Assembly: GCA_000350305.1 (NCBI GenBank)
Contig: CP002916.1
Coordinates: 1,240,001-1,304,000 of the forward strand
From: Thermoplasmatales archaeon BRNA1
Lineage (GTDB): Archaea; Thermoplasmatota; Thermoplasmata; Methanomassiliicoccales; Methanomethylophilaceae
Length of the DNA stretch: 64,000 bases
Direction of reading: 5' to 3'
In this document: in pieces, positions 1-64,000 of the stretch
Numbering within the stretch: position 1 is the first letter of the stretch
Layout of the letters: each line of letters begins with the position of its first letter
Made by a program: the position numbers and the translations under genes
Notes under the pieces: model-generated
Seen by the model: only the letters and a program-made list of their open reading frames with translations
What the model was told of the DNA's origin: nothing
The model's database searches: none

Positions 1-1
1 C

Positions 2-166
2 AAAGTGCTCGACGAGGCCCCCGGCCACGATGGCGTCGGAGTGAACCCCGTCGACATCTCCGATGTTCTGAGAGACGACGTCCCCGATCAGGAGATCGAC
101 TCAGCCGAGCTCCTGAAGGACATGAAGACCTACGAGAACTACATCAGGGGGCCGAAGCTGGTATGA
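2..166 (+). CDS. gatC: GatC, C-terminal part (gene enters from the left edge)
   Basis: C-terminal 54 residues of the small subunit of the archaeal Asp-tRNA(Asn)/Glu-tRNA(Gln) amidotransferase, which clamps GatA to GatB. Reading frame 2 gives VNPVDISDVLRDDVP followed by a tail ending in YIRGPKLV, the usual archaeal GatC finish. Its TGA overlaps the ATG of gatA (ATGA), so the two are translationally coupled. The N-terminus lies outside the window. The call rests on the motif, the length left and the gatA/gatB neighbours. Confidence 0.85.
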   Translation, partial: KVLDEAPGHDGVGVNPVDISDVLRDDVPDQEIDSAELLKDMKTYENYIRGPKLV

Positions 167-1491
167 GCGACGCCGACACCCTGTCCAAGCTCGTGAAGAT
201 CAACGAGAAATACCAGATGTTCAACGACTTCGCGAAGGATGCGGAACTCGGGGACGCCAAGTTCCTGTTCAGCGCGAAGGACAACCTCACTTCCGTGGAC
301 TTCGAGACCTGCGCCGGCTCCAGGATCCTGGAGGGCTACCGCCCCGTCTTCGACGCCACGCCCATCGCCAAAATGAGGAAGGCCGGGGGAATGCTCGTCG
401 GGAAAACCAACATGGACGAGTTCGGATTCGGTACCTTCTCCGCCAACTCCGGTTTCGGGGTACCCCGCAACCCCTTCGACACCAACCGCTCCTGCGGCGG
501 TTCTTCTGGGGGATCCGCCTGCGCCGCAGCCGTCCTCGACGACCACGTCTCCCTCGGAGTCTCCACCGGCGGATCCGTCTGCTGCCCCGCCAGTTTCTGC
601 GGTACCTACGGGATCGTTCCCACCTACGGAAGGGTGTCCCGTTACGGTCTCATCGACTACGGGAACTCCCTCGACAAGGTCGGACTCCTCTCCGTGGATC
701 CCAAGAAGCTCTCCGAGTATCTCCCGGTCATCTCGGGCAAGGACGAGAAGGACCCCACCTCCTGCTGCCAGCCCGAGCTGCAGATCAGACATGCGAAGAT
801 GAAGTCCGTGGCCGTCCCCAAGGAGGCCGTCGACGGCATCGCCAAGGATGTCCTCGGCGCATTCAACGACGGACTCGAGACCCTGAAGGGGATGGGGATC
901 GACGTGGAGTACGTCGACATGCCCGAGCTCCGCTACGCCATGCCCGCCTACTACGTCCTGGCGACATCCGAGGCGTCCACCAACCTCGCCCGCTACGTCG
1001 GAATGAGGTACGGGCACCAGGACGGCGACTACACCCTCGGATTCGACGCCTACTTCACCTCGTTCAGGAACAAATACTTCGGCGAGGAGGCCAAGAGGAG
1101 GATCCTGCTGGGGACCTATACCCGCATGGAGGGATTCCGCGACAGATACTACGCCAAAGCCCTGCAGGTCAGGATGGGCGTCATCGACGCTTACAAGGCG
1201 ATCTTCGAAAGGCACGATGCCGTGCTAACCCCCACCATGCCCTTCGTGTCTCCCAGGTTCGACGACATCTCCAAGATGACCCCCGTCGAGAGCTACAAGG
1301 CTGACTTCCTCACCGTTCCCCCGAACCTCGCCGGAACCCCACACCTCAACTGCCCCTGCGGATACAACGCGGACGGCATGCCGGTCGGGATGCAGTTCGT
1401 CACCGACCACTGGAACGAGGACATGCTCCTCACAATGGCCGAGGAATGGGACAAGATGTTCACCGTCAGGAAGGCGGAGGTGGTCCTGTGA
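163..1491 (+). CDS. gatA: Amidotransferase subunit A (amidase)
   Basis: Catalytic amidase subunit of GatCAB: it releases ammonia from glutamine for transamidation of mischarged tRNA. 442 residues, slightly short for GatA. The Ser-cisSer-Lys triad is visible: Lys39 in SAKDNL, the Gly/Ser loop GGSSGGSA around 112-119 and the nucleophile loop STGGSV around 134-139. The start overlaps the gatC stop by ATGA, and the end overlaps the gatB GTG start, giving a tight gatC-gatA-gatB operon. In archaea that also have GatDE, GatCAB normally serves Asn-tRNA formation, which fits the AspRS encoded opposite. Confidence 0.96.
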   Translation: MSDADTLSKLVKINEKYQMFNDFAKDAELGDAKFLFSAKDNLTSVDFETCAGSRILEGYRPVFDATPIAKMRKAGGMLVGKTNMDEFGFGTFSANSGFGVPRNPFDTNRSCGGSSGGSACAAAVLDDHVSLGVSTGGSVCCPASFCGTYGIVPTYGRVSRYGLIDYGNSLDKVGLLSVDPKKLSEYLPVISGKDEKDPTSCCQPELQIRHAKMKSVAVPKEAVDGIAKDVLGAFNDGLETLKGMGIDVEYVDMPELRYAMPAYYVLATSEASTNLARYVGMRYGHQDGDYTLGFDAYFTSFRNKYFGEEAKRRILLGTYTRMEGFRDRYYAKALQVRMGVIDAYKAIFERHDAVLTPTMPFVSPRFDDISKMTPVESYKADFLTVPPNLAGTPHLNCPCGYNADGMPVGMQFVTDHWNEDMLLTMAEEWDKMFTVRKAEVVL

Positions 1492-2840
1492 AGATCGGAC
1501 TGGAGATCCACGTCCAGCTCCCAACCAGGAGCAAGATGTTCTGCTCCTGCCCCACGACGGACGCGCCCGCGCCCAACACCCACGTTTGCCCCGTCTGCCT
1601 CGGGATGCCCGGATCCAGGCCCGTCCTCAACCGCCAGGTCCTGGTCTACGGAATCATGCTCGCCAAGATGCTGGGCTGCACCGTCACCGACACCACCTGG
1701 TTCTCCAGGAAGACCTACTTCTACCCGGACATGTCGAAGTCCGTCCAGATCACCCAGTACGACCACCCCGTCGGGGAGAGGGGGATGTACTACCTCAACA
1801 CCAAGGACGGGCAGACCAAGCCCATCCGCATCACAAGGATCCACCTGGAAGAGGACCCCGGGAAGACCAAGAGGACCTCCGACATGCACGCCCTCGTGGA
1901 CTACAACCGCTCCGGGATCCCCCTGGCGGAGATCGTCACCGAACCCGATCTGGCTTCCCCCGCGGAGGCGAGGGCGTTCCTCACCCAGCTGGTGCAGGAC
2001 ATCAGGCACACCATCGACCTGCCCGAGGGCGGAGAAAGGAGCATCCGCTGCGACTGCAACATCTCCGTCGGGAAGGAGAGGTGCGAGATCAAGAACGTCA
2101 CCGGACTGAAGAACGTCGAGGTCGCCCTGAACTACGAGATGGTCAGGCAGATCAAGGTCCTGAAGGCCGGAGGTAAGATCGAGCGCGCCACCATGAACTT
2201 CGACGAGTCCAGGGGCGTCACCTACGGCGCCAGGAAAAAGGAGTTCGAGGCCGACTACGGTTACATCGACGAGCCCGACCTCGGAATATTCCACATCGCC
2301 GACCTGGCGAAGTCGATCAGGATCAAGGAATCGCCTGCGAAGATGATCCAAAGGATCACCGGGCAGTACGAACTCGACCCCAAGATGGCCAAGCAGCTGG
2401 TGTCCACATCCATAGATCTGGCACAGTTCTTCGAGACCGTCATCGAGAAGTTCGGGAAGGACAACGCCGTCAAATGGGTGGCCGGTCCCGTCACCGCCAA
2501 CTGGAAGAAGTTCGAGGAGAGGGACGGCAACGTCGAGGACATCCTCCCGATCATCGAGGACTTCGTCTCCGGCAGGATCACTGACACCGAGTGCACCCTC
2601 AAGATCAAGAGCCTGATGACCGGCATCGATGCGGCCGAGGCCGCCGCCAGCTCCGAGGGTCTAGACAAGATGATCTCGGACTTCCTGGACAAGAACCCCA
2701 AGATCGTCGACGACTACGGCAAGGGGAACGAGAAGGCCGCCAACAGCGTCATCGGCTACGTGATGAAGAGCACCGGCGGACAGTACTCCTCCGCGGACAT
2801 CGTGGATGCCGCCAAGAGGATCATCAAGTCTAGGCTCTGA
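1488..2840 (+). CDS. gatB: Amidotransferase subunit B (tRNA-binding kinase)
   Basis: GatB phosphorylates the mischarged aminoacyl-tRNA and receives ammonia from GatA. I place the start at GTG 1488 (MKIGLEIHVQL), not at the in-frame ATG 1446 inside gatA, because GGAGGTG lies just upstream and the protein then begins with the conserved GLEIHVQL motif. Zn-site cysteines are seen in CSCP and CPVCLGMPG near residues 19-40. 450 residues with a C-terminal YqeY-like tail. The stop is followed by a strong hairpin shared with aspS. Confidence 0.96.
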   Translation: MKIGLEIHVQLPTRSKMFCSCPTTDAPAPNTHVCPVCLGMPGSRPVLNRQVLVYGIMLAKMLGCTVTDTTWFSRKTYFYPDMSKSVQITQYDHPVGERGMYYLNTKDGQTKPIRITRIHLEEDPGKTKRTSDMHALVDYNRSGIPLAEIVTEPDLASPAEARAFLTQLVQDIRHTIDLPEGGERSIRCDCNISVGKERCEIKNVTGLKNVEVALNYEMVRQIKVLKAGGKIERATMNFDESRGVTYGARKKEFEADYGYIDEPDLGIFHIADLAKSIRIKESPAKMIQRITGQYELDPKMAKQLVSTSIDLAQFFETVIEKFGKDNAVKWVAGPVTANWKKFEERDGNVEDILPIIEDFVSGRITDTECTLKIKSLMTGIDAAEAAASSEGLDKMISDFLDKNPKIVDDYGKGNEKAANSVIGYVMKSTGGQYSSADIVDAAKRIIKSRL

Positions 2841-2858
2841 AACCTTTGATAATAAAAT

Positions 2859-2888
2859 GACCCAGATGCCAAAAGGGGCATCTGGGTC
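2859..2888. terminator. Bidirectional terminator between gatB and aspS
   Basis: A perfect 12-bp inverted repeat (GACCCAGATGCC / GGCATCTGGGTC) with a 6-nt loop sits in the 57 bp between two converging genes. Stretches of T follow on both sides (CTGTTTTA to the right; on the other strand the flank reads ATTTTATT). It would end both transcripts. Confidence 0.75.
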
Positions 2889-2897
2889 TGTACTGTT

Positions 2898-4718
2898 TTA
2901 CTGCTCCGCGTCAGGGTTGAACTCTTCGGCGTCGGAGATGTCGAAGTCTCCCGCCAGGGAGATGATCTGCAGCTCCTGGAGCTTCTCGTCGTCGACCGGC
3001 GACGGGGATCCGTCGAGCAGGGACACCGCCCTCTTGTTCTTGGGGAAGGCGATGACCTCCCTGATGGTGTCCTTGTTGAGCAGGATCGCACAGAGCCTGT
3101 CGATACCGATGGCGATTCCTCCGTGGGGCGGCGCTCCGTAGGAGAGGGCCTCGACGAAGTAGTCGAACCTGGCCTGGATGGTCTCGTCGGAGAGTCCGAG
3201 CCTGTGGAAGACCTCGATCTGGGTCTCGGCGTCGTGGATACGCTCGGAGCCGGATCCCAGCTCGTTTCCGTTCAGGCAGAGGTCGAAGCACGCTCCGCCG
3301 CAGTCAGGGTCATCCAGGTCGCCGGTGGGCAGGACGAACGGGTGGTGGAACGCGTCGCGCTTGCCGGAGACGGGGTCGATCTCGAACATGGGGTTCTGGT
3401 CCATCCAGAAGAACATGAACTCGTTGTCGGGGACCATTCCGAGGTCCTCGGCGATCTTCCTCCTGAGGAACCCTCCGCCCTCGTAGGTGGACTTCCAGGG
3501 ACCGGCGATGAGGAAGCACAGGTCTCCCTCCTCCGCGCCCAGGGTGGTCTTGATGTTCTCGAGGATCTCGGGGGTGAAGTACTTGGTGATGTTGGAGGTG
3601 AGGACGCCGTTCTCGCACCTCATCCAGGTGAGGCCTCCCAGTCCGCACTTCTTGGCGTACTGGATGTAGCGGTCGACCTCGTTCCTTCCGACCTCTCCCA
3701 TCTCCTTCTTGATGCACATTCCGGCGACGATTCCGCCCTCGGACATGATGCTCTGGAAGATCTTGTAGGGGACGTCCCTGACGACGTCGGTGAGCTTGGT
3801 GAACTCCAGCCCGTACCTCATGTCGGGCTTGTCGGATCCGAACCTCTCCATGGCGTCGCGGTATCCGATGTGGGGGAAGGGGGTCTTGAGCTCGGTGCCG
3901 TAGAGTCCCTTCCACATGTACGAGACCATTCCCTCGATGAGGTCCTGAATATCCTTGGAATCGCAGAAGGACATCTCGATGTCCAGCTGGGTGAACTCGG
4001 GCTGCCTGTCCTTGCGGGAGTCCTCGTCGCGGAAGCACCTTGCGACCTGATAGTAGCGGTCCATTCCGCCGACCATCAGCATCTGCTTGAACTGCTGGGG
4101 GGACTGGGGAAGCGCGTAGAAGGTTCCGGGGTGGACACGGGAGGGGATGATGTAATCCCTAGCGCCCTCGGGGGTGGACCTTCCCAGAACCGGGGTCTCG
4201 ATCTCCAGGAATCCCTGGGACTCGAGGTACACGCGTGCCAGGTGCACGAGCCTGCTCCTGAACTCCATGGTGCGGATCATGTCGGTCCTCCTGAGGTCCA
4301 GGTACCTGTACTTCATGCGGGTGTCCTCGTCGGGGAGGACCCCTTCCTTCTGGTCCCCGATCTCGAACGGGGGGAGCTTGGACTTGGACAGGAGCTCGGC
4401 ATGGGTGATGAGCACCTCGATCTCGCCGGTGGGGTTGGACTCCACGGCGGTTCCCTCGACGCGGGCCCTGACCTTTCCGTTGATCAGGACGCAGGACTCG
4501 CGGGAGAAGGTGTCCATGGTCTTGGCGATGGCATCCCTATTGGCATTGGAGGGGAGGTCCTCAGGGTCGAAGACGACCTGGGTGATTCCGTACCTGTCAG
4601 CGAGGTCGATGAACCTCACTCCTCCGTGGTCCCTGGAGAACCTAACCCATCCCTCCAGACAGACCTCTTTGCCGATGTCGGAGGCTCTGAGCTCTCCGCA
4701 AGTGTTCGTTCTTCTCAT
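2898..4718 (-). CDS. aspS: Aspartyl-tRNA synthetase, bacterial type with GAD insert
   Basis: Charges tRNA with aspartate. At 606 residues it is the bacterial form (about 590), not the roughly 430-residue archaeal form. An OB-fold anticodon domain is at the start, then class II motif 2 (FRDEDSRKDRQPEFTQLD), a GAD insert near 290-410 and motif 3 (GIAIGIDRL). The N-terminal loop reads RDHGG with His31, where discriminating enzymes such as E. coli have Leu. Together with gatCAB on the opposite strand this suggests a nondiscriminating enzyme that also makes Asp-tRNA(Asn). GAGG lies eight bases before the ATG. Confidence 0.95.
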   Translation of the reverse strand: MRRTNTCGELRASDIGKEVCLEGWVRFSRDHGGVRFIDLADRYGITQVVFDPEDLPSNANRDAIAKTMDTFSRESCVLINGKVRARVEGTAVESNPTGEIEVLITHAELLSKSKLPPFEIGDQKEGVLPDEDTRMKYRYLDLRRTDMIRTMEFRSRLVHLARVYLESQGFLEIETPVLGRSTPEGARDYIIPSRVHPGTFYALPQSPQQFKQMLMVGGMDRYYQVARCFRDEDSRKDRQPEFTQLDIEMSFCDSKDIQDLIEGMVSYMWKGLYGTELKTPFPHIGYRDAMERFGSDKPDMRYGLEFTKLTDVVRDVPYKIFQSIMSEGGIVAGMCIKKEMGEVGRNEVDRYIQYAKKCGLGGLTWMRCENGVLTSNITKYFTPEILENIKTTLGAEEGDLCFLIAGPWKSTYEGGGFLRRKIAEDLGMVPDNEFMFFWMDQNPMFEIDPVSGKRDAFHHPFVLPTGDLDDPDCGGACFDLCLNGNELGSGSERIHDAETQIEVFHRLGLSDETIQARFDYFVEALSYGAPPHGGIAIGIDRLCAILLNKDTIREVIAFPKNKRAVSLLDGSPSPVDDEKLQELQIISLAGDFDISDAEEFNPDAEQ

Positions 4719-4764
4719 TGAGATGCCTCAATTCTTTCGATGGCCGTGCTATAGATAGGCCATA

Positions 4765-4776
4765 TTAAAAGAATGC
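4765..4776 (-). promoter_or_regulatory. TATA-like box upstream of aspS
   Basis: An AT-rich CTTTTAATATGG block on the minus strand lies about 50 bp before the aspS ATG. This places transcription start some 20-25 bp before the Shine-Dalgarno GAGG, so aspS would have a short leader. Confidence 0.4.
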
Positions 4777-4854
4777 GCGTGCGAGAGGGACCCTTATTTG
4801 GAAGCCTTAACGCTCTCTGGAAACGGCTAAACTGAAATGTGTCAGACTGTGAGA

Positions 4855-5334
4855 TCATCCGTTATTCGGGGTGTTCATCAGGGGAGGGACGAACTCGTTG
4901 GAGGATTTCACGATGTTAAGGACAACGGAGGTGTTGGTCTTGTTGACCCCCTCCAGGGAGTTGATCCTCTTGACGACGGCGGAGAACTCGTCCCTTCCGA
5001 GGCAGGTGACCACGACGATTGCGTCGGCCTCTCCGGTGACGTCGTAGACCGCGACGACCTCGGGGATGTCCCTGATCTCCTTCTCTACCTTCTCGATGTT
5101 GTCGGAGAACACCTGGACCAGACCGGTGTAGTCGTAGCCCATGGCGACGTAGTCGACCTTGGCGCGGTACCCGTTGATGACCCCCTTGTCCTCAAGGGCC
5201 TTGACCCTCTGAATCAGGGTGGTGGGGTGGACGCCGAGCTGCTTGGCGAGCTGACGGTAGGAGCCCTGGCTGGAGGTACAAAGCATCTCGATGATACGTC
5301 TGTCCAGCTGGTCAAACTCTTTCAAATCGCCCAT
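4855..5334 (-). CDS. Lrp/AsnC family transcriptional regulator
   Basis: 159 residues: N-terminal winged helix-turn-helix (about 10-60, with QLAKQLGVHPTTLIQRVKAL as the recognition region) and a C-terminal RAM/AsnC ligand-binding domain (about 65-145). The start ATG 5334 follows GGTGA; longer in-frame starts lack a site. It is divergent from alaX across a 69-bp gap. The ligand is unknown; family members sense amino acids, and the tRNA-editing neighbour makes alanine or serine metabolism a possible target, which is inference. Confidence 0.9.
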   Translation of the reverse strand: MGDLKEFDQLDRRIIEMLCTSSQGSYRQLAKQLGVHPTTLIQRVKALEDKGVINGYRAKVDYVAMGYDYTGLVQVFSDNIEKVEKEIRDIPEVVAVYDVTGEADAIVVVTCLGRDEFSAVVKRINSLEGVNKTNTSVVLNIVKSSNEFVPPLMNTPNNG

Positions 5335-5366
5335 ACAGTCACCTTGTTTCTGAATAGACAAACGCA

Positions 5367-5377
5367 TACTTATATTG
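5367..5377 (+). promoter_or_regulatory. TATA box for alaX in the divergent lrp/alaX gap
   Basis: ACTTATATTGA lies about 30 bp before the alaX ATG and inside the 69-bp divergent spacer, so the Lrp regulator encoded on the other side could act on both genes. Confidence 0.5.
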
Positions 5378-5403
5378 AAAGGCTCTAACGAGACAGGATA
5401 ACA

Positions 5404-6585
5404 ATGGCTGACGAGGTGTTCAGGCACGATGGGTACATGTCGGAGTTCGAGGCCGGCATCGTTTCCATCAACGGGGACGAGATCATCATGGACTGCACCT
5501 GCTTCTATCCCGGAGGCGGGGGACAGGTCTGCGACACGGGGACCATCAACGGTTTCCGCGTGACCGACGTCCACTACAATGATTCGGGAGAGATCGTCCA
5601 TGTGGTTCCCGGACACGACCTCAGCGTCGGGCTCCGCGTCTGGTGCAGCCTGGACTGGGACCGCAGGTTCGACCTCATGATGGGACACACCGGGGAGCAC
5701 CTCCTCTTCTGCTCCCTCCACCGCGAGGACCCGGAGCTCGCCATCACCAAGATCTACATCTCCCCCGAGGAGAAGTACGTCATCGTCAACCACGACATCG
5801 GATGGGACCTCATCGGAAGGGCCCTGGTCTTCGCCAACCAGCAGATAGAGAACAACCTCAACGTGCGCAAGACCACCATGTCCAGGGAGGATCCGGATAT
5901 CTCGAAGGTCAGGATCAAGCTGGAGAAGATCCCCGAGGGGCAGGAGATCACCGTCGTGTCCATCGGCGACATCGACTACTCCGCATGCTCCGGGGTCCAC
6001 GTCATGGAGACAGGGGAGCTGGAGATGCTCTTCGTCGACAGGAAGGTCTCCGCAGGGAAGGACGGCGTCGCCATCCACTTCAAGGTCGGCAGGGCGGCCA
6101 GGGAGGCCGCAATGCAGCTGGCCAACATCTGCCTCCAGGTCATCGACGAGGCCAACAGCAAACCCCAGGATATCGTTAAGACCGTCGCCAACATGAAGAA
6201 GGACCTGGCGGTCGCAGCGGAGGCCAGGAAGGCTTCCGCGAAGCAGGCGATCAGGAACCTCCGGCCCAGGGATGTCAACGGGACCCCCGTCTACGCATCC
6301 ATGTTCGCCGATGCGGACAGGAAGACCCTGTCCGACGCCGCCGAGGAGTTCAGGTCCAAGGGGGCAGCGGTCGTCTTCGTCTCCGTCGGGGAGAGCGTAT
6401 CCGCCCTCATCGCATCTGGCACTTCTAAGGTTGACTGCAGGAAGATCCTCCCGGAGGTCCTCTCCGCGTTCGGCGGAAGGGGCGGCGGGAAGCCCGAGAA
6501 CGCACAGGGAGGCATCCCCGACAAGGCCAAGGCACAGGAGCTCTTCGACGCCCTGGTGGCCGCCGTCGAGAAGTCCCTCGCTTGA
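5404..6585 (+). CDS. alaX: AlaX-L type alanyl-tRNA editing hydrolase with DHHA1 domain
   Basis: Free-standing trans-editing enzyme that removes Ser (or Gly) from mischarged tRNA(Ala). 393 residues correspond to the long AlaX form. A glycine-rich entry motif (FYPGGGGQ near 38-45), the zinc ligands HTGEH (about 98) and CSGVH (about 200) of the editing domain, and a C-terminal DHHA1 domain with the GGRGGGKPENAQGG loop (about 359-372) are all present. No aminoacylation domain precedes it, so it is not a truncated AlaRS. Confidence 0.93.
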   Translation: MADEVFRHDGYMSEFEAGIVSINGDEIIMDCTCFYPGGGGQVCDTGTINGFRVTDVHYNDSGEIVHVVPGHDLSVGLRVWCSLDWDRRFDLMMGHTGEHLLFCSLHREDPELAITKIYISPEEKYVIVNHDIGWDLIGRALVFANQQIENNLNVRKTTMSREDPDISKVRIKLEKIPEGQEITVVSIGDIDYSACSGVHVMETGELEMLFVDRKVSAGKDGVAIHFKVGRAAREAAMQLANICLQVIDEANSKPQDIVKTVANMKKDLAVAAEARKASAKQAIRNLRPRDVNGTPVYASMFADADRKTLSDAAEEFRSKGAAVVFVSVGESVSALIASGTSKVDCRKILPEVLSAFGGRGGGKPENAQGGIPDKAKAQELFDALVAAVEKSLA

Positions 6586-6624
6586 CCAATCATTAAAAAC
6601 ACGTGCGATAATAGGGTGGTCATT

Positions 6625-7002
6625 ATGGCAGGCGGAATGAGGGGCATGAACCCCCGTCAGATGCAGAAGGCGATGCGCTCGATGGGTATCACCCAGAGCA
6701 CCGTCGCCGGAGTACAGCAGGTCATCATCAAGTGCAACGACAAGGACATCGTGATTACCAACGCGAGTGTCACCTGCATCGAGATGAAGGGCCAGAAGAG
6801 CTACGAGGTCTCCGGTGTCGTCACCGAGATGACTCCCGGAGCCGCAGGCGGAGAGGCGGTCCCCGCAGGACCAGTCTTCGCCGATGAGGACATCGAACTC
6901 GTCATGTCCCAGACCGGCTGCGACCGCGAGAAGGCCGTCAAGGCCCTCGAGGAGTGCGACGGCCAGCCCGCAGAGGCCATCATCAAAATCATGTCGGAGT
7001 GA
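6625..7002 (+). CDS. nac: Nascent polypeptide-associated complex protein (NAC-alpha)
   Basis: Ribosome-associated chaperone that shields emerging chains. 125 residues: an N-terminal basic stretch (MRGMNPRQMQKAMRSMGI) that docks on the ribosome, the NAC beta-barrel (about 25-75) and a C-terminal UBA domain (about 88-125, ending CDGQPAEAIIKIMSE). I choose ATG 6625 with GGTGG five bases upstream over the in-frame GTG 6616. Its TGA overlaps an ATG of hypC. Confidence 0.95.
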   Translation: MAGGMRGMNPRQMQKAMRSMGITQSTVAGVQQVIIKCNDKDIVITNASVTCIEMKGQKSYEVSGVVTEMTPGAAGGEAVPAGPVFADEDIELVMSQTGCDREKAVKALEECDGQPAEAIIKIMSE

Positions 7003-7007
7003 TGCAA

Positions 7008-7247
7008 ATGTGTCTAGCAGTCCCCGCCAAGATCGTCGCCATCGACGGCGACGAGGCGCAGGTTGACTTCGGCGGCACCATGAAGCCCGCCAACATCTCC
7101 ATGGTCGACGTGAAGGTCGGAGACTGGGTAGTCGTGCACGCCGGATTCGCCATCGAAGTGATGGACGAGGAAGAGGCGGCCGAGACCATCAAGCTCTGGA
7201 ACGACTTCATCGACTCCGGAGAGGCCGAGTACAACCAGCCCCAGTAA
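7008..7247 (+). CDS. hypC: HypC/HupF hydrogenase maturation chaperone
   Basis: 79-residue HypC carries the Fe(CN)2CO precursor with HypD and delivers it to [NiFe]-hydrogenase large subunits. It begins MCLAVPAKIV, where Cys2 is the active residue after Met removal; this fixes the start at ATG 7008 rather than ATG 7002, which would bury the cysteine. It is coupled to nac. Other hyp genes are not in the window. HypC implies [NiFe]-hydrogenases, as hydrogen-dependent methyl-reducing methanogens need. Confidence 0.93.
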   Translation: MCLAVPAKIVAIDGDEAQVDFGGTMKPANISMVDVKVGDWVVVHAGFAIEVMDEEEAAETIKLWNDFIDSGEAEYNQPQ

Positions 7248-7307
7248 ACCTTTCATCGCGGATCCGGCGTCCGCCCGGTTCCGCTACCCACACTTCTCAA
7301 GAAACCG

Positions 7308-7315
7308 TTATATAT
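7308..7315 (+). promoter_or_regulatory. TATA box of the 5S rRNA gene
   Basis: TTATATAT preceded by a purine-rich BRE-like GAAACCG lies about 25 bp upstream of the predicted 5S start, the spacing of a strong archaeal promoter. Confidence 0.8.
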
Positions 7316-7334
7316 GTCCTAGATATCGTGGTGT

Positions 7335-7455
7335 TCGGACGGCCACAGCAGTGGGGTTCACCCGGTCCCATCTCGAACCCGGCAGTTAAGCCCACTCACG
7401 TAGGTGTCGCGTACTGTGTTGCGCAAGTGCACGGGAAAGCACCCACGCTGTCCAC
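7335..7455 (+). rRNA. rrf: 5S ribosomal RNA
   Basis: The stretch matches the archaeal 5S pattern: helix I pairs GGACGGC (7337-7343) with GCTGTCC (7447-7453) over 7 bp, and the internal landmarks CCCATCTCGAACC, GTTAAGCCC and GCGTACTG are in order. Length is about 117-121 nt. No 16S or 23S genes flank it, so the rRNA genes are unlinked here, as in Thermoplasmata-related lineages. A T-rich run (CTTTTAACTC) follows and probably terminates it. Confidence 0.93.
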
Positions 7456-7553
7456 TTTTAACTCTCATCCGTTGGGCGGAGCTGTTTTTCCCTGTCCGAC
7501 AGGACAATGAGTTGAGCGTATCAATCAGTTTTTTGACATTCCATTCTAGAATC

Positions 7554-7562
7554 TTATTATAT
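7554..7562 (+). promoter_or_regulatory. TATA box and ribosome site for putP
   Basis: TTATTATAT lies about 42 bp before the putP ATG. A clean AAGGAG at 7586-7591, eight bases before the start codon, shows that the transcript has a short leader with a Shine-Dalgarno site. Confidence 0.6.
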
Positions 7563-7599
7563 CATCAGCCGATAGCACCCCTATCAAGGAGCAATCTCA

Positions 7600-9114
7600 A
7601 TGGATTACATTGTCCTCATAGGTTTCATCGCCTACTTCGTGATCGTCCTCCTTGTGGGATTCTACTTCTACAACAGGTCCCACGGACTCCACGATTACAT
7701 CCTGGGCGGAAGGAAACTCAATCCCTATGTGGCGGCCCTGTCCGCGCAGGCATCCGACATGAGCGGATGGCTGCTTCTCGGACTGCCCGGTTCGATCTAC
7801 CTCTTCGGTATCGGACAGGCATGGATCGGAATCGGTCTCGCCATCGGTTCCTACTTCGCGTGGCTGCTCATCGCAAAGCGCCTCAGGAACTACACCAAGA
7901 AGGCTAAGGACTCCCTTACCCTCTCCCAGTTCTTCTCCAACCGTTTCAGGGACCAGAAGAACTACCTGAAGACCATGAGCGCCATCGCCATCATCGTCTT
8001 CTTCATCCCCTATGTCGCATCCGGGTTCGTCAGCGCCGGGAACATCCTCATGTCCTTCGTGGACCTGGATTACGTCCCCTGCATGCTGATCGGTGTGGTC
8101 GTCATCATCGCCTACACCGTCCTCGGAGGTTTCAAGGCGATCTGCTGGACCGATGTCCTGCAGGCAATGCTGATGATCGTGGCCATCATCATCGTCCCCC
8201 TCGCCGCCATAGGCGAGCTCGGAGGATGGGACGAGGTCATGGCCGTCGCGGACAGACCCGCGTTCTCCGGATTCTTCGACTTCTTCAAGAATGCCGACGG
8301 ATCCACCATCGCCGCCCTGTCCATCATCTCCTCCCTCGCGTGGGGTCTGGGATACTTCGGTATGCCCCACGTCGTCGTCAGGTACATGGCCCTCGAGGAC
8401 CCCAAAGAGGCCAAGGTCGCCAGGCGCGTCGGTACCGGATGGATCATCGTCGCTCTCGCGTTCGCCATCCTCGTCGGTCTCGTCGGACAGGCTTACCACC
8501 CCGGATTCACCACCAAGTCCGATGCCCAGACGATCTTCATCGTCATGGTCGGCGGCATCTTCGCGCCAATCATCATGGGTGTCCTGTACTCCGCGCTGAT
8601 GGCTGCCGTCATGAGCACCTCCGACTCCCAGCTCCTGGTCGCCTCCGCGGCGGTCACCAACGACCTCATGAGCCTCACCAAGAAGTAGTACGCTCCCCGG
8701 GAGCTCATGTGGATGGCTAGGGCGGTCGTCGTGATCATCGCCATCGTCGCTGCCGCCATCGCGCTCGACCCCGAGAGCTCCATCATGGACCTCGTGTCGT
8801 TCGCATGGGCGGGATTCGGTGCGGCGTTCGGACCCGTCGTCCTCCTCTCCCTGTACTGGAGGAGGTCCAACGGCTGGGGTGCCCTCGCCGGAATGATCAC
8901 GGGATTCATCACCGTCATCATCTGGAACACCTTCCTGTCCGCCGACAGCGTGTTCGGTCTCTGTGCCTACGACACCGGCCTGTACGAGCTTGTGCCCGGA
9001 TTCCTCTTCGCGCTCATCGCCATAATCGCGGTCAGCCTCATGACCCCCGAGCCCGAGAAGGAGATTCAGGACGAATTCGACGAGGTCGCCGCCGAGTCCA
9101 AGGGGCTGTTCTGA
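7600..9114 (+). CDS. putP: Na+/proline symporter (SSS family) with in-frame amber codon
   Basis: Sodium-coupled solute transporter of the PutP branch; with the amber codon decoded it is 504 residues, essentially the E. coli PutP length (502). TAG 8686-8688 falls at codon 363, in the cytoplasmic loop before ELMWMAR, a segment that aligns with ELVWVGR of E. coli PutP. Membrane helices continue in the same frame on both sides (WAGFGAAFGPVVL, GALAGMITG), and the gene ends at TGA 9114. No start codon with a ribosome site opens the downstream part. Reading TAG as pyrrolysine gives an intact protein; otherwise a 362-residue truncated product or a pseudogene results. Transport of proline itself is inferred from the family. 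Confidence 0.9.
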
Positions 9115-9123
9115 AATTCCTTA

Positions 9124-9147
9124 GGGGGCCCCGGCCCCCGTTCCTTT
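9124..9147 (+). terminator. Terminator after putP
   Basis: GGGGGC, CCCG loop, GCCCCC, then GTTCCTTT, ten bases after the putP stop. Confidence 0.65.
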
Positions 9148-9186
9148 ACTCAGGCTGGCGATTATCATACCCGTTTCCGCGCAATC

Positions 9187-9195
9187 TTTTATTAG
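9187..9195 (+). promoter_or_regulatory. TATA box of the isoprenoid operon
   Basis: TTTTATTAG is centred about 25 bp before the first ATG (9216) and no Shine-Dalgarno site is seen, so the operon's first gene is probably translated from a leaderless transcript. Confidence 0.6.
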
Positions 9196-9215
9196 GCGCG
9201 CGCGATTAACTCACG

Positions 9216-9995
9216 ATGATTCTAATCAAGCTGGGCGGCAGCGTCATCACGGGAAAGGCCGATTACAGGACCTTCAACAGGGAGACCGTCGCCCGTCTCG
9301 CGGACGAGATCGCCCGTTCGGGGAAGGACGTCATCATCGTCCACGGAGCGGGTTCTTTCGGACACATCGTCGCCAAGGAGAACCGCCTGCAGGAGGGATT
9401 CAAGGACAAGTCCCAGATCCCCGCGGCGGCCCGTACGATGTGCGACACCCGCGAGCTCAGCTCGATGGTGGTCGAGGAGCTCCTCGCCCACAACATCCCC
9501 GCTGTTTCCGTCCCCCCGGGATCCTGCTTCGTCATGGACAACGGGAAGCTCATCATCGATAACGAGGAGCCCCTGAGGAGGCTCGTAGACCTGGGCATCA
9601 TGCCCGTGATGTTCGGCGACGTGGTCACCGACCGCAGCACCGGCTTCGGCATCCTGTCGGGAGACCAGTGCATGGAGGCGCTATGCAGGATGTTCGATCC
9701 CGAGGAGGTCATCTTCGTCTCGGACATCGACGGCCTCTACGACAGGAACCCCAAGACCGACAGGCACGCCAGGATGCTGGGCACGGTCACCCGCGCAAAG
9801 CTCGACGAACTCGAGACGGAATCCAACGTCGCAGACGTTACGGGAGGCATACGCGGCAAGATGATCGCGATGCTCAAGATGACCACGGCGGACAGGAGGT
9901 GCGTCCTTGTGAACGGCAACGCCCCCAACCGCCTCTACTCGCTGCTGAAAGGCGAGACAGTTACATGCACAATCGCAAAAGGAGGACTTGAATGA
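9216..9995 (+). CDS. ipk: Isopentenyl phosphate kinase
   Basis: Phosphorylates isopentenyl phosphate to IPP in the archaeal modified mevalonate pathway. 259 residues of the amino-acid-kinase fold: [12 protein letters not shown] at the start, HGAGSFGH near 45-52 carrying the catalytic His, FGDVVTD near 133 and [11 protein letters not shown] near 169. Its ATGA overlap with the next gene and the following IPP isomerase and prenyl synthase make the assignment firm. Confidence 0.95.
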
Positions 9996-11065
9996 CCGGA
10001 GAGCCCATCAGGAGCCGCAAGGCGGAGCACATCGACATCTGCGCCAAAGAGAGGATCGCACCCGACCACTGCTACTGGGACGATGTCAGGCTCGTCCACA
10101 ACGCGCTCCCCGAGATCGACATGGACGAGATCGACCTTACCGCCGACGTCCTCGGGAAGAAGCTCGATTTCCCCCTGATCGTCACCGCCATCACCGGAGG
10201 ATTCTCCGGCGCCAGGAAGATCAACGCCAATATCGCCTCCGCCTGCGCCGACCTCGGTATCGGCATGGGGGTTGGGAGCGAGAGGGCCGGTGTCACTGGG
10301 GTGGATCCGGAATCCTACTCCGTCATCAAGGATTACGATGTCCCCCTCGTCATCGGGAACATCGGCGCACCCCAGCTCGTCAGACAGCAAAGCAAGGATA
10401 TCTTCTCCGACGATATGGTCGGCCAGGCGAAGGACCTGATCGATGCCGACTACGTCGCCGTCCACCTCAACTTCCTGCAGGAGGTCGTGCAGCCCGAGGG
10501 AGACACCAACGGCGCCGGCGTCAGGGACAGGATCAGGGACCTTGCGGTGAAGTATCCCATCATCGTCAAGGAGACAGGCGCCGGTATCGACGCCTTCACC
10601 GCCGAGCGCCTCAGGGGCATCGGCGTCCGCGCCATCGACGTGGCCGGAATGGGCGGGACCAGCTTCTCCGCCGTCGAGATGTACCGCGCACAGCTCGCGG
10701 ACGACGAACTGCACACCGAGCTCGGCACCACGTTCTTCGACTGGGGGATCCCCACCCCCGTCTCCCTCAGGGAGGCCAAATGCGCCAAGCTCCCGCTCAT
10801 AGCATCGGGAGGGCTGCTGGACGGAACCCACCTCGCCTCCGCCATCGCCATGGGCGCCGTGGCGGGAGGATGCGCACGCGCGATCCTGCGCGACGCGATG
10901 GAATCGGCCGAGGCCGTCAAGAAGAAACTCATGCTGTTCAGGGAGGAGCTCCGTGCGGCCATGATGCTGACCGGATGCACCGACATCAAACAACTGTCGA
11001 ATGCCAGATACGTAGTCCTCGGCGAGACCGCCGACTGGATGAGAGCAATGAAGGAGAGTGAATGA
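9992..11065 (+). CDS. fni: Type 2 isopentenyl-diphosphate isomerase (FMN)
   Basis: Interconverts IPP and DMAPP using reduced FMN and NADPH. 357 residues of a TIM barrel. Seen are RKAEHIDIC near the start, [12 protein letters not shown] (about 66), VGSERAGV, the [14 protein letters not shown] segment with the conserved Gln-Glu, and the FMN phosphate loop region IASGGLLDG. Operon position two, starting inside the end of ipk (ATGA). Confidence 0.95.
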
Positions 11066-11066
11066 A

Positions 11067-12050
11067 ATGGATGCCAAGGATTACCTAAAGAAGACCTCCG
11101 CCGAAGTCGACGGACCCATGAAGAGCTACATTCCCGACGAGGAGCCCATGAGGCTCATCGAGGCCTCCCGCCAGTACCCCTACGCGGGCGGCAAGAGGAT
11201 GAGGCCCGCCATCGTCCTGGCCGCCTGCGGTGCGGTCGGGGGCGACAAAAAGAAAGCGATGCCCCTGGCGGTCGCCATCGAGTACATCCACAACTTCACC
11301 CTGATCCACGACGACCTCATGGACGGGGACGAGATGAGGCGCGGCATGAAGACCATCCACGTCGGATACGACGAGCCCACCGCCATCCTGGCTGGGGATG
11401 CCCTCTTCGCCAAGGCGTTCCAGATCATTGCGGAGCTCGACATCCCCGCCGAGGCCATGAGGGAGGTCCTCAGGTTCGTCACCAAGGCCGTCTGGGACCT
11501 CGCCCGCGGACAGGAGATGGACATCCTCAACGAGGGCAAGCTCATCGACGAGGCCCACTACACCGAGACCATCTTCCTGAAGACCTCCGTACTCTTCGCC
11601 GCCGCAGCCGCGGGAGGGGCCCTCTGCGGAGGAGCCGACAAGAAGGTCGTCGATGCGATCAACAGGTACGCCCTCGACATGGGACTCGGATTCCAGATGT
11701 TCGACGACTACCTGGGCATCGCCGGAGACACTAGCAAGACCGGGAAGTCCGTCGGTAACGACCTGAGGAAAGGAAAGTGCACCCTCATGGTGACCTACAC
11801 CCTCGAGCACCTCAAGGACGAGAAGAAGCTCGCCAAATTCAAGAGCATCCTCGGAAACATGAAGGCCACAGAGGCCGAGGTCCGCGAGGGAATGGAGATC
11901 ATGAGGGAGATCGGCGCCATCGAGTACAACAAGAAGGCAGCCGAGGACAAGATCGCCTCCGCCAAGGCGTACCTCGACATCCTGCCGCCCTCCGACGACA
12001 AGGACTTCATGCTGGCACTTGCCGACTACGCCATCAACAGGGAAGTCTGA
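11067..12050 (+). CDS. idsA: Short-chain prenyl diphosphate synthase (GGPP/FPP)
   Basis: Condenses IPP onto allylic diphosphates to make GGPP (and FPP) for archaeal lipids. 327 residues from ATG 11067, which lies ten bases after GGAG; the in-frame GTG 11058 sits on that site and is unlikely. First Asp-rich motif DDLMD around residue 90, second DDYLGI around 218, plus GGKRMRP near 43. The residues before the first motif are Thr, Leu, Ile and His (TLIHDD), consistent with a C20 product, though chain length is inference. Confidence 0.93.
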   Translation: MDAKDYLKKTSAEVDGPMKSYIPDEEPMRLIEASRQYPYAGGKRMRPAIVLAACGAVGGDKKKAMPLAVAIEYIHNFTLIHDDLMDGDEMRRGMKTIHVGYDEPTAILAGDALFAKAFQIIAELDIPAEAMREVLRFVTKAVWDLARGQEMDILNEGKLIDEAHYTETIFLKTSVLFAAAAAGGALCGGADKKVVDAINRYALDMGLGFQMFDDYLGIAGDTSKTGKSVGNDLRKGKCTLMVTYTLEHLKDEKKLAKFKSILGNMKATEAEVREGMEIMREIGAIEYNKKAAEDKIASAKAYLDILPPSDDKDFMLALADYAINREV

Positions 12051-12061
12051 AACCCGCTTTT

Positions 12062-12087
12062 CCGGGGGAGACCCCGGAACCTTTTTC
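12062..12087 (+). terminator. Terminator of the isoprenoid operon
   Basis: CCGGGG, GAGA loop, CCCCGG followed by AACCTTTTT, just after idsA and before the converging radB. Confidence 0.8.
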
Positions 12088-12095
12088 TTCGGAAT

Positions 12096-12782
12096 TCAGA
12101 GGTCGCGGACGCCGTCCTCTGTGATCCTGAACAGGGCCGTCCTTCCCTCGGGAAGACTGCGGTGCTTGATGATCACGGCGGTCCTGACCCCCGCCGCACC
12201 CCTCAGGTCGAAGCGGATGATGGTCTTCGCGTTGTGGTGCATCGCGTGGCCGCCCAGGAACTCGATGGATCCCGTGTTGATGTTTGTGTAGACCTGGGAT
12301 GTGATCACGACGGGGATCTCGTACTCCCTGGCGACATGGAGGAGCTGTTCGGTCTGGCGGATGAAGTCGTTCCTCATGTCCATATCGTCGTAATTGAGGC
12401 GGTAGAACATGGTCATGGAATCCACGACGATCAGACCGATGATGCCGTTCTTCGCAATCCTCGATATCTGCTCGACGCGGTCGGACTGCTCCTGGAAGCT
12501 GTGGACCGAGAATACCAGGAGTTCCTTCATAAGGGCATCGTCCTTGAAGATCTGGTGAACACGGTCGTAGGATAGGCCCTCGGTGTCCACATAGGCCACC
12601 TTCTTCCCCCGACGGCACGCGTTGGCTGCCATCTGGAGGCAGATATTGGTCTTACCGCATCCTGCCTCGCCGTAGAACAGGGTGACGGCGCCGGTCTCGA
12701 TGCCGCCGCCTAGCATGTCATCCAACGACTTGCAGCCAGTAGGGAAGCGGTTCACGTCCCTCGTTAAGTTTCGCTCATTCAT
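12096..12782 (-). CDS. radB: DNA repair and recombination protein RadB
   Basis: Archaeal RecA-family paralogue that assists RadA. 228 residues consisting of the ATPase core alone: Walker A GEAGCGKT (about 36-43), Walker B LIVVDSMTMF (about 116) and no N-terminal helix-hairpin-helix domain, which separates RadB from RadA. Converges on idsA and is divergent from bud32 over 33 bp. I see no good TATA box at the right distance for the annotated start, so its promoter probably lies within bud32. Confidence 0.93.
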   Translation of the reverse strand: MNERNLTRDVNRFPTGCKSLDDMLGGGIETGAVTLFYGEAGCGKTNICLQMAANACRRGKKVAYVDTEGLSYDRVHQIFKDDALMKELLVFSVHSFQEQSDRVEQISRIAKNGIIGLIVVDSMTMFYRLNYDDMDMRNDFIRQTEQLLHVAREYEIPVVITSQVYTNINTGSIEFLGGHAMHHNAKTIIRFDLRGAAGVRTAVIIKHRSLPEGRTALFRITEDGVRDL

Positions 12783-12785
12783 AAA

Positions 12786-12797
12786 TTATATTATAAT
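12786..12797 (+). promoter_or_regulatory. TATA box of bud32
   Basis: TTATATTATAAT is centred about 25 bp before ATG 12816, so bud32 is probably a leaderless transcript. Confidence 0.6.
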
Positions 12798-12815
12798 CGC
12801 GTCCGATTGGACACC

Positions 12816-13442
12816 ATGGATTCGGACGGCGACGTAATTGCCACGGGAGCGGAGGCCACAGTCTACCGCACTTCTTTCCTGGGAAGGCCGGCCGTCCGCA
12901 AGGTCCGCACCCCCAAGGGCTACCGCGTGCCGGAGCTCGATGCCACCATCAGGTCCAGGCGCATCCGCGCCGAGGCAAGGATCATCAGGGATGCCAGGCT
13001 GGCTGGCCTCAGGACCCCGGTGATCTATTCCGTCGACACCGTCGAGGGAAGCATCGTCATGGAGGACATCAGGGGTGTCACCGCCAAGAGATTCCTCGAC
13101 GAGAACCCCTCCGAGGCGGAGAGGGTCTGCAGGCAGATAGGGCACAATCTGGCACTCCTTCACAACGCCAACCTGTCCCACGGGGACCTGACCACCTCCA
13201 ACATCATCGTCATGGAGGACGGCAGGCTGTGCTTCATCGATTTCTCCATGGGGAACTCACTGGTGGAGACCGAGGACATGGGAGTGGACATCAGGCTGCT
13301 CGAGAGGGCCTTCTCGTCCGCTCACCCTAAGCTCAAGGACGAGTATCTGGCACTTCTCGATGAGTACTGCAGGGTCAAGACCGGCTCCAAGGCGGTCATG
13401 GATAAGGTCCAGGAGATCAAGGACAGAGGAAGATACACATGA
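12816..13442 (+). CDS. bud32: Bud32 (PRPK) kinase of the KEOPS complex
   Basis: Small atypical kinase/ATPase of KEOPS, which makes t6A at position 37 of ANN-decoding tRNAs. 208 residues: GAEATVY near 9-15, Lys in AVRKVR, catalytic loop HGDLTTSNII near 121 and the DFS metal motif in FIDFSMGNS. Start ATG 12816 is chosen over TTG 12807 because the TATA spacing predicts transcription from that base. The gene is not fused to kae1, unlike in many euryarchaea. Overlaps the next gene by ATGA. Confidence 0.94.
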   Translation: MDSDGDVIATGAEATVYRTSFLGRPAVRKVRTPKGYRVPELDATIRSRRIRAEARIIRDARLAGLRTPVIYSVDTVEGSIVMEDIRGVTAKRFLDENPSEAERVCRQIGHNLALLHNANLSHGDLTTSNIIVMEDGRLCFIDFSMGNSLVETEDMGVDIRLLERAFSSAHPKLKDEYLALLDEYCRVKTGSKAVMDKVQEIKDRGRYT

Positions 13443-13996
13443 AGCTCAACGTCGTCACCCACAATCCCGGCAAGGTCAGGGAATACCAGCTCGCATTCGA
13501 CGGATTCGGCGTGGAGATGGTCCACGTTAACCGCGAGTACGACGAGGTCCAAACCGCCTACCTGGAGGAGGTCGTCGACAAGGGAATGAAACAGCTCCAC
13601 GGCGAGGGCCTCCGCGACTTCATGATCGACGATTCCGGACTTTTCGTGGAAGCCCTCGGCGGGTTCCCCGGAGTGTACTCGGCATACGGCCAGAAGACCA
13701 TCGGAAACGCCGGGATCCTGAAGCTCATGGAGGGCGTGGAGGACAGGCGTGCCGTGTTCAAGTGCTGCATCGGATGCTGGGTGGGCGATGAGAGGATAGT
13801 CGTCACCGGCAAGTGCCCCGGGTACATACTCTTCGAGGAGAGAGGGGAAGGAGGGTTCGGATACGATCCCATCTTCACCCCGGACGGCGAGCACTCGTTC
13901 GCGGAGATCCCCACCGATGAGAAGAACGTCATCTCCCACCGCGGCCTCGCTACCAAGATGCTCATCGACGAGATGAAGAACCGCGGTCTCATCTGA
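13439..13996 (+). CDS. rdgB: XTP/dITP diphosphatase (RdgB/HAM1)
   Basis: House-cleaning pyrophosphatase that hydrolyses XTP, ITP and dITP. 185 residues with the family landmarks: THNPGKVREY near 7-16, DDSGLFVEALGGFPGVYSA near 64-82, and EGGFGYDPIFTPDG near 139. Translationally coupled to bud32. Confidence 0.94.
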   Translation: MKLNVVTHNPGKVREYQLAFDGFGVEMVHVNREYDEVQTAYLEEVVDKGMKQLHGEGLRDFMIDDSGLFVEALGGFPGVYSAYGQKTIGNAGILKLMEGVEDRRAVFKCCIGCWVGDERIVVTGKCPGYILFEERGEGGFGYDPIFTPDGEHSFAEIPTDEKNVISHRGLATKMLIDEMKNRGLI

Positions 13997-14031
13997 AACT
14001 TTATTAGCAACCGGGGAATAATCCGAGACGT

Positions 14032-14104
14032 GGGCCCGTGGGCTAGCTTGGTATACTTGCGGCTTTGGGAGCCGCTGACTCCGGTTCAAATCCGGGCGGG
14101 CCCA
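14032..14104 (+). tRNA. tRNA-Pro (anticodon UGG)
   Basis: Complete cloverleaf: acceptor GGGCCCG pairs CGGGCCC, anticodon stem GCGGC/GCCGC closes the loop TTTGGGA (anticodon TGG), and the T arm is CCGG TTCAAAT CCGG. 73 nt with discriminator A; CCA is not encoded. A TATA-like CTTTATTAG lies about 25-30 bp upstream at 13998-14007. Confidence 0.95.
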
Positions 14105-14117
14105 CCTGTTTTCCGGA

Positions 14118-14771
14118 TCATCCGCCGAAGATAGCGGCGAAGAACGTCAGGCTGAGCGCGGTCCCCACGAGGGTCAGTCCCCACACGGCCTTCGCCCACA
14201 GCGCTTTGAACGGGGCGAAGTAGTATCCGATGAAGAACATCAGAACGCTGGACGTGAACGATGCCCAGAAGAACGCATCGGTCTGATCGGAGATGAACAG
14301 GACGCACAGTGCGGGAGGTATCGCCGTCGTGAATGTGACCGCGAAGGCCCCCATGGCGTTGACGAAATACTGCCTGTACCTTCCGGCCAGGGGCTTGTGG
14401 TTGATCTTTCCCTGAAGCACCAGGTCGATGATCTCGTCCTTGGTCCTGTCGTCCATGAGATCCACGATCGTGGCGTCCAGCTCGGACACGACTTCGTCGC
14501 GGTAGTCGGCCCTGCGGTCCGCGAACTGTATGTTCTTCAGGAGGTTGACACGGCGCCTCTCCGCGGTGACGTCGGAGCGGAAGAAGGCGAACATGTCTAT
14601 GGCTCCCCACACGAAATCCATGGCGAGGATGGCGATGATGAGGGTACGGCGTTCGTCATAATGGACGATCCCGAGCTGTGCAGCCGTGACAAGGGTTAGG
14701 GCCATGACGATACCGTATGTGGCCTCCATGACCACCAAGTCTGGATCTAATGCACTCCATTTCCTTGCCAT
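14118..14771 (-). CDS. Integral membrane protein, VIT1/CCC1-like
   Basis: 217 residues with about five hydrophobic segments (near 13-35, 42-62, 138-158, 163-183, 190-212) and a charged cytoplasmic middle (65-130). The order of an N-terminal helix pair, a long polar insert and a C-terminal helix set, with the EATYGIVMAL opening, resembles VIT1/CCC1-type Fe/Mn transporters, but I do not see a decisive motif. Neighbour of a MarR-type gene in the same direction, 36 bp away, so the two may share a transcript. Confidence 0.5.
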   Translation of the reverse strand: MARKWSALDPDLVVMEATYGIVMALTLVTAAQLGIVHYDERRTLIIAILAMDFVWGAIDMFAFFRSDVTAERRRVNLLKNIQFADRRADYRDEVVSELDATIVDLMDDRTKDEIIDLVLQGKINHKPLAGRYRQYFVNAMGAFAVTFTTAIPPALCVLFISDQTDAFFWASFTSSVLMFFIGYYFAPFKALWAKAVWGLTLVGTALSLTFFAAIFGG

Positions 14772-14806
14772 CGGTACCGCCAGGCCCGAAATCGGTTGTA
14801 GTTAAT

Positions 14807-15322
14807 TCAAAGGTTTGGAACGATCTCTTCCCTCACCTTCCTGCCGACCACGAGTTTGAGTTGGGCGATGATCTCGGCGATCTCCAGATCTTCCTGGGAT
14901 GCGATGCAGATCTTCTCCATCACGCTGAGGAATGCTAGCATCTCCTCGTCGGGAATGCCGCTGGTGATCTTGAGGAGCTCGCTGTAAATCCTCGCCAGGA
15001 TTATATTGCCTATCTCGTGGCCTTTCTCGGTCAGTTCGAACTCGTATGAGCGGCCGGACACCTTGCGGCCCTTCTTGATGATACCCGCTTCGAGCATCGC
15101 CATGACTGCACGGGAGGTATTGGCCTTGTCCACACCGAGTAGGTGACAGAGCTGCTTCTCTGTGAGAGGGGCTCTCATTAGGGGGAAGAAATACTTCGCT
15201 TCGCGCAGCCTCACGCCCGAAACTTCGCTTACGTCAATCAAGTCGTCGAAGACGGCTTTCTTCAGCCAAGTTAGCATGAACGGCATGGTCACTGTTGCTC
15301 TTTCAATGATTCCGTTGTTCAT
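14807..15322 (-). CDS. MarR-family transcriptional regulator
   Basis: 171 residues; the winged helix spans about 45-115 (LTEKQLCHLLGVDKANTSRA recognition region, then a GRSYEFELTEKG wing), flanked by helices for dimerisation. GAGGAG six bases before the ATG supports the start. A 16-bp inverted repeat (15339-15354) sits just upstream and is a likely autoregulatory operator. The downstream membrane protein is the obvious candidate target. Confidence 0.88.
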   Translation of the reverse strand: MNNGIIERATVTMPFMLTWLKKAVFDDLIDVSEVSGVRLREAKYFFPLMRAPLTEKQLCHLLGVDKANTSRAVMAMLEAGIIKKGRKVSGRSYEFELTEKGHEIGNIILARIYSELLKITSGIPDEEMLAFLSVMEKICIASQEDLEIAEIIAQLKLVVGRKVREEIVPNL

Positions 15323-15338
15323 GTTACTCCTCTCTGCC

Positions 15339-15354
15339 CAACTATTCCTAGTTG
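15339..15354. promoter_or_regulatory. Inverted repeat, candidate MarR operator
   Basis: CAACTA-TTCC-TAGTTG, a perfect 6-bp inverted repeat with a 4-bp spacer, lies 17 bp upstream of the regulator's start codon. The size and place fit a MarR dimer site; binding is inference. Confidence 0.45.
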
Positions 15355-15533
15355 AACAGTGAAACTACTTTTCGTTGATATTTAATCATTGTTAAGCATA
15401 TGTTTGATTTAACGTTCGCAATTTTGTGTTAAAACGTTGATATCGTTCTGACGTAACCACATACGACTCGGGTAATTATCTCCGAAAAGTAACAAATCAC
15501 AACGGTTAATAGAGGACGAGTCGATATCGGCCC

Positions 15534-16379
15534 ATGGATTTCGCGCTGAGGAAGGCGGCGGTTTTCACAGTCGCGGTTACGCTTCTGTCCGTCGCTGCCG
15601 TCGTGCTGCTATTCCGCGATTCCCTTCTCTGCATTATTCTGGGAGTCATCAGCCTGGGATTGTGCATACCGTTCGCCGTGTTCTGCATCTACGGATGGTC
15701 GACCGGTAACGGATACAGATGGATCAACGGCCCCGATTGGATCGGCATGAATGAGGAACAGCGCAGATTCGCGGTCTCCAGGATCTGCCTCGGGGGCATA
15801 CTGAGCTCAGTTCTGCTGTGCTACGGTATCCTGGTGTTCGCGATAAAATGGCCTTACGGGTTCATCGCCGGCTTCGTCATCGTCGGCATCGCCATTGCGA
15901 TGCTGGCGATCCCCGTCGTCAGATATTCCAAGGGGGCGAAGATCGGGAACGCGGCATTCGTCCCCAGGGACGGACAGAAGGCCTGGCTGCTCGCGATTGC
16001 GCTTACCGTCCTGATGGCGGTGCCCTCCGTAATGATCCTCGACCGGATGGATTTCCGTGAAGAGGTGGAAGTGACCGCCGGAGAGGACTCGGTTGCGATC
16101 AAGGCCCCGATGGTCAGCGAGACCGTCCGCTACTCGGACATAACGGAGATCCGCATGGATGCGGACTTCCACCACGGCACCCGCATATCCGGATACGGCG
16201 GGTCTTCGATCCACTCGGGGACCTTCAGGAACTCCGACCTCGGAACGTACACTCTTGCGGCATACTCCTCGTGCGACGCGTGTATCGTGATACACACGTC
16301 CGGTGGATACATCGCGTTCAACCGTGAGACCCCGGAAGAGACCTTGTCGCTCTACGACCTCATCAGGTCGCACATGTGA
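15534..16379 (+). CDS. Membrane protein with DUF3784-like helices and PH-like tail
   Basis: 281 residues. Two helices at the N-terminus (about 8-28 and 31-52), two near 83-103 and 106-126 and one near 149-168, followed by a soluble tail (about 170-281) with the short beta-strand pattern of bacterial PH-like domains (VAIKAPMVSETVRYSDITEI, then YIAFNRETPEETLSLYDLI). A similar layout occurs in Firmicute DUF3784 proteins. Function unknown. A TATA-like GGTTAATAG about 27 bp upstream suggests a leaderless transcript. Confidence 0.7.
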   Translation: MDFALRKAAVFTVAVTLLSVAAVVLLFRDSLLCIILGVISLGLCIPFAVFCIYGWSTGNGYRWINGPDWIGMNEEQRRFAVSRICLGGILSSVLLCYGILVFAIKWPYGFIAGFVIVGIAIAMLAIPVVRYSKGAKIGNAAFVPRDGQKAWLLAIALTVLMAVPSVMILDRMDFREEVEVTAGEDSVAIKAPMVSETVRYSDITEIRMDADFHHGTRISGYGGSSIHSGTFRNSDLGTYTLAAYSSCDACIVIHTSGGYIAFNRETPEETLSLYDLIRSHM

Positions 16380-16381
16380 AC

Positions 16382-18619
16382 TCAGACGTACTTCTTCCAC
16401 TCGAGGATGCGTTCCCTCATGCCGTCCACGTCGAGTACACCGAGGGCGAATCCCTTGCGGATCAGCTCCTCTGGCACATATTCGTCATACTTCTCGAAAA
16501 TAGGAACTTCCTTGTCGTAGAGGAGCTCCATGGGGTCGATGGGTTCGGATGCCCTCTTGGTCACCGCGGCGTAGAACGTCCCGGAATCCGCCTTCATCGA
16601 AAACTGGATGAAGAACGGCCTGTCGGAATCCAGGCCGGTCAGCCCCAGGTCCTTGGCGCACTTGATCTTGAGGAACCTCTCCAGGGCGAGGAACGAATAT
16701 GTGCCCAGCCACGGGAACAGGCACCACATCTCGCCTCCCAGATGGATGAGGGGCTGCTTGGTTATCCCTGCGAGACGGGCGTTGTTCCTCGCCTCGCCGA
16801 GCCTGGCGACGGCATTCGCCATCAGGTACGGGTAGGAGCTGTCCTCGCAGAGGACCTGCCTCATCCTCTCCAGGATCCTGGTGTGCAGGTCCCCGGGGTC
16901 AAGACCGAAGAACGCGGGGACCTGGCCCTTCACCTCGGTGACCGTTAGCAGATGCCTCTTGAGGTCCACGGTGTCGACCGTCCATACCTTGCCGGCGATG
17001 GCCACCTTCTCCCCGATGGGCGGAGGCCTCACGATGGTCCCCAACTCGACGGATTCGCTTCTGACCGTGAACTCCTCGTTCTCCTGGAATGTGGCAAGGA
17101 AGCGATATGACGAGATGGTCCTCTCCCCTGCGATGCCGACGATCAGTCCGCCCCTCTCGGTCCTCTCGATCTGGTCGGTCTCGATTAGGTGGTTCAGGAG
17201 GATCCGGTAGTCATCCTGGGTGATCCTGTGGAAATAGGAGAGCCTGAGGACCTTCCCCGCAAGCTGGGCGGGAGTCATCTCCCCTCCGCCGGCGAGGGTG
17301 CACATGGTCTGATGGAACAGGAGCGAGTAGGGCAGGCGGTCGAGCCTCGGCGGCTCCACCCACCTCTCCTCCCTGTAGACCTGGACGAGGGCGATGCCGT
17401 GGATGAGCACCCACGGGATGGATGCGGGGAGCATGCTCCTCGCCTCGGACTCGTCCTCGCGCATGACGAACCACATCTCCGGCGGCTGCCCCCTCCTCCC
17501 GGTCCTCCCCATCCTCTGGAGGAAAGCGGACACCGTCCACGGTGCGTCTATCTGGAACGCCCTCTCGAGGCGCCCCACGTCGATTCCCAGCTCAAGGGTG
17601 GCCGTGGTGCAGATGGAGAGGTTCCTCTCCTCGTCCTTCATCGCCTTCTCGGCGGTCTCGCGGAGAGCGGGGGAGATGTTGCCGTGGTGGATCATGAAAC
17701 GGTCCGGTTCACCCTTGTCCTCGCAATAGTGCCTCAGGGTGGAGCAGACCGCCTCGCACTCCTCCCTGGAATTGGAGAATATGAGGCACTTCTTCCCGAG
17801 GGTGTGCTCGAATATGTACGCCAGCCCCGGGTCGGCATTGCGGGGGGCGGCGTCGGTGGCGATATCCAGGGCAGGCATTGCCTGGGACCCTTCGGGAGGG
17901 ACCGCCTGCTCCCTCTGGATGAAGAAATGCTCCATGGAGAGCCTCCACCTGACCTTGGGCTCCTCGATCCTCGGGATGATGGTGCCCCTGCCCGTACCCG
18001 ATGCGAGGAACTCCCCTGCCCTTGCGGGCTCGCCGATGGTCGCGGACAGCCCGATCCTGCGGGGATTGCATCCCGCCAGCCTGGAGAGGCGCTCGATGAT
18101 ACATAGGGTCTGGCCTCCCCTGTCCCCCCTGATGAGGGAGTGTACCTCGTCGATGACTATGAAACGGAGGTCCCCGAACAGCCTCACGATGTCCCCGTGC
18201 TTGTGGAGGAGCATGCCTTCCAGGGATTCGGGGGTGATCTGGAGGATGCCCGATGGGTGCCTGATGAACTTCTCCTTGTGGCTCTGATTGACGTCCCCGT
18301 GCCAGTGCCAGACGGGGATGTCCGCCTCCTGGCACAGTTGGTTGAGACGCTCGAACTGGTCGTTGATCAGCGCCTTCAGCGGACCGATGTATATCGCTCC
18401 GACGGATGCCGGGGGGTTCTCCGACAGCAGCGTGAGGATTGGGAAGAATGCGGCCTCCGTCTTACCGGAGGCGGTGGATGCGGTGAGGAGGACGTTCTCC
18501 TCCGAGTTGAAGATGGCGTCAGCGGCAGCCATCTGGATCCCGCGGAGGGATTCCCAGCGGTTCCTGTAGATGAAGTCCCTGATGAAGGGTGCGTACCTGT
18601 CGAAGACCTCGTTGCCCAT
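16382..18619 (-). CDS. DEAD/DEAH helicase, Lhr / BrxHI-like
   Basis: Superfamily 2 helicase of 745 residues: Walker A TASTASGKT (about 47-54), DEVH (157-160), SAT (192-194) and motif VI QRMGRTGRRGQ (near 380), then a winged-helix and C-terminal region as in Lhr-type enzymes. ATG 18619 is chosen; the longer GTG start at 18652 lies inside the upstream gene. Third gene of a tight unit with a BrxD-like ATPase (4-nt gap) and a TerB-domain protein. Helicases of this group (BrxHI) pair with BrxD in type 2 BREX phage defence. No PglZ, methylase or other BREX gene is present here. Confidence 0.88.
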   Translation of the reverse strand: MGNEVFDRYAPFIRDFIYRNRWESLRGIQMAAADAIFNSEENVLLTASTASGKTEAAFFPILTLLSENPPASVGAIYIGPLKALINDQFERLNQLCQEADIPVWHWHGDVNQSHKEKFIRHPSGILQITPESLEGMLLHKHGDIVRLFGDLRFIVIDEVHSLIRGDRGGQTLCIIERLSRLAGCNPRRIGLSATIGEPARAGEFLASGTGRGTIIPRIEEPKVRWRLSMEHFFIQREQAVPPEGSQAMPALDIATDAAPRNADPGLAYIFEHTLGKKCLIFSNSREECEAVCSTLRHYCEDKGEPDRFMIHHGNISPALRETAEKAMKDEERNLSICTTATLELGIDVGRLERAFQIDAPWTVSAFLQRMGRTGRRGQPPEMWFVMREDESEARSMLPASIPWVLIHGIALVQVYREERWVEPPRLDRLPYSLLFHQTMCTLAGGGEMTPAQLAGKVLRLSYFHRITQDDYRILLNHLIETDQIERTERGGLIVGIAGERTISSYRFLATFQENEEFTVRSESVELGTIVRPPPIGEKVAIAGKVWTVDTVDLKRHLLTVTEVKGQVPAFFGLDPGDLHTRILERMRQVLCEDSSYPYLMANAVARLGEARNNARLAGITKQPLIHLGGEMWCLFPWLGTYSFLALERFLKIKCAKDLGLTGLDSDRPFFIQFSMKADSGTFYAAVTKRASEPIDPMELLYDKEVPIFEKYDEYVPEELIRKGFALGVLDVDGMRERILEWKKYV

Positions 18620-18623
18620 GGTA

Positions 18624-19928
18624 TCAGAGCTCGAACTCCGGGATCTCGTCACCGTCCCCTTCGGGACCAGCCTTCGCGTAGTCGAAATCCCCCGAATTCA
18701 GGAGCTGCGCCACATCCGTGTCAGGGTGCTGGTAGAGGATGTCCAGGAGCTCGATGAAGTCCCTGATGATCTCCCTGGGGGTGATGTGGGAGTCCGCACC
18801 TACGCGGGAATACTCGATCTTGATGAACGTGACCAGGTCCCCCTCGGTGAGCCTCCTCTCGTAGTCGAAAAGGATGGCGTGTATGTCAGAAAGCTTCTCC
18901 ACCAGGACGGTCATCTCCTCATAAGTGAGGGGATCCAGTTTGATGACGGGGGCCAGCATGTCCTTCCTGCCCTCGGAGGCGAACCTGCCGTCGGACAGGC
19001 GTGACCTGAGGGCCTCGTAACTGTAAACACCTCTCTGGGTGTTCTCGATGCACTCCGGGGTGCCGCACATGATGATCCCGAGGTAGCGGGCCTTTCCCTG
19101 AAGGACGTCGTTGTACATCGTCAGGATCTTCTCGTAGTTGTTCTCCCTGGAGATGCGGTTGGGAATCTTGTAAATGTTGACGAGCTCGTCCACGAGCATC
19201 ATCATGCCCGCGTAACCGGCCTGCTTTAGGAAGAACGCGAACAGCTTGACGTACTCGTACCAGTCGTCGTCGGTTATCACTATGTTGACGCCGAGGTCGT
19301 TCTTCGCCTCGGTCTTGTTCTGGTACTCCCCGCGGAACCAGCGGACGACCTTGGCCTTGGCCATGTCGTCCCCCTCCGCGAAGGCACGGTAGTAGAGGAT
19401 GAGCAGTCTCGCGAAATCGAATCCGTGGACCATCTCGTTCATCGAGAGGACTATCTCCCCGATCCTCTTCTCCACCGCCTTAGGGAAATCCGGGGAATCC
19501 GGCGATACTGTCTGGGACGTCTGGCTCTGTGCTTCGGAGATCCACCTGTCGAGGATGAGTGTGAGCGCTCCTCCCTCGGGTTTGGTGCGGGTGCTCATGT
19601 TGCGGATGAGCTCCCTGTATGTGGCCAGCCCCTGGCCCTTGTTGCCGTGCAGCTTCCTCTCCGGGGACAGGTCCCCGTCGATGACCACGAAGTTCCTGTC
19701 CATGACGTAGTTCCTGACGGCCTGGAGCAGGAACGATTTGCCGCTCCCGTACCTCCCCTCGATGAATCTGAAGGTCGCTCCGCCGTCGGCGATGATCTCC
19801 ACGTCGTTGAGGAGAGCGTCGACCTCGGTCCTGCGGCCGACGGTGATGTACGGCAGGCCTATGCGGGGCACCACACCCCCCTTCAGGGAATTGATGACTG
19901 TGGATGCCACCCTCTTGGGTATCTTCAC
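18624..19928 (-). CDS. BrxD-like ATP-binding protein (DUF2791)
   Basis: 434-residue P-loop ATPase with Walker A GRYGSGKS (58-65) and Walker B MMMLVDE near 247, and the family opening RRTEVDALL. It matches the BREX ATP-binding (DUF2791/BrxD) family. Starts at GTG 19928, overlapping the TerB gene's TGA (GTGA), and ends four bases before the helicase ATG, so all three are one coupled operon. In the family such ATPases are thought to load or regulate partners on DNA; the function here is inference. Confidence 0.88.
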   Translation of the reverse strand: MKIPKRVASTVINSLKGGVVPRIGLPYITVGRRTEVDALLNDVEIIADGGATFRFIEGRYGSGKSFLLQAVRNYVMDRNFVVIDGDLSPERKLHGNKGQGLATYRELIRNMSTRTKPEGGALTLILDRWISEAQSQTSQTVSPDSPDFPKAVEKRIGEIVLSMNEMVHGFDFARLLILYYRAFAEGDDMAKAKVVRWFRGEYQNKTEAKNDLGVNIVITDDDWYEYVKLFAFFLKQAGYAGMMMLVDELVNIYKIPNRISRENNYEKILTMYNDVLQGKARYLGIIMCGTPECIENTQRGVYSYEALRSRLSDGRFASEGRKDMLAPVIKLDPLTYEEMTVLVEKLSDIHAILFDYERRLTEGDLVTFIKIEYSRVGADSHITPREIIRDFIELLDILYQHPDTDVAQLLNSGDFDYAKAGPEGDGDEIPEFEL

Positions 19929-21736
19929 GGCCGTACTATCACCTTCAGTTCCTCCACGTAATCCCCGACTATCTCGGGCCTCCCGGATTCCTCGGTCAGG
20001 ACGGAGTCGCCGAACTCGTCGAAGAGCTTGCCGTTGATGGAGTCCACAACGACGGACAGCATCATGCGTTTGGACTTTAATACCTCATCCCACGCGCCTC
20101 CGTACAGCAGGCGCCTGACGAACTCGTACTCGTCCGGGGTGAGGGGTGTGTCGGCGGGAACCTCCCGGAGTTCCTCCTCGGGAACGGGTTCCTGCGCCCT
20201 CTCCTCCGAGGTCATGATCTTCTCCATGGTGGTCTCGGCATCCCTGCGGATGTCCACCAGTCTGGAGGTGTCCACCTCGACCTTGGGAATGGAACGAATC
20301 CTCTTCTCCTCGAACCACTCGTCGGCGGCGGTCCTGACGAAGTCCTCCACGGCGTCGTTCTCCCTGGGTTTCAGGGCGGGCTTGATCCCCAGTCTCTCCC
20401 TGAGATGGAGGTCTGTGCATCTCGCCACCTCCCCCAGGAACTTGTTGCAGGAGGGATGCTTGGAATGGGTGACCTTGATCCACACGCTGCCGCTGCAGCG
20501 GTAGTCCGCCACCCCCGGCACGGAGTAGACGTAGTCGTCCCTTTTCCCCGCGTCGTAGAACACGGCGGTGGGGAACATGCGGTAGTAGGAGTTCACGTTC
20601 TTGCGGAACATCATGTCGCAGAGTCCCTTCCCGCCGTCCTCCCTAAACGCGGCATCCGCGTTCCTGAGCGCCCTGACGAAAACCTCCTGGGTGTCTTCCG
20701 GATAGAGCGCGTTGACCTTCATGGACTCGATACGGTAGCTCGAGATCAGAGGTGCCAGGGACATCAGTTTCTCCGGCGGGCAGTTCTTCAGGTCGGAAAG
20801 GCAGAGGTATGCCTCCTCGGATCCGGTGCGGTTGATGTCGGGGGATTCGATGTTATAGCAGGCCGCGAAGTCGGAGAGCCAGATGTAGTCATACGGGAAG
20901 AGGGCGACGTCGATCTTCGCATAATCGTCCAGGAAACCCTTCAGCATCCCGAACCCCTCCTCCGGGTCCTTCCACCCTATGCCGTTGATGAGTTCGCAGA
21001 CGTAGGTGTACGCGTAGGACGGATAGGTCTCCTCCAGGACGCCCTTCCTCACCCCGGTCCTCCATGTAAAGTATCCCCTTATCTGGGCATTCCCCATCAT
21101 CCTGTACGTCTGGAAGGGCTGGGAGAACGACCCCTCGAACGGACAGTCGTCCTCGTAGTCCTCCATGAAACGGGCCATACGGTAGAAGATGACGGGTTCG
21201 GAGAGCATGTGGTAATCGTCCCTGGTGAACAGGTTGCGCATCTCGCGGATCCTCTCTGGGACGTCTTCTGGTTCCGCCGGGACGGAACCGTCAAGGCTAG
21301 AATCGCCGTAGACCCTGCCCTTGAAGCTGTTCTGTTCGCGGATCCTTTTGGCTAGGTACGACAATCTTGCCTTCGTGTCCCCTGCGGTGGTCGAATAAGA
21401 GGTCTTCTGGCCTATCGCCCCGTATGCGATGTCCACGGCCTCGCAGACCATGTTGAAGCCGACGGAACCGTCCAGGTCGATGGATATCCAATCGTCCTTC
21501 ATCATGCGGTTGGATGCGTGGACCCCCTCGATCCCCCTGAACAGTTCGATGGCGTTCTTGCATCCCTGCAGGTCGATCACATCGACAGTACCAGATCTGC
21601 CGTTCCTTGTGCGGATGAATCCGAACCACCTGCCGTTGGGGGCTTTGAAAACCAGGGAGTCCGGGTCGGAGCGCACGACAGGTTCGCCGGCCGCTCCGTA
21701 GGAATCGCCGATGAACTTGATCAGTGACTCCCTCAT
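19925..21736 (-). CDS. YjbR-like / TerB_N / TerB_C multidomain protein
   Basis: 603 residues from ATG 21736 (a TTG at 21751 behind GAGGGG is the alternative). Three parts are visible. Residues 1-105 resemble MmcQ/YjbR DNA-binding-like proteins (NRMMKDDWISIDLDGS). About 150-370 is a TerB_N domain (RGYFTWRTGVRKG, then YVCELINGIGWKDPEEG). About 450-600 resembles TerB_C. TerB domains were named from tellurite resistance, but this architecture with an ATPase and a helicase points to DNA processing or defence. First gene of the three-gene operon. Confidence 0.78.
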   Translation of the reverse strand: MRESLIKFIGDSYGAAGEPVVRSDPDSLVFKAPNGRWFGFIRTRNGRSGTVDVIDLQGCKNAIELFRGIEGVHASNRMMKDDWISIDLDGSVGFNMVCEAVDIAYGAIGQKTSYSTTAGDTKARLSYLAKRIREQNSFKGRVYGDSSLDGSVPAEPEDVPERIREMRNLFTRDDYHMLSEPVIFYRMARFMEDYEDDCPFEGSFSQPFQTYRMMGNAQIRGYFTWRTGVRKGVLEETYPSYAYTYVCELINGIGWKDPEEGFGMLKGFLDDYAKIDVALFPYDYIWLSDFAACYNIESPDINRTGSEEAYLCLSDLKNCPPEKLMSLAPLISSYRIESMKVNALYPEDTQEVFVRALRNADAAFREDGGKGLCDMMFRKNVNSYYRMFPTAVFYDAGKRDDYVYSVPGVADYRCSGSVWIKVTHSKHPSCNKFLGEVARCTDLHLRERLGIKPALKPRENDAVEDFVRTAADEWFEEKRIRSIPKVEVDTSRLVDIRRDAETTMEKIMTSEERAQEPVPEEELREVPADTPLTPDEYEFVRRLLYGGAWDEVLKSKRMMLSVVVDSINGKLFDEFGDSVLTEESGRPEIVGDYVEELKVIVRP

Positions 21737-21817
21737 GCTTGTTCCGGACAATGCGAACCCCTCTGCCTACCATAGGGTTTCGGGCTATTTACTTCCTGTC
21801 AAGTTATAGAAAGGGAC

Positions 21818-21839
21818 GGGGGCAAAGCCCCCTGAAGTT
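21818..21839 (-). terminator. Hairpin downstream of the small membrane protein gene
   Basis: GGGGGC-AAA-GCCCCC perfect hairpin between two minus-strand genes; read on the minus strand it is followed by GTCCCTTTCT. It separates the 21840 gene from the TerB operon, which has its own TATA-like CTATAACTT at about 21801-21809. Confidence 0.55.
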
Positions 21840-22232
21840 TCAATTCTTGGACTTGTGATATGACCAGATGACCACAATCAGGATCACCGCCACCGGGATG
21901 ACGGCGTCCAGCAGCCTGCCCAGCAGCCAATAGGCGATGATGAGCGCGATGACGCCGACCACACCGAACCTCTTCAGGATCGCGCTTCCGCCGAGCACCA
22001 TCGAGAAGATGATCAGCACGATGAACATGATTATGGTGACGATGGTTCCGGAGGACAGCGATGCTACGGTGGCGTTGCCTATCAGGTCGGACACGATGGG
22101 CTGGATGAGTATGTCGCAGACCACCGGGACGGCGACGACCAGGAGCAGGGTGCAGATGAGTCCGCCCACGAAGGACGACAGGAATCCGCTCTCTCCTTTG
22201 GCCTTGACGATCTTTTCTTTCTTCTTTGCCAT
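21840..22232 (-). CDS. Small integral membrane protein, unknown
   Basis: 130 residues from ATG 22232: a Lys-rich start (MAKKKEKIVKAKGE), then four hydrophobic segments (about 24-45, 60-82, 88-108 and 108-125) and a short basic end. I do not recognise a family. Follows the P-type ATPase in the same direction with a 64-bp gap. A GGGGTG site precedes the chosen start. Confidence 0.7.
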   Translation of the reverse strand: MAKKKEKIVKAKGESGFLSSFVGGLICTLLLVVAVPVVCDILIQPIVSDLIGNATVASLSSGTIVTIIMFIVLIIFSMVLGGSAILKRFGVVGVIALIIAYWLLGRLLDAVIPVAVILIVVIWSYHKSKN

Positions 22233-22296
22233 GAGGGCACCCCTATGCCTATCCATGCTGTTTCGGATAGAAATATGTGATTGCCCGCCCGGAAAG

Positions 22297-24165
22297 TCAC
22301 TTCCTCTGCGCCAGGAGCAGCAGGAACGAGTTCACTACGACCGCCACGGAGCCCACGTTGTGCACGATGGCTCCGAGGACTGGACCGACGATTCCGAACA
22401 CCGCTAGGGCGACGGCCATGAAGTTCCAGCACATGGCGAACACGATGTTGTTCCTGATCTTGGACATCATCCTTCCGGAAACGAACTGGAGATGCGGGAT
22501 CCTCCCGATCTCGTCGCCGACCAGGACCATGTCCGCCGCATCTAGAGCGATGCCGGTCCCGGTCCCTCCCATCGCTATCCCGACGTCCGCAGCCTTGAGG
22601 GACGGTGCATCGTTGATACCGTCGCCGACCATGCAGACCCTGTGCCCCTCGGACTGCATGTCCCTGATACGGGACATCTTGTCCTCCGGGCGGCACTCCG
22701 CCCTGAACTCGGAGATGCCCGCCTCCCCTGCGATGTGGGAGGCGGTATTCTCGGAATCGCCGGTGAGGAGGACGCACTCCGCGCCCTCCGCACGTATCTC
22801 GGACACCGCTTCGGCAGAATCCTGCCTGATGGGATCGGAGAGAACGATCACGCCCTCCGCCCTTCCGTCGACGGAAACGAACACGCATATCGACCCGCCC
22901 CCGGTTGCCTCGGATGCCGCTTCCCCGAGCGCATCCGGGACGGCGATGCCGGACTCCTCCATGAACCTGGAGCTGCCGACAAGGACCTTCCTTCCCGAGA
23001 CGGATGCCGATACACCGCCGCCCACCGAGATGGAGAAATCGTCTGGCTTCTCCGCATCGGATGAAGATGCGATGGCCTTCCCCAGAGGATGCTCGGAGAG
23101 GGATTCTGCGGAAGCGGCGAGAGACAGTATCTCCCCCTCTTCCATTCCTCCCGCGGAGACGACCCTCTCAACCTTGGGCCTCCCCTCTGTGAGGGTACCG
23201 GTCTTGTCGAAGACCACCCTGTCCACCGATGCCATCTTCTCCAGGGCGTCCCCGTCGCGTACGAGGATGTTGCGGTGTGCCAGATTGCCTATCGCCGCCA
23301 CAACGGCGGTGGGCGTTGCGAGTATGAATGCACAGGGGCAGAACACGATCATGACCGTGAGTGCACGCTCGACGTCCCTGAACGCGAGATAGGTCACCAG
23401 GGTGATGCCGAACACCAGCGCCACGAGATAGGTGGCCCACCTGTCGGCGGTACGGACGATCCTCGTACGGTCGGCATCGGCGGACTCGACCATGGCGACG
23501 AGCTTCTGGAAGGATGACTCGGAAGCGGTCTTGGTCACCTCCATCTCGAAGGTACCCATCTGGTTGACCGTTCCGCTGAATACCTCGTCGCCCTCCGCCT
23601 TGTCCACGGGCATCGATTCCCCGGTAAGGGAGGACTGATCCACCGAGGTCCTGCCGGAGACGACGAAACCGTCCAGGGGGATGGATTCCCCGGCGATGAC
23701 ACGGAGTTTTTCGCCGACGGAGACCGACTCGGCCTCGACCTCTGTCTCCTCTCCGTCGCGTATGACGCGCGCCCTGGTCGGAACCATCTCGGCGAGCTCT
23801 TCTATCCCCCTGCGGGACTTCTCCGAAGAGTAGTCCTCCAGAAGACCTCCCAGAGACATGATGAAGGCGACCTCTCCGGCTGCGAAGTACTCGCCGAGGG
23901 CTATCGATGCGATGAGCGCCATCGCCACGAGGACGTCGGCCTTGATGTCGTGCCTGAGGACCAGCCCGGTCGCCGCATCCCAGAGGATCGGCACTCCGCA
24001 GAGTATGATGGCTACCCAGGCGGGATCCGCCCATTCCGGATCGATCATCCCCTCGTGATCGAGGATGAACGAGAGCATCAGCGACACCAGGGAAACGGCC
24101 ACCATCAGCGCTGACCGCTTCAGCTCGTCACGGAATACATCGACGATAATCGAACTGCTTTTCAC
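22297..24165 (-). CDS. Heavy-metal P1B-type ATPase
   Basis: Metal efflux pump of 622 residues. The transmembrane metal site CPC is at 276-278, the phosphorylation site DKTGT at 320-324, the actuator loop TGES at 181-184 and the hinge MVGDGINDAPS near 545. No N-terminal HMA domain or His-rich tail is present, so metal specificity (Zn/Cd, Co or Cu) cannot be read. GTG 24165 is the start, about 26 bp from a TATA-like GGTTAAATCC, which predicts a leaderless transcript. Confidence 0.93.
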   Translation of the reverse strand: MKSSSIIVDVFRDELKRSALMVAVSLVSLMLSFILDHEGMIDPEWADPAWVAIILCGVPILWDAATGLVLRHDIKADVLVAMALIASIALGEYFAAGEVAFIMSLGGLLEDYSSEKSRRGIEELAEMVPTRARVIRDGEETEVEAESVSVGEKLRVIAGESIPLDGFVVSGRTSVDQSSLTGESMPVDKAEGDEVFSGTVNQMGTFEMEVTKTASESSFQKLVAMVESADADRTRIVRTADRWATYLVALVFGITLVTYLAFRDVERALTVMIVFCPCAFILATPTAVVAAIGNLAHRNILVRDGDALEKMASVDRVVFDKTGTLTEGRPKVERVVSAGGMEEGEILSLAASAESLSEHPLGKAIASSSDAEKPDDFSISVGGGVSASVSGRKVLVGSSRFMEESGIAVPDALGEAASEATGGGSICVFVSVDGRAEGVIVLSDPIRQDSAEAVSEIRAEGAECVLLTGDSENTASHIAGEAGISEFRAECRPEDKMSRIRDMQSEGHRVCMVGDGINDAPSLKAADVGIAMGGTGTGIALDAADMVLVGDEIGRIPHLQFVSGRMMSKIRNNIVFAMCWNFMAVALAVFGIVGPVLGAIVHNVGSVAVVVNSFLLLLAQRK

Positions 24166-24393
24166 GATGTATTACTCAGAATATACGGATTTAACCGTAT
24201 CATCGCTGAAATCTACCAATAATAATCGAGAGAAAATAATGTGCAACGGGTAGCAAAAAGCGAGAATAGTTGTTATTTGGAACATACTCTGATTATTTGA
24301 GTATAATTCCGTTTTCCGCGTATTCGACTATTGACGAATGCTAATCGGGGAATCGCAACGGGATGTCTTCCGTAGAGCAATAGAGGCGGGTAA

Positions 24394-24498
24394 GGGCTCC
24401 CCGAACTCGGAACAGTGGCGGCCAGTAATCGAAAAATAAAGTCAATGACCCCTGAATATGGGGCATTCAAAACGGTTCAAATCCATTTTGGTCAATGG
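24394..24498. repeat. 105-bp repeat, copy 1
   Basis: Starts GGGCTCCCCGAACTC, contains GTCAATGACCCC and GGTTCAAATCC, ends TTGGTCAATGG. Same length as copy 2 with small offsets. The left end resembles a more degraded tRNA acceptor/T-arm copy. Confidence 0.6.
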
Positions 24499-24679
24499 TT
24501 CAGATTATAGGTTTCGTCATTCATCGCTGAGATCGCTCGGTGTATATGCTACCTTGATAATCCTCACGAGTTTCCTGTCCTCGATTATCAATGGGTCGCA
24601 TAGTATGTAACATTATAGTGTACATAATTATGTCACGACAAGACAGCAGGGCGAGTGAATTAGAATATGAAGTTGATTG

Positions 24680-24704
24680 GTGGGCCCCCCCGAACTTGAA
24701 AGGA
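24680..24704 (-). other. Candidate att site: copy of the tRNA-Pro(GGG) 3' end
   Basis: GTGGGCCCCCCC followed by GAACTTGAA matches, on the minus strand, the acceptor and T-arm end of the tRNA-Pro gene at 28667-28739 (12 identical bases, then a diverged T loop). Same orientation as the tRNA, 3,986 bp away, as expected for the far attachment site of an element inserted into the tRNA 3' end. Confidence 0.55.
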
Positions 24705-24786
24705 CATAGGCCAGCAGTCGAAAAAATAATTCAATGACCCCCTAAAACAAGGCATTGAATTGTTGCAAATCCAAATTTGTCAATGG
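24682..24786. repeat. 105-bp repeat, copy 2
   Basis: Second copy of the 105-bp sequence, 288 bp to the right of the first; its left end is the candidate att site. It ends TTTGTCAATGG, 29 bp before the stop of the GIY-YIG gene. Confidence 0.6.
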
Positions 24787-24815
24787 TAAATGGATAGTAA
24801 AGAAAGGCGGACCAT

Positions 24816-25681
24816 TCAATTCGAGAGGTATTCTTCGATCGATTGATGGTCATCATTGACCCATGCTTGCCTGCCGTTGGTGCTGTTTCCGCATATCACC
24901 GAGGCAGCTGCGGAGTACGATGAGAACAGATAATCCGTGACGAATATGTCGTTGACAATCACTCCATCGTTGATCAGTTTCTCTCTGAGAACGTTGTATC
25001 CCTTGTTCTTGAAGGAGGGAGTGGTGTCATGTCTGATCTTTGAGTTCTTCAACACCAGGATCCCCTCAGGAACGATAATCCCGTGGGCGTCACAACCGAT
25101 CTTTGGCCAAGTGCAGTTGAAGATTACAGTTTCGGAATCAATGTTTGCAGAAGTATCGATGTCCGATCTGCCTGCATCAGTCTTCTTGAAAGGTTTGACA
25201 GGTGAGTATTTCTGTAAGAATCTGTACCCCATGGCACCGAAGGTGATGATGAGATTGTCCAGATATTCCTCGGTCTCTGCTTTATCCTTCATGGAAAGCT
25301 TGGATTGTTTAGGCTCGTTTCCATTCATGACCTCGCATCTTCCGGAAGAACGAGCAAGGTTGTAGAGTCTGTTTTCCAGATACTTGATCTTGGCCTTGTT
25401 AAGAGTAGCATCTTTGCTGCAGAACGCAACACATTCGTTCCAGTCCTGCCATTCTTTGTCTCCGTTGTTGTAATGTTGCATCAAACGGTAGTGGACATCT
25501 TCGGTTTCTCCGATATAAATAGCGTATCCAGAATCATCATCTGTTCTTCCAATCAGGAAATAAACGCCGGGCGTATCCAGATAAAGTTGATGTAACTGAA
25601 CATCTTCTGGTTAATCCGGTTGAGTTCCATCTTTACTGGGCGGGCTTCTTCCCACTTCACGTATTCGTATTTACGACTCAC
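24816..25681 (-). pseudogene. GIY-YIG nuclease-family gene with DUF4357 tail, frameshifted
   Basis: Two frames make one protein. From GTG 25681, with GAGGTG upstream, the frame reads MSRKYEYVKWEEARPVKMEL and runs on to a TGA shortly after. A shift near 25590-25610 restores LDTPGVYFLIG and AIYIGETED, the GIY-YIG motif pair, and continues to TGA 24816. The C-terminal half is a DUF4357 domain (GILVLKNSKIRHD, then KGYNVLREKLINDGVI, TDYLFSSYSAAASVICG). No start codon opens the second frame near the GIY motif. It is a pseudogene, a programmed shift or a sequence error. Adjacent to the helicase gene on the same strand. Confidence 0.65.
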
Positions 25682-25793
25682 GGATTTACACCTCTGTAAA
25701 TCATACTCTTACGGCTCTCATGATATTTAATGGGATTACACGACTTGATTTCATAACGCCATGTCATGAAAGAATAAATGGATAGAGAATCAA

Positions 25794-28241
25794 TCAGTGT
25801 TTTCTGACATTGTGTTGATTTGTGCCAGATTCATATTTGACAGTGTATTTGCACCCAGTCTTCGGGAAGTTAGAGCACCCGTAGAATAATCCGTATTTTC
25901 CCTTCCTGAGGACCATATCGCCGCCGCACATCGGACAAGTGATCGGTCTGTTGCTACGCCTCTGGCCGCCTGATGAACTCGCTATCTCCTTGTAGAATCT
26001 CGATTCCTTGTTGTTCACAGCGACCAAATAAACCCTCTTCTTGGCACGGGTCATGGCCACGTAGAATAATCTTCTCTCTTCATCCAGTTGGTTGTCCTGA
26101 CTGTTCAGTAACAGCGGAATTATGGGCGGTTCGTCCCTGACGTTCGGGAATCCGTAGCTCCCGGTCTTGTTGTTCAGGATGAATACACGGGAAGCCTGAA
26201 GGCCTTTGGACCCGTGTATCGTCATGAAGGTCATCTTTAATTCCGGTCTGCGGGGATCCGTTAACTTGAATGATCCATCATCCAGATTGGGTTTCCATTC
26301 CAGGCCAATATCCTCCAACTTCACGATGTCATGGCGGTATCTGCCGAGGAATAGGATCGTCTCATTGCCTGGAATCTGTGCGAGCTCTTCGGCAACACGC
26401 TGATAGGCATCCGCTTCGGTCTTCGCTGATAATCTGATGATCCTGCAGTCGACATCCGCTTTGCCCACCAGATCCTTCTTGAATTGTCTGGGGTTGCGCA
26501 TGATGAATTCGCTGCTCTTCTGCAGGAGCTCCCCGGAGAAACGATATGTCGTCTCTATCTTGCAGATCTCCGAAGGCCCCCAATAGTCCTCGAAGTCCAG
26601 GATGTATGATACATCGCTGCCGTTGAAACGATAGATGCTCTGCCAATCGTCACCTACGCAGAACAACCTGTAGTCTTTCGATGTCCTCATCTCTTTCAGC
26701 AGATTGAATCTCGACCTGGAGATGTCCTGGTACTCGTCGACGATGACGTACCTGTAAGGATGGATGTAGCCTTCCTTGACGCATTCGGAGGCCATGTTAA
26801 GCATGTCCTCGAAATCTATCTCGTCGTTGATCGCCAACTGATCCTGATATTCTTCGTATATCGGCCTTAGTACCTTCTCCAATCTGATCAGGGACTGCTT
26901 TACCCTCCTGTCCTTGGATGTCGGGTATACCTCGTTCCACGGTTTCCCGTAACCCTTGATGAGGAGGATCGCGGTGGTCATGGAGGATGCTATCATGCTG
27001 AATTTCAGCCTGCCGCTGTTGAACATCCTGTCGAACAGATCCGACGGGGATGCGGGGGACATCTCCACACCGAGTCTGGTAAGGTGGTTCTTCAGGTCTT
27101 CGAGAAGGGTGCCCTCTGACCTATTGTATGCGAACAACTCCACCAGTTCGGTGTTGTTGATCCGGTGGATCGTCCTCTTCCATTCCATGGACTGTCTGTA
27201 ATCTTCCGCGGCGTTGGGATTGGCATCCAACATGAACTGTGCCACATTCCCGTAACGATCCGTTCCGAAGTACTCGATGTAAATGTTCGTGCCGTTGATG
27301 TGGAAGTCCGGATGATAGTGGCCGTGCTTCGCATCCGAGGTGTCGACCGGATAGGCATCCTCATATGTGTAAGGCACCCCGTTGATAGCGAGGAAGTTGG
27401 CGATGTCGGCCTCTCCGAAGCTCTTTACCTTCTCTCCGTTGAGTGTGATCAGAGGGTTCTCTTTGACGTACCTGACGTAATCCTCATTCGTTGCGAATGC
27501 GAACTCATCGGTCTGTGAGTTGTAATCGAATGCTATGTATGAGTTGAAGTCAGCCAGGAACTGAGGGTCGGAGACTCTTCTCTGCAGCTCGTCCGTGACG
27601 AATTGATTCAGATCCGTGTGGGATACATTGGGGGTCTTCCCCCTGGTGGAGGCGATAATCTTTAGTCCCAACCTGTGGAATGTCGTGGTATCGATGCGCT
27701 TAGATGTCTCTTTGAGGATGCGTTCCTTCAGTTCGTTGACAGAGGCATTTGTGAAGGACAGAAGAAGGATCTCTTCAGGTTGGGCCTTCTCCGTCATCAG
27801 AAGCTCTTTGACAAGACCTATGATGGTCGTGGTCTTTCCTGTTCCTGCCCCCGCTATGACCAGACGGGTGTTGACATCCATGGCGATGGAGGTGAGCTGC
27901 TGTCTGTCCAGATCCCTGCCTTCCACCGGATTGATCATGCGACCGACATCGACTGACAGTCTCTCTGCCAGTTCGACATTGTGTTTGTGGGCATCCTCTG
28001 GGAAGGCCTCGTATCTCTTGAGGAACTCGATTATGCTGCTCTTGAACGGTTTGTTTACGAGACCGAGTCTGAAGAAGATACCTTTGGATCTCTTCTTGGC
28101 CGATTCAACTGTTTGTTTGGTGCTGTTCTTGAAGGACTCGACGCTACAGGGTTCGATGAATCCTGAACCGTTGGTTGCGGACGATAGGGCCTCCAACGAT
28201 CTGTTGACCTCATCGAAGAGAATCCTGTCCTTTTCCTTCAT
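25794..28241 (-). CDS. UvrD/HelD-type superfamily 1 helicase with zinc-finger tail
   Basis: 815 residues. N-terminal accessory region (1-115), Walker A AGAGTGKT (130-137), a nuclease-like insert with HPDFHING followed by IYIEYFG near 300-320 (PD-(D/E)XK spacing), Walker B YVIVDEYQDIS, late motif VAMTRAKKRVYLV, and a C-terminal topoisomerase-type zinc finger (CPMCGG, then GCSNFPKTGC). This layout matches helicase IV-like proteins. A TATA-like CTTAATACG about 22 bp before the ATG implies a leaderless mRNA. Low GC marks it as imported. Role in DNA repair or phage defence is undetermined. Confidence 0.85.
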   Translation of the reverse strand: MKEKDRILFDEVNRSLEALSSATNGSGFIEPCSVESFKNSTKQTVESAKKRSKGIFFRLGLVNKPFKSSIIEFLKRYEAFPEDAHKHNVELAERLSVDVGRMINPVEGRDLDRQQLTSIAMDVNTRLVIAGAGTGKTTTIIGLVKELLMTEKAQPEEILLLSFTNASVNELKERILKETSKRIDTTTFHRLGLKIIASTRGKTPNVSHTDLNQFVTDELQRRVSDPQFLADFNSYIAFDYNSQTDEFAFATNEDYVRYVKENPLITLNGEKVKSFGEADIANFLAINGVPYTYEDAYPVDTSDAKHGHYHPDFHINGTNIYIEYFGTDRYGNVAQFMLDANPNAAEDYRQSMEWKRTIHRINNTELVELFAYNRSEGTLLEDLKNHLTRLGVEMSPASPSDLFDRMFNSGRLKFSMIASSMTTAILLIKGYGKPWNEVYPTSKDRRVKQSLIRLEKVLRPIYEEYQDQLAINDEIDFEDMLNMASECVKEGYIHPYRYVIVDEYQDISRSRFNLLKEMRTSKDYRLFCVGDDWQSIYRFNGSDVSYILDFEDYWGPSEICKIETTYRFSGELLQKSSEFIMRNPRQFKKDLVGKADVDCRIIRLSAKTEADAYQRVAEELAQIPGNETILFLGRYRHDIVKLEDIGLEWKPNLDDGSFKLTDPRRPELKMTFMTIHGSKGLQASRVFILNNKTGSYGFPNVRDEPPIIPLLLNSQDNQLDEERRLFYVAMTRAKKRVYLVAVNNKESRFYKEIASSSGGQRRSNRPITCPMCGGDMVLRKGKYGLFYGCSNFPKTGCKYTVKYESGTNQHNVRKH

Positions 28242-28666
28242 CGATTCGGGATGGTCGTAGTCGTATTAAGAGAGTGTTAGAAAACGATCGGGAAGAGGCA
28301 GATCATTCTATCATTCTTGTTCCGCAAGAGACCGGAATCGGGCATTTTCGGACCTACCTTTTCGCCATTTTGTTTCACGTTTGAGATTTTGAGTAGTGAA
28401 CTCAAACATGAAACAAATACGACACGATTTTCAGCCTACCAAAAAAGATGTACGTCGTTTTTTCGATGAAATACACGTTTTTCTTCACTGACTTTTACCA
28501 ATCATTGAATCTGTTTTCAGTTTGCTGGATGCAACAGGTTCAAATCCTTTGGTAAAAAAACGGGCATTTTCGGAGAAAGGCAACATACCCTCAAACACGA
28601 AAACGTTTCAAATCCATTGACGACCTACCAAAAAAGTCATTGAATTTTAGCCAGATGTGTAAAGAG
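28242..28666. other. AT-rich non-coding stretch with short repeats and an inverted repeat
   Basis: No gene. It carries two copies of CGGGCATTTTCGG (28339-28351, 28560-28572), two of CCTACCAAAAAAG (28435-28447, 28624-28636), two T-arm-like words (GGTTCAAATCC near 28528, GTTTCAAATCC near 28605) and the inverted repeat noted separately. These echo the 105-bp repeats at the other end of the island. Confidence 0.55.
28372..28414. repeat. 14-bp inverted repeat upstream of the helicase gene
   Basis: GTTTCACGTTTGAG (28372-28385) and CTCAAACATGAAAC (28401-28414) pair with a single mismatch around a 15-nt loop. A further half-site, CTCAAACACGAAAAC, lies at 28590-28604. Likely a protein site or an element end. 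Confidence 0.5.
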
Positions 28667-28739
28667 TGGGCCCCCCCAGATTTGAACTGGAGTCACATGC
28701 ACCCCAAGCATGAAGGATACCAAGCTACCCCAAGGGCCC
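28667..28739 (-). tRNA. tRNA-Pro (anticodon GGG)
   Basis: Acceptor GGGCCCT pairs GGGGCCC, anticodon stem CATGC/GCATG closes the loop TTGGGGT (anticodon GGG), and the T arm is TCCAG TTCAAAT CTGGG. 73 nt, discriminator A, no encoded CCA. Its 3' end faces the AT-rich island and appears to be the integration target. Confidence 0.94.
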
Positions 28740-28801
28740 TGTTGTGTAAGGGGGATTAATGGGTTTAGATTAAAAGGTTTGTGCGTGAAGCGTCCAGCGG
28801 A

Positions 28802-28993
28802 TCATCCGAGTTTGGAGATCTCACCGATGAGATCCGCGTGGGAAACGATCATCCTGCGGCAGCAGTATCTCTCGAATCCCATATCGTCGAGGACCTTCTT
28901 GGGGTCGTCGCCCATCTTCACACGGTTGATGTACTCGGAGTAGGCAGAGCCTACGACCTTTCCGCATGTAAAGCATCTCACCGGGATAATCAT
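28802..28993 (-). CDS. rpoN: RNA polymerase subunit N (Rpb10)
   Basis: 63-residue zinc-binding subunit: [15 protein letters not shown] at the start and RYCCRRM near residue 43 supply the CX2C...CC zinc ligands. Last gene of the ribosomal operon, nine bases after rpsI, the usual archaeal neighbourhood. Confidence 0.97.
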
Positions 28994-29002
28994 GTGACCA
29001 CT

Positions 29003-29401
29003 TCAACGGTAGGACTTCTGCTTCTTTGCGCGGGCACCAGGTCCGAGGGGCTTCTTGGGGAGCTTCCTGCGATCGTCGTTGATCATTAGGGTCCTGTCGT
29101 AAGCCTTGAACATAGCCTCGAGGTCCTTGTCGTTGTAGAACTCGACGAGTCCGCGGGCGATGGCGGTCCTGACGGCTGCCGCCTGTCCCATAACTCCTCC
29201 GCCGCTGACGGTAACGGAGATGTCGACCTTTGCGGCCTTCTCGGGGACAAGCTCGAGGGGCTCCTTGATCTTGAGCCTGGCAAGCTCGGGGGTGAAGATG
29301 TCGATCGGGGTCTTGTTGACGGTGACCTTTCCGGTTCCCTCTTTGACAACTGCCCTTGCGATCGCGGTCTTCCTCTTTCCGCTAGTGTTGACTGCATCCA
29401 T
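29003..29401 (-). CDS. rpsI: 30S ribosomal protein S9
   Basis: 132 residues; begins with the GKRKTAIARA motif near 8-17, has the GGG turn (VSGGGVMGQAAAVRTAIARG) and ends with the basic GPGARAKKQKSYR tail that reaches the decoding centre. One base separates it from rplM. Confidence 0.97.
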   Translation of the reverse strand: MDAVNTSGKRKTAIARAVVKEGTGKVTVNKTPIDIFTPELARLKIKEPLELVPEKAAKVDISVTVSGGGVMGQAAAVRTAIARGLVEFYNDKDLEAMFKAYDRTLMINDDRRKLPKKPLGPGARAKKQKSYR

Positions 29402-29402
29402 C

Positions 29403-29828
29403 TTAGTTCACCTTAGATCCGAGGAATTCGGAGATCTCGCCAAGGGTGACGAACTTGCAGTTGACGTGCTTGCTCGCGACCTCGGGAACGATCTTCTCTG
29501 CGTTCTCGAACTGCTTGGGGACTCCGACGAAGACGTGGAGCGCCCTGTAGGCTTCCCTTCCGGTGGTGGTGTACCTAGGGATCATTCCCCTGACGCACCT
29601 CTTGAACAGAAGGTCTGCGCGGCGGGGGTAGAACGGACCCTTCCTCTTGGTGACCTCTCCGAGGTCGACCTTGTGCTTGAAGTCCTTGAGGACCTCGGCG
29701 CGCTCGCCGGTAACGATGATCTTCTCTGCGTTGAGGACGACGACCTCTTCTCCGGACATGATCATGTTGGCGACCTGGGTTCCGAGCCTTCCGTAGATAA
29801 GTCCGGCTCCATCGATAACGGTAACCAT
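29403..29828 (-). CDS. rplM: 50S ribosomal protein L13
   Basis: 141 residues of archaeal L13 (uL13): IDGAGLIYGRLGTQVAN near the start, then KGPFYPRRADLLFKRCVRGM, which carries the family's RNA-contact region. Operon position two, six bases after rpl18e. Confidence 0.97.
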   Translation of the reverse strand: MVTVIDGAGLIYGRLGTQVANMIMSGEEVVVLNAEKIIVTGERAEVLKDFKHKVDLGEVTKRKGPFYPRRADLLFKRCVRGMIPRYTTTGREAYRALHVFVGVPKQFENAEKIVPEVASKHVNCKFVTLGEISEFLGSKVN

Positions 29829-29834
29829 GCTTAA

Positions 29835-30203
29835 TCACCCCATAATCCTGACTTTCGATCCGGAGGGGCACTCGTCCATGAGCTCCCTGAGGGTCATGGC
29901 CTTTCCGCCCGCGGCAACGATTGCCTCCTTCGCCTTCGCGGAGAAGCTGTATGCGGCGACGTTGACCTTCTTGGTCAGCTCTCCGGCCGCAAGGACCTTT
30001 CCGGGAACAGCGATGGTCTCTCCGTCCTTCGCGTACTTTTCGATCTTGCTGAGGTTCGCCTCGGCCCTCACCCTGATGGGTGACTCGAGCCTAAGCGCGA
30101 TGTCTCGCCAGATTGCAGCTTTGGGATCCTCCCTGGTCTTTGCCTTCAGATCTGCGATCAGGGCAATGAGCTCAGGGTTGGTCTTCTTAGAGTTGTTGCT
30201 CAT
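29835..30203 (-). CDS. rpl18e: 50S ribosomal protein L18e
   Basis: 122 residues, archaeal/eukaryal-specific eL18. Features are the opening SKKTNPELIALIADLK, the central VPGKVLAAGELTKKV segment and the end CPSGSKVRIMG. First gene of the rpl18e-rplM-rpsI-rpoN operon; GGGAGAG precedes the ATG and a TATA-like CTTTATTAAC lies about 45-55 bp upstream. Confidence 0.96.
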   Translation of the reverse strand: MSNNSKKTNPELIALIADLKAKTREDPKAAIWRDIALRLESPIRVRAEANLSKIEKYAKDGETIAVPGKVLAAGELTKKVNVAAYSFSAKAKEAIVAAGGKAMTLRELMDECPSGSKVRIMG

Positions 30204-30367
30204 TTTTCTGACTCTCCCGACATTGGGTAAAACGCTCGTATGAGGGACTTGTTAATAAAGGTTCGCCACCCGCCAGTAATTACGCGCATAAGGGAAAATC
30301 GGGAATGGGTAATGGGCAATAGTTTTAATTCATGGTGCCCCATGCCCTCTGAGTCGGTGATTTTCAC

Positions 30368-31501
30368 ATGATAAGATACGGACCCGCTGGAATCCCGCTT
30401 TCGTGCAAAGGCCGCACCCTCAAGGACGGTATCGAGGACGTCCACAGTCTCGCGCTTACCGCCCTGGAGATTCAGATGGTCAGGCCCAGGTACGACCCCC
30501 GCCCCCCGGAGGACGAGGAGATCGGAAAGACCATCCGCGAGCTGGATGCGGAGTCCGAGTTCATCGTGGGAATCGAGAGGGAGGACGCGGACGACATCAT
30601 CTACGATCCCGACGTCCCCATCGACGAGGAGGACAACCTTCTCTGGATGTCCGCCGGGCCCGCCGCGTGCTTCGCCGACCTATACAAACTGGGCAACGTC
30701 GCCAGGAGACACGATGTCTCGCTTTCCATCCACACCCCGTACTACATGGACCTCACCGCAGACATCACCGACATGGACGACCCCAGGGCCGGCCTCACCA
30801 TGCAGTACTACGAGTCCGTCAGGCAGGCGGGATTCATTCTCAACGCTCTCGGAGGGGACATCGTCGTCACCAACATCGGCCCCTACTCCGACGACCGCTC
30901 CCGCGAGGAGACCGACGACATCGTCCGCAACAACCTCGGCATGCTGACCGAGTGGTGGCAGGACATGAAGTTCACCCCCAGGCTGGGAATCGAGGTCACC
31001 GGGCATCAGGACGTCTTCGGTTCCCTGGACCAGGTCCTGGACCTCTGCGACGAGATCCCCGGGCTCACCCCCGTCATGAACTTCGCGCACTACCAGTCCC
31101 GCACCAAGGGGTCCCTGCTGACCGCCACCGACTTCGCGGACATCCTGCAGAAGCTCGAGCCCTACTCCGACGGCAGGATCTACTCCTCCTTCTCCAACGT
31201 GGAGTACGACGCCGAGACCGGCAACGAGAAGTGGCTCACCCCCGTCAAGAAGGGAGACCTGAAGTTCGAGAGGCTGGCCGAGGCCCTCGCCGAGATCAAG
31301 CCCAACATCACGATCATCTCCTCGTCCCCCCTCCTGGAGCACGACGCGGTCTACATGAGGACCCTCACCGAGAGGGTGCTCTCCAAGAAGGCCGCCAAGA
31401 TCATCAAGGAGAGGAAGAGGGCGGAGGAGCAGGCCGCCAAGGATGCCGCCGCGGAGAGCGCTGAGGGGCCCGCCGCCGACGAGCCTTCTTCCGAAGAGTG
31501 A
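30368..31501 (+). CDS. Endonuclease IV-like TIM-barrel protein
   Basis: 377 residues of the AP endonuclease family 2 / xylose isomerase-like fold: opening RYGPAGIPLSCKGRTLKDG, metal-type ligands in SIHTPYYMDL (about 119), LGIEVTG and NFAHYQSR, plus a Glu/Ala/Lys-rich tail (about 335-377) not found in Nfo. Archaeal proteins of this kind are annotated as deoxyribonuclease IV, but repair activity is unproven. Five bases from the SIS-domain gene in the same operon. Confidence 0.8.
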   Translation: MIRYGPAGIPLSCKGRTLKDGIEDVHSLALTALEIQMVRPRYDPRPPEDEEIGKTIRELDAESEFIVGIEREDADDIIYDPDVPIDEEDNLLWMSAGPAACFADLYKLGNVARRHDVSLSIHTPYYMDLTADITDMDDPRAGLTMQYYESVRQAGFILNALGGDIVVTNIGPYSDDRSREETDDIVRNNLGMLTEWWQDMKFTPRLGIEVTGHQDVFGSLDQVLDLCDEIPGLTPVMNFAHYQSRTKGSLLTATDFADILQKLEPYSDGRIYSSFSNVEYDAETGNEKWLTPVKKGDLKFERLAEALAEIKPNITIISSSPLLEHDAVYMRTLTERVLSKKAAKIIKERKRAEEQAAKDAAAESAEGPAADEPSSEE

Positions 31502-31505
31502 GCCC

Positions 31506-32039
31506 TTGGACCCCGTGGGATTTCTTACCGAGCAGTGCAGGAACGCCCTGTCCTCCGTCCCGGAGGAGTGCGGCCGCAGCCTCATCGAGAGCATCGTCTC
31601 CGCCGAGAGAATCTTCATCTTCGGCGTCGGCCGTTCCGGACTCGTCGCCCAGACCTTCGCCATACGCCTGGTGCAGATGGGGCTCCGCGTCTACTTCGTC
31701 GGAGACATGACCACCCCGATCATCGGGAAGGACGACCTCCTGATCCTGGTCTCCAACACCGGGAACACCATGTCCGTGGTCAAGACCGCCCAGATCGCGC
31801 AGGGTATCGGTACCCGCCGCATCTCCATCACCGCCAACGGGAAGAGCTCCCTCGCGAAGACCTCCGACGAGGTCATCGTCATAAGTGCCAGCAACCCGGA
31901 AGCAAAAGACCTTGCCCCTCTCGGGACCCTGTTCGAGGATGCGACTTTCCTGTTCTTCGACAGCCTCGTCCCGCCGCTCATGAAGCGCCTCGGGGTCACC
32001 GAGGAGGACATGCGCAACAACCACGCGATCTGGGTCTGA
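31506..32039 (+). CDS. hxlB: SIS-domain isomerase, 6-phospho-3-hexuloisomerase-like
   Basis: 177 residues, one SIS domain: FIFGVGRSGLVAQTFAIRL near 40-58, LLILVSNTGNTMSV near 80-93, GVTEEDMRNNHAIWV at the end as in archaeal PHI proteins. In archaea PHI with HPS makes ribulose 5-phosphate by the reverse RuMP route; HPS is not in the window. TTG 31506 is taken as start; longer frames run back into the upstream gene and GTG 31515 is the alternative. Confidence 0.82.
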   Translation: MDPVGFLTEQCRNALSSVPEECGRSLIESIVSAERIFIFGVGRSGLVAQTFAIRLVQMGLRVYFVGDMTTPIIGKDDLLILVSNTGNTMSVVKTAQIAQGIGTRRISITANGKSSLAKTSDEVIVISASNPEAKDLAPLGTLFEDATFLFFDSLVPPLMKRLGVTEEDMRNNHAIWV

Positions 32040-32450
32040 TTAGAAACCTTCCAGGATCGCGGCGCCGACCTTCACCGGCTCGCCGTCCTCGATTTTATAC
32101 ATGGCCATCTGGGAGTTCGGGGGATCGATCATCACCGCGAACGCGGTGCGGTCCCCGAAGAGTTCCGTGTGCCTGGCGATATCGTCCCTGGACATCTCGG
32201 TCCCGTATCTCTCCGAGGTGCGGAACCACCCGGTCGCATCGTCGGCATCGGACCAGTCGCGGGAGAAGCCCGTAACGGTGGCCCACGGACCCAGGATATC
32301 GTGGAAAACACGGCCTGTAAGAAGTCCGGAATCGTCGCTCTCGCTGTCGAAAGCGCTGTCGCCGAGTTCGGCAAGGATGTGCATCTCTGCCTCTCCGATG
32401 AACAGCTCCGCACCCGGTGCGGGACGTTTCCTTTCTTCCATCTGGGTCAT
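32040..32450 (-). CDS. MPN/JAB-fold protein lacking the metal-binding motif
   Basis: 136 residues. The stretch GWFRTSERYGTEMSRDDIAR aligns with the JAMM core, in which active enzymes have HSHP and a following S-x-x-D: here both His are replaced (Arg and Ser) while the later Asp remains. The fold cues continue with TAFAVMIDPPNSQMAMYKI. It should therefore be an inactive MPN scaffold, not a protease. It lies 30 bp after an E1-like gene, and the pair is likely one transcript. Confidence 0.6.
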   Translation of the reverse strand: MTQMEERKRPAPGAELFIGEAEMHILAELGDSAFDSESDDSGLLTGRVFHDILGPWATVTGFSRDWSDADDATGWFRTSERYGTEMSRDDIARHTELFGDRTAFAVMIDPPNSQMAMYKIEDGEPVKVGAAILEGF

Positions 32451-32480
32451 TTCGATTCCGCCATGTCTTCAAAGGTAATC

Positions 32481-33110
32481 TCACTTGCGGTACATGTCCG
32501 GGACCACGCGCCTCACGGGGCGTTCGTTGGCGTGGTGGGGGCATTTCGGGTCCTTACCCATGGGCAGGACGCTGGACGTCCCCTCTTCCGAATCGTAGTA
32601 GATGATCCCCTTCAGACACCTGTCCGCTTCGCCGGCAAGGATCTTCAGGGCCTCCTCTCTGATGATGCGTGCGGTCTCCGCGACCGCCCCGGAATCCGGT
32701 TCGGATGCCGCCGCCTTCGATGATGTCCTACGGGACCTGTCCAGACCGCATTCCAGGCACGGGCCTTCGGGAAGGACCGTCTGGATCCTCCCGCGGCCGC
32801 CGTCGACGGTCCCGTCAATCAGGGGAATGCGGTACTCCTTCGCCCTCGAGTTGACGTAGAGGCGCTTGCCGGCATCCCCGAGACAGCAGATGATGAGATC
32901 GTAATTCCAGCTGTCCATCGCATTCGGTTCCTTCCTTAGAACGGTGACGCGGCCATCGGTTCCGGGGATGTCGGAACCTGCAGCGACGATATGCATCAGA
33001 CCGTCGTCCAGAAGACCGTGCAGCACCTCCAGACCCAACCGTCCGGAAAGAATAACGAGGACACGGGAACCGCGGATTCTCCTCTCTGTATCCGCACTCC
33101 CGGCCCCCAT
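32481..33110 (-). CDS. Degenerate E1/ThiF-like protein
   Basis: 209 residues that follow the ThiF/MoeB/E1 layout: a nucleotide-fold start (RVLVILSGRLGLEVLHGLL), a central DLIICCLGDAGKRLYVNSRA then IPLIDGTVDGGRGRIQTV, and a zinc site CLECGL with a later CPHH. The glycine-rich GxGGLG loop and the Asp and Arg that bind ATP in active E1 enzymes are altered, so adenylation is doubtful. A TATA-like CTATTTATC 25-30 bp upstream suggests a leaderless start. Paired with the inactive MPN protein. Confidence 0.65.
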   Translation of the reverse strand: MGAGSADTERRIRGSRVLVILSGRLGLEVLHGLLDDGLMHIVAAGSDIPGTDGRVTVLRKEPNAMDSWNYDLIICCLGDAGKRLYVNSRAKEYRIPLIDGTVDGGRGRIQTVLPEGPCLECGLDRSRRTSSKAAASEPDSGAVAETARIIREEALKILAGEADRCLKGIIYYDSEEGTSSVLPMGKDPKCPHHANERPVRRVVPDMYRK

Positions 33111-33187
33111 CGCATCGGATATCGACTTCGTGCGATAAATAGACCCCGCCCGCCAAATACATTAATGTCCTAAGGCATTGCGAAATC

Positions 33188-33385
33188 GTGGATGCGAACC
33201 TTCCCGATCATGACCACTGCCGCTACTGCGGCGCAGCAGTCCCCTTCGAGCAGGCATACTGCTGCGAGGACTGCTACTGGAGGGATCAGGAGAAGATGAA
33301 GAAGGACAGGCAGAGGGAGGCCCTGCTTGCGGCCATCGCGGTCATCGGCGCGGTTGCTATCCTCGCGGTTAGTTTCATTTTGTGA
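33188..33385 (+). CDS. Small zinc-ribbon membrane protein (DUF2116-like)
   Basis: 65 residues: HCRYCGAAVPFEQAYCCEDC forms a CX2C...CX2C ribbon at 11-30, then a charged linker and one C-terminal helix (about 47-64). GTG 33188 is the start; TTAATG-type TATA about 25 bp upstream suggests leaderless translation. Proteins of this layout occur widely in euryarchaea without known function. Confidence 0.75.
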   Translation: MDANLPDHDHCRYCGAAVPFEQAYCCEDCYWRDQEKMKKDRQREALLAAIAVIGAVAILAVSFIL

Positions 33386-33444
33386 CCGTTTGTCCTAACT
33401 TTTTCGTACCACAGTTAAATAATATACGCGAGAATACCAACTGT

Positions 33445-34464
33445 ATGAACGCCGGCAAAGCCGTGGCAGTGTTGGTCGTCCTCGCGATAGTGGGATACTC
33501 GTTCTACACCATCGCCAAGGAATCCCTGCCCGACAACTTCTCCGAGATGCCCATGGAGATTGAGTCGAGTGGGAGCATCACCACCTCCTTCGATAACATG
33601 TGCATGTACCTCGAAGCGCCACAGATAACGATCACGTCCCATCTTCCCCAGGATGTCAAGGATGTCACCATAGATTTCTTCCTGGGATCGGGAGACAACA
33701 AGTACTACGTTGGAACCTATAACGCGGGGACCATAGCGGCCAATGGAAAGACCGTCCTGGAACCGTCCTCGCTGACCAATGTACTGTCCGAGGACGGCAA
33801 GGTCAAGATCCCGATGCTCGTCCTCCTGTCGTACATCCCCACCCTTGACGACGGTCACGGAGGGATGTCCTTCCCCATATGCTTCAAGCTGAGCTTCAAG
33901 TACATGGAATGGGGAGGGGTCAACTTCATGGGATTCAAGGGATTCGATTTCCTCGGATGGGGTTCGAACGACCTCGTCGACATGAGCATAACACTCAGGA
34001 ACGAGACCAATGTATCGGGTGTCAACGTCTCAGCACCAGTCGTCGAAGGCACCAAGGCTTCCATGACCAGCACCATCACGGACGGTATGATCAAGGATGC
34101 CGTGAACGACCTCATCGAGGAGTATGACGACATCATCGGAGGATACACTCCCGGCGACGAAATCGTGTTCAAGACCTCCAACAGCGGCTCCGAGGCCCAA
34201 TTCAGCGTGTCCTATGAGGACGGAAAGGTCTCTTTCTCCGTAGACGGTTCCGACGGAAAGAACGCCGCGGAAGTGCTGGAGGAGATCTTCGCCAAGGACG
34301 GCAACGTCTCATTCGAACTTCCCGGCACCGAGATCAAATTCTCCATCGACAACAAGGAACAGCTCGATGCGGTCGTGAACGCCCTCGACATCTTCTACAA
34401 CGGAAAGCTCCCGGAGGGTTCCGGAGGGTTCCCATCCATTCCCGGAGGAGGTCTGATCCCGTGA
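33445..34464 (+). CDS. Membrane-anchored extracellular protein, unknown
   Basis: 339 residues from ATG 33445 (TATA-like TTAAATAATATACG lies 20-30 bp upstream). A signal-anchor helix (5-24) is followed by a polar, beta-rich ectodomain with Asn/Ser/Thr and Asp runs, ending in a Gly/Pro-rich tail. No catalytic motif is recognised. It overlaps the next gene by GTGA, so the two are co-produced and probably work together in the envelope. Confidence 0.7.
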   Translation: MNAGKAVAVLVVLAIVGYSFYTIAKESLPDNFSEMPMEIESSGSITTSFDNMCMYLEAPQITITSHLPQDVKDVTIDFFLGSGDNKYYVGTYNAGTIAANGKTVLEPSSLTNVLSEDGKVKIPMLVLLSYIPTLDDGHGGMSFPICFKLSFKYMEWGGVNFMGFKGFDFLGWGSNDLVDMSITLRNETNVSGVNVSAPVVEGTKASMTSTITDGMIKDAVNDLIEEYDDIIGGYTPGDEIVFKTSNSGSEAQFSVSYEDGKVSFSVDGSDGKNAAEVLEEIFAKDGNVSFELPGTEIKFSIDNKEQLDAVVNALDIFYNGKLPEGSGGFPSIPGGGLIP

Positions 34465-35111
34465 GGTCCAGGGAAGAAAGAAAGGCCGCGAGGGAAAAGG
34501 AGAAGGAGAGGAAGAAGGGACTCGATTCCTTCGACCGCGGGAAGGAGAAGGAGTACAAGAAGTACCTCAACAGCAAGTCCCGTTTCGTGAAGGGTATCGT
34601 CTATTCCGTTATCGAGTACATCCTGGTAATCGTCTTCGTGCTGGCAATCGTAGCCTACACCCAGGGGGACGACATGTCCCACTTCCAGGACGACGTCATA
34701 GAGATGCTGAAACCCGGCAACTTCATCTTCACCGCACTGGTATCGTTCCTGCCCATCATCATCCTGGGTAACATCTCAACCTACTTCGGTATCGGCACCG
34801 TGCCGAAGATGGCCATCGGCATCATCAGATGCCTCATCCTCGTGGTGTGGATCTACGTCGTGCTCATCGCTGCAGGAAATATCGACCTCATGGAGGTCAC
34901 CGGACTCTCTAGAGGCAACACCGGACTGGACGGACTCACCATAGGAATGGACGGTCTGGCCAGATTCGCAGCGTTCATCCTGATGGTCAGCATCCTGATC
35001 CCCATCGGGGAATTCGCCGGCGCCAGGAAGAAGCACAAGGAAGCCCTCGCATGGTACAACGCCACGTATAAGAACGAGGACTCCGACGAGAAGGAGACCG
35101 CAGAGGATTAA
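34461..35111 (+). CDS. Membrane protein with charged N-terminal coil, unknown
   Basis: 216 residues. The first 45 are almost entirely Arg, Lys and Glu (probable coiled coil), followed by about four hydrophobic segments near 49-68, 87-107, 116-137 and 165-185 and a charged end. GTG start inside the stop of the upstream anchored protein. The last three bases overlap the stop of folP from the other strand. Confidence 0.7.
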   Translation: MRSREERKAAREKEKERKKGLDSFDRGKEKEYKKYLNSKSRFVKGIVYSVIEYILVIVFVLAIVAYTQGDDMSHFQDDVIEMLKPGNFIFTALVSFLPIIILGNISTYFGIGTVPKMAIGIIRCLILVVWIYVVLIAAGNIDLMEVTGLSRGNTGLDGLTIGMDGLARFAAFILMVSILIPIGEFAGARKKHKEALAWYNATYKNEDSDEKETAED

Positions 35112-35902
35112 AACCTTTCAGCCGCGCGTCCCACATCGTGGACGCGCAGGATGTCCGCTCCGCTGGAGGCCGCGATTTCGCAGGCTTCCGCGGTGGCGGC
35201 ATCCGGATCTTTTCCGGGGAACGCATGGGAAAGGAACCTCTTCCGTGAGGGGCCTATCAGGACGGGATACCTGCCCAGGGAGAAATCCGACGAATGTGCC
35301 AGCATCTCCGTCGCCTGTCCGGGCGAAGTACCGAAACCGATTCCCGGATCCAGGATTATCATCTCTTCGCGGACGCCTGCTTCCAGAGCCTTCTCCGTCA
35401 ATCCCGCCAGTTTCTCCCTGGCGTACAAGACCCCGTCCCCGGGTATGGTTTGGGTCCTGAATGTGGAGGGGTCTCCGTAAGAACTCATCAGGACCAGGGG
35501 GACCCCGCAGTCGGCGGCGGTCATTGCCATATCCGGATCCCCAAGGCCGCTCACATCGTTTATGATGGATGCCCCTAAGGCGACACAGGCCTCGGCCACG
35601 TCCGCTTTCATCGTGTCCACGGATACGGGGACGTCGATAGAAGGGATTAGCTCTTTCAGAACAGGGAGAAGACGGGACAGTTCCTCCTCCCGGGAGACTG
35701 GGGTCGCACCGGGGCGTGTGGATTCGCCTCCGATATCTATTATGTCCGCCCCTTGTTCGATTAAATCCAAAGCATGTGCCAGAGCGGTCTTCGGGCTGTC
35801 CCATTTCCCCCCGTCGGAAAAGGAGTCGGGGGTGACGTTAAGTATGCCCATCAGGAATGGGCGGGGCCTGGAGCCCCGCTTGAATGTTTGTGCCGTTATC
35901 AT
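35108..35902 (-). CDS. folP: Dihydropteroate synthase
   Basis: Joins a pterin diphosphate to p-aminobenzoate. 264 residues of a TIM barrel with the diagnostic MGILNVTPDSFSDGG (18-32), DIGGESTRPGA (56-66), a DxxxP-type loop around LDPGIGFG and GPSRKRFL near the end. Start ATG 35902 shares a base with the stop of the Fe-S gene (TGATG). True FolP is not general in methanogens, which make methanopterin by another route, so it hints at folate use here. Confidence 0.93.
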   Translation of the reverse strand: MITAQTFKRGSRPRPFLMGILNVTPDSFSDGGKWDSPKTALAHALDLIEQGADIIDIGGESTRPGATPVSREEELSRLLPVLKELIPSIDVPVSVDTMKADVAEACVALGASIINDVSGLGDPDMAMTAADCGVPLVLMSSYGDPSTFRTQTIPGDGVLYAREKLAGLTEKALEAGVREEMIILDPGIGFGTSPGQATEMLAHSSDFSLGRYPVLIGPSRKRFLSHAFPGKDPDAATAEACEIAASSGADILRVHDVGRAAERF

Positions 35903-37002
35903 CAGAGGTGGTCGTCGACCAGTTCGACCAGGTCGACCACGTCGATCTTGCGGTCTCCGATCTGGGCCTTGAGGTTGGTCACGCAGAACGGACAGGTCGT
36001 GATGATCATGTCCGCAAAGGATGCCTCGTCGAGACGGGTGTTGGCGATGTCCGCTGCCTCCTCGGGGAACGCCGCACGGACTCCTCCTCCGCCTCCGCAG
36101 CAGTGGCTGAGGTCGCGGTTGAACTGCATCTCCTTGAAGTCCACGTCGGGGAACTGCCTGATGACATCCCTGGGTGCGTCGTACACCCCGCAGTGCCTTC
36201 CGAGGTGGCAGGGGTCGTGGTAGGTGACCTTGACGTCGCCGAGGCCCTTGAGCCGGAGCTTCTGGCGGGCGAGGAACTCGGTCATGTGCAGGACCTCGAA
36301 CGGGACCTTCACGTACTTGGGGTACTCGAGCTTGAACATCCTGTAGCACCCGGCGCAGGAGAGCACGAGGGTCTTCACCCCGAGGGAGGTGATGGCGTCG
36401 ACGTTCCTCTGCATGAGCTTGGTGACGTCCTCCTGGGGCCATCCGACCCTCTGCATGACGGATCCGCAGCAGACCTCGTCGAGGGTGGTCCAGTCCACTC
36501 CGAGCTTGTCGAGGATGGACATGGAGGCCTTGGCGGTCTTGGTTGCGCGGTAGGTCGCGGTGCATCCCGCGAAGTATGCGACCTCCGCCTTGTGGGGCTT
36601 GAGCCCGAGGGTCTCGGCGACGCTCTTCTTCTCGGCGAAGGGGTTGTGGTAGTTGACGATGTTCTCGCACATCTGCTTGTGCTTGGGCAGGATGTGTCCG
36701 TTGGCGACCAGGTCTGCGCGGCACATCTCGATGATGTCCACAATCTTGACCTTGGAGGTGCAGCGGCGGACGCAGTCCGCGCAGGTGGTGCAGGTGTACA
36801 TGCTCTTCACGACGGACTCGTCGGGCTCGATCTGTCCGACGGCCAGTCCGTACGTCAGGACGATCCTTCCCCTGGAGAGGTCGGTGTCCCAGTTGATGGA
36901 CTTGAACGAGGGGCAGACGGACTTGCAGAATCCGCACATGGTGCAGGAGGTCAGGGCCTGCTGCACGGTCGCTATCTTTTCGGGAGTGAATGTAGAGGTC
37001 AA
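35902..37002 (-). CDS. HdrD/GlpC-like Fe-S oxidoreductase (two CCG domains)
   Basis: 366 residues. Two 4Fe-4S motifs (CTMCGFCKSVCP near 20, CTTCADCVRRC near 70) are followed by two CCG domains (CCG near 190 with CAGC; CCGGGGG near 310 with CPFC). This is the arrangement of HdrD, GlpC and lactate/glycolate oxidase Fe-S subunits. Start TTG 37002, placed by GGAGG eight bases upstream. It lies between larA and folP in one operon, which favours a role with a 2-hydroxyacid rather than the main heterodisulfide reductase, by inference. Confidence 0.85.
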   Translation of the reverse strand: MTSTFTPEKIATVQQALTSCTMCGFCKSVCPSFKSINWDTDLSRGRIVLTYGLAVGQIEPDESVVKSMYTCTTCADCVRRCTSKVKIVDIIEMCRADLVANGHILPKHKQMCENIVNYHNPFAEKKSVAETLGLKPHKAEVAYFAGCTATYRATKTAKASMSILDKLGVDWTTLDEVCCGSVMQRVGWPQEDVTKLMQRNVDAITSLGVKTLVLSCAGCYRMFKLEYPKYVKVPFEVLHMTEFLARQKLRLKGLGDVKVTYHDPCHLGRHCGVYDAPRDVIRQFPDVDFKEMQFNRDLSHCCGGGGGVRAAFPEEAADIANTRLDEASFADMIITTCPFCVTNLKAQIGDRKIDVVDLVELVDDHL

Positions 37003-37005
37003 ATC

Positions 37006-38253
37006 TCATGCCTCCGGGGGGCGCGGGATGGTGACGCTTCCGTCGGGAAGGACTAGCACGCGGGCCTTGGGGTTGGATGCCATGGCGGCGGCGAATGCCT
37101 CCTCCAGGGTCTTGAAGGGTACGATGTTGGCGGAGCGGATGATCTCGGGGTCGAGGTCGGTGACCGCGTAGACATTGGCCCAGGTGGATATCTCGGCCAT
37201 CTTCGCGGCCTTGTGGTATCCGAGCTTGTACTCCTTGCGGATGTTCTCGATGACCACGTTGGGGTCCTTGGAGGTGGAGAGCTGCCTGAGGAAGGAGTCG
37301 TGTCCGATCCCCTCCCTGCACTTGGAGACCATGATGATGGTCCCGCCCTTCTTCAGGGCCCACTTCCCGTTATCGAGGGCCTTCTGGGACTGGTAGAGGT
37401 CGACGTCCATGGGGTAGGGGGCGACGGAGATGACGATGTCCGCCTTCTCGGGGATGGGGACGATGAAGACCTCCTCTCCCCACTTGACCGCCTGCTCGAA
37501 GGCGGGATTCAGGTCGCCGGTGGCGACCTTGTAAACATCCTGGTGGCGGTCCATGACGACCTGGATCGAGAAGATCTTCTTTCCCTTGACGATCTCGAGG
37601 GCATCCATCATGTCCTCGTGGACTGGGTTGCCGTCGAGCTTCAGTGCCTGGGCCTCCATCCCGACCGCCATCTTGTGATTGGTCTCGATGGTGCGGAAGG
37701 ATGCCACTCCGGGCAGGAAGGACTTCCTCCCACCGGTCCATCCGGCGAAGTAGTGGGGCTCGACGGAGGTGATGATCACGAGACGGTCGGCGTCGACGGC
37801 GATCTTGTTGACCTCCATGGGTGTGCCGTTCTTGGAGGTGCCGAGGTTGACGCACTCGCTGTTCTTGGCGTCGTGGACGATGATGCGGTCGCGGAGGGAC
37901 TCCAGATGCCTGCCGAAGATGTTGTTGTACTCCTCCTCGGTGGGCGCGCGGTGGGTTCCGGTGGCGATGAGGTACCTGGCGGACCTGAGGTCCATCCTGC
38001 CGGCGATGGCATCCAGGACCTGGGCGGTCGGGGTGGGACGGGTCCCGTCGTTCACGATGAAGACGATGTCCTTTCCTCCGTCGAGGAACTCCTCGAGGGA
38101 TGCGTATCCGATGGGATTGTCCAGGGACTTGTTGATGACCTCGTCTGCGTTGCCGCAGACCACGTCGGCGGGGTAGTAGGTCCCGATGAGGTTCTCGTCG
38201 GGGATCTCGACCTTCTGTACGCCGTCCTTGCCGTACTTCACGTCCGCAATCAT
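37006..38253 (-). CDS. larA: LarA-family nickel-pincer racemase
   Basis: 415 residues. LarA epimerises lactate or related 2-hydroxyacids with a nickel-pincer nucleotide. Key sites are visible: NDGTRPTP near 68, ATGTHRAPTEEE near 96 with the catalytic His, EPHYFAGWTGGRKSFLPG near 166-183 holding the second His and the cofactor-binding Lys. Actual substrate is unknown, as LarA homologues act on several hydroxyacids. larBCE, needed for the cofactor, are not here. First gene of the larA-HdrD-like-folP operon. Confidence 0.88.
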   Translation of the reverse strand: MIADVKYGKDGVQKVEIPDENLIGTYYPADVVCGNADEVINKSLDNPIGYASLEEFLDGGKDIVFIVNDGTRPTPTAQVLDAIAGRMDLRSARYLIATGTHRAPTEEEYNNIFGRHLESLRDRIIVHDAKNSECVNLGTSKNGTPMEVNKIAVDADRLVIITSVEPHYFAGWTGGRKSFLPGVASFRTIETNHKMAVGMEAQALKLDGNPVHEDMMDALEIVKGKKIFSIQVVMDRHQDVYKVATGDLNPAFEQAVKWGEEVFIVPIPEKADIVISVAPYPMDVDLYQSQKALDNGKWALKKGGTIIMVSKCREGIGHDSFLRQLSTSKDPNVVIENIRKEYKLGYHKAAKMAEISTWANVYAVTDLDPEIIRSANIVPFKTLEEAFAAAMASNPKARVLVLPDGSVTIPRPPEA

Positions 38254-38365
38254 TTGTATCGGACGGTTATCCTCAGTTCACGATTATAAAGTAATCGTGC
38301 GCGCGGGCGCGGACCGGACCCGTCTTGGGTCAAGTATTTAGACATCGGACGTCTAATATCGGACA

Positions 38366-39316
38366 ATGGCCGCGCTGAAGGATGTGGGCGAGAGGAAACT
38401 GGTGGAGAACATCAGGAACATCGTCAGACCTAGGTCCGCCGATACCGTCATCGGGATGGGCGACGACGCGGCGGTCGTGAAGTGCCCAGGAGACCTCGTC
38501 GTCTCGACGGACGTTGTCTCGGCGGAGCGCCACATGCCCTCTGGCATGACCTACGAGCAGTTCGGATGGACCGCCGCAGCGGTCAACTTCAGCGACCTCG
38601 CGAGCATGGGCGCCAGGCCCGTCGGTTTCCTCGCGGCGATCTCCGCCCCCGGGGACATGGAAGAGGCCGACCTCTACGACATCGTCAGCGGTATCGACCA
38701 ATGCTGCGAGCATGTGGGGACCGACGTCATCGGCGGGGACACAAAACCCGGTGCCCTCTCCGTCGCGGGAACTGCGGTTGGATCCATGGACGGCCTGACG
38801 CCCATGACCCGCAACGGTGCGCGCCCCGGCGACCTGGTCGCGGTGACCGGCACCCTCGGCCTCGCGGCCGCGGGATATTATTCCATAGAGGCCGGGATCG
38901 AGGAGGCGGACGACGAGAGATTCGCCCTGAACGTCCCCCTCCCCCACATAGATGACGGCATTAGGATGGCCAAATCGGGCATCGTTACCTCCTGCATGGA
39001 CCTCTCGGACGGCCTCGCGAACGCCGCCCGGACGATCTGCAGGCAGTCTCACGTCGGCATGGAGATCGAGTGGGAGTTCCTCCCGGTGGGGGAGAACGTC
39101 GAGGACATCTGCCGCCAGGCGGGGAAAGATGTGAAGGACGCCGTTCTCAGGTGGGGCGGCGACTACGAACTCATGTTCACGTTTAGGAAGGACAAGGTGC
39201 AGAAACTCTATGACTCCGGCCTCGTATTCTCCATAATCGGGATAGTGAACAACGACAGCGGACCCGTCCTCGCGGAGGACGGCAGCAGGAGCGAGATGGG
39301 CGATGGCATTTATTAA
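38366..39316 (+). CDS. thiL: Thiamine-monophosphate kinase
   Basis: Makes thiamine diphosphate from the monophosphate. 316 residues of the PurM/ThiL fold: GMGDDAAVV near 31, STDVVSAERH near 47, NFSDLASMGARP near 73, GGDTKPG near 122 and MDLSDGLA near 212. TATA-like TATTTAGAC about 28 bp before ATG 38366 implies a leaderless start. Its end overlaps the next gene by 14 bases. Confidence 0.95.
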   Translation: MAALKDVGERKLVENIRNIVRPRSADTVIGMGDDAAVVKCPGDLVVSTDVVSAERHMPSGMTYEQFGWTAAAVNFSDLASMGARPVGFLAAISAPGDMEEADLYDIVSGIDQCCEHVGTDVIGGDTKPGALSVAGTAVGSMDGLTPMTRNGARPGDLVAVTGTLGLAAAGYYSIEAGIEEADDERFALNVPLPHIDDGIRMAKSGIVTSCMDLSDGLANAARTICRQSHVGMEIEWEFLPVGENVEDICRQAGKDVKDAVLRWGGDYELMFTFRKDKVQKLYDSGLVFSIIGIVNNDSGPVLAEDGSRSEMGDGIY

Positions 39317-40316
39317 TCCGAACCACCCGGCCAAGTACTGGCACAGTGAAGGGACAGACTGCGTATGCGACCTCTGCCCCCACCACTGCCGCATCAAGAA
39401 GGACGGTTTCGGGCTCTGCAACTCCCGTAAGAACGTCGAGGGGAGACTGGTCGCCTACAACTACGGAAGGATCTCCTCCATCGCGGTGGATCCCATCGAG
39501 AAGAAGCCCCTCTACCACTACTATCCCGCCACCAGCGTGTTCTCGGTCGGAGGCATCGGATGCAACCTCCGCTGCCAATACTGTCAGAACTACCCCATCT
39601 CCATGGATGCGTTCGGGAAGAAGCGCACTACATACAAGTCCCCGGAGGACATCGTCGCCCTCTGCCGCCAGCAGAAGTTCGGCAGGATAGCCTTCACCTA
39701 CAACGAGCCCTCGATCTGGTACGAGTACATCATGGATGTGATGGAGGAGGACCCCGACCTGGACCTCGTCCTCGTCACCAACGGCATGATCGAGGAGGAG
39801 CCCCTCAGGGATCTCTGCAAGGTCACCGGCGCCATGAACATCGACGTCAAGGCGTTCAACGAGTCGTTCTACTCCAAGCTCTGCGGAGGCAAGCTGGAGT
39901 ACGTGAAGAAGACCTGCGAGATCGTTCACGCGTCCAAGGTCCACCTCGAGCTCACATATCTCGTGATTCCCGGATACAACGACGACGAGGACGATATCCT
40001 CGAATTCGTGAAGTGGGTGAGGGACTCCCTGTCCCCGGACGTGCCGGTCCACTTCAACCGCTTCCACCCCGACTACAACATGATGACCGTTCCGATGACC
40101 CCGGCGGAGACCCTGCTCAGGTGCAAGGAGATCGCGGAGGACAACGGCCTCAACTATGCCTACGTCGGCAACATCCTGGCGGATGACGCCACCGACACCT
40201 ACTGCCCCGAGTGCGGAGCATCGGTCATCAAGAGGACCGGGTACTCGGTCAGCATCCTCGGCCTGGACGGCGACAGGTGCGCGTTCTGCAAGCACAAGCT
40301 GAACATCGTCAGATGA
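39303..40316 (+). CDS. amrS: AmmeMemoRadiSam system radical SAM protein
   Basis: 337 residues. Radical SAM cluster CNLRCQYCQN near 92-101; N-terminal cysteine set CDLCPHHCRI near 22 and a C-terminal rubredoxin-like pair (CPEC, CAFC) are typical of AmrS, the pyruvate formate-lyase-activating-like member of the AMMECR1/Memo/radical SAM trio. The partners are not in the window. Substrate unknown. Confidence 0.93.
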   Translation: MAFINPNHPAKYWHSEGTDCVCDLCPHHCRIKKDGFGLCNSRKNVEGRLVAYNYGRISSIAVDPIEKKPLYHYYPATSVFSVGGIGCNLRCQYCQNYPISMDAFGKKRTTYKSPEDIVALCRQQKFGRIAFTYNEPSIWYEYIMDVMEEDPDLDLVLVTNGMIEEEPLRDLCKVTGAMNIDVKAFNESFYSKLCGGKLEYVKKTCEIVHASKVHLELTYLVIPGYNDDEDDILEFVKWVRDSLSPDVPVHFNRFHPDYNMMTVPMTPAETLLRCKEIAEDNGLNYAYVGNILADDATDTYCPECGASVIKRTGYSVSILGLDGDRCAFCKHKLNIVR

Positions 40317-41151
40317 CCAGCGGACTGCCTACCGTTATCACGAAGACGAATGCCGCGGCGAGGGCCGCTATGAACGGCATCATCGGCGTGACAAGTGCCT
40401 CCGTTCTTTCGGATTCCCTCAGCCTCCTGTAGATGTCTGGCACTGTTTCGTCATCAGGCACGGGCACCCTCCTTGTCTCTCCGTCGACCACATCTTCCAG
40501 CGGCCATACGAAGGATCTCTCGGCCCTGTCGATGGGCATGACGTAACCGCTGATCCCGCGCCCGAGGCCGCGGTTGCGTACAAGTACGTTGGCCACGTGG
40601 AATGCCGTCGTCGCCACGGCCCCTACGAAAAGTACGGAGATTGAGAAGGCGAAGACCACGGAAAGCGTCCCGTCCGTTCCCAGGATCGGGAATCTTCCTA
40701 CCTCCGGATACACGGGGAAGGCCACTGACAGGGCCATCAGGCACTTGCAGTCGGCCCCTCCCCTGAGCACCCCCAGGCGATACATCGCACAGTAGACTGA
40801 CACGAAAACCGGGATAAGCAGGCTGTTCAGCACGGCCCTATCGGCATTTCCGAGCAGGATTACCGTAAGGCACGATGCGATGACGCCCGCCGCGAGGGTC
40901 AAGGCGGTACGCCCTTCCGCCCATGCCGCTGCGGCAAACGACAGTAACGCGGCGGCTCCCGAGACGGGGATCTCCCAGCAGACCCTGTCCTCAAAGTACA
41001 TCTGTACCAGATACAGGAAATGACATGCGGCTATAGCTCCCCACCAGCAGTCTCTGACCTCCCTCTTTCTGATGTCCTCCAACGCGGCGGCGAACATGAA
41101 CGCCGCGACCACGACGATCCTGATCCAAACAAGAGCCGCCGGAACGTACAT
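40309..41151 (-). CDS. Prepilin/preflagellin peptidase (A24 family)
   Basis: 280 residues with about six to seven membrane segments. The two aspartates of the A24 active site appear in ALEDIRKREVRD (about 23-34) and RGGADCKCLMAL (about 131), a GxxD-type variant with GGAD. Cleaves class III signal peptides of archaellin or pilin-like proteins. Converges on amrS with an 8-bp overlap. Confidence 0.83.
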   Translation of the reverse strand: MYVPAALVWIRIVVVAAFMFAAALEDIRKREVRDCWWGAIAACHFLYLVQMYFEDRVCWEIPVSGAAALLSFAAAAWAEGRTALTLAAGVIASCLTVILLGNADRAVLNSLLIPVFVSVYCAMYRLGVLRGGADCKCLMALSVAFPVYPEVGRFPILGTDGTLSVVFAFSISVLFVGAVATTAFHVANVLVRNRGLGRGISGYVMPIDRAERSFVWPLEDVVDGETRRVPVPDDETVPDIYRRLRESERTEALVTPMMPFIAALAAAFVFVITVGSPLVI

Positions 41152-41233
41152 GCTTTTCCGACCTGTTCCGCGGATTTAAAGCAGGCAGAGTACAGTTAGT
41201 TTCCCGCATCCGAAACCCGCGCGCGAAAAACGG

Positions 41234-41242
41234 TTAAATACA
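41234..41242 (+). promoter_or_regulatory. TATA box of the MscS gene
   Basis: TTAAATACA is centred 25 bp before ATG 41263, with no Shine-Dalgarno site, so the mRNA is probably leaderless. Confidence 0.6.
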
Positions 41243-41262
41243 TATGGCGCGAAATACGGCCC

Positions 41263-42879
41263 ATGTTCAAAGGCAGGGCGAAATACATCGCAGGCGCACT
41301 CGCAGTTCTAGCTTTGCTGATGCTTGCAGCCGTGCCTTTCGGGTCCGACGACTCATCTGCGATCAACGAACACATCGGTTCCACCGACGTCAGATACGTC
41401 TACGACGAGAACACCAAGATAACCGTCCCCGCCGGAGAGGCCACGACCTTCGTGCTCGTCATCTACAACGACAACGTCTCCAGCGGCGCCACCGTTACCA
41501 TCTGCGCATCCTGCGACGGGAACATCAAGGTCGATCCGATGAACTCCGGACTCATCACAGTCGACAAGGAAAGCTTCCAATCGGTCACCCTGACCCTGGA
41601 TGCCGACCACTACGCTCCCACCGGGGATTATTCCCTCGACATCAGGATCACCGACCTGACCGATGCCGGCGAGCCCTATGCGGAGTTCTCCGTCGTATTC
41701 CATGTCTCCTCCAACCTCACCTCGGAGAAGTACAACAAGTTCCTCGGATGGTTCCCGAACGAACTCGACGGCGCGCTCGGCAGCGTCTGGTTCACCGCCG
41801 CGGTCTCCTTCGTCGGACTCCTGCTGATCGGATATGCGGCAATGTTCATCGCGGTCCCGGTATGCTCCAGGATCGTCATGAAGAAGGACGACCCCCAGAG
41901 GAAGGTCCTCAAGAAGCTCCTATACCGCCTGTGCCAGGTCATCGTATGGCTCTGGGTCGTCGGACAGGTGTTCCGTATCCTCGGTACCAGCGAGGAGATC
42001 ATCGACCTCATCAACAGGCTGTTCTACCTCGCCTACATCGTCGTCGGGGTCGTCGTCGGATGGCAGCTGTACAAGCTCATCATCGACACCGTCGTGAGGA
42101 GACTGGTCGTCAGGGCCGATGAATACGACATCGACAGGAAGACCGACTTCGAGAGCTTCCGCCCCCTGTTCCTGTACATCGGCGAGATCATCATCGCCAT
42201 CGTCGCGACCATGCTCATCATGAGCCTTCTCGGATTCAACCTCACGGCGATCATCACCTCCGCCGGACTGGTGTCCCTCGGAATCTCCATGGGTGCCCAG
42301 GACGTCCTCAAGCAGTTCTTCAGCGGTCTCGAGATCCTCGCCACCCGCCCGTTCAAGAAGGGCGACCTCATCACCGTCGGAACGGATACAACCATCTACC
42401 GCGTCCGCCGCGTCAACGTGATGAACACCTTCCTGGAGAACTGGGATAACACCGACGTCAGCATCATGCCCAACAGCCTGATCACCACCAACAAAATCCA
42501 GAACATCACCCGCGAGACCCTGGTCACCAAGGTCTACATCACCGTGGACGTCGCCTACGGATCGGACGTCAACCTGGTCCGCACCCTCATGCAGCAGGCC
42601 GCCAACGAGAACCACCACGTCATCAACGACGGGAGCGTCACCCGCCCGTACACCCGTCTCGAGGCGTTCGGCGAGAGCAACCTCAACGTGAAGATGGGAT
42701 TCTACGTGGACAACTTCAGCTCCAAGTGGGCCATCAGCGGACAGATAAGGCAGTCCATCATCGAGAAGTTCGCCGCCAACAACGTCTCCATCGACTACCA
42801 GCAGATCGTCATCCACGAGGGCGAACCCAGGACCCGCGACGAGGCCGCCAAGGACCCCGAGGGCAGCATCGACGAATGA
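41263..42879 (+). CDS. mscS: MscS-family mechanosensitive channel with extracellular N-domain
   Basis: 538 residues. A signal peptide (about 1-25) leads to an extracellular beta-sandwich domain (about 45-150, NPCBM/COG1470-like repeats), then membrane helices (near 170-190, 223-242, 252-275, 300-335). The MscS pore helix follows (ITSAGLVSLGISMGAQDVLKQ split around 325-348), then a cytoplasmic beta domain with PFKKGDLITV and MPNSLI. Releases solutes on hypo-osmotic shock. The exterior domain is an add-on to the basic 280-residue MscS. Confidence 0.92.
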   Translation: MFKGRAKYIAGALAVLALLMLAAVPFGSDDSSAINEHIGSTDVRYVYDENTKITVPAGEATTFVLVIYNDNVSSGATVTICASCDGNIKVDPMNSGLITVDKESFQSVTLTLDADHYAPTGDYSLDIRITDLTDAGEPYAEFSVVFHVSSNLTSEKYNKFLGWFPNELDGALGSVWFTAAVSFVGLLLIGYAAMFIAVPVCSRIVMKKDDPQRKVLKKLLYRLCQVIVWLWVVGQVFRILGTSEEIIDLINRLFYLAYIVVGVVVGWQLYKLIIDTVVRRLVVRADEYDIDRKTDFESFRPLFLYIGEIIIAIVATMLIMSLLGFNLTAIITSAGLVSLGISMGAQDVLKQFFSGLEILATRPFKKGDLITVGTDTTIYRVRRVNVMNTFLENWDNTDVSIMPNSLITTNKIQNITRETLVTKVYITVDVAYGSDVNLVRTLMQQAANENHHVINDGSVTRPYTRLEAFGESNLNVKMGFYVDNFSSKWAISGQIRQSIIEKFAANNVSIDYQQIVIHEGEPRTRDEAAKDPEGSIDE

Positions 42880-42886
42880 CCGCGGA

Positions 42887-42957
42887 GGTTTCCGCAGGAA
42901 AACGATTCCTGCGGAAACCGTAAACATCTTCGGACTTTCCGCTTTTTTCCGAATTCC
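42887..42957 (+). terminator. Terminator after the MscS gene
   Basis: A perfect 14-bp stem, GGTTTCCGCAGGAA / TTCCTGCGGAAACC with loop AACGA (42887-42919), lies eight bases after the stop and is followed within 40 bp by TTTTTT. Confidence 0.8.
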
Positions 42958-42978
42958 CGACTGTGGAATTCGCAGTTT

Positions 42979-43036
42979 ATTCGATTGATTAATATACATT
43001 CGATTGTTACTCCGCGATTATAATAAAAGGCGATTG
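42979..43036 (+). promoter_or_regulatory. Promoter with repeated CGATTG boxes before the lysine operon
   Basis: ATTCGATTG occurs at 42979-42987 and again at 42998-43006, 19 bp apart and flanking the TATA-like TTAATATAC. CGATTA (43015) and CGATTG (43031) follow down to the start codon. Such spaced direct repeats around a TATA box suit an Lrp-type oligomer, most simply the regulator encoded next, controlling itself and the dap/lys genes. Confidence 0.5.
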
Positions 43037-43038
43037 AA

Positions 43039-43461
43039 ATGATTGACAACCTTGACAAGCGCATCCTGGAAATCATGAAGAAGGATTCCCGCTGCCCGTA
43101 CGTCGAGATCGCCGAGAAGCTCGGCGTTTCTGAGGGTACAGTGAGGAGCAGGGTCCACAAGATGACCGAGGACGGGATCATCCGCGGATTTACAATCAAG
43201 ACCAGCTCGAAGAACGTCAAGGCCCTCGTCGAGATCATGATCGACGTCAACACCGACACCGAGGACATCGCCAAGGACCTGGCCAAGTACGAGGGGGTCA
43301 CCGAGGTACTGGAGATCACCGGCGACCAGGACATCATCGCAATCGTCGACGTGGAGTCCCCCCAGAGCCTCAACGAGCTCATCGAGAAGGTCCGCAAGTA
43401 CAAGAACGTCAAGAGCACCATGACCCGCCTCATCCTCAAGGAGCACTTCGGGGAGAACTGA
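43039..43461 (+). CDS. lysM: Lrp/AsnC-type regulator of the lysine operon (LysM-like)
   Basis: 140 residues: winged helix (IAEKLGVSEGTVRSRVHKM, about 25-45) and RAM ligand domain (about 65-140). It heads a cluster of dapA, lysC, lysA, dapF and dapL with a 4-bp gap to dapA, as the Sulfolobus LysM regulator stands beside lysine genes. Lysine as effector is inferred from context. The promoter carries repeated CGATTG words. Confidence 0.85.
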   Translation: MIDNLDKRILEIMKKDSRCPYVEIAEKLGVSEGTVRSRVHKMTEDGIIRGFTIKTSSKNVKALVEIMIDVNTDTEDIAKDLAKYEGVTEVLEITGDQDIIAIVDVESPQSLNELIEKVRKYKNVKSTMTRLILKEHFGEN

Positions 43462-43465
43462 TACC

Positions 43466-44353
43466 TTGTTCAGCCGCAGCAGCGATTTCAGGGGAACCGG
43501 TACCGCCCTGGTCACCCCGATGAAGAAGGACGGGAGCATAGACGAGGAGGCCCTCAGACGCCTCGTGGACTTCCAGGAGGAGAACGGAGTCGACATGCTC
43601 CTGCCCTGCGGATCCACCGGGGAGGCCGCCACCCTCGCAAGGGAGGACCACCTCAAGGTCATCAGCATCGTCATCGACCAGGCCAAGAGGGCCAAGGTCG
43701 TAGCCGGGGCCGGCAGCAACTGCACCCGCGAGGCCATCGACCTCACCAGGAACGCCTGCGACATGGGCGCGGACGCCATCCTTTCCATCTCGCCTTACTA
43801 CGTCAAGCCCACCCAGGAGGGCATCTTCCAGCACTACAGGGCGATCGCCGAGGCTTCCTCGAAGCCCATCATCGTCTACAACGTGCCCGGAAGGACAGGT
43901 TCCAACATAACCGCCCAGACCATGCTCCGCATGGCCGAGGTCGACAACATCCTCGGCGTGAAGGAGGCCTCCGGGATCATGGAGCAGGTGCAGGAGATCC
44001 TCGCCGGCCGCCCCAAGGACTTCGTGGTCCTCTCCGGCAACGACGACATGACCTTCGACATGATGTGCTGCGGCGCGGACGGCGTGTTCTCCGTCGCATC
44101 CAACCCCCTGCCGAAGATGGTCAGCGACATGGTCAACCACATGAAGAAGGGAGAGAGGGACCCGGCAAGGGACCTCAACCAGAAGCTCATGCCGATCTTC
44201 CAGTCCCTGTTCGTGGAATCCAACCCCATCCCCGTGAAGTACGTGATGGCGAAGCTCGGGTACGGGGAGGACGTCCTGCGTCTCCCCCTCACCCCCCTGT
44301 CCGCCGCGGGAAGGGCGAAGCTGGACCCCGTGCTCGCGCAGTACGGGCTCTGA
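43466..44353 (+). CDS. dapA: 4-Hydroxy-tetrahydrodipicolinate synthase
   Basis: Condenses pyruvate with aspartate semialdehyde, the first committed lysine step. 295 residues, TIM barrel: GTGTALVTPM near 10, LPCGSTGEAATL near 45, ISPYYVKPTQEGI near 108, YNVPGRTG near 137 and the Schiff-base Lys in GVKEASG near 165. TTG start 43466, four bases after the regulator's stop, no other start fits. Confidence 0.95.
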   Translation: MFSRSSDFRGTGTALVTPMKKDGSIDEEALRRLVDFQEENGVDMLLPCGSTGEAATLAREDHLKVISIVIDQAKRAKVVAGAGSNCTREAIDLTRNACDMGADAILSISPYYVKPTQEGIFQHYRAIAEASSKPIIVYNVPGRTGSNITAQTMLRMAEVDNILGVKEASGIMEQVQEILAGRPKDFVVLSGNDDMTFDMMCCGADGVFSVASNPLPKMVSDMVNHMKKGERDPARDLNQKLMPIFQSLFVESNPIPVKYVMAKLGYGEDVLRLPLTPLSAAGRAKLDPVLAQYGL

Positions 44354-44377
44354 AGGGGTGCAACAGTACAGTCCAAG

Positions 44378-44398
44378 GGGCGCCGGACACCGGCGCCC
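44378..44398 (+). other. Hairpin in the dapA-lysC gap
   Basis: GGGCGCCGG-ACA-CCGGCGCCC, a perfect 9-bp stem, lies between two operon genes with no T-run after it. It may act as a processing or partial termination site that tunes lysC against dapA; this is inference. Confidence 0.45.
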
Positions 44399-44421
44399 GT
44401 CACACCAATAGGAGAGATAAC

Positions 44422-45783
44422 ATGCTCACAGTCATGAAGTTCGGAGGGACCAGCGTCGGTTCCCCCGAGGCCATCGAAAGGGTGGCGAACATAGTAACCG
44501 GCACCGAAGGACAGAAGGCGGTCGTAGTCTCCGCCATGTCCGGCATAACCAATTTCCTCGTCGGACTCTGCGAGGACGTCCCCGGGAAGAGGAACGAGGT
44601 CCTGAAGACCTTCGAGCAGAAGCACCTCGACGTGGCCCACGCCCTCTTCGACGACAGGCAGTTCGCCGAGTTCATGAAGGAGTTCGCCCCCAGGCTCGAG
44701 GCGTTCAGGAACCTCCTCAACGACGAGAAGGCCATGAGCGACCCCTACTACCGCGACAACGTCACCTCCCAGGGAGAGAGGTTCTCCTCCCTGCTGCTCT
44801 GCCACAAGCTCCGCTCCATGGGATTCGAGTCCGTGGCCCTCACCTCCGAGGACTGCGGCACCCGCGCCGTCGGGAAGCCCCTGAACGGTGAGGCGGACCT
44901 CACCGAGACCGAGAGGGGGATGGGCGTGCAGGTCATGCCCTACGTCGAGAGGAACTGCATCCCCGTCATCACCGGATTCTACGGCTGCATGGCCGACGGG
45001 CGCCCCCTGACCTTCGGAAGGGGAGGATCGGATTACGCGGCGGCGGTCGTGGCCAACGCCCTCAATGCCGACATGCTCGAGATCTGGACCGACGTCGACG
45101 GGTTCATGTCCGCCGACCCCAGGGTCGTCCCCGCCGCCGTCAAGATCGACGAGATGACCTACGCGGAGGCGTCCGAGCTCGCCTACTTCGGAGCGAAGGT
45201 CCTGCACCCCAGGACCATCGAGCCCGTCAGGAAGAAGCACATCCCCCTGAAGGTCAAGAACAGCTTCAAGCCCCAGGAGCCGGGGACCCTGATCTCGCAG
45301 TTCAGGCAGCCCAAGAACGAACTGCTCAGGAGCGTCGCTGCCAAGACCGACCTCTCGATCCTGACCATCAGCTCCCCCGAGGTCGCCTACCGCCCGGACA
45401 TCGTCGCAGACATCCTGGCGAAGATCTCGGAGAACAACGATGCGATCTACTCCATCTCCACCTCCCTTTCCACCCTTGCCGTCCTCATCCACAACAACGA
45501 CGTCAAGGCCACGCTGAAGAAGCTCAACGAGCTGGATGACGAGACCGTCGAGAAGATCGACGTCACCGCCGATGTGGCGCTGATCTGCTGCGTCGGCGAC
45601 AACCTGATGACCACCTGCGGAGTGTCCGGAGACATCTTCTCCGCCGTCAAGGAGGCCAAGGCCAACGTCGTGATGATCTCCGAGGGTTCCTCCGAGGTCT
45701 CGCTGAACTTCGTCGTCCCCATGGGACACGCCATGAATGTGATCAAGTGCCTGCACCACAGGTTCGTAGAGGAGAGTGATTGA
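44422..45783 (+). CDS. lysC: Aspartate kinase
   Basis: Phosphorylates aspartate, feeding lysine, threonine and methionine. 453 residues: KFGGTSVGSPEAI at 6-18, catalytic segment TFGRGGSDYAAAVVA near 197, WTDVDGFMSADPR near 219, then two ACT domains (about 310-450) that usually bind the inhibitory amino acid. GGAGAG precedes the ATG. Placement in the dap cluster suggests the lysine-sensitive isozyme. Confidence 0.95.
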   Translation: MLTVMKFGGTSVGSPEAIERVANIVTGTEGQKAVVVSAMSGITNFLVGLCEDVPGKRNEVLKTFEQKHLDVAHALFDDRQFAEFMKEFAPRLEAFRNLLNDEKAMSDPYYRDNVTSQGERFSSLLLCHKLRSMGFESVALTSEDCGTRAVGKPLNGEADLTETERGMGVQVMPYVERNCIPVITGFYGCMADGRPLTFGRGGSDYAAAVVANALNADMLEIWTDVDGFMSADPRVVPAAVKIDEMTYAEASELAYFGAKVLHPRTIEPVRKKHIPLKVKNSFKPQEPGTLISQFRQPKNELLRSVAAKTDLSILTISSPEVAYRPDIVADILAKISENNDAIYSISTSLSTLAVLIHNNDVKATLKKLNELDDETVEKIDVTADVALICCVGDNLMTTCGVSGDIFSAVKEAKANVVMISEGSSEVSLNFVVPMGHAMNVIKCLHHRFVEESD

Positions 45784-45784
45784 T

Positions 45785-47050
45785 ATGACTATGAGGGATT
45801 TCAGCAGCCGGGACAACGTGATGCTGTTCGGCGGGATGAAGGTCACCGAGATCGCGAAGGAGTTCGGTACCCCCTGCTACGCGGTCGACGAGGCCAGGAT
45901 CAGGGAGAACTACCACGCGCTGTACGACGCTTTCTCCAGATACATGCCCACCGAGATCCACTACGCCTGCAAGGCGAACACCAACCTCGCCGTCCTCAGC
46001 ATCCTGAGGCAGGAGGGTGCGGGTATCGACGCGGTCTCCATAGGCGAGGTCATGACCTGCCTGAAGGCGGGATTCTCCCCCTCCAAGATCATGTACACCG
46101 GAGTGAACGTCTCCGACGAGGAGCTGAAGGCCGTCGTGGAGTCCGGGGTCATGATCAACCTCGACTCCGTGTCCGAAATGGAGCGTCTGGCACGTATCAA
46201 GACCGGCATCCCGGTCTCCTTCCGCATCACCCCCGGGATCGGTTCCGGGCACGGCGAGAAGGTCATCACCGGCAACAAGGGGGCCAAGTTCGGCATCCCC
46301 AAGGAGAAGGTCGTCGAGACCTACCTCAGGGCCATCGACCTCGGTCTCAGACCCATCGGCATCCACGCGCACATCGGTTCCGGCGGACAGACCGTGGAGC
46401 CCTTCATCGACGAGGCCATGGTCCTCGCCGAGCTCATCAACCAGATCGAGGAGGCCTGCGGCATCCACCTGGAATTCGTCGACATCGGCGGAGGAATCGG
46501 CGTGCCCTACAAGCCCAACGAGGACGAGATGGACGTCCAGGAAATGGCATCCGAGGTCACCGACGTCTTCCAGCAGGAGACCGACGTAGACAGGATCATC
46601 CTCGAGCCCGGCAGGTACATCGTCTGCGATGCGGTCGTCCTCCTGACCAAGTGCGTCGACGTGAAGGACGCCATCACCAAGAAGTACATCGGGGTCGACG
46701 CAGGGTTCAACACCCTCATCCGCCCGGCCATGTACGACTCCTTCCACTACATCCAGAACGGCAGCAGGTTCGGGAAGGCGGCTACCGGCAGGTACGACAT
46801 CGCCGGACCCATCTGCGAGACCGGCGACTACCTCGGACACGACCGCGTCATGCCCGAGACCGAGGAAGGCGACATCATCGTCGTCTACAACGCCGGTGCA
46901 TACGGATTCTCCATGTCCAGCAACTACAACTCCCGTCCGCTCTGCGCCGAGGTCCTAGTCTGCGACGGCAAGGCCGAGCTCATCCGCGAACGCGAGACCG
47001 TCGAGGAGATGTGGAGGCACCAGAAGGTCCCCGAGAGGCTGAAGCAATGA
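45785..47050 (+). CDS. lysA: Diaminopimelate decarboxylase
   Basis: PLP enzyme making L-lysine from meso-DAP. 421 residues from ATG 45785, ten bases after GGAG. The PLP lysine is in YACKANTN (about 58), the glycine loop is VDIGGGIG near 237, ILEPGR near 275 binds phosphate, and CETGDYLG near 345 supplies the partner-subunit Cys. Ends overlapping dapF (ATGA). Confidence 0.95.
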   Translation: MTMRDFSSRDNVMLFGGMKVTEIAKEFGTPCYAVDEARIRENYHALYDAFSRYMPTEIHYACKANTNLAVLSILRQEGAGIDAVSIGEVMTCLKAGFSPSKIMYTGVNVSDEELKAVVESGVMINLDSVSEMERLARIKTGIPVSFRITPGIGSGHGEKVITGNKGAKFGIPKEKVVETYLRAIDLGLRPIGIHAHIGSGGQTVEPFIDEAMVLAELINQIEEACGIHLEFVDIGGGIGVPYKPNEDEMDVQEMASEVTDVFQQETDVDRIILEPGRYIVCDAVVLLTKCVDVKDAITKKYIGVDAGFNTLIRPAMYDSFHYIQNGSRFGKAATGRYDIAGPICETGDYLGHDRVMPETEEGDIIVVYNAGAYGFSMSSNYNSRPLCAEVLVCDGKAELIRERETVEEMWRHQKVPERLKQ

Positions 47051-47892
47051 AGTTCTGGAAGTACCACGGCATCGGCAACGACTTTATCGTGCTCGACTGC
47101 ATCAGCGACCCCGTCCCCGTAGACCCCGCGTGGTGCGAGCAGGTCTGCGACCGCCACTTCGGCATCGGCGCGGACGGCGTCCTCTACATCCTGCCCGGCG
47201 AAAAGGGCACGGACATCACCATGAGGATCATCAACGCCGACAGCTCGGAGGCAGAGATGTGCGGCAACGGCATCCGCTGCGTCGCCAAGCACGCCGCGGA
47301 CACCGGCCTGGTCTCCGGCGACGAGTTCACCATCATGACCGGCAGAGGGGTCCTGAAGGCCAAGGTCAGGAAGGATCCCGAGGACGATTACGTCTCCTTC
47401 GTGCAGATCGACATGGGTGCCCCCATCCTCGACGGGAGACAGGTGCCGGTCGACTTCGACGGACGGTTCATAGACCAGCCCTTCGAGTGCGACGGCGTGA
47501 AGTTCCGCGGCAACGCGGTCTCCATGGGCAACCCCCACTTCATCACATTCAGCGACATATCCGACGAGGACGTGAGGAGGCTCGGCCCCCAGCTGGAAAA
47601 GCATCCGTTCTTCCCCAGAAAGACGAACGTGGAGTTCGCCAGGGTGAAGGACGGGAAGATAGAGATCACAGTCTACGAGAGGGGGGCGGCATGGACGCTC
47701 GCCTGCGGGACCGGCGCATGCGCCACCACCGTGGCCGCGGCGCTCAACAAACTCGTTCCCTTCGACGAGCCCATCGACGTGAGGCTCCCAGGAGGATGGC
47801 TGAAGATTACGGCAGACAGCAAGCTCAGGTACGTCCTCATGGAGGGACCCGCCGAGCTCGTATACACCGGCGAAACCGATTATCTCAGGTGA
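47047..47892 (+). CDS. dapF: Diaminopimelate epimerase
   Basis: Converts LL-DAP to meso-DAP without cofactor. 281 residues with both active cysteines: MCGNGIRC near 73-80 and ACGTGACA near 219-226; GIGNDF at 9-14 starts the N-terminal half. Overlaps lysA by ATGA and precedes dapL by 10 bp. Confidence 0.96.
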   Translation: MKFWKYHGIGNDFIVLDCISDPVPVDPAWCEQVCDRHFGIGADGVLYILPGEKGTDITMRIINADSSEAEMCGNGIRCVAKHAADTGLVSGDEFTIMTGRGVLKAKVRKDPEDDYVSFVQIDMGAPILDGRQVPVDFDGRFIDQPFECDGVKFRGNAVSMGNPHFITFSDISDEDVRRLGPQLEKHPFFPRKTNVEFARVKDGKIEITVYERGAAWTLACGTGACATTVAAALNKLVPFDEPIDVRLPGGWLKITADSKLRYVLMEGPAELVYTGETDYLR

Positions 47893-47902
47893 GAGTGAGA
47901 GA

Positions 47903-49066
47903 ATGGCAGCGAGATTCAAACAGGCAGACAGGCTACAGAAGCTCCCCCCGTACCTCTTCGTGAGGCTGGAGAAGCTGGCGGCTGAACAGAGGGCGAAGGG
48001 AGTCGACATGATCGACTTCGGTATCGGAGACCCCGACCTCCCCTGTCCCGGGGAGATCGTCCGCGCGATGAAGAAGGCGGCGGACGTCAACGAGAACCAG
48101 AAGTACTCCTCCTCCCAGGGCGAGAAGGACCTCAGGCAGGCCATCGCGGAGTACTACAGGAAGAAGTACAACGTGAAGCTCAACCCCGACACCGAGATCT
48201 GCGTGACCATCGGTTCCAAGGAGGGGATCTTCAACATCGCCCAGGCGTTCGTCAACGACGGCGAGAAGATCATCGCGCCCAGCCCCGGATACCCCGTGTA
48301 CTCCGGTGCCGCACCCATCTTCAACAACGCGGTCTGCGAGAAGGTCGCACTGAGGAAGGAGAAGAACTGGCTCCTGGACGTCAAGGACTGCCCCACCGAT
48401 GCCAGGCTCATGTATCTCTGCTACCCCAACAACCCCACGGGGGCAACCTGCGACGTGGACTACATCAAGAACGTCTACAAGTGGGCGAAGAGGAACAAGA
48501 CCATCATGGCCTTCGACAACGCCTACAACGAGCTCACCTTCGACGGGTACAGGGCGCCCTCCGCCCTCCAGGCCGGAAAGGACTGCATCGAGTTCTGCTC
48601 GTTCTCCAAGACCTTCGACATGACCGGGTTCAGGATCGGATGGGCCGCCGGGAACGAGGAACTCATCGCCGGACTGACCAAGTGCAAGGGACAGATCGAC
48701 TCCGGTGCCCCGATCTTCATCCAGAAGGCCGCCAAGTTCGGTCTCGAGATGTACAACGACGACGGGACCCTGCCCGCAGCGGCCCAGAGGAACGTCGACG
48801 AGTTCGGAGAGAGGAGGAAGATGCTTGTCGAGGGACTCAGGGACCTCGGTTACGAGTGCGACATGCCCAAGGGAACCTTCTACGTCTGGTTCGACTGCGG
48901 GAAGGACTCCGGAGAGTTCACCCAGGAGATGATCCGGAAGGGGGTCATCGTCACTCCCGGAGACGGATTCGGCGAGGCCGGTGCAGGCTACATCAGGATG
49001 GCCGTCACCCGTTCCAAGGACAGGATTGCCGAGGCCCTCAGAAGAATGGGCAAGAAGAACGACTGA
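47903..49066 (+). CDS. dapL: LL-diaminopimelate aminotransferase
   Basis: Transaminates tetrahydrodipicolinate directly to LL-DAP, the short DAP route found in several methanogens. 387 residues, class I/II fold: YPNNPTGA near 172, Schiff-base Lys in FSKTFDMTGFRIGW near 234, RMAVTRS near the end. The cluster context separates it from other aminotransferases. The operon lacks dapB, which must lie elsewhere. Confidence 0.92.
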   Translation: MAARFKQADRLQKLPPYLFVRLEKLAAEQRAKGVDMIDFGIGDPDLPCPGEIVRAMKKAADVNENQKYSSSQGEKDLRQAIAEYYRKKYNVKLNPDTEICVTIGSKEGIFNIAQAFVNDGEKIIAPSPGYPVYSGAAPIFNNAVCEKVALRKEKNWLLDVKDCPTDARLMYLCYPNNPTGATCDVDYIKNVYKWAKRNKTIMAFDNAYNELTFDGYRAPSALQAGKDCIEFCSFSKTFDMTGFRIGWAAGNEELIAGLTKCKGQIDSGAPIFIQKAAKFGLEMYNDDGTLPAAAQRNVDEFGERRKMLVEGLRDLGYECDMPKGTFYVWFDCGKDSGEFTQEMIRKGVIVTPGDGFGEAGAGYIRMAVTRSKDRIAEALRRMGKKND

Positions 49067-49073
49067 AACCCAC

Positions 49074-49098
49074 GGCGGGCTCCGGCCCGCCTTTCCTT
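49074..49098 (+). terminator. Terminator of the lysine operon
   Basis: GGCGGGC-TCCG-GCCCGCC followed by TTTCCTTC, seven bases after the dapL stop. Confidence 0.75.
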
Positions 49099-49103
49099 CT
49101 GCC

Positions 49104-50039
49104 ATGAACACGGAAGCCGAGGAACTCCTGCTGGCGGGACGCTTCTCCGACTGCCTCTCGCTAGGATCGGATGATGCCCGGACATCCTTCGTGAAGGTCC
49201 TCGCCACCCTGGACTCTTCTGTTACCGAAGACTTCGAATCCAGGTGCAGATTGGTATCTTCCGCTGCGGACGGATTCGTGAAGAACAATCCGGAAATGAA
49301 GGCCTGGATCATTTCTCTTCTGGACCGTTTCGTCGGCTTCCTGAAGGAGAAGAACGCGTTCTACGAGTACGAGTACATGGTCGTGGAGAACATCTACCTC
49401 GACCAATCCCGCTCCATGATCTCCGGGAACTACATCTACGCCAGGATGAGGGAGCTGAGGGATTCCATCGCGGAGACCCCTCTGCAGGAGGATGTGGACA
49501 TGCGTTCGGTTTCCAGGATCTACCTCGAGCTGTGCGACATCGTGTACTGCGACTACAACGAGGCCTGCAAGAAGGAGTTCAACAGCCCGTCGGAGGAGAA
49601 CCTCCATCAGATACACAGGTGTCTGGCACTTATCAGGGACCTCGTGATCCACGGAGTGGATGCACTGTCTCTCAGGTCCTCCATGTCCCCTTCGGCGTAC
49701 CGCCAGTGGATCAACAAGCTCGAATACAAATGCAGGGGCGCTTCCGAATTCGTCTCGTACAGCGGGAAGGATGGGATTCTGGAATCCCTCCTGAAGGAAT
49801 TCTCGGATGCTGTCTCGTCTATCCTCTCAGACCCCGAACTGGATGCCCTGCAGGAACTCAGGAACAGGACGTATCTGGAAGAGAACGCGAAGATGATCGA
49901 GTGGGGGAACAACGCCCTCATCCAACTCAACATTCAGCTGGAAGCCTGCGACCCGTACGACCTGACGCAGAGACACTACCTCACGCAGCTCATCAACACG
50001 ACGACTGACTGGCTGAACGGTTTCCACAAGGATCGCTAA
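49104..50039 (+). CDS. Hypothetical soluble helical protein
   Basis: 311 residues, predicted largely helical with no membrane segment, no Cys motif and no nucleotide loop. I do not recognise a family. Codon pattern (C/G third positions) matches the neighbours, and the frame is open without competing frames, so it is probably a real gene. Starts 6-10 bp after the dapL terminator, so it may depend on read-through or an unseen promoter. Confidence 0.65.
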   Translation: MNTEAEELLLAGRFSDCLSLGSDDARTSFVKVLATLDSSVTEDFESRCRLVSSAADGFVKNNPEMKAWIISLLDRFVGFLKEKNAFYEYEYMVVENIYLDQSRSMISGNYIYARMRELRDSIAETPLQEDVDMRSVSRIYLELCDIVYCDYNEACKKEFNSPSEENLHQIHRCLALIRDLVIHGVDALSLRSSMSPSAYRQWINKLEYKCRGASEFVSYSGKDGILESLLKEFSDAVSSILSDPELDALQELRNRTYLEENAKMIEWGNNALIQLNIQLEACDPYDLTQRHYLTQLINTTTDWLNGFHKDR

Positions 50040-50255
50040 TCATCCCAGATTAATGGTTCCGCCGAACATAGGGATACGGAAACGACCTATCAGCTCTTTC
50101 ACTCTGTCCTGTCCGTCCCTGCAATTTGAGTGATATGTTAGGGTAATTTGGAGTTCGTGATAAATGCCTCCGCCGATGTTGGCATCCAACTCCTTCCTGA
50201 GAATCGGAAGCAGCGGGGGAATGCCCCCGCTGTTTTCAGAATGATTGTTTGGGTC
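50040..50255 (-). pseudogene. Remnant of a Fic-family gene N-terminus
   Basis: A minus-strand frame ends with LRKELDANIGGGIYHELQI and LTYHSNCRDGQ before diverging to a TAA at 50040. The GGIYHxxQIxLTYxSN pattern is the N-terminal signature of a Fic/DOC protein group, but the following IEGS-like inhibitory motif and the whole Fic core are absent. The frame's beginning runs through a terminator hairpin. Best read as a decayed fragment. Confidence 0.35.
50211..50232. terminator. Terminator hairpin downstream of pgk
   Basis: CAGCGGGGG-AATG-CCCCCGCTG, a 9-bp stem 26 bp after the pgk stop; TTTT follows on the plus strand, so it may act in both directions. Confidence 0.65.
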
Positions 50256-50257
50256 CA

Positions 50258-51496
50258 TCACTGTCCGGTGCCGAACTTCTGCTTCGAGTGCTCGAGGGCG
50301 ACGACCACGGGCAGAGGCTCCTGCAGGAGGAAGGTCTCGAGGGCCCCTCCTCCGGTGCTGAGATAGGACATGGAGTCCGCGAGGTCGAACTTCTCCGCGG
50401 CGGCGGATGTGTGTCCTCCTCCCAGGACGGTGAGTCCCTTGGACTCGACCATGGCCTCCATGAGGGACCTGGTCCCGACGTCGAACCCGGGCTTCTCGAA
50501 CATTCCGGCGGGACCGGACATGAACGAGGTGCGGGATCCGCGGATGACCTTGACGAACCTCTCGATGGACTTGTTCCCGATGTCGATGGCGGCTCCGGCC
50601 TTGGCCATGTCTCCGATGTTGACGCTGACCCTCTCTCCGTTGGGGCCCTCGACGGCCACGTCCACTGGCAGGATGATCTTCTCGCTGTACTTCTCCATGA
50701 TCTCCTGGGCGTTGCGGAAGTTCTCCTCGGTGAGGTCCTCCTTCAGCGGTGCGCGGGAGGCCTCCCCGATGTCCCTCCCCCTTGCGGCGAGGAACGCGTT
50801 GCCGGCGAGACCGACGATGATGACCTGGTCGGCGGTGCCGTTTCCGAGCACCCTGTCGATCATGTAGGGGACGTCGTCGAACTTTGCTCCTCCGAGGATG
50901 AAGACGGAGGGGCGCCTGGGCTCGTTGAATATGGTCCTGAGGGCGTAGATCTCCTTGGACATCAGACGTCCGGCCGCGGAGGGCAGGACTGCCTCGAATC
51001 CAACGAGGGATGCCTGGGAACGGTGGGCTGCGCCGAATGCGTCGCACACGTAGAAGTCGAAAAGGGGTGCGAGGTTGGAGACGATCTCCCCCTTCGCATG
51101 CTCCTCCATGGGCTTGGACTCGCTCTCGGAGTCGATCGCACGGACATTCCCGAGGAGGAGCACCTCCCCGTCCTTCAGCTCCTGGATTGCCTTCTTCGCC
51201 TCGTCCCCGATAACGTCGTCGACGTACTTGACGGGGGCGTTGAGGTTCCTGCTGAGGAGGGCGGCGTGCTGGGACAGGTCGGTGAAGTCCCACTTGCCCT
51301 TCCTGGACTGGTGTGCCAGGATGACCAGTTTGGCCTCCTTCCCCATCAGCTCCCTGATGGTGGGGACAACCGCACGGATCCTGACGTCGTTGATGATCTT
51401 CAGCGTCTTCTTATCCATGGGGCAGTTGATGTCCACCCTGAGGAGGACCCTCCTGCCCTTGTAGTTGAGATCGCCTAGGGTGTTGAAAGTGTCCAT
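50258..51496 (-). CDS. pgk: Phosphoglycerate kinase
   Basis: 412 residues of archaeal PGK: RVLLRVDINCP near 16-26 (substrate Arg and Asp), LAHQSRKGKWD near 60, SAAGRLMSKEI near 174 with the conserved Lys, FILGGAKF near 200, TGGGALETFL near 386 binding ATP. Works with the GAPDH encoded 10 bp upstream in the same operon. Confidence 0.96.
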   Translation of the reverse strand: MDTFNTLGDLNYKGRRVLLRVDINCPMDKKTLKIINDVRIRAVVPTIRELMGKEAKLVILAHQSRKGKWDFTDLSQHAALLSRNLNAPVKYVDDVIGDEAKKAIQELKDGEVLLLGNVRAIDSESESKPMEEHAKGEIVSNLAPLFDFYVCDAFGAAHRSQASLVGFEAVLPSAAGRLMSKEIYALRTIFNEPRRPSVFILGGAKFDDVPYMIDRVLGNGTADQVIIVGLAGNAFLAARGRDIGEASRAPLKEDLTEENFRNAQEIMEKYSEKIILPVDVAVEGPNGERVSVNIGDMAKAGAAIDIGNKSIERFVKVIRGSRTSFMSGPAGMFEKPGFDVGTRSLMEAMVESKGLTVLGGGHTSAAAEKFDLADSMSYLSTGGGALETFLLQEPLPVVVALEHSKQKFGTGQ

Positions 51497-51506
51497 CTGA
51501 TAGCCT

Positions 51507-52520
51507 TCACTGGTTGATGTTCATCGCCTTGTTGGTCTTGGCGATGGACTCTTCCTTCTCCATGAGCTTGCACATGGCGCGGATGCAGTCCACGTTCTCG
51601 GGGACGACATCGGACTCCTGGTGGACCGCCTGGTAGTAGTAGAGGGTGTCTCCGACGACCTTGACGCCGTCCTTCCAGATGACGATCTCGTACATGTCGG
51701 AGCGGGAGCGTCCGAGCTCGCGGGCGAGCTCCATGATCTGGGCGGTGCTCTTGATCCCGTCCTTGGAGCTGACCAGCCTGACGCGGTGACATCCCTCGAA
51801 GACCCTGAGGACCTCCTCGGTGGAGATCTCCCTGTCGAACTTGACGACGACGGTCTGGATGTGCATGAGGGTGGTGGGGACCTTGATCGCCATGGTGGTG
51901 ATGTCGAGCCAGGGCATGACGCTCTTCACGTCCACCCCGTGGTGGGTGGGCAGGGAGACCGAGGGCTCGAGCGCGTTGATGGGTCCGTTCTTGGAATCTC
52001 CGGGGTCGGCGGCGCGCCTGACGATGGTGACGTAGGCGTTCTTGATCTTGAACTCCTTGTCGAGGGGGGCCAGGGTCCTAAGGAGACCAGTGGTGTTGCA
52101 GCTCACGACGCGGGAGTAGGGCGCCCCCCAGGAGTCCTTGTAGTTGGCGGTGGAGTTGAAGGAGATGCCGGTGAGCCCGTGCTCCTCCCCTCCCTGGAAG
52201 ATGGCCTTGATCCCGGCCTTCTCGTACTTCGCCTTGTACTCGGGTCCGATGTCCCCGGGGGTGCAGTCGACGATGATGTCGGCCTTTCCGAGGAGGTCGT
52301 CCACGGTTCCGGCGACCTTGAGTCCCGCCTTCTCGAAGGCGGGAATGCTTTCCGCGGGGACGTAGATGGGGTATCCCGCCTCCGCCGCGGTCTTCGCCTC
52401 GTAGGTGGGGCGGGTCTTGGTGACACCGATAACCTCCATGTCGTCCTGGAGGCTGACGGCGGTCGCCACTCTCTTTCCGATGGTTCCGTAACCGTTGATT
52501 CCGACCTTGATCTTAGCCAT
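51507..52520 (-). CDS. gap: Glyceraldehyde-3-phosphate dehydrogenase, archaeal type II
   Basis: 337 residues, phosphorylating GAPDH of archaeal type: KVGINGYGTIGKRVA near 5-19, SCNTTGLLRTL near 139 with the catalytic Cys, NPT-like substrate loop near LPTHHGVDVK. Start ATG 52520, with GTG 52529 as a longer alternative. First gene of the gap-pgk unit. Confidence 0.96.
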   Translation of the reverse strand: MAKIKVGINGYGTIGKRVATAVSLQDDMEVIGVTKTRPTYEAKTAAEAGYPIYVPAESIPAFEKAGLKVAGTVDDLLGKADIIVDCTPGDIGPEYKAKYEKAGIKAIFQGGEEHGLTGISFNSTANYKDSWGAPYSRVVSCNTTGLLRTLAPLDKEFKIKNAYVTIVRRAADPGDSKNGPINALEPSVSLPTHHGVDVKSVMPWLDITTMAIKVPTTLMHIQTVVVKFDREISTEEVLRVFEGCHRVRLVSSKDGIKSTAQIMELARELGRSRSDMYEIVIWKDGVKVVGDTLYYYQAVHQESDVVPENVDCIRAMCKLMEKEESIAKTNKAMNINQ

Positions 52521-52587
52521 GGCTTTCACTGGAAACGGCGTATAACGTCGGCGTATTAAACGGTTGGTCGCACGCGCGCAGGAACCA

Positions 52588-52595
52588 TATATAAG
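52588..52595 (+). promoter_or_regulatory. TATA box of the first acetolactate synthase gene
   Basis: TATATAAG lies 33-40 bp before the ATG; GGAG at 52617-52620 is the ribosome site, so this gene has a short leader. Confidence 0.65.
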
Positions 52596-52627
52596 TCAGC
52601 AGACTATCCCTCATCTGGAGATTGACC

Positions 52628-54292
52628 ATGAAGGGCTCTAAGGCACTGCTGAAGATGCTGGAAGACCGGCACGTCGACACCGTGTTCGGTTATCCGGGCG
52701 CCGTGATTATTCCGATCTATGATTCTTTCATCGATTCCGGGGTAAGGCACGTCCTTGTCAGGCACGAGCAGTGCGCCGCCCACATGGCGGACGGATACGC
52801 GAGGGCCTCCGGCAGGCCGGGGGTCTGTCTCGCCACATCCGGTCCCGGTACCACCAACCTCGTAACCGGTATCGCGACCGCCTATGCGGATTCCGTCCCG
52901 CTCATCGCACTGACCGGACAGGTCGGGACCTCCTTCCTGGGCGCCGAGGCGTTCCAGGAGGTGGACTCCTACTCCCTCATGATGCCGGTCACCAAGCACA
53001 ACTTCAGGGTCCTCGACCCCGAGAGGCTGCCCCACGCCATCGACGAGGCGTGGAAGATCTGCCAGATCGGGAGACCCGGACCCGTCCACATAGACATGCC
53101 CACGGACCAGCTCTCCGCGGACATCCCCGACGAGTATCTGACCAAGGACTACGGCGTCAAGATCCCCCTCGAGGACGTCTCGGGCGTGGAGGAGGCCGCG
53201 AGGATGATCAGGGAAGCCCAGCGCCCCGTCATGCTCGTGGGAGGAGGGGCCATGGGTGCCTCGAAGGAGGTCGTGAGGCTCGCCGAGTACACCAATATGC
53301 CCGTCATCACCACCCTCATGTCCCTCGGTGTCATCCCGAGCACCCACCCGCTGTGCATGGGTCCCCTGGGAATGCACGGGAAACTGGGTGCCCTGGACGC
53401 CTTCCAGCAGGCGGACCTCATCCTCGCCGTAGGGACCAAGTTCTCCGACAGGACATACAACCCCCACACCATGCCGGCCCCCGACTGCAAGGTCATCCAG
53501 ATCGACATCGATGCCACCCAGTTCGGAAAGAGCCAGAGGTGCTCCATCAACCTCAAGACATATGCCAAAAGGGGCACTCATCTCCTTCTCAACGCCTTGA
53601 AGGGGTATCAGAGTACCCACTCCGACTGGGACGGAAGGATAAAGCAGCTCAGGGACAGGTGCAGGTGCGCCTTCGACTACGACTGCGAGCCCATAGTCCC
53701 CCAGAAGGTCATGCATGAGATCAACCGCCTCCTGGAGAGGGAAGATGTCATCGTCACCACCGACGTGGGCCAGAACCAGATGTGGGCCATGCACTGCCTC
53801 GACGTGAAGTATCCGCGGCAGTTCATCACCTCCGGTTCCTTCGGAACCATGGGATTCGGTCTGCCCTCCGCCATGGGCGCGAAGATGGCTAGACCCGATG
53901 CCAAGGTGGTCACCATCGTCGGGGACGGAGGTCTCCAGATGGTCATCCAGGAGCTCGCCACCTCCGTGGCAGAGGATATTCCCGTCACCATCGTCCTCCT
54001 CAACAACGGATGGCTAGGCATGGTCAGACAGTGGCAGAAGCTGTTCTGGGACCGCAGGTTCTCCGGGACCGACCTGAGGCCCGATCCGGACTTCGTCAAG
54101 GTCGCGGAATCCTTCGGCGCGTGGGGAATCAGGGTCGAGAAGCCCTCCGAGATCCGCGAGGCCCTGGAGAGGGGGATCAACTCCGACAGGACCTGCCTCA
54201 TCGATATCCGCATCGACACCGAGGAGGACATCACGCCGATGATCCTCTCGAACCCGGACGTGCCCATCGTCAAGGGAAGATGCCCTTACTGA
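52628..54292 (+). CDS. ilvB: Acetolactate synthase large subunit, paralogue 1
   Basis: ThDP enzyme of valine/isoleucine synthesis. 554 residues: RHEQCAAHMADGYAR near 44 with the catalytic Glu, GPGTTNLVTG near 73, TSGSFGTMGFGLPSA near 403, and the ThDP-Mg motif GDGGLQMVIQEL near 431 followed by NNGW. Same length as the second copy at 55.7 kb and clearly its paralogue. No small regulatory subunit (ilvN) is next to either copy. Confidence 0.92.
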   Translation: MKGSKALLKMLEDRHVDTVFGYPGAVIIPIYDSFIDSGVRHVLVRHEQCAAHMADGYARASGRPGVCLATSGPGTTNLVTGIATAYADSVPLIALTGQVGTSFLGAEAFQEVDSYSLMMPVTKHNFRVLDPERLPHAIDEAWKICQIGRPGPVHIDMPTDQLSADIPDEYLTKDYGVKIPLEDVSGVEEAARMIREAQRPVMLVGGGAMGASKEVVRLAEYTNMPVITTLMSLGVIPSTHPLCMGPLGMHGKLGALDAFQQADLILAVGTKFSDRTYNPHTMPAPDCKVIQIDIDATQFGKSQRCSINLKTYAKRGTHLLLNALKGYQSTHSDWDGRIKQLRDRCRCAFDYDCEPIVPQKVMHEINRLLEREDVIVTTDVGQNQMWAMHCLDVKYPRQFITSGSFGTMGFGLPSAMGAKMARPDAKVVTIVGDGGLQMVIQELATSVAEDIPVTIVLLNNGWLGMVRQWQKLFWDRRFSGTDLRPDPDFVKVAESFGAWGIRVEKPSEIREALERGINSDRTCLIDIRIDTEEDITPMILSNPDVPIVKGRCPY

Positions 54293-54524
54293 GCGGAGTT
54301 AAAAGGGGGACGGGCTGACAGTCTTTTCCCGGGAAAGACGACCTCGGGCTAGGGGAGTTGCCGCGGGGTCCAGAATGCGATACCTCTATCCGCACATCCC
54401 GGAACTTTGGGCGAGCGACAGACGCCTTGTGGATACGGAGTGAACCCACCGACTGCTCCACCCATCCGCCTTCTCATAGGCATCGTCCCAATATGAACAA
54501 AATTACGAACATGTCCAAAAAATG

Positions 54525-55598
54525 TCACGATTCTACATAAAGGAGCGATAATTGTCCCTCCTTTTCGGAACCCGCGACCCTGAGCCCGCACTGGCCGATC
54601 ATCTCTGCGAGAATCTCCGCCACCGGGATGCTCTTCCCGAAGACCTCGCCATCGCGGACGATGTATCTGGCGGTGCACTTGGAGGTCATTATGGACTTCG
54701 AGAACACGAAGTAATCCCTCATCCCCTCGAAGTACCTGCGGACGTACATCGCCCGGTCTCCCTCCATACCGGAGACCGTCGCCTCGAGGGAGGACGGCAT
54801 CCGGAAGGACTGGTCCGGGACGTACTTCCCCATGTAGGCATCGAAGTCCCCCAGCGGATATCCGACGGAGATGCCGTCGGTCCTCTCGAAATCCACGAAA
54901 CCGATCCACTGCATATAGGTGCGGAGGAGTTCCGCATCGGGGTTGGGGGAGATCTCGGGCAGGGAGGAGACGATCAGGTCGTACTTCCTCCTCAGCGTGT
55001 ACGGCATGTCCCTGGAATCACAGAGATGGATCTGGGCCGTCGCCTTAGGATTGACGGAAACGGGTTCGCGGACAGTCTCGACGGAAGCGGAGAATATGTC
55101 CGCGCCGACCCTGTCGTCGAAACCGTCCTCGTCCGAGGCGCGGATCCCTTCGAGGCAGTGACAGAAGGCCATCCTCAGGAGGTTGTTGTTCTCGTCGCCT
55201 TTCTCCCTGTCGATCATCAGGCGGACCCTCCTCAGATAATCGGTCTGCTTCTTCCCGAAAGAATATGTGCCAGATACCTCGGGGAGACGGTACTGCTCGT
55301 TCTCCCAGAACACATCGCCGGCGACCCTCTCCCATGCGTATCCCACGAACTCGGCCGCCTTGGCGCTGAAGCAGTTAGAGCGCACGGAGGCCGCCCACCT
55401 GAGGAAAGGGTTGGACTCCAGCCCGGTGACGTTCCATCCCCTCATGGCACAGGCGTAGGACACGGAACCGGAACCGCAGAAGGGGTCCAGGGCGTAGAAC
55501 GGCTCGGATGCCTCAGACAGGACCTTCTCGACGAGATCCGCCTCATCCTTCGGCGTCGGCATCGGCCAAGAATTCCTTCCCCCTGCTGGTTCGCGCAT
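54525..55598 (-). CDS. DNA methyltransferase-like protein (orphan)
   Basis: 357 residues with an SAM motif ALDPFCGSGSVSYACAMRGW (about 32-51) typical of N6-adenine/N4-cytosine DNA methylases. The usual catalytic motif (D/S)PPY appears altered to SSLPE in DLIVSSLPEISPNP (about 197), so activity or substrate is uncertain (DNA, RNA or none). ATG 55598 lies 25 bp from the TATA box shared with ilvB copy 2, implying a leaderless transcript. No restriction gene is adjacent. Confidence 0.75.
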   Translation of the reverse strand: MREPAGGRNSWPMPTPKDEADLVEKVLSEASEPFYALDPFCGSGSVSYACAMRGWNVTGLESNPFLRWAASVRSNCFSAKAAEFVGYAWERVAGDVFWENEQYRLPEVSGTYSFGKKQTDYLRRVRLMIDREKGDENNNLLRMAFCHCLEGIRASDEDGFDDRVGADIFSASVETVREPVSVNPKATAQIHLCDSRDMPYTLRRKYDLIVSSLPEISPNPDAELLRTYMQWIGFVDFERTDGISVGYPLGDFDAYMGKYVPDQSFRMPSSLEATVSGMEGDRAMYVRRYFEGMRDYFVFSKSIMTSKCTARYIVRDGEVFGKSIPVAEILAEMIGQCGLRVAGSEKEGQLSLLYVES

Positions 55599-55617
55599 AC
55601 CATGGGATGTCCCAACA

Positions 55618-55629
55618 GAATTATAACCG
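55618..55629. promoter_or_regulatory. Shared divergent TATA element
   Basis: GAATTATAACCG reads as a TATA box on both strands: 25 bp to the methyltransferase ATG on the minus strand, about 30 bp to ilvB copy 2 on the plus strand. The 57-bp spacer must serve both promoters. Confidence 0.55.
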
Positions 55630-55655
55630 TTAGCCGATTCGTCGTCGGTGTTCCC

Positions 55656-57320
55656 ATGAAAGGCTCCAGAGCACTGCTCAAGATGTTGGAAGACAAAGGC
55701 GTCGAGACCATGTTCGGTTATCCCGGCGGATCGGTCATCCCAATCTACGACGAGATCAAGGAATCGAGCATCAGACACATCCTCGTCAGACACGAGCAGT
55801 GCGCGGGCCACGCGGCGGACGGTTTCGCCAGGGCCACCGGACAGACCGGGGTCTGCCTTTCGACCTCCGGCCCCGGAGCCACCAACATGGTCACCGGGAT
55901 AGCCACTGCGTACGCCGACTCCGTCCCCATGCTCGCCCTGACCGGACAGGTGGGGACCACCATGCTCGGATCCGACGCCTTCCAGGAGGTGGACGCATAC
56001 TCCCTGATGATGTCCATCACCAAGCACAACTTCAGGGTCACCGACATCAAGAGACTCCCCCACGCCATATCCGAGGCTTGGGAGATCGCCCGCACCGGCA
56101 GGCCGGGACCGGTCCATATCGACCTCCCCGTCGACCAGGTGAACGCGGACATCGACGAGTCTCTCCTGTCCGAGAAGTTCGGCATCAAGATGCCCGTCGA
56201 GGACCTCTCCGCCGTTCCAGACGCCGTCGCGCTCATCAGGAGTGCCCAGAAACCCGTGATCTTCGCCGGCGGAGGGGTGATCTCCGCCAACGCCAGCGAG
56301 GAGCTCGTCCGTCTCGCGGAGATGCTCGGGGCACCCGTCGTCACCCCCCTCATGGGGATCGGTTCCATCCCCAGCGCCCACCCGCTCTGCATGGGTGCGC
56401 TCGGCATGCACGGCAGGATGTGCGCCATGGAGGCCTTCTCCCACGCGGACCTCATCATCGCCGTCGGAACCAAGTTCTCCGACAGGACCTACTCCCCCCA
56501 CACCAAACCCGGGGAGACCTGCAGGGTGGTCCAGATCGACATCGACGCCACACAGCTCGGCAAGTCCGGGAGAGACGGCGTCAACATCAAGGCCGATGCC
56601 AAGAGGGCTCTGAGAGCCATCATCGACGCCATGGGCACCGCGCCCACCCACGAGGACTGGAAGCGCCAGTACACCGAATGGAAGACCAGGTGCACCTGCG
56701 ATTACGATTTCTTCACCTCACCGATCGTCCCCCAGAAGGTCATGAGGGAGCTGAACTCCTTCATCGACAATGACACGATCATCACCACCGACGTCGGCCA
56801 GAACCAGATGTGGGCCATGCACTTCCTGGACATCAAGAGGCCCAGGCAGCTGCTGTCCTCGGGTTCCTTCGGTACGATGGGGTTCGGACTCCCCGCCGCC
56901 ATAGGGGCCAAGGCCGGCAGGCCCGACTGCAAGGTCGCCGCGATCGTGGGCGACGGAGGGCTCCAGATGGTCATCCAGGAACTTGCCACCTCCGTGGCGG
57001 AGAAGCTCCCGGTCGTTGTCGTTCTCCTGAACAACGGATGGCTCGGGATGGTCAAGCAGTGGCAGAAACTGTTCTGGGACCAGAGGTACTCCGAGACAGA
57101 GCTCCTCGACGACCCCGATTTCGGGATGATCGCCAAGGCGTACCACGCCAGGGGAATCACCGTCGACCGTGCCGGAGATGTCCACGATGCCCTCAAGGAG
57201 GCGTTCGACTGCGGAGAGACCTGCATCGTCGACATACGCGTGGATCCCGAGGAGGATGCCCTGCCCATGCTCCCGCCGAACCCCGCACTGAAGGCAATCA
57301 AGGGAAGATGCCAGTTCTAA
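55656..57320 (+). CDS. ilvB: Acetolactate synthase large subunit, paralogue 2
   Basis: 554 residues, with the same motifs as paralogue 1: RHEQCAGHAADGFAR near 44, GPGATNMVTG, SGSFGTMGFGLPAA, GDGGLQMVIQEL and NNGW, all intact. By eye well over half of positions agree with paralogue 1, so both probably are active ThDP enzymes with separate promoters. Alternatives are a second acetolactate synthase tuned to different keto acids or a sulfopyruvate-type decarboxylase, the latter unlikely given the length and the ilvC neighbour. Confidence 0.92.
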   Translation: MKGSRALLKMLEDKGVETMFGYPGGSVIPIYDEIKESSIRHILVRHEQCAGHAADGFARATGQTGVCLSTSGPGATNMVTGIATAYADSVPMLALTGQVGTTMLGSDAFQEVDAYSLMMSITKHNFRVTDIKRLPHAISEAWEIARTGRPGPVHIDLPVDQVNADIDESLLSEKFGIKMPVEDLSAVPDAVALIRSAQKPVIFAGGGVISANASEELVRLAEMLGAPVVTPLMGIGSIPSAHPLCMGALGMHGRMCAMEAFSHADLIIAVGTKFSDRTYSPHTKPGETCRVVQIDIDATQLGKSGRDGVNIKADAKRALRAIIDAMGTAPTHEDWKRQYTEWKTRCTCDYDFFTSPIVPQKVMRELNSFIDNDTIITTDVGQNQMWAMHFLDIKRPRQLLSSGSFGTMGFGLPAAIGAKAGRPDCKVAAIVGDGGLQMVIQELATSVAEKLPVVVVLLNNGWLGMVKQWQKLFWDQRYSETELLDDPDFGMIAKAYHARGITVDRAGDVHDALKEAFDCGETCIVDIRVDPEEDALPMLPPNPALKAIKGRCQF

Positions 57321-57403
57321 TCCGTTGACATCTGCAATTGTGCCAGTATGAAGATGGCACAATAATCCAATCATTAATATCCTACAGCGACGGTACCGAC
57401 AGT

Positions 57404-58468
57404 ATGACCGGCGGCAGATCCTGGATCGGTTCGGATACTGAGGAGACCCTCAGACTCAAGAACGAGCTCATCGGCTCGATGGTCTCGCTCTCCGACGTCG
57501 TCCTGGAGAAGGGGAGCACCGATGCGACCGACGATTTCCTCGTCTACGGCCTCTACTCCTGCGCTGTCGGGGTGGACAACGATCCCAAATCCATCTCATG
57601 GGTGACTTCCACGGTCAGATGGAACCGCGACAGGGTATCCGGCGGGTACACTCCTGAGGAACCCGATATCGGCAGGATCACGGAGTCCGCCCACGCTAGA
57701 GCGGCTATCCGCGGATGCTGCGGGCTGGCTTCTTCAGCCTTCGTCGCAAAGCAGTACTCGCCTCTGGACAGAGGTCTTCTGGATGCCCTCTACGGAACTC
57801 TTTCCATGGTTGCCAAGGACCCTTCGGTCGATGACCTCAGAGCCGCGCTTCGCGAGATCGGACGCCTGAACAGGGAATGTCTGGCACATATCGCAGGGTG
57901 CATTTCCGAGAGGTTCGGTGAAGCGATCGGTGCACTGCGCCGTCCCAAGAAGGAGATGCCCTGTCTCGTCGTGACCGGATTGGACCTCCCAGACCTCGAA
58001 GAGCTCCTGAAACAGGCCTCCGCCGCCGGAATCGGCATATGTCTCAGCGACGGCATGGCGCCCGCGATGGCCATCCCGTTCTTCCTGAACCACCCGAACC
58101 TTGCGGGATACGTGGAATTGGATGGCGGTCCCCTCCCCGCACCCGTCCTCTTCGTCTCGGACAGCGTCCTCCGTCCCGAGGCTTCCGATAAGGATATGAT
58201 ATTCACCACCGGACCCGTCCAGTTCCCGGGCTGCGTCCATATCGGCGGATGCCAGCGGCCGAAGATCTTTACCCCCGCTCTGGAGAAGGCTGCCGAATGC
58301 GGAACCGTCCTCTCCCCTGCCGAGGCCCCAACCTCTGCAGGAGACCTCGTGCTCCCCCTGAGATCCCACGGCGACCGCGCTTTCGCGGACCTCCTGTCCC
58401 GCCTCCGTCCGGACGCACCGGACTCCGACATCGACGGTGCCGTCGGCAGACTCGCGGAGTTCGAGTGA
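57404..58468 (+). CDS. Hybrid-cluster-protein (prismane) relative without cluster ligands
   Basis: 354 residues. The middle follows HCP closely: VVTGLDLPDLEELLKQ near 208 (HCP has VTGHDL), a DGMAPA in place of GEMLPA, FVSDSVLRP in place of the TNC motif, then IFTTGPVQFPGCVHIGG near 263. The His, Glu and Cys that hold the hybrid cluster are thus replaced, and the N-terminal four-Cys cluster domain is missing. So it cannot be a hydroxylamine reductase of the usual kind. TATA-like CATTAATATCC 25 bp before ATG 57404 implies a leaderless start. Lies between ilvB and ilvC. Confidence 0.7.
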   Translation: MTGGRSWIGSDTEETLRLKNELIGSMVSLSDVVLEKGSTDATDDFLVYGLYSCAVGVDNDPKSISWVTSTVRWNRDRVSGGYTPEEPDIGRITESAHARAAIRGCCGLASSAFVAKQYSPLDRGLLDALYGTLSMVAKDPSVDDLRAALREIGRLNRECLAHIAGCISERFGEAIGALRRPKKEMPCLVVTGLDLPDLEELLKQASAAGIGICLSDGMAPAMAIPFFLNHPNLAGYVELDGGPLPAPVLFVSDSVLRPEASDKDMIFTTGPVQFPGCVHIGGCQRPKIFTPALEKAAECGTVLSPAEAPTSAGDLVLPLRSHGDRAFADLLSRLRPDAPDSDIDGAVGRLAEFE

Positions 58469-58502
58469 CCATCCTGTCCGTCGCGTGCGCGCGGGCAACA
58501 TA

Positions 58503-58510
58503 CTTATAAC
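58503..58510 (+). promoter_or_regulatory. TATA box of ilvC
   Basis: CTTATAAC lies 33-40 bp before ATG 58543; GAGG at 58532-58535 is the ribosome site. Confidence 0.6.
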
Positions 58511-58542
58511 GCGGACGGATAAACGAATCCAGAGGCAATATC

Positions 58543-59544
58543 ATGGACACCAAGATTTACCATGATGAGGACGCAACTTTCGACGTTCTCAAAGGCAAGA
58601 AGATCGCAGTTCTCGGATACGGGGCACAGGGACGCGCCCAGGCGCTCTGCCTCCGCGACTCCGGACTCGATGTCATCGTCGGAGTCAGGAAGGACGGGGA
58701 GTCCTGGAACAAGGCGAAGGAAGACGGAGGAATGGAAGTCACCGACATGACGGATGCCGTCAAGAAGGGAGACGTCGTCATGATCCTCCTCCCCGACGAG
58801 ATCCAGCCTGAGATCTACGACAAATACGTCAAGGACAACCTCAAGTCCGGTGCGGCCCTCGACTTCGCCCACGGATTCGCCATCACCTACAAGCTCATCG
58901 TACCCCCCAAGGACGTCGACGTCATCATGATGGCCCCCAAGTCCCCCGGAGACGCGGAGAGGCAGCAGTTCCTCGAGGGATTCGGTGTCCCCGCCCTCAT
59001 CGCCGTCCACCAGGACGCCACCGGCAACGCGAAGAAGATCGCCCTCGCGCTCGCGAAGGGACTCGGAGCCCTCCGCGCGGGAACCTTCGAGGTCGACAAC
59101 TTCGACCTCGAGACCAAATCCGACCTGTTCGGAGAGCAGTCCATCGAGTGCGGAGGACTCTCCAAGCTCATCGAGGAGGGATTCCAGACCCTCGTTGACC
59201 AGGGATTCCCCCCGATCGTCGCATACTTCGAGTGCTGCCACGAGTGCAAGCTCATCATCGACCTCGTCGTGTCCGGCGGAATGCCGTACATGTGGAGGGT
59301 CTGCTCCAACACCGCCAAGTACGGAGGGCTCACCCGCAGGGACCTCATCATCAACGACCAGTCCGTCGAGGGCATGAAGAAGGTCTACCAGATGATCGAC
59401 TCCGGCGAGTTCAAGAAGGAGTGGCGCGCCGAGTACGAGCAGAACCACCTCCAGAAGCTCCACGCCCTGATGGACGCAGAGGACAAGATGCTCCTCGAGA
59501 CCACCGGAAAAGAGGTCAGGGCCCTCTTCCAGAGGAAGAACTGA
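58543..59544 (+). CDS. ilvC: Ketol-acid reductoisomerase (class I)
   Basis: Converts acetolactate to dihydroxyisovalerate with NAD(P)H. 333 residues: GYGAQGRAQALCLRDSG near 26-42 (Rossmann loop), AHGFAI near 107 with the catalytic His, ECCHECKLIIDL near 228 with the metal-binding Glu. It is the short class I form. Own promoter; 23 bp upstream of a cyclophilin-like gene in the same direction. Confidence 0.96.
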   Translation: MDTKIYHDEDATFDVLKGKKIAVLGYGAQGRAQALCLRDSGLDVIVGVRKDGESWNKAKEDGGMEVTDMTDAVKKGDVVMILLPDEIQPEIYDKYVKDNLKSGAALDFAHGFAITYKLIVPPKDVDVIMMAPKSPGDAERQQFLEGFGVPALIAVHQDATGNAKKIALALAKGLGALRAGTFEVDNFDLETKSDLFGEQSIECGGLSKLIEEGFQTLVDQGFPPIVAYFECCHECKLIIDLVVSGGMPYMWRVCSNTAKYGGLTRRDLIINDQSVEGMKKVYQMIDSGEFKKEWRAEYEQNHLQKLHALMDAEDKMLLETTGKEVRALFQRKN

Positions 59545-59567
59545 AACAATCCAAGGGAGGGCCGGAG

Positions 59568-59957
59568 ATGCCTCTACCGTTCAAGATCCGCACGAGGAAC
59601 GGCGAATACGACGCCGAGCTCGACGAGTCCACGGACATGGCCAACGCCGTCTGGCTCTCCCTCCCATTCAGGGCCGACATCAACATGCTCGGCTCTTCGA
59701 TATACTTCGAGATGCCCATCGACCCCAAGATCGAGGATGAGAAGACCAACGTCTTCGAGGTCGGCGACATCTGCTGGTGGCCGGGCGTCAACGCCCTCGT
59801 CATCCTTTTCGGCCCCATGCCCCTCAGCGGGGAGGACGGCAAGCCCGTGACCTCCCACAAGATGATCAGGATCGGCCGCATCATCGGCGACTGCTCCTCC
59901 ATGGAGGATGCCGGCGACAGGCAGAGGATCGACCTGGTCAAGGACGACTACTTCTGA
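59568..59957 (+). CDS. Cyclophilin-like fold protein (DUF369-type)
   Basis: 129 residues of a small beta-barrel family common in archaea: ALSL-type opening replaced by MANAVWLSLPF near 25, SSIYFEMP near 43, VGDICWWPG near 65, LFGPMPLSGEDGKPV near 83. Shares a fold with cyclophilins but lacks their catalytic Arg. Function unknown. Probably co-transcribed with ilvC (GGGAGG before the ATG). Confidence 0.75.
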   Translation: MPLPFKIRTRNGEYDAELDESTDMANAVWLSLPFRADINMLGSSIYFEMPIDPKIEDEKTNVFEVGDICWWPGVNALVILFGPMPLSGEDGKPVTSHKMIRIGRIIGDCSSMEDAGDRQRIDLVKDDYF

Positions 59958-61046
59958 TCACACTATCGTGATCTCGTGCGGGTACGAGGTGAGCCTCTCG
60001 CACCCGTTTTCTGTAATTAGGACGGTGTCCTCTATCCTTATCCCGCCCACTCCGGGGATGTAGATGCCGGGTTCCGCGGAGACGATGTTGCCCGCCTTCA
60101 GAACCTGCGCCGACTTGGGCGAGACGTGGATGGGCTGATGAACATCCATCCCGATTCCGTGTCCGAAGGAGTGGATGAACTTGCCCTTGAACTCCGACCC
60201 GTCGATGACCTTCCTCGCGGCGAGGTCGGCGTCCTTGGCCTTGGCACCGGCGCGGTACTCGTCAATCCCCGCCTGCTGGGCCTGCCTGACCACCTCGTAC
60301 GCCCTCTCCAGCTCCTCCGGGGGCTTGCCGAAGAAGACCGTGCGGGTGAGGTCCGAGCAATAACCTCCCCACTTGCATCCGAAATCGAACAGCGCGGCAT
60401 CCCCCTTCTTCAGCCTGTAATCCGCGGGGGAATAGTGGGGCATGCTGGAGTTGGGACCGAAGGCCGCGATGGTGTCGAAGGCCAGTCCCTTTCCTCCCAG
60501 CTCCTGCATCCTGATCTCCATGCGGGCGGCGACCTCGGTCTCCGAAACTCCCTCGGAAAGATAATCGGGGATCTCGCACGCGACCTCGGAGGTGATGGAA
60601 CACGCCTTCCTGATGGCCTCGATCTCCCTCTCGTCCTTGACGGCGACGGTGTCCGAGATGGCCTTCCTGGCATCTCCGACCACGAACGAGTAGTCCGCGA
60701 GCCTCCTTATGCCCAGGACGGTGGAGTAGGGGACGCAGTCTATGTTGAATCCGACCTTGCTGCACCCCCTGAGATACTTGGAGAAGATGTTCTCGAGGTC
60801 CTCCCTGGTCTTGAAGACCTCGACCTCTCCTTTTCCCGATCTGGCACTTTCCTCTTCGAGGGTGTTCACGACGGCCACCTGGGTGCCGTCCTTCCTTATG
60901 ACCATGTAGCAGTCCTCGAAGACTCCCCCGGAGGGTTCCAGGAGATACCTATAGGTGGAATCGAGGAAGCTCTCGCCGCCGTTGGCGATCACGATGGCGT
61001 CCAAGTCCCCGGCATTCTCCATAAGCCTCTCGGCCCTGCTTTTCAT
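59958..61046 (-). CDS. pepQ: Xaa-Pro aminopeptidase-like M24 metallopeptidase
   Basis: 362 residues: creatinase-like N-domain (1-125) and a pita-bread peptidase domain. The dimetal ligands are visible: Asp in LFDFGCKWGGYCSD (two Asp near 217 and 228), His in HSFGHGIGMDVH near 292, Glu in AEPGIYIPG and Glu in GIRIEDTV. Cleaves N-terminal Xaa-Pro bonds. Converges on the cyclophilin-like gene. Confidence 0.92.
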   Translation of the reverse strand: MKSRAERLMENAGDLDAIVIANGGESFLDSTYRYLLEPSGGVFEDCYMVIRKDGTQVAVVNTLEEESARSGKGEVEVFKTREDLENIFSKYLRGCSKVGFNIDCVPYSTVLGIRRLADYSFVVGDARKAISDTVAVKDEREIEAIRKACSITSEVACEIPDYLSEGVSETEVAARMEIRMQELGGKGLAFDTIAAFGPNSSMPHYSPADYRLKKGDAALFDFGCKWGGYCSDLTRTVFFGKPPEELERAYEVVRQAQQAGIDEYRAGAKAKDADLAARKVIDGSEFKGKFIHSFGHGIGMDVHQPIHVSPKSAQVLKAGNIVSAEPGIYIPGVGGIRIEDTVLITENGCERLTSYPHEITIV

Positions 61047-61149
61047 GCTTCCCGGGATGAGATTTCATTAGTTATTGGTATCCCAATTTTATAACATTTA
61101 TAACATTGTATCAATTATATATTGAAAACGTCTTGTTAATACGATAATC

Positions 61150-61809
61150 ATGAAAAGAACCATCAGAATCACCGGAAATGCCGTCGTGAACGCACCTGCG
61201 AACACGACCGTGGTCAGAGCGGAGATCGAGGGCTTAGAGGAGACCTTCGAGGATGCCGTTGAGAGCCTTACGAAGGCAACCAGACACATCAAGGATTCGA
61301 TCTCGAAACTGGGGATCCAAAGAGACTCGATCAAGACCTCCCAACTGTCGATCAAGGCACATTACAGAAAGGTCAAGAAGGGGGTCGACGAGGATAAGAA
61401 ACCCATCTACGTGGACAAGTTCGACGGCTATGCCTTCTCTCAGAACATCTCGTTCAGATTCCCGAACGACAATGAGAAGCTCACCGCGGCCGTCAAAAGA
61501 ATCTACGACGTCAGAGCATCCGTGAAGGTCTACTTCTCCTTCGTCAACGACGATCCCGAAAGGATGTACAGGGAAGCCCTCGTCAGGGCTACCGAGAAGG
61601 CCAAGACGGAAGCCGAGGCTATAGTCTCCGCGGCCGGCTCTAAGCTGGGCAGACTCGTCGATGTGAAGAAGGGAAGCGACTACTACGATGGTGATTACTG
61701 CCGTAAATCGTACAGCGCACCGATGGTCATGGGCAAGCCCCTGGACATAGATCCCGAGGACGATTCGGCAAGTCAGTCCATAACCCTGACCTGGACCATA
61801 GAAGATTGA
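61150..61809 (+). CDS. SIMPL-domain protein (DUF541)
   Basis: 219 residues: opening RTIRITGNAVVNAPANTTVV with the beta-strand pattern of SIMPL domains, the helix AVESLTKATRHIKDSI, and the typical MYREALVRATEKAKTEAEAI near 142 that follows. Unlike most SIMPL proteins it has no signal peptide, so it is probably cytoplasmic. Function unknown. Confidence 0.8.
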   Translation: MKRTIRITGNAVVNAPANTTVVRAEIEGLEETFEDAVESLTKATRHIKDSISKLGIQRDSIKTSQLSIKAHYRKVKKGVDEDKKPIYVDKFDGYAFSQNISFRFPNDNEKLTAAVKRIYDVRASVKVYFSFVNDDPERMYREALVRATEKAKTEAEAIVSAAGSKLGRLVDVKKGSDYYDGDYCRKSYSAPMVMGKPLDIDPEDDSASQSITLTWTIED

Positions 61810-61811
61810 CG

Positions 61812-61834
61812 GGGCGGGGAAACCCGCCCTAAGA
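61812..61834. terminator. Terminator between the SIMPL gene and nadX
   Basis: GGGCGGG-GAAA-CCCGCCC, a 7-bp stem with a stable tetraloop between converging genes. Confidence 0.65.
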
Positions 61835-61838
61835 AATT

Positions 61839-62645
61839 TCAGATTCCGAACCACTCGTTGCGGCAGACCCTCTTAAGCGCCGCGGTCGCGGAAAGGACGG
61901 CGAGCGCGGAGGTCTTCGGGTTGTCGGGCTCCGGCAGGTTGTAGGTGTGGGACACGGCGTGTCCGAAGTTACCGGAGTAGCGCAGCTCGTGGGAGTTACT
62001 GGTCGCAGCGGGATCCAGGACGATGGTGACCTGGGTCTTGTCGAATCCGATTCCCGAGAGGGAGACGGTGGCGGCGACGTTGACGTTCTTGGGGAACAGC
62101 TTGACGGCCTCCCTTGCGGGTCCGGAGTATACGGTGGTGGGCTCGGTGATCTTGTCGACAAAGATTCCCTTGTCGATGAGATACTGAACGTCCGCGAGGG
62201 ACTTGGGTCCCTTGGTGGTGATGAGCTCGACCGAGTCTAGACCCTCCTGGGATGCGGACCTCAGTCCGTCGACACCGCAGAGCGCACCGGCGGGGAAGAA
62301 GACCTTCGCCTCGTGCTCCTTGGCCTTCTCGAAGACCATCTCCCTGAAATCATCGTCCACGAAGGATCCGACGGACATGACCATCATGTCGACTCCCCTG
62401 GAGACAACCTTGGGGACGACCTCCTTTGCGGTTGCCTGGGAAGCGGCCTCGATGACGAGGTCGGTATGGTAGAGTTCGTCCTCGACGGAATCGACGACGA
62501 TTGCCTTGTTCAGACCGGCGGCGACCTTGTCGGCGACCTCCTTCCTGATGTCGACGAGGTATATCCTCTTGACCTCGTCCATCTGATCGGCGGCAGCGGC
62601 AAGCCTGGAACCGATTGAACCGCAACCTACGATAGTAATCCTCAT
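61839..62645 (-). CDS. nadX: L-aspartate dehydrogenase
   Basis: Oxidises aspartate to iminoaspartate for NAD synthesis. 268 residues from ATG 62645: ITIVGCGSIGSRLA at 3-16 (NAD loop), EAASQATAKEVVP near 70, PAGALCGVDGLRSAS near 118, and NSHELRYSG with the catalytic His near 220. A TATA-like TTAATATTATG about 25 bp upstream implies a leaderless start. nadA and nadC are not here. Confidence 0.92.
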   Translation of the reverse strand: MRITIVGCGSIGSRLAAAADQMDEVKRIYLVDIRKEVADKVAAGLNKAIVVDSVEDELYHTDLVIEAASQATAKEVVPKVVSRGVDMMVMSVGSFVDDDFREMVFEKAKEHEAKVFFPAGALCGVDGLRSASQEGLDSVELITTKGPKSLADVQYLIDKGIFVDKITEPTTVYSGPAREAVKLFPKNVNVAATVSLSGIGFDKTQVTIVLDPAATSNSHELRYSGNFGHAVSHTYNLPEPDNPKTSALAVLSATAALKRVCRNEWFGI

Positions 62646-63000
62646 AGGTCGGTTGTATTGATGCATAATATTAATGGGTTTTCATTTTTCCACAGTTTTC
62701 ATATTGGAATCTTCAATTAATCAACGATATTCCACAATAATCAGAGTAAGTTTTTACGAATTTCGTAGTAATTCGGTATTACACAAAAATCCCTTACTAG
62801 AAGTATACAAAAAGTGGCCCATTCCACGAGGCCAGGGAAAGGGGGACGAGGTTCCGCGGAATCTGCATCGATTCGAACTCGTGGGCCAGTTCGGCCGTCG
62901 GAATCGATGACTGGTGGAAGGTCTACACCGCGGCAAGGGCAGAGTAGAACGCACGGTCAAGGACGGCAAACGTTATTGACACCGCCCCCGATACGGTGGC
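62646..63000. other. 355-bp intergenic stretch with no confident gene
   Basis: The left half is AT-rich and holds the nadX promoter. The right half is GC-rich and has one open frame ending at TAG 62945-62947 without a start codon. The TATA-like AACGTTATTGAC at 62966-62977 serves the archease gene about 25 bp downstream. I see no tRNA or stable hairpin. Confidence 0.5.
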
Positions 63001-63408
63001 ATGGAGAGATACGAGGTCCTCGAACACACCGCCGACCTTCTGATCCGCGGCAAGGGTTCCACCCTCGAGGAGTGCTACGGCAACCTTGCCTACGGCATGT
63101 TCGACCAGACCGTGGATCTTTCCTCGGTACGGCCCCTCGAGAGGAGGCATGTGGAGGTCGAGGGGGAGGATGCCGAAGATGCTCTCTACTCCTTCCTCTC
63201 GGAGCTCCTCTTCATCGAGAATTACGAGGACCTCATACTGTGCCAGTTCTCGGTTTCCATCGACGGCAACCGCATCGTCTGCGATTGTGCGGGAGAGAGG
63301 CTCGACCGCTCCAGGATGCACATCAGAGGGGAGATCAAGGCGGTCACATTCCACATGATGGACATCAATGCGGCTGTCCCGCAGGTCACCGTCCTCTTTG
63401 ACGTTTGA
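63001..63408 (+). CDS. Archease (RtcB cofactor)
   Basis: Activates the RtcB tRNA-splicing ligase. 135 residues with the family's start YEVLEHTADLLIRGKG near 4-19 (the Asp is a metal ligand), EDALYSFLSELLF near 58 and KAVTFHMM near 113 with the His. Leaderless start inferred from TATA spacing. Confidence 0.93.
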   Translation: MERYEVLEHTADLLIRGKGSTLEECYGNLAYGMFDQTVDLSSVRPLERRHVEVEGEDAEDALYSFLSELLFIENYEDLILCQFSVSIDGNRIVCDCAGERLDRSRMHIRGEIKAVTFHMMDINAAVPQVTVLFDV

Positions 63409-63414
63409 AAAGAC

Positions 63415-63434
63415 GGCGGGCCGAAGCCCGCCTT
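63415..63434. terminator. Terminator between archease and the methyltransferase gene
   Basis: GGCGGGC-CGAA-GCCCGCC followed by TT, just after the archease stop and before the converging gene's stop. Confidence 0.65.
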
Positions 63435-63440
63435 GCAGTT

Positions 63441-64000
63441 TCAGTACGGGTGCTTCTTCGAGACTTCCACCATGGCCTGGATGTTGGCGATGGGGGTTGC
63501 CTTCGGTTCGGCGCATCCGGCTCCGAAGATGTATCCTCCGTCCTTTCCGGCATCCTCGAAACACTTCTCCGCCGCAGCGGCGACATCCGCCGCCGAACCG
63601 TTCAGGATCAGCGACACGGGGTCAAGGTTGCCCATGACGGCGAGCTTCCCTCCGAAATCCGCCTTCGCGGTCTTCAGGTTGACCTTGTGGTCGAGGCTCA
63701 TGACCTCCGCACCGGTCTTGGCGAAGTCCTTCAGCATGGGGGTGGTGTCCCCGCAAATGTGGAGCATCGTGCCCACGCCGTACTTGTTCTTCCAGTGGGT
63801 GATGTTCCTGTGCAGGAGGTCGAGGTTGAACTCCCTGAACATCACATCGTCGATCATGTCCGCGGAGGACACGGGGTCTGTGTACACCACGTAATCCGCG
63901 TCGACCTCCTCCAGCTGCGCACTCACGATGTCCCTGGAGAAGTCCGCTCCCCTCCTGATCACCTTCTTCGCCTCGTCGGGCTCGGTCAGAAGCATGAGGA
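63441..64000 (-). CDS. Methylcobamide:CoM methyltransferase, MtaA/MtbA type (partial)
   Basis: The last 186 codons of a UroD-fold enzyme that moves a methyl group from a corrinoid protein to coenzyme M. The zinc-site HICGDTTPML and the second site GAGCAEPKATPIANI, with the conserved Cys, are both present; MGNLDPVSL lies between them. The gene continues past the right edge; the in-frame ATG at 63995 is not taken as start. Methanol (MtaA) or methylamine (MtbA) specificity cannot be judged from this part. Confidence 0.85.
   Translation of the reverse strand, partial: LMLLTEPDEAKKVIRRGADFSRDIVSAQLEEVDADYVVYTDPVSSADMIDDVMFREFNLDLLHRNITHWKNKYGVGTMLHICGDTTPMLKDFAKTGAEVMSLDHKVNLKTAKADFGGKLAVMGNLDPVSLILNGSAADVAAAAEKCFEDAGKDGGYIFGAGCAEPKATPIANIQAMVEVSKKHPY

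Follow-up and report, generated by a model that had tools for sequence, protein, structure and literature searches.

In the Methanomassiliicoccales, TAG codons predicted to specify pyrrolysine (Pyl) interrupt a range of genes beyond those for the methylamine methyltransferases. Sixteen non-methyltransferase Pyl proteins have been predicted in M. alvus, where only 1.6% of genes end in TAG (PMC4153887), and 46 amber genes have been reported for ISO4-H5 and 25, including 9 methyltransferases, for ISO4-G1 (PMC5011839, PMC4824259). The predicted non-methyltransferases include Cas1, MtxX, DGGGP synthase and a transporter in M. alvus, adenylate kinase and Cas3 in ISO4-H5, and an NRPS in ISO4-G1 (PMC4153887, PMC5011839, PMC4824259). 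Outside this order, the Pyl of the tRNA-His guanylyltransferase Thg1 of Methanosarcinales is described, in the account of Heinemann 2009 cited in PMC8211752, as a case of neutral evolution.

A comparable arrangement is found in Thermoplasmatales archaeon BRNA1, an organism of the bovine rumen with a genome of 1.46 Mb and 58% GC (PMC5011839); the assembly is a single contig of 1,461,105 bp, and the portion sampled here has a GC content of 58.4%. The gene in question, putP, encodes a Na+/proline symporter and occupies positions 7600-9114 of the window, that is, of the whole 64,000-nucleotide stretch of DNA analyzed; it, its Shine-Dalgarno-like motif and the features within it that are given below lie on the plus strand. 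The frame opens at ATG 7600, 8 nt downstream of a Shine-Dalgarno-like AAGGAG recognized by eye at 7586-7591, and closes at TGA 9112-9114, the true terminator. As the initial annotation had it, the frame contains a single internal stop, the TAG at 8686-8688, which is codon 363, and its product is 504 residues long when this codon is read as Pyl. A lone 5S rRNA gene resides just upstream of putP, at 7335-7456, and no 16S or 23S rRNA genes were called within the window; scattered rRNA genes are known in Methanomassiliicoccales (PMC4153887).

The similarity to PutP that had been noticed on both sides of the TAG is borne out by profile searches. The read-through product matches TIGR02121 (Na_Pro_sym) with 569.5 bits, above the cut-off of 515.5, over residues 5-498 and profile positions 3-485 of 488, so that a full-length, above-cut-off match spans codon 363. 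A complete Pfam SSF domain (298.6 bits, residues 33-435) likewise extends across the codon. Judged by these matches, the predicted product is a full-length member of the PutP family, with Na+/proline transport as its probable activity. Coding character is similar on the two sides of the TAG, with scores per codon of 0.43 upstream and 0.39 downstream (the mean gene scores 0.36) and GC3 values of 0.84 and 0.88, respectively; the downstream half is intact, and the decay there that had been named as grounds for rejecting a Pyl-containing protein was not found. The TAG itself falls in a variable loop that follows the helix bearing the MST(S/A)DSQLL motif and precedes the next helix. An AlphaFold2 model built from a 4-sequence alignment reached a pLDDT of 37.8 and was set aside.

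The downstream half had also been said to have no start of its own. An in-frame ATG does exist at 8707-8709, six codons past the TAG, where it opens a 135-aa ORF and is preceded, at a short spacing of 3 nt, by GGGAG at 8699-8703. This is the sole plausible restart site. The codon corresponds to Met370, and because this Met belongs to an LMW motif shared by most orthologues, it appears not to be a newly evolved start.

Whether such a TAG could be decoded depends on the rest of the genome, and pylT, pylS, pylB, pylC and pylD, the genes proposed as a check, are all present. PylS is encoded at C1:990729-991415 (262.7 bits, above the family cut-off) and is followed in a syntenic cluster by PylC- and PylD-like genes. 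PylD_N scores 123.6 bits, above its cut-off, and the PylC assignment is based on ATP-grasp matches and synteny together with a PylC_N score of 22.5, below the cut-off of 27. PylB (426.6 bits, above cut-off) is encoded at C1:442315, 0.55 Mb from the pylS cluster, and pylB of M. alvus is likewise set apart, about 0.7 Mb from pylTSCD (PMC3941956). Directly 5′ of pylS is a tRNA-Pyl-like gene with CTA in its anticodon loop, the sequence of which is matched in 36 of the 61 family genomes searched, at up to 98% identity. Neither ARAGORN nor Rfam called a tRNA-Pyl here, and the minimum-energy fold is not a clear cloverleaf; the assignment follows from the sequence read by eye, its position and its conservation. 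The cluster also holds two mtmB genes that carry a TAG, as well as an mttB at which Rfam detects PYLIS_3. Taken together, the pyl genes constitute a complete predicted pyrrolysine cassette, and along with the methylamine genes and the close relatives of mtmB they suggest a place in the Methanomassiliicoccales. Selenocysteine was discarded as an alternative residue on the grounds that the codon is TAG and that no tRNA-Sec scored above its cut-off.

The use of TAG across the genome was surveyed in 480 kb (33% of the genome), comprising 400 kb of stretches, the pyl cluster and the window, in which a simple codon-usage caller identified 468 ORFs. Among their terminators, TGA accounts for 421, TAA for 35 and TAG for only 12. 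A coding-like in-frame extension follows 9 of the 12 TAG codons but only 1 of the 35 TAA and 34 of the 421 TGA codons (Fisher p = 4.6e-8 for TAG versus TGA and TAA combined). Three of the TGA extensions, checked by Pfam, proved to be separate neighboring genes, for example ribosomal S11 followed by an RNA polymerase subunit, and NUDIX followed by TatD. In 10 of the 12 TAG ORFs the TAG is internal to a single protein family match that spans the codon. Four of these are methyltransferases (mtmB twice, mtbB and mttB), and the other six are putP; a polyphosphate:AMP phosphotransferase (PAP, L062 14501-15892); a PHP/CehA-like hydrolase (L063 6280-7239, minus strand); a nitrilase-family enzyme (L071 15078-15812, plus strand); a GNAT acetyltransferase (L061 3679-4107, plus strand); and an ABC transporter ATPase (L066 17121-17915, minus strand). 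The remaining two are low-scoring, doubtful calls with no family match. Because 10 of the 12 are internal by family match and the other two are weak calls, TAG is likely to be nearly or wholly a sense codon in this genome. Scaling from the six found in this one-third sample, there would be roughly 19 non-methyltransferase Pyl genes genome-wide, a number close to that predicted for M. alvus.

A search of 147 genomes of the order yielded putP orthologues of which only the copy in this genome carries the TAG. Alignment of relatives had been recommended to learn whether the TAG is conserved or replaced: a sense codon stands at this column in the 32 other orthologues of a 33-sequence alignment, the TAG is not conserved, and one of the relatives is frameshifted. 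The residues found there are of eleven kinds (Y, K, A, D, F, G, N, H, S, R and E), and the entropy of the column lies at the 99.6th percentile. Two of the relatives' codons, AAG and TAC, are each one base from TAG. This proximity is what would be expected if the TAG resulted from one wrongly sequenced or assembled base and the true codon were sense. Such an error, however, would not favor the most variable columns, and the same TAG pattern recurs in other genes of this genome and in congeneric species; an error is therefore very unlikely. A contig scan returned only bacterial PutP relatives at 45-46%, and thus no further strain of this species.

The uniqueness of the TAG to this genome would also suit a fresh pseudogene, in which a recent nonsense mutation stops translation at codon 362 and leaves a dead fragment. 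The gene is indeed patchy, being absent from many relatives, and some surviving copies are damaged. The orthologue in G032, which belongs to a different genus, is disrupted by a TAA and by a frameshift that falls within the variable loop holding the TAG in BRNA1 (L043 (G032:C3:185000-190000), about 1542-3052, minus strand), and that in G035, a draft genome, lies in three out-of-frame pieces. The G032 copy is nonetheless the top match to the first 359 residues, at 71%, whereas full-length copies from the same genus reach at most 65%, which suggests that putP has been transferred or lost within the family. Because the gene is patchy and the G032 copy is broken, it seems that this transporter can be lost in the family.

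The BRNA1 gene itself carries few marks of such a fate. The ratio of downstream to upstream branch length is 0.92 for this putP and 0.98 across the tree, which argues that the part 3′ of the TAG shows no raised rate of evolution on this branch and that no decay has set in, although this relative-rate test is a weak one that cannot date the TAG: the branch may be far older than the codon, and a very recent inactivation would give the same branch lengths. The TAG is a single lesion, accompanied by no others, and its column ranks among the most variable of the 504, a place that a random knock-out would seldom hit. The separate genes found behind the TGA codons that were checked give no sign of general nonsense decay, and the genome encodes a complete Pyl cassette together with nine other genes in which a TAG lies inside one family. 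A pseudogene is, on this balance, very improbable.

Comparison with other TAG-containing genes helps to place the putP codon. In mtmB, which served as a positive control, the TAG is present in nearly all copies. The TAG of putP, unconserved and in a variable column, contrasts with that of mtmB and does not look like a codon for a functionally required Pyl. Two mtmB homologues of genus g7 (G051:C2:3122-4504 and G049:C164:4271-5638; 58% identity) lack any TAG and are possibly Pyl-independent. Three species of the genus (represented by L062 of this genome, L075 of G037 and L076 of G043) each carry a TAG in PAP at a different codon, the three being 226, 85 and 111, which points to independent gains in one gene, and the nitrilase TAG is confined to this genome. 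Overall, this looks like the pattern expected if TAG codons arise by mutation and survive, neutrally, wherever Pyl is tolerated.

It is conceivable that the TAG controls or divides the product, with termination occurring when Pyl-tRNA is scarce and the full-length protein being made only when methylamine metabolism supplies Pyl, or with fragment 1-362 assembling with a second fragment restarted at Met370. There is a precedent in the bacterium Acetohalobium arabaticum, in which TAG decoding depends on trimethylamine (PMC8211752), and both the inter-helix location of the TAG and the GGGAG and in-frame ATG that follow it are compatible with this idea. However, the great rarity of TAG terminators points instead to constitutive decoding, an argument that has also been made for M. 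alvus (PMC4153887), and a useful switch should be conserved, which this TAG is not. The ATG at 8707 encodes an ordinary Met that is shared widely, and the SD-like motif is too close to it. No Rfam PYLIS match lies near 8686, although PYLIS_3 is detected at mttB, and the RNA fold 3′ of the TAG is unremarkable (z = -0.83); a PYLIS is, for its part, not needed for TAG decoding (PMC8211752). A regulated or split product is accordingly very unlikely, and the regulatory or otherwise special role that the initial annotation envisaged for Pyl gains nothing from a TAG that occurs in one genome only, in a highly variable column, with neither a PYLIS-like element nor an unusual RNA fold downstream. It is likewise very improbable that full-length PutP depends on the Pyl supply in such a way that proline uptake is coupled, by accident or by selection, to methylamine metabolism and pyl expression.

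Very probably, then, the putP TAG is constitutively decoded as Pyl and position 363 has no special function, and of the initial proposals that of a Pyl-containing PutP in an organism encoding the complete pyl cassette stands as the best explanation. PylB, PylC and PylD would make pyrrolysine, and PylS would charge it onto the amber-decoding tRNA encoded by pylT. Since Pyl is apparently made and charged on this tRNA, and since TAG is hardly ever the end of a gene, ribosomes that meet a TAG would be expected to insert Pyl. The codon itself may have arisen by a point mutation, for example of AAG or TAC to TAG, in a loop of PutP that appears to tolerate almost any residue, and decoding, by preserving the full-length transporter, would have allowed it to persist. 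Selection on Pyl itself is not apparent, given that the TAG is conserved in no relative, and the residue most likely plays no special part in proline transport.

These observations place a membrane transporter among the ordinary proteins predicted to contain pyrrolysine. They also provide a clean comparative case for TAG having been captured neutrally as a sense codon, with putP interrupted at a variable site in a single species and PAP interrupted at three places in three congeners. There is a practical consequence as well: genes of this type would be divided or missed by standard annotation, and gene calling in this genome should treat TAG as sense. Kivenson et al. are said to have proposed, in Science in 2025, an all-TAG pyrrolysine code for certain archaea, and the apparent behavior of TAG as a sense codon genome-wide in BRNA1 is similar.

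The putP TAG can finally be set beside the systems already described. Like those of MtmB, MtbB and MttB in the same genome, it is probably read as Pyl; in those enzymes, however, Pyl is an active-site residue, and the mtmB TAG is kept in nearly all orthologues, whereas that of putP is unconserved and situated in a variable loop. Thg1, as described in the source cited above, is similar in being a non-methyltransferase gene with a TAG explained by neutral appearance, but it is a different protein of a different lineage that has been studied at the bench, while putP is known here from sequence. The closest resemblance is to the non-methyltransferase Pyl genes of other Methanomassiliicoccales, with which putP shares a single in-frame TAG in an ordinary gene, homologues lacking the TAG, a full pyl cassette and the rarity of TAG as a terminator. 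It had been proposed that a Pyl-containing PutP would fall outside the known methylamine methyltransferases; this holds for putP, but many such genes have already been reported (PMC4153887, PMC5011839, PMC4824259). The difference lies in the gene: a full-text literature search of partial coverage returned no proline symporter linked to pyrrolysine. The predicted Pyl-containing PutP further exemplifies an established habit, its gene being one among many rather than a new system.
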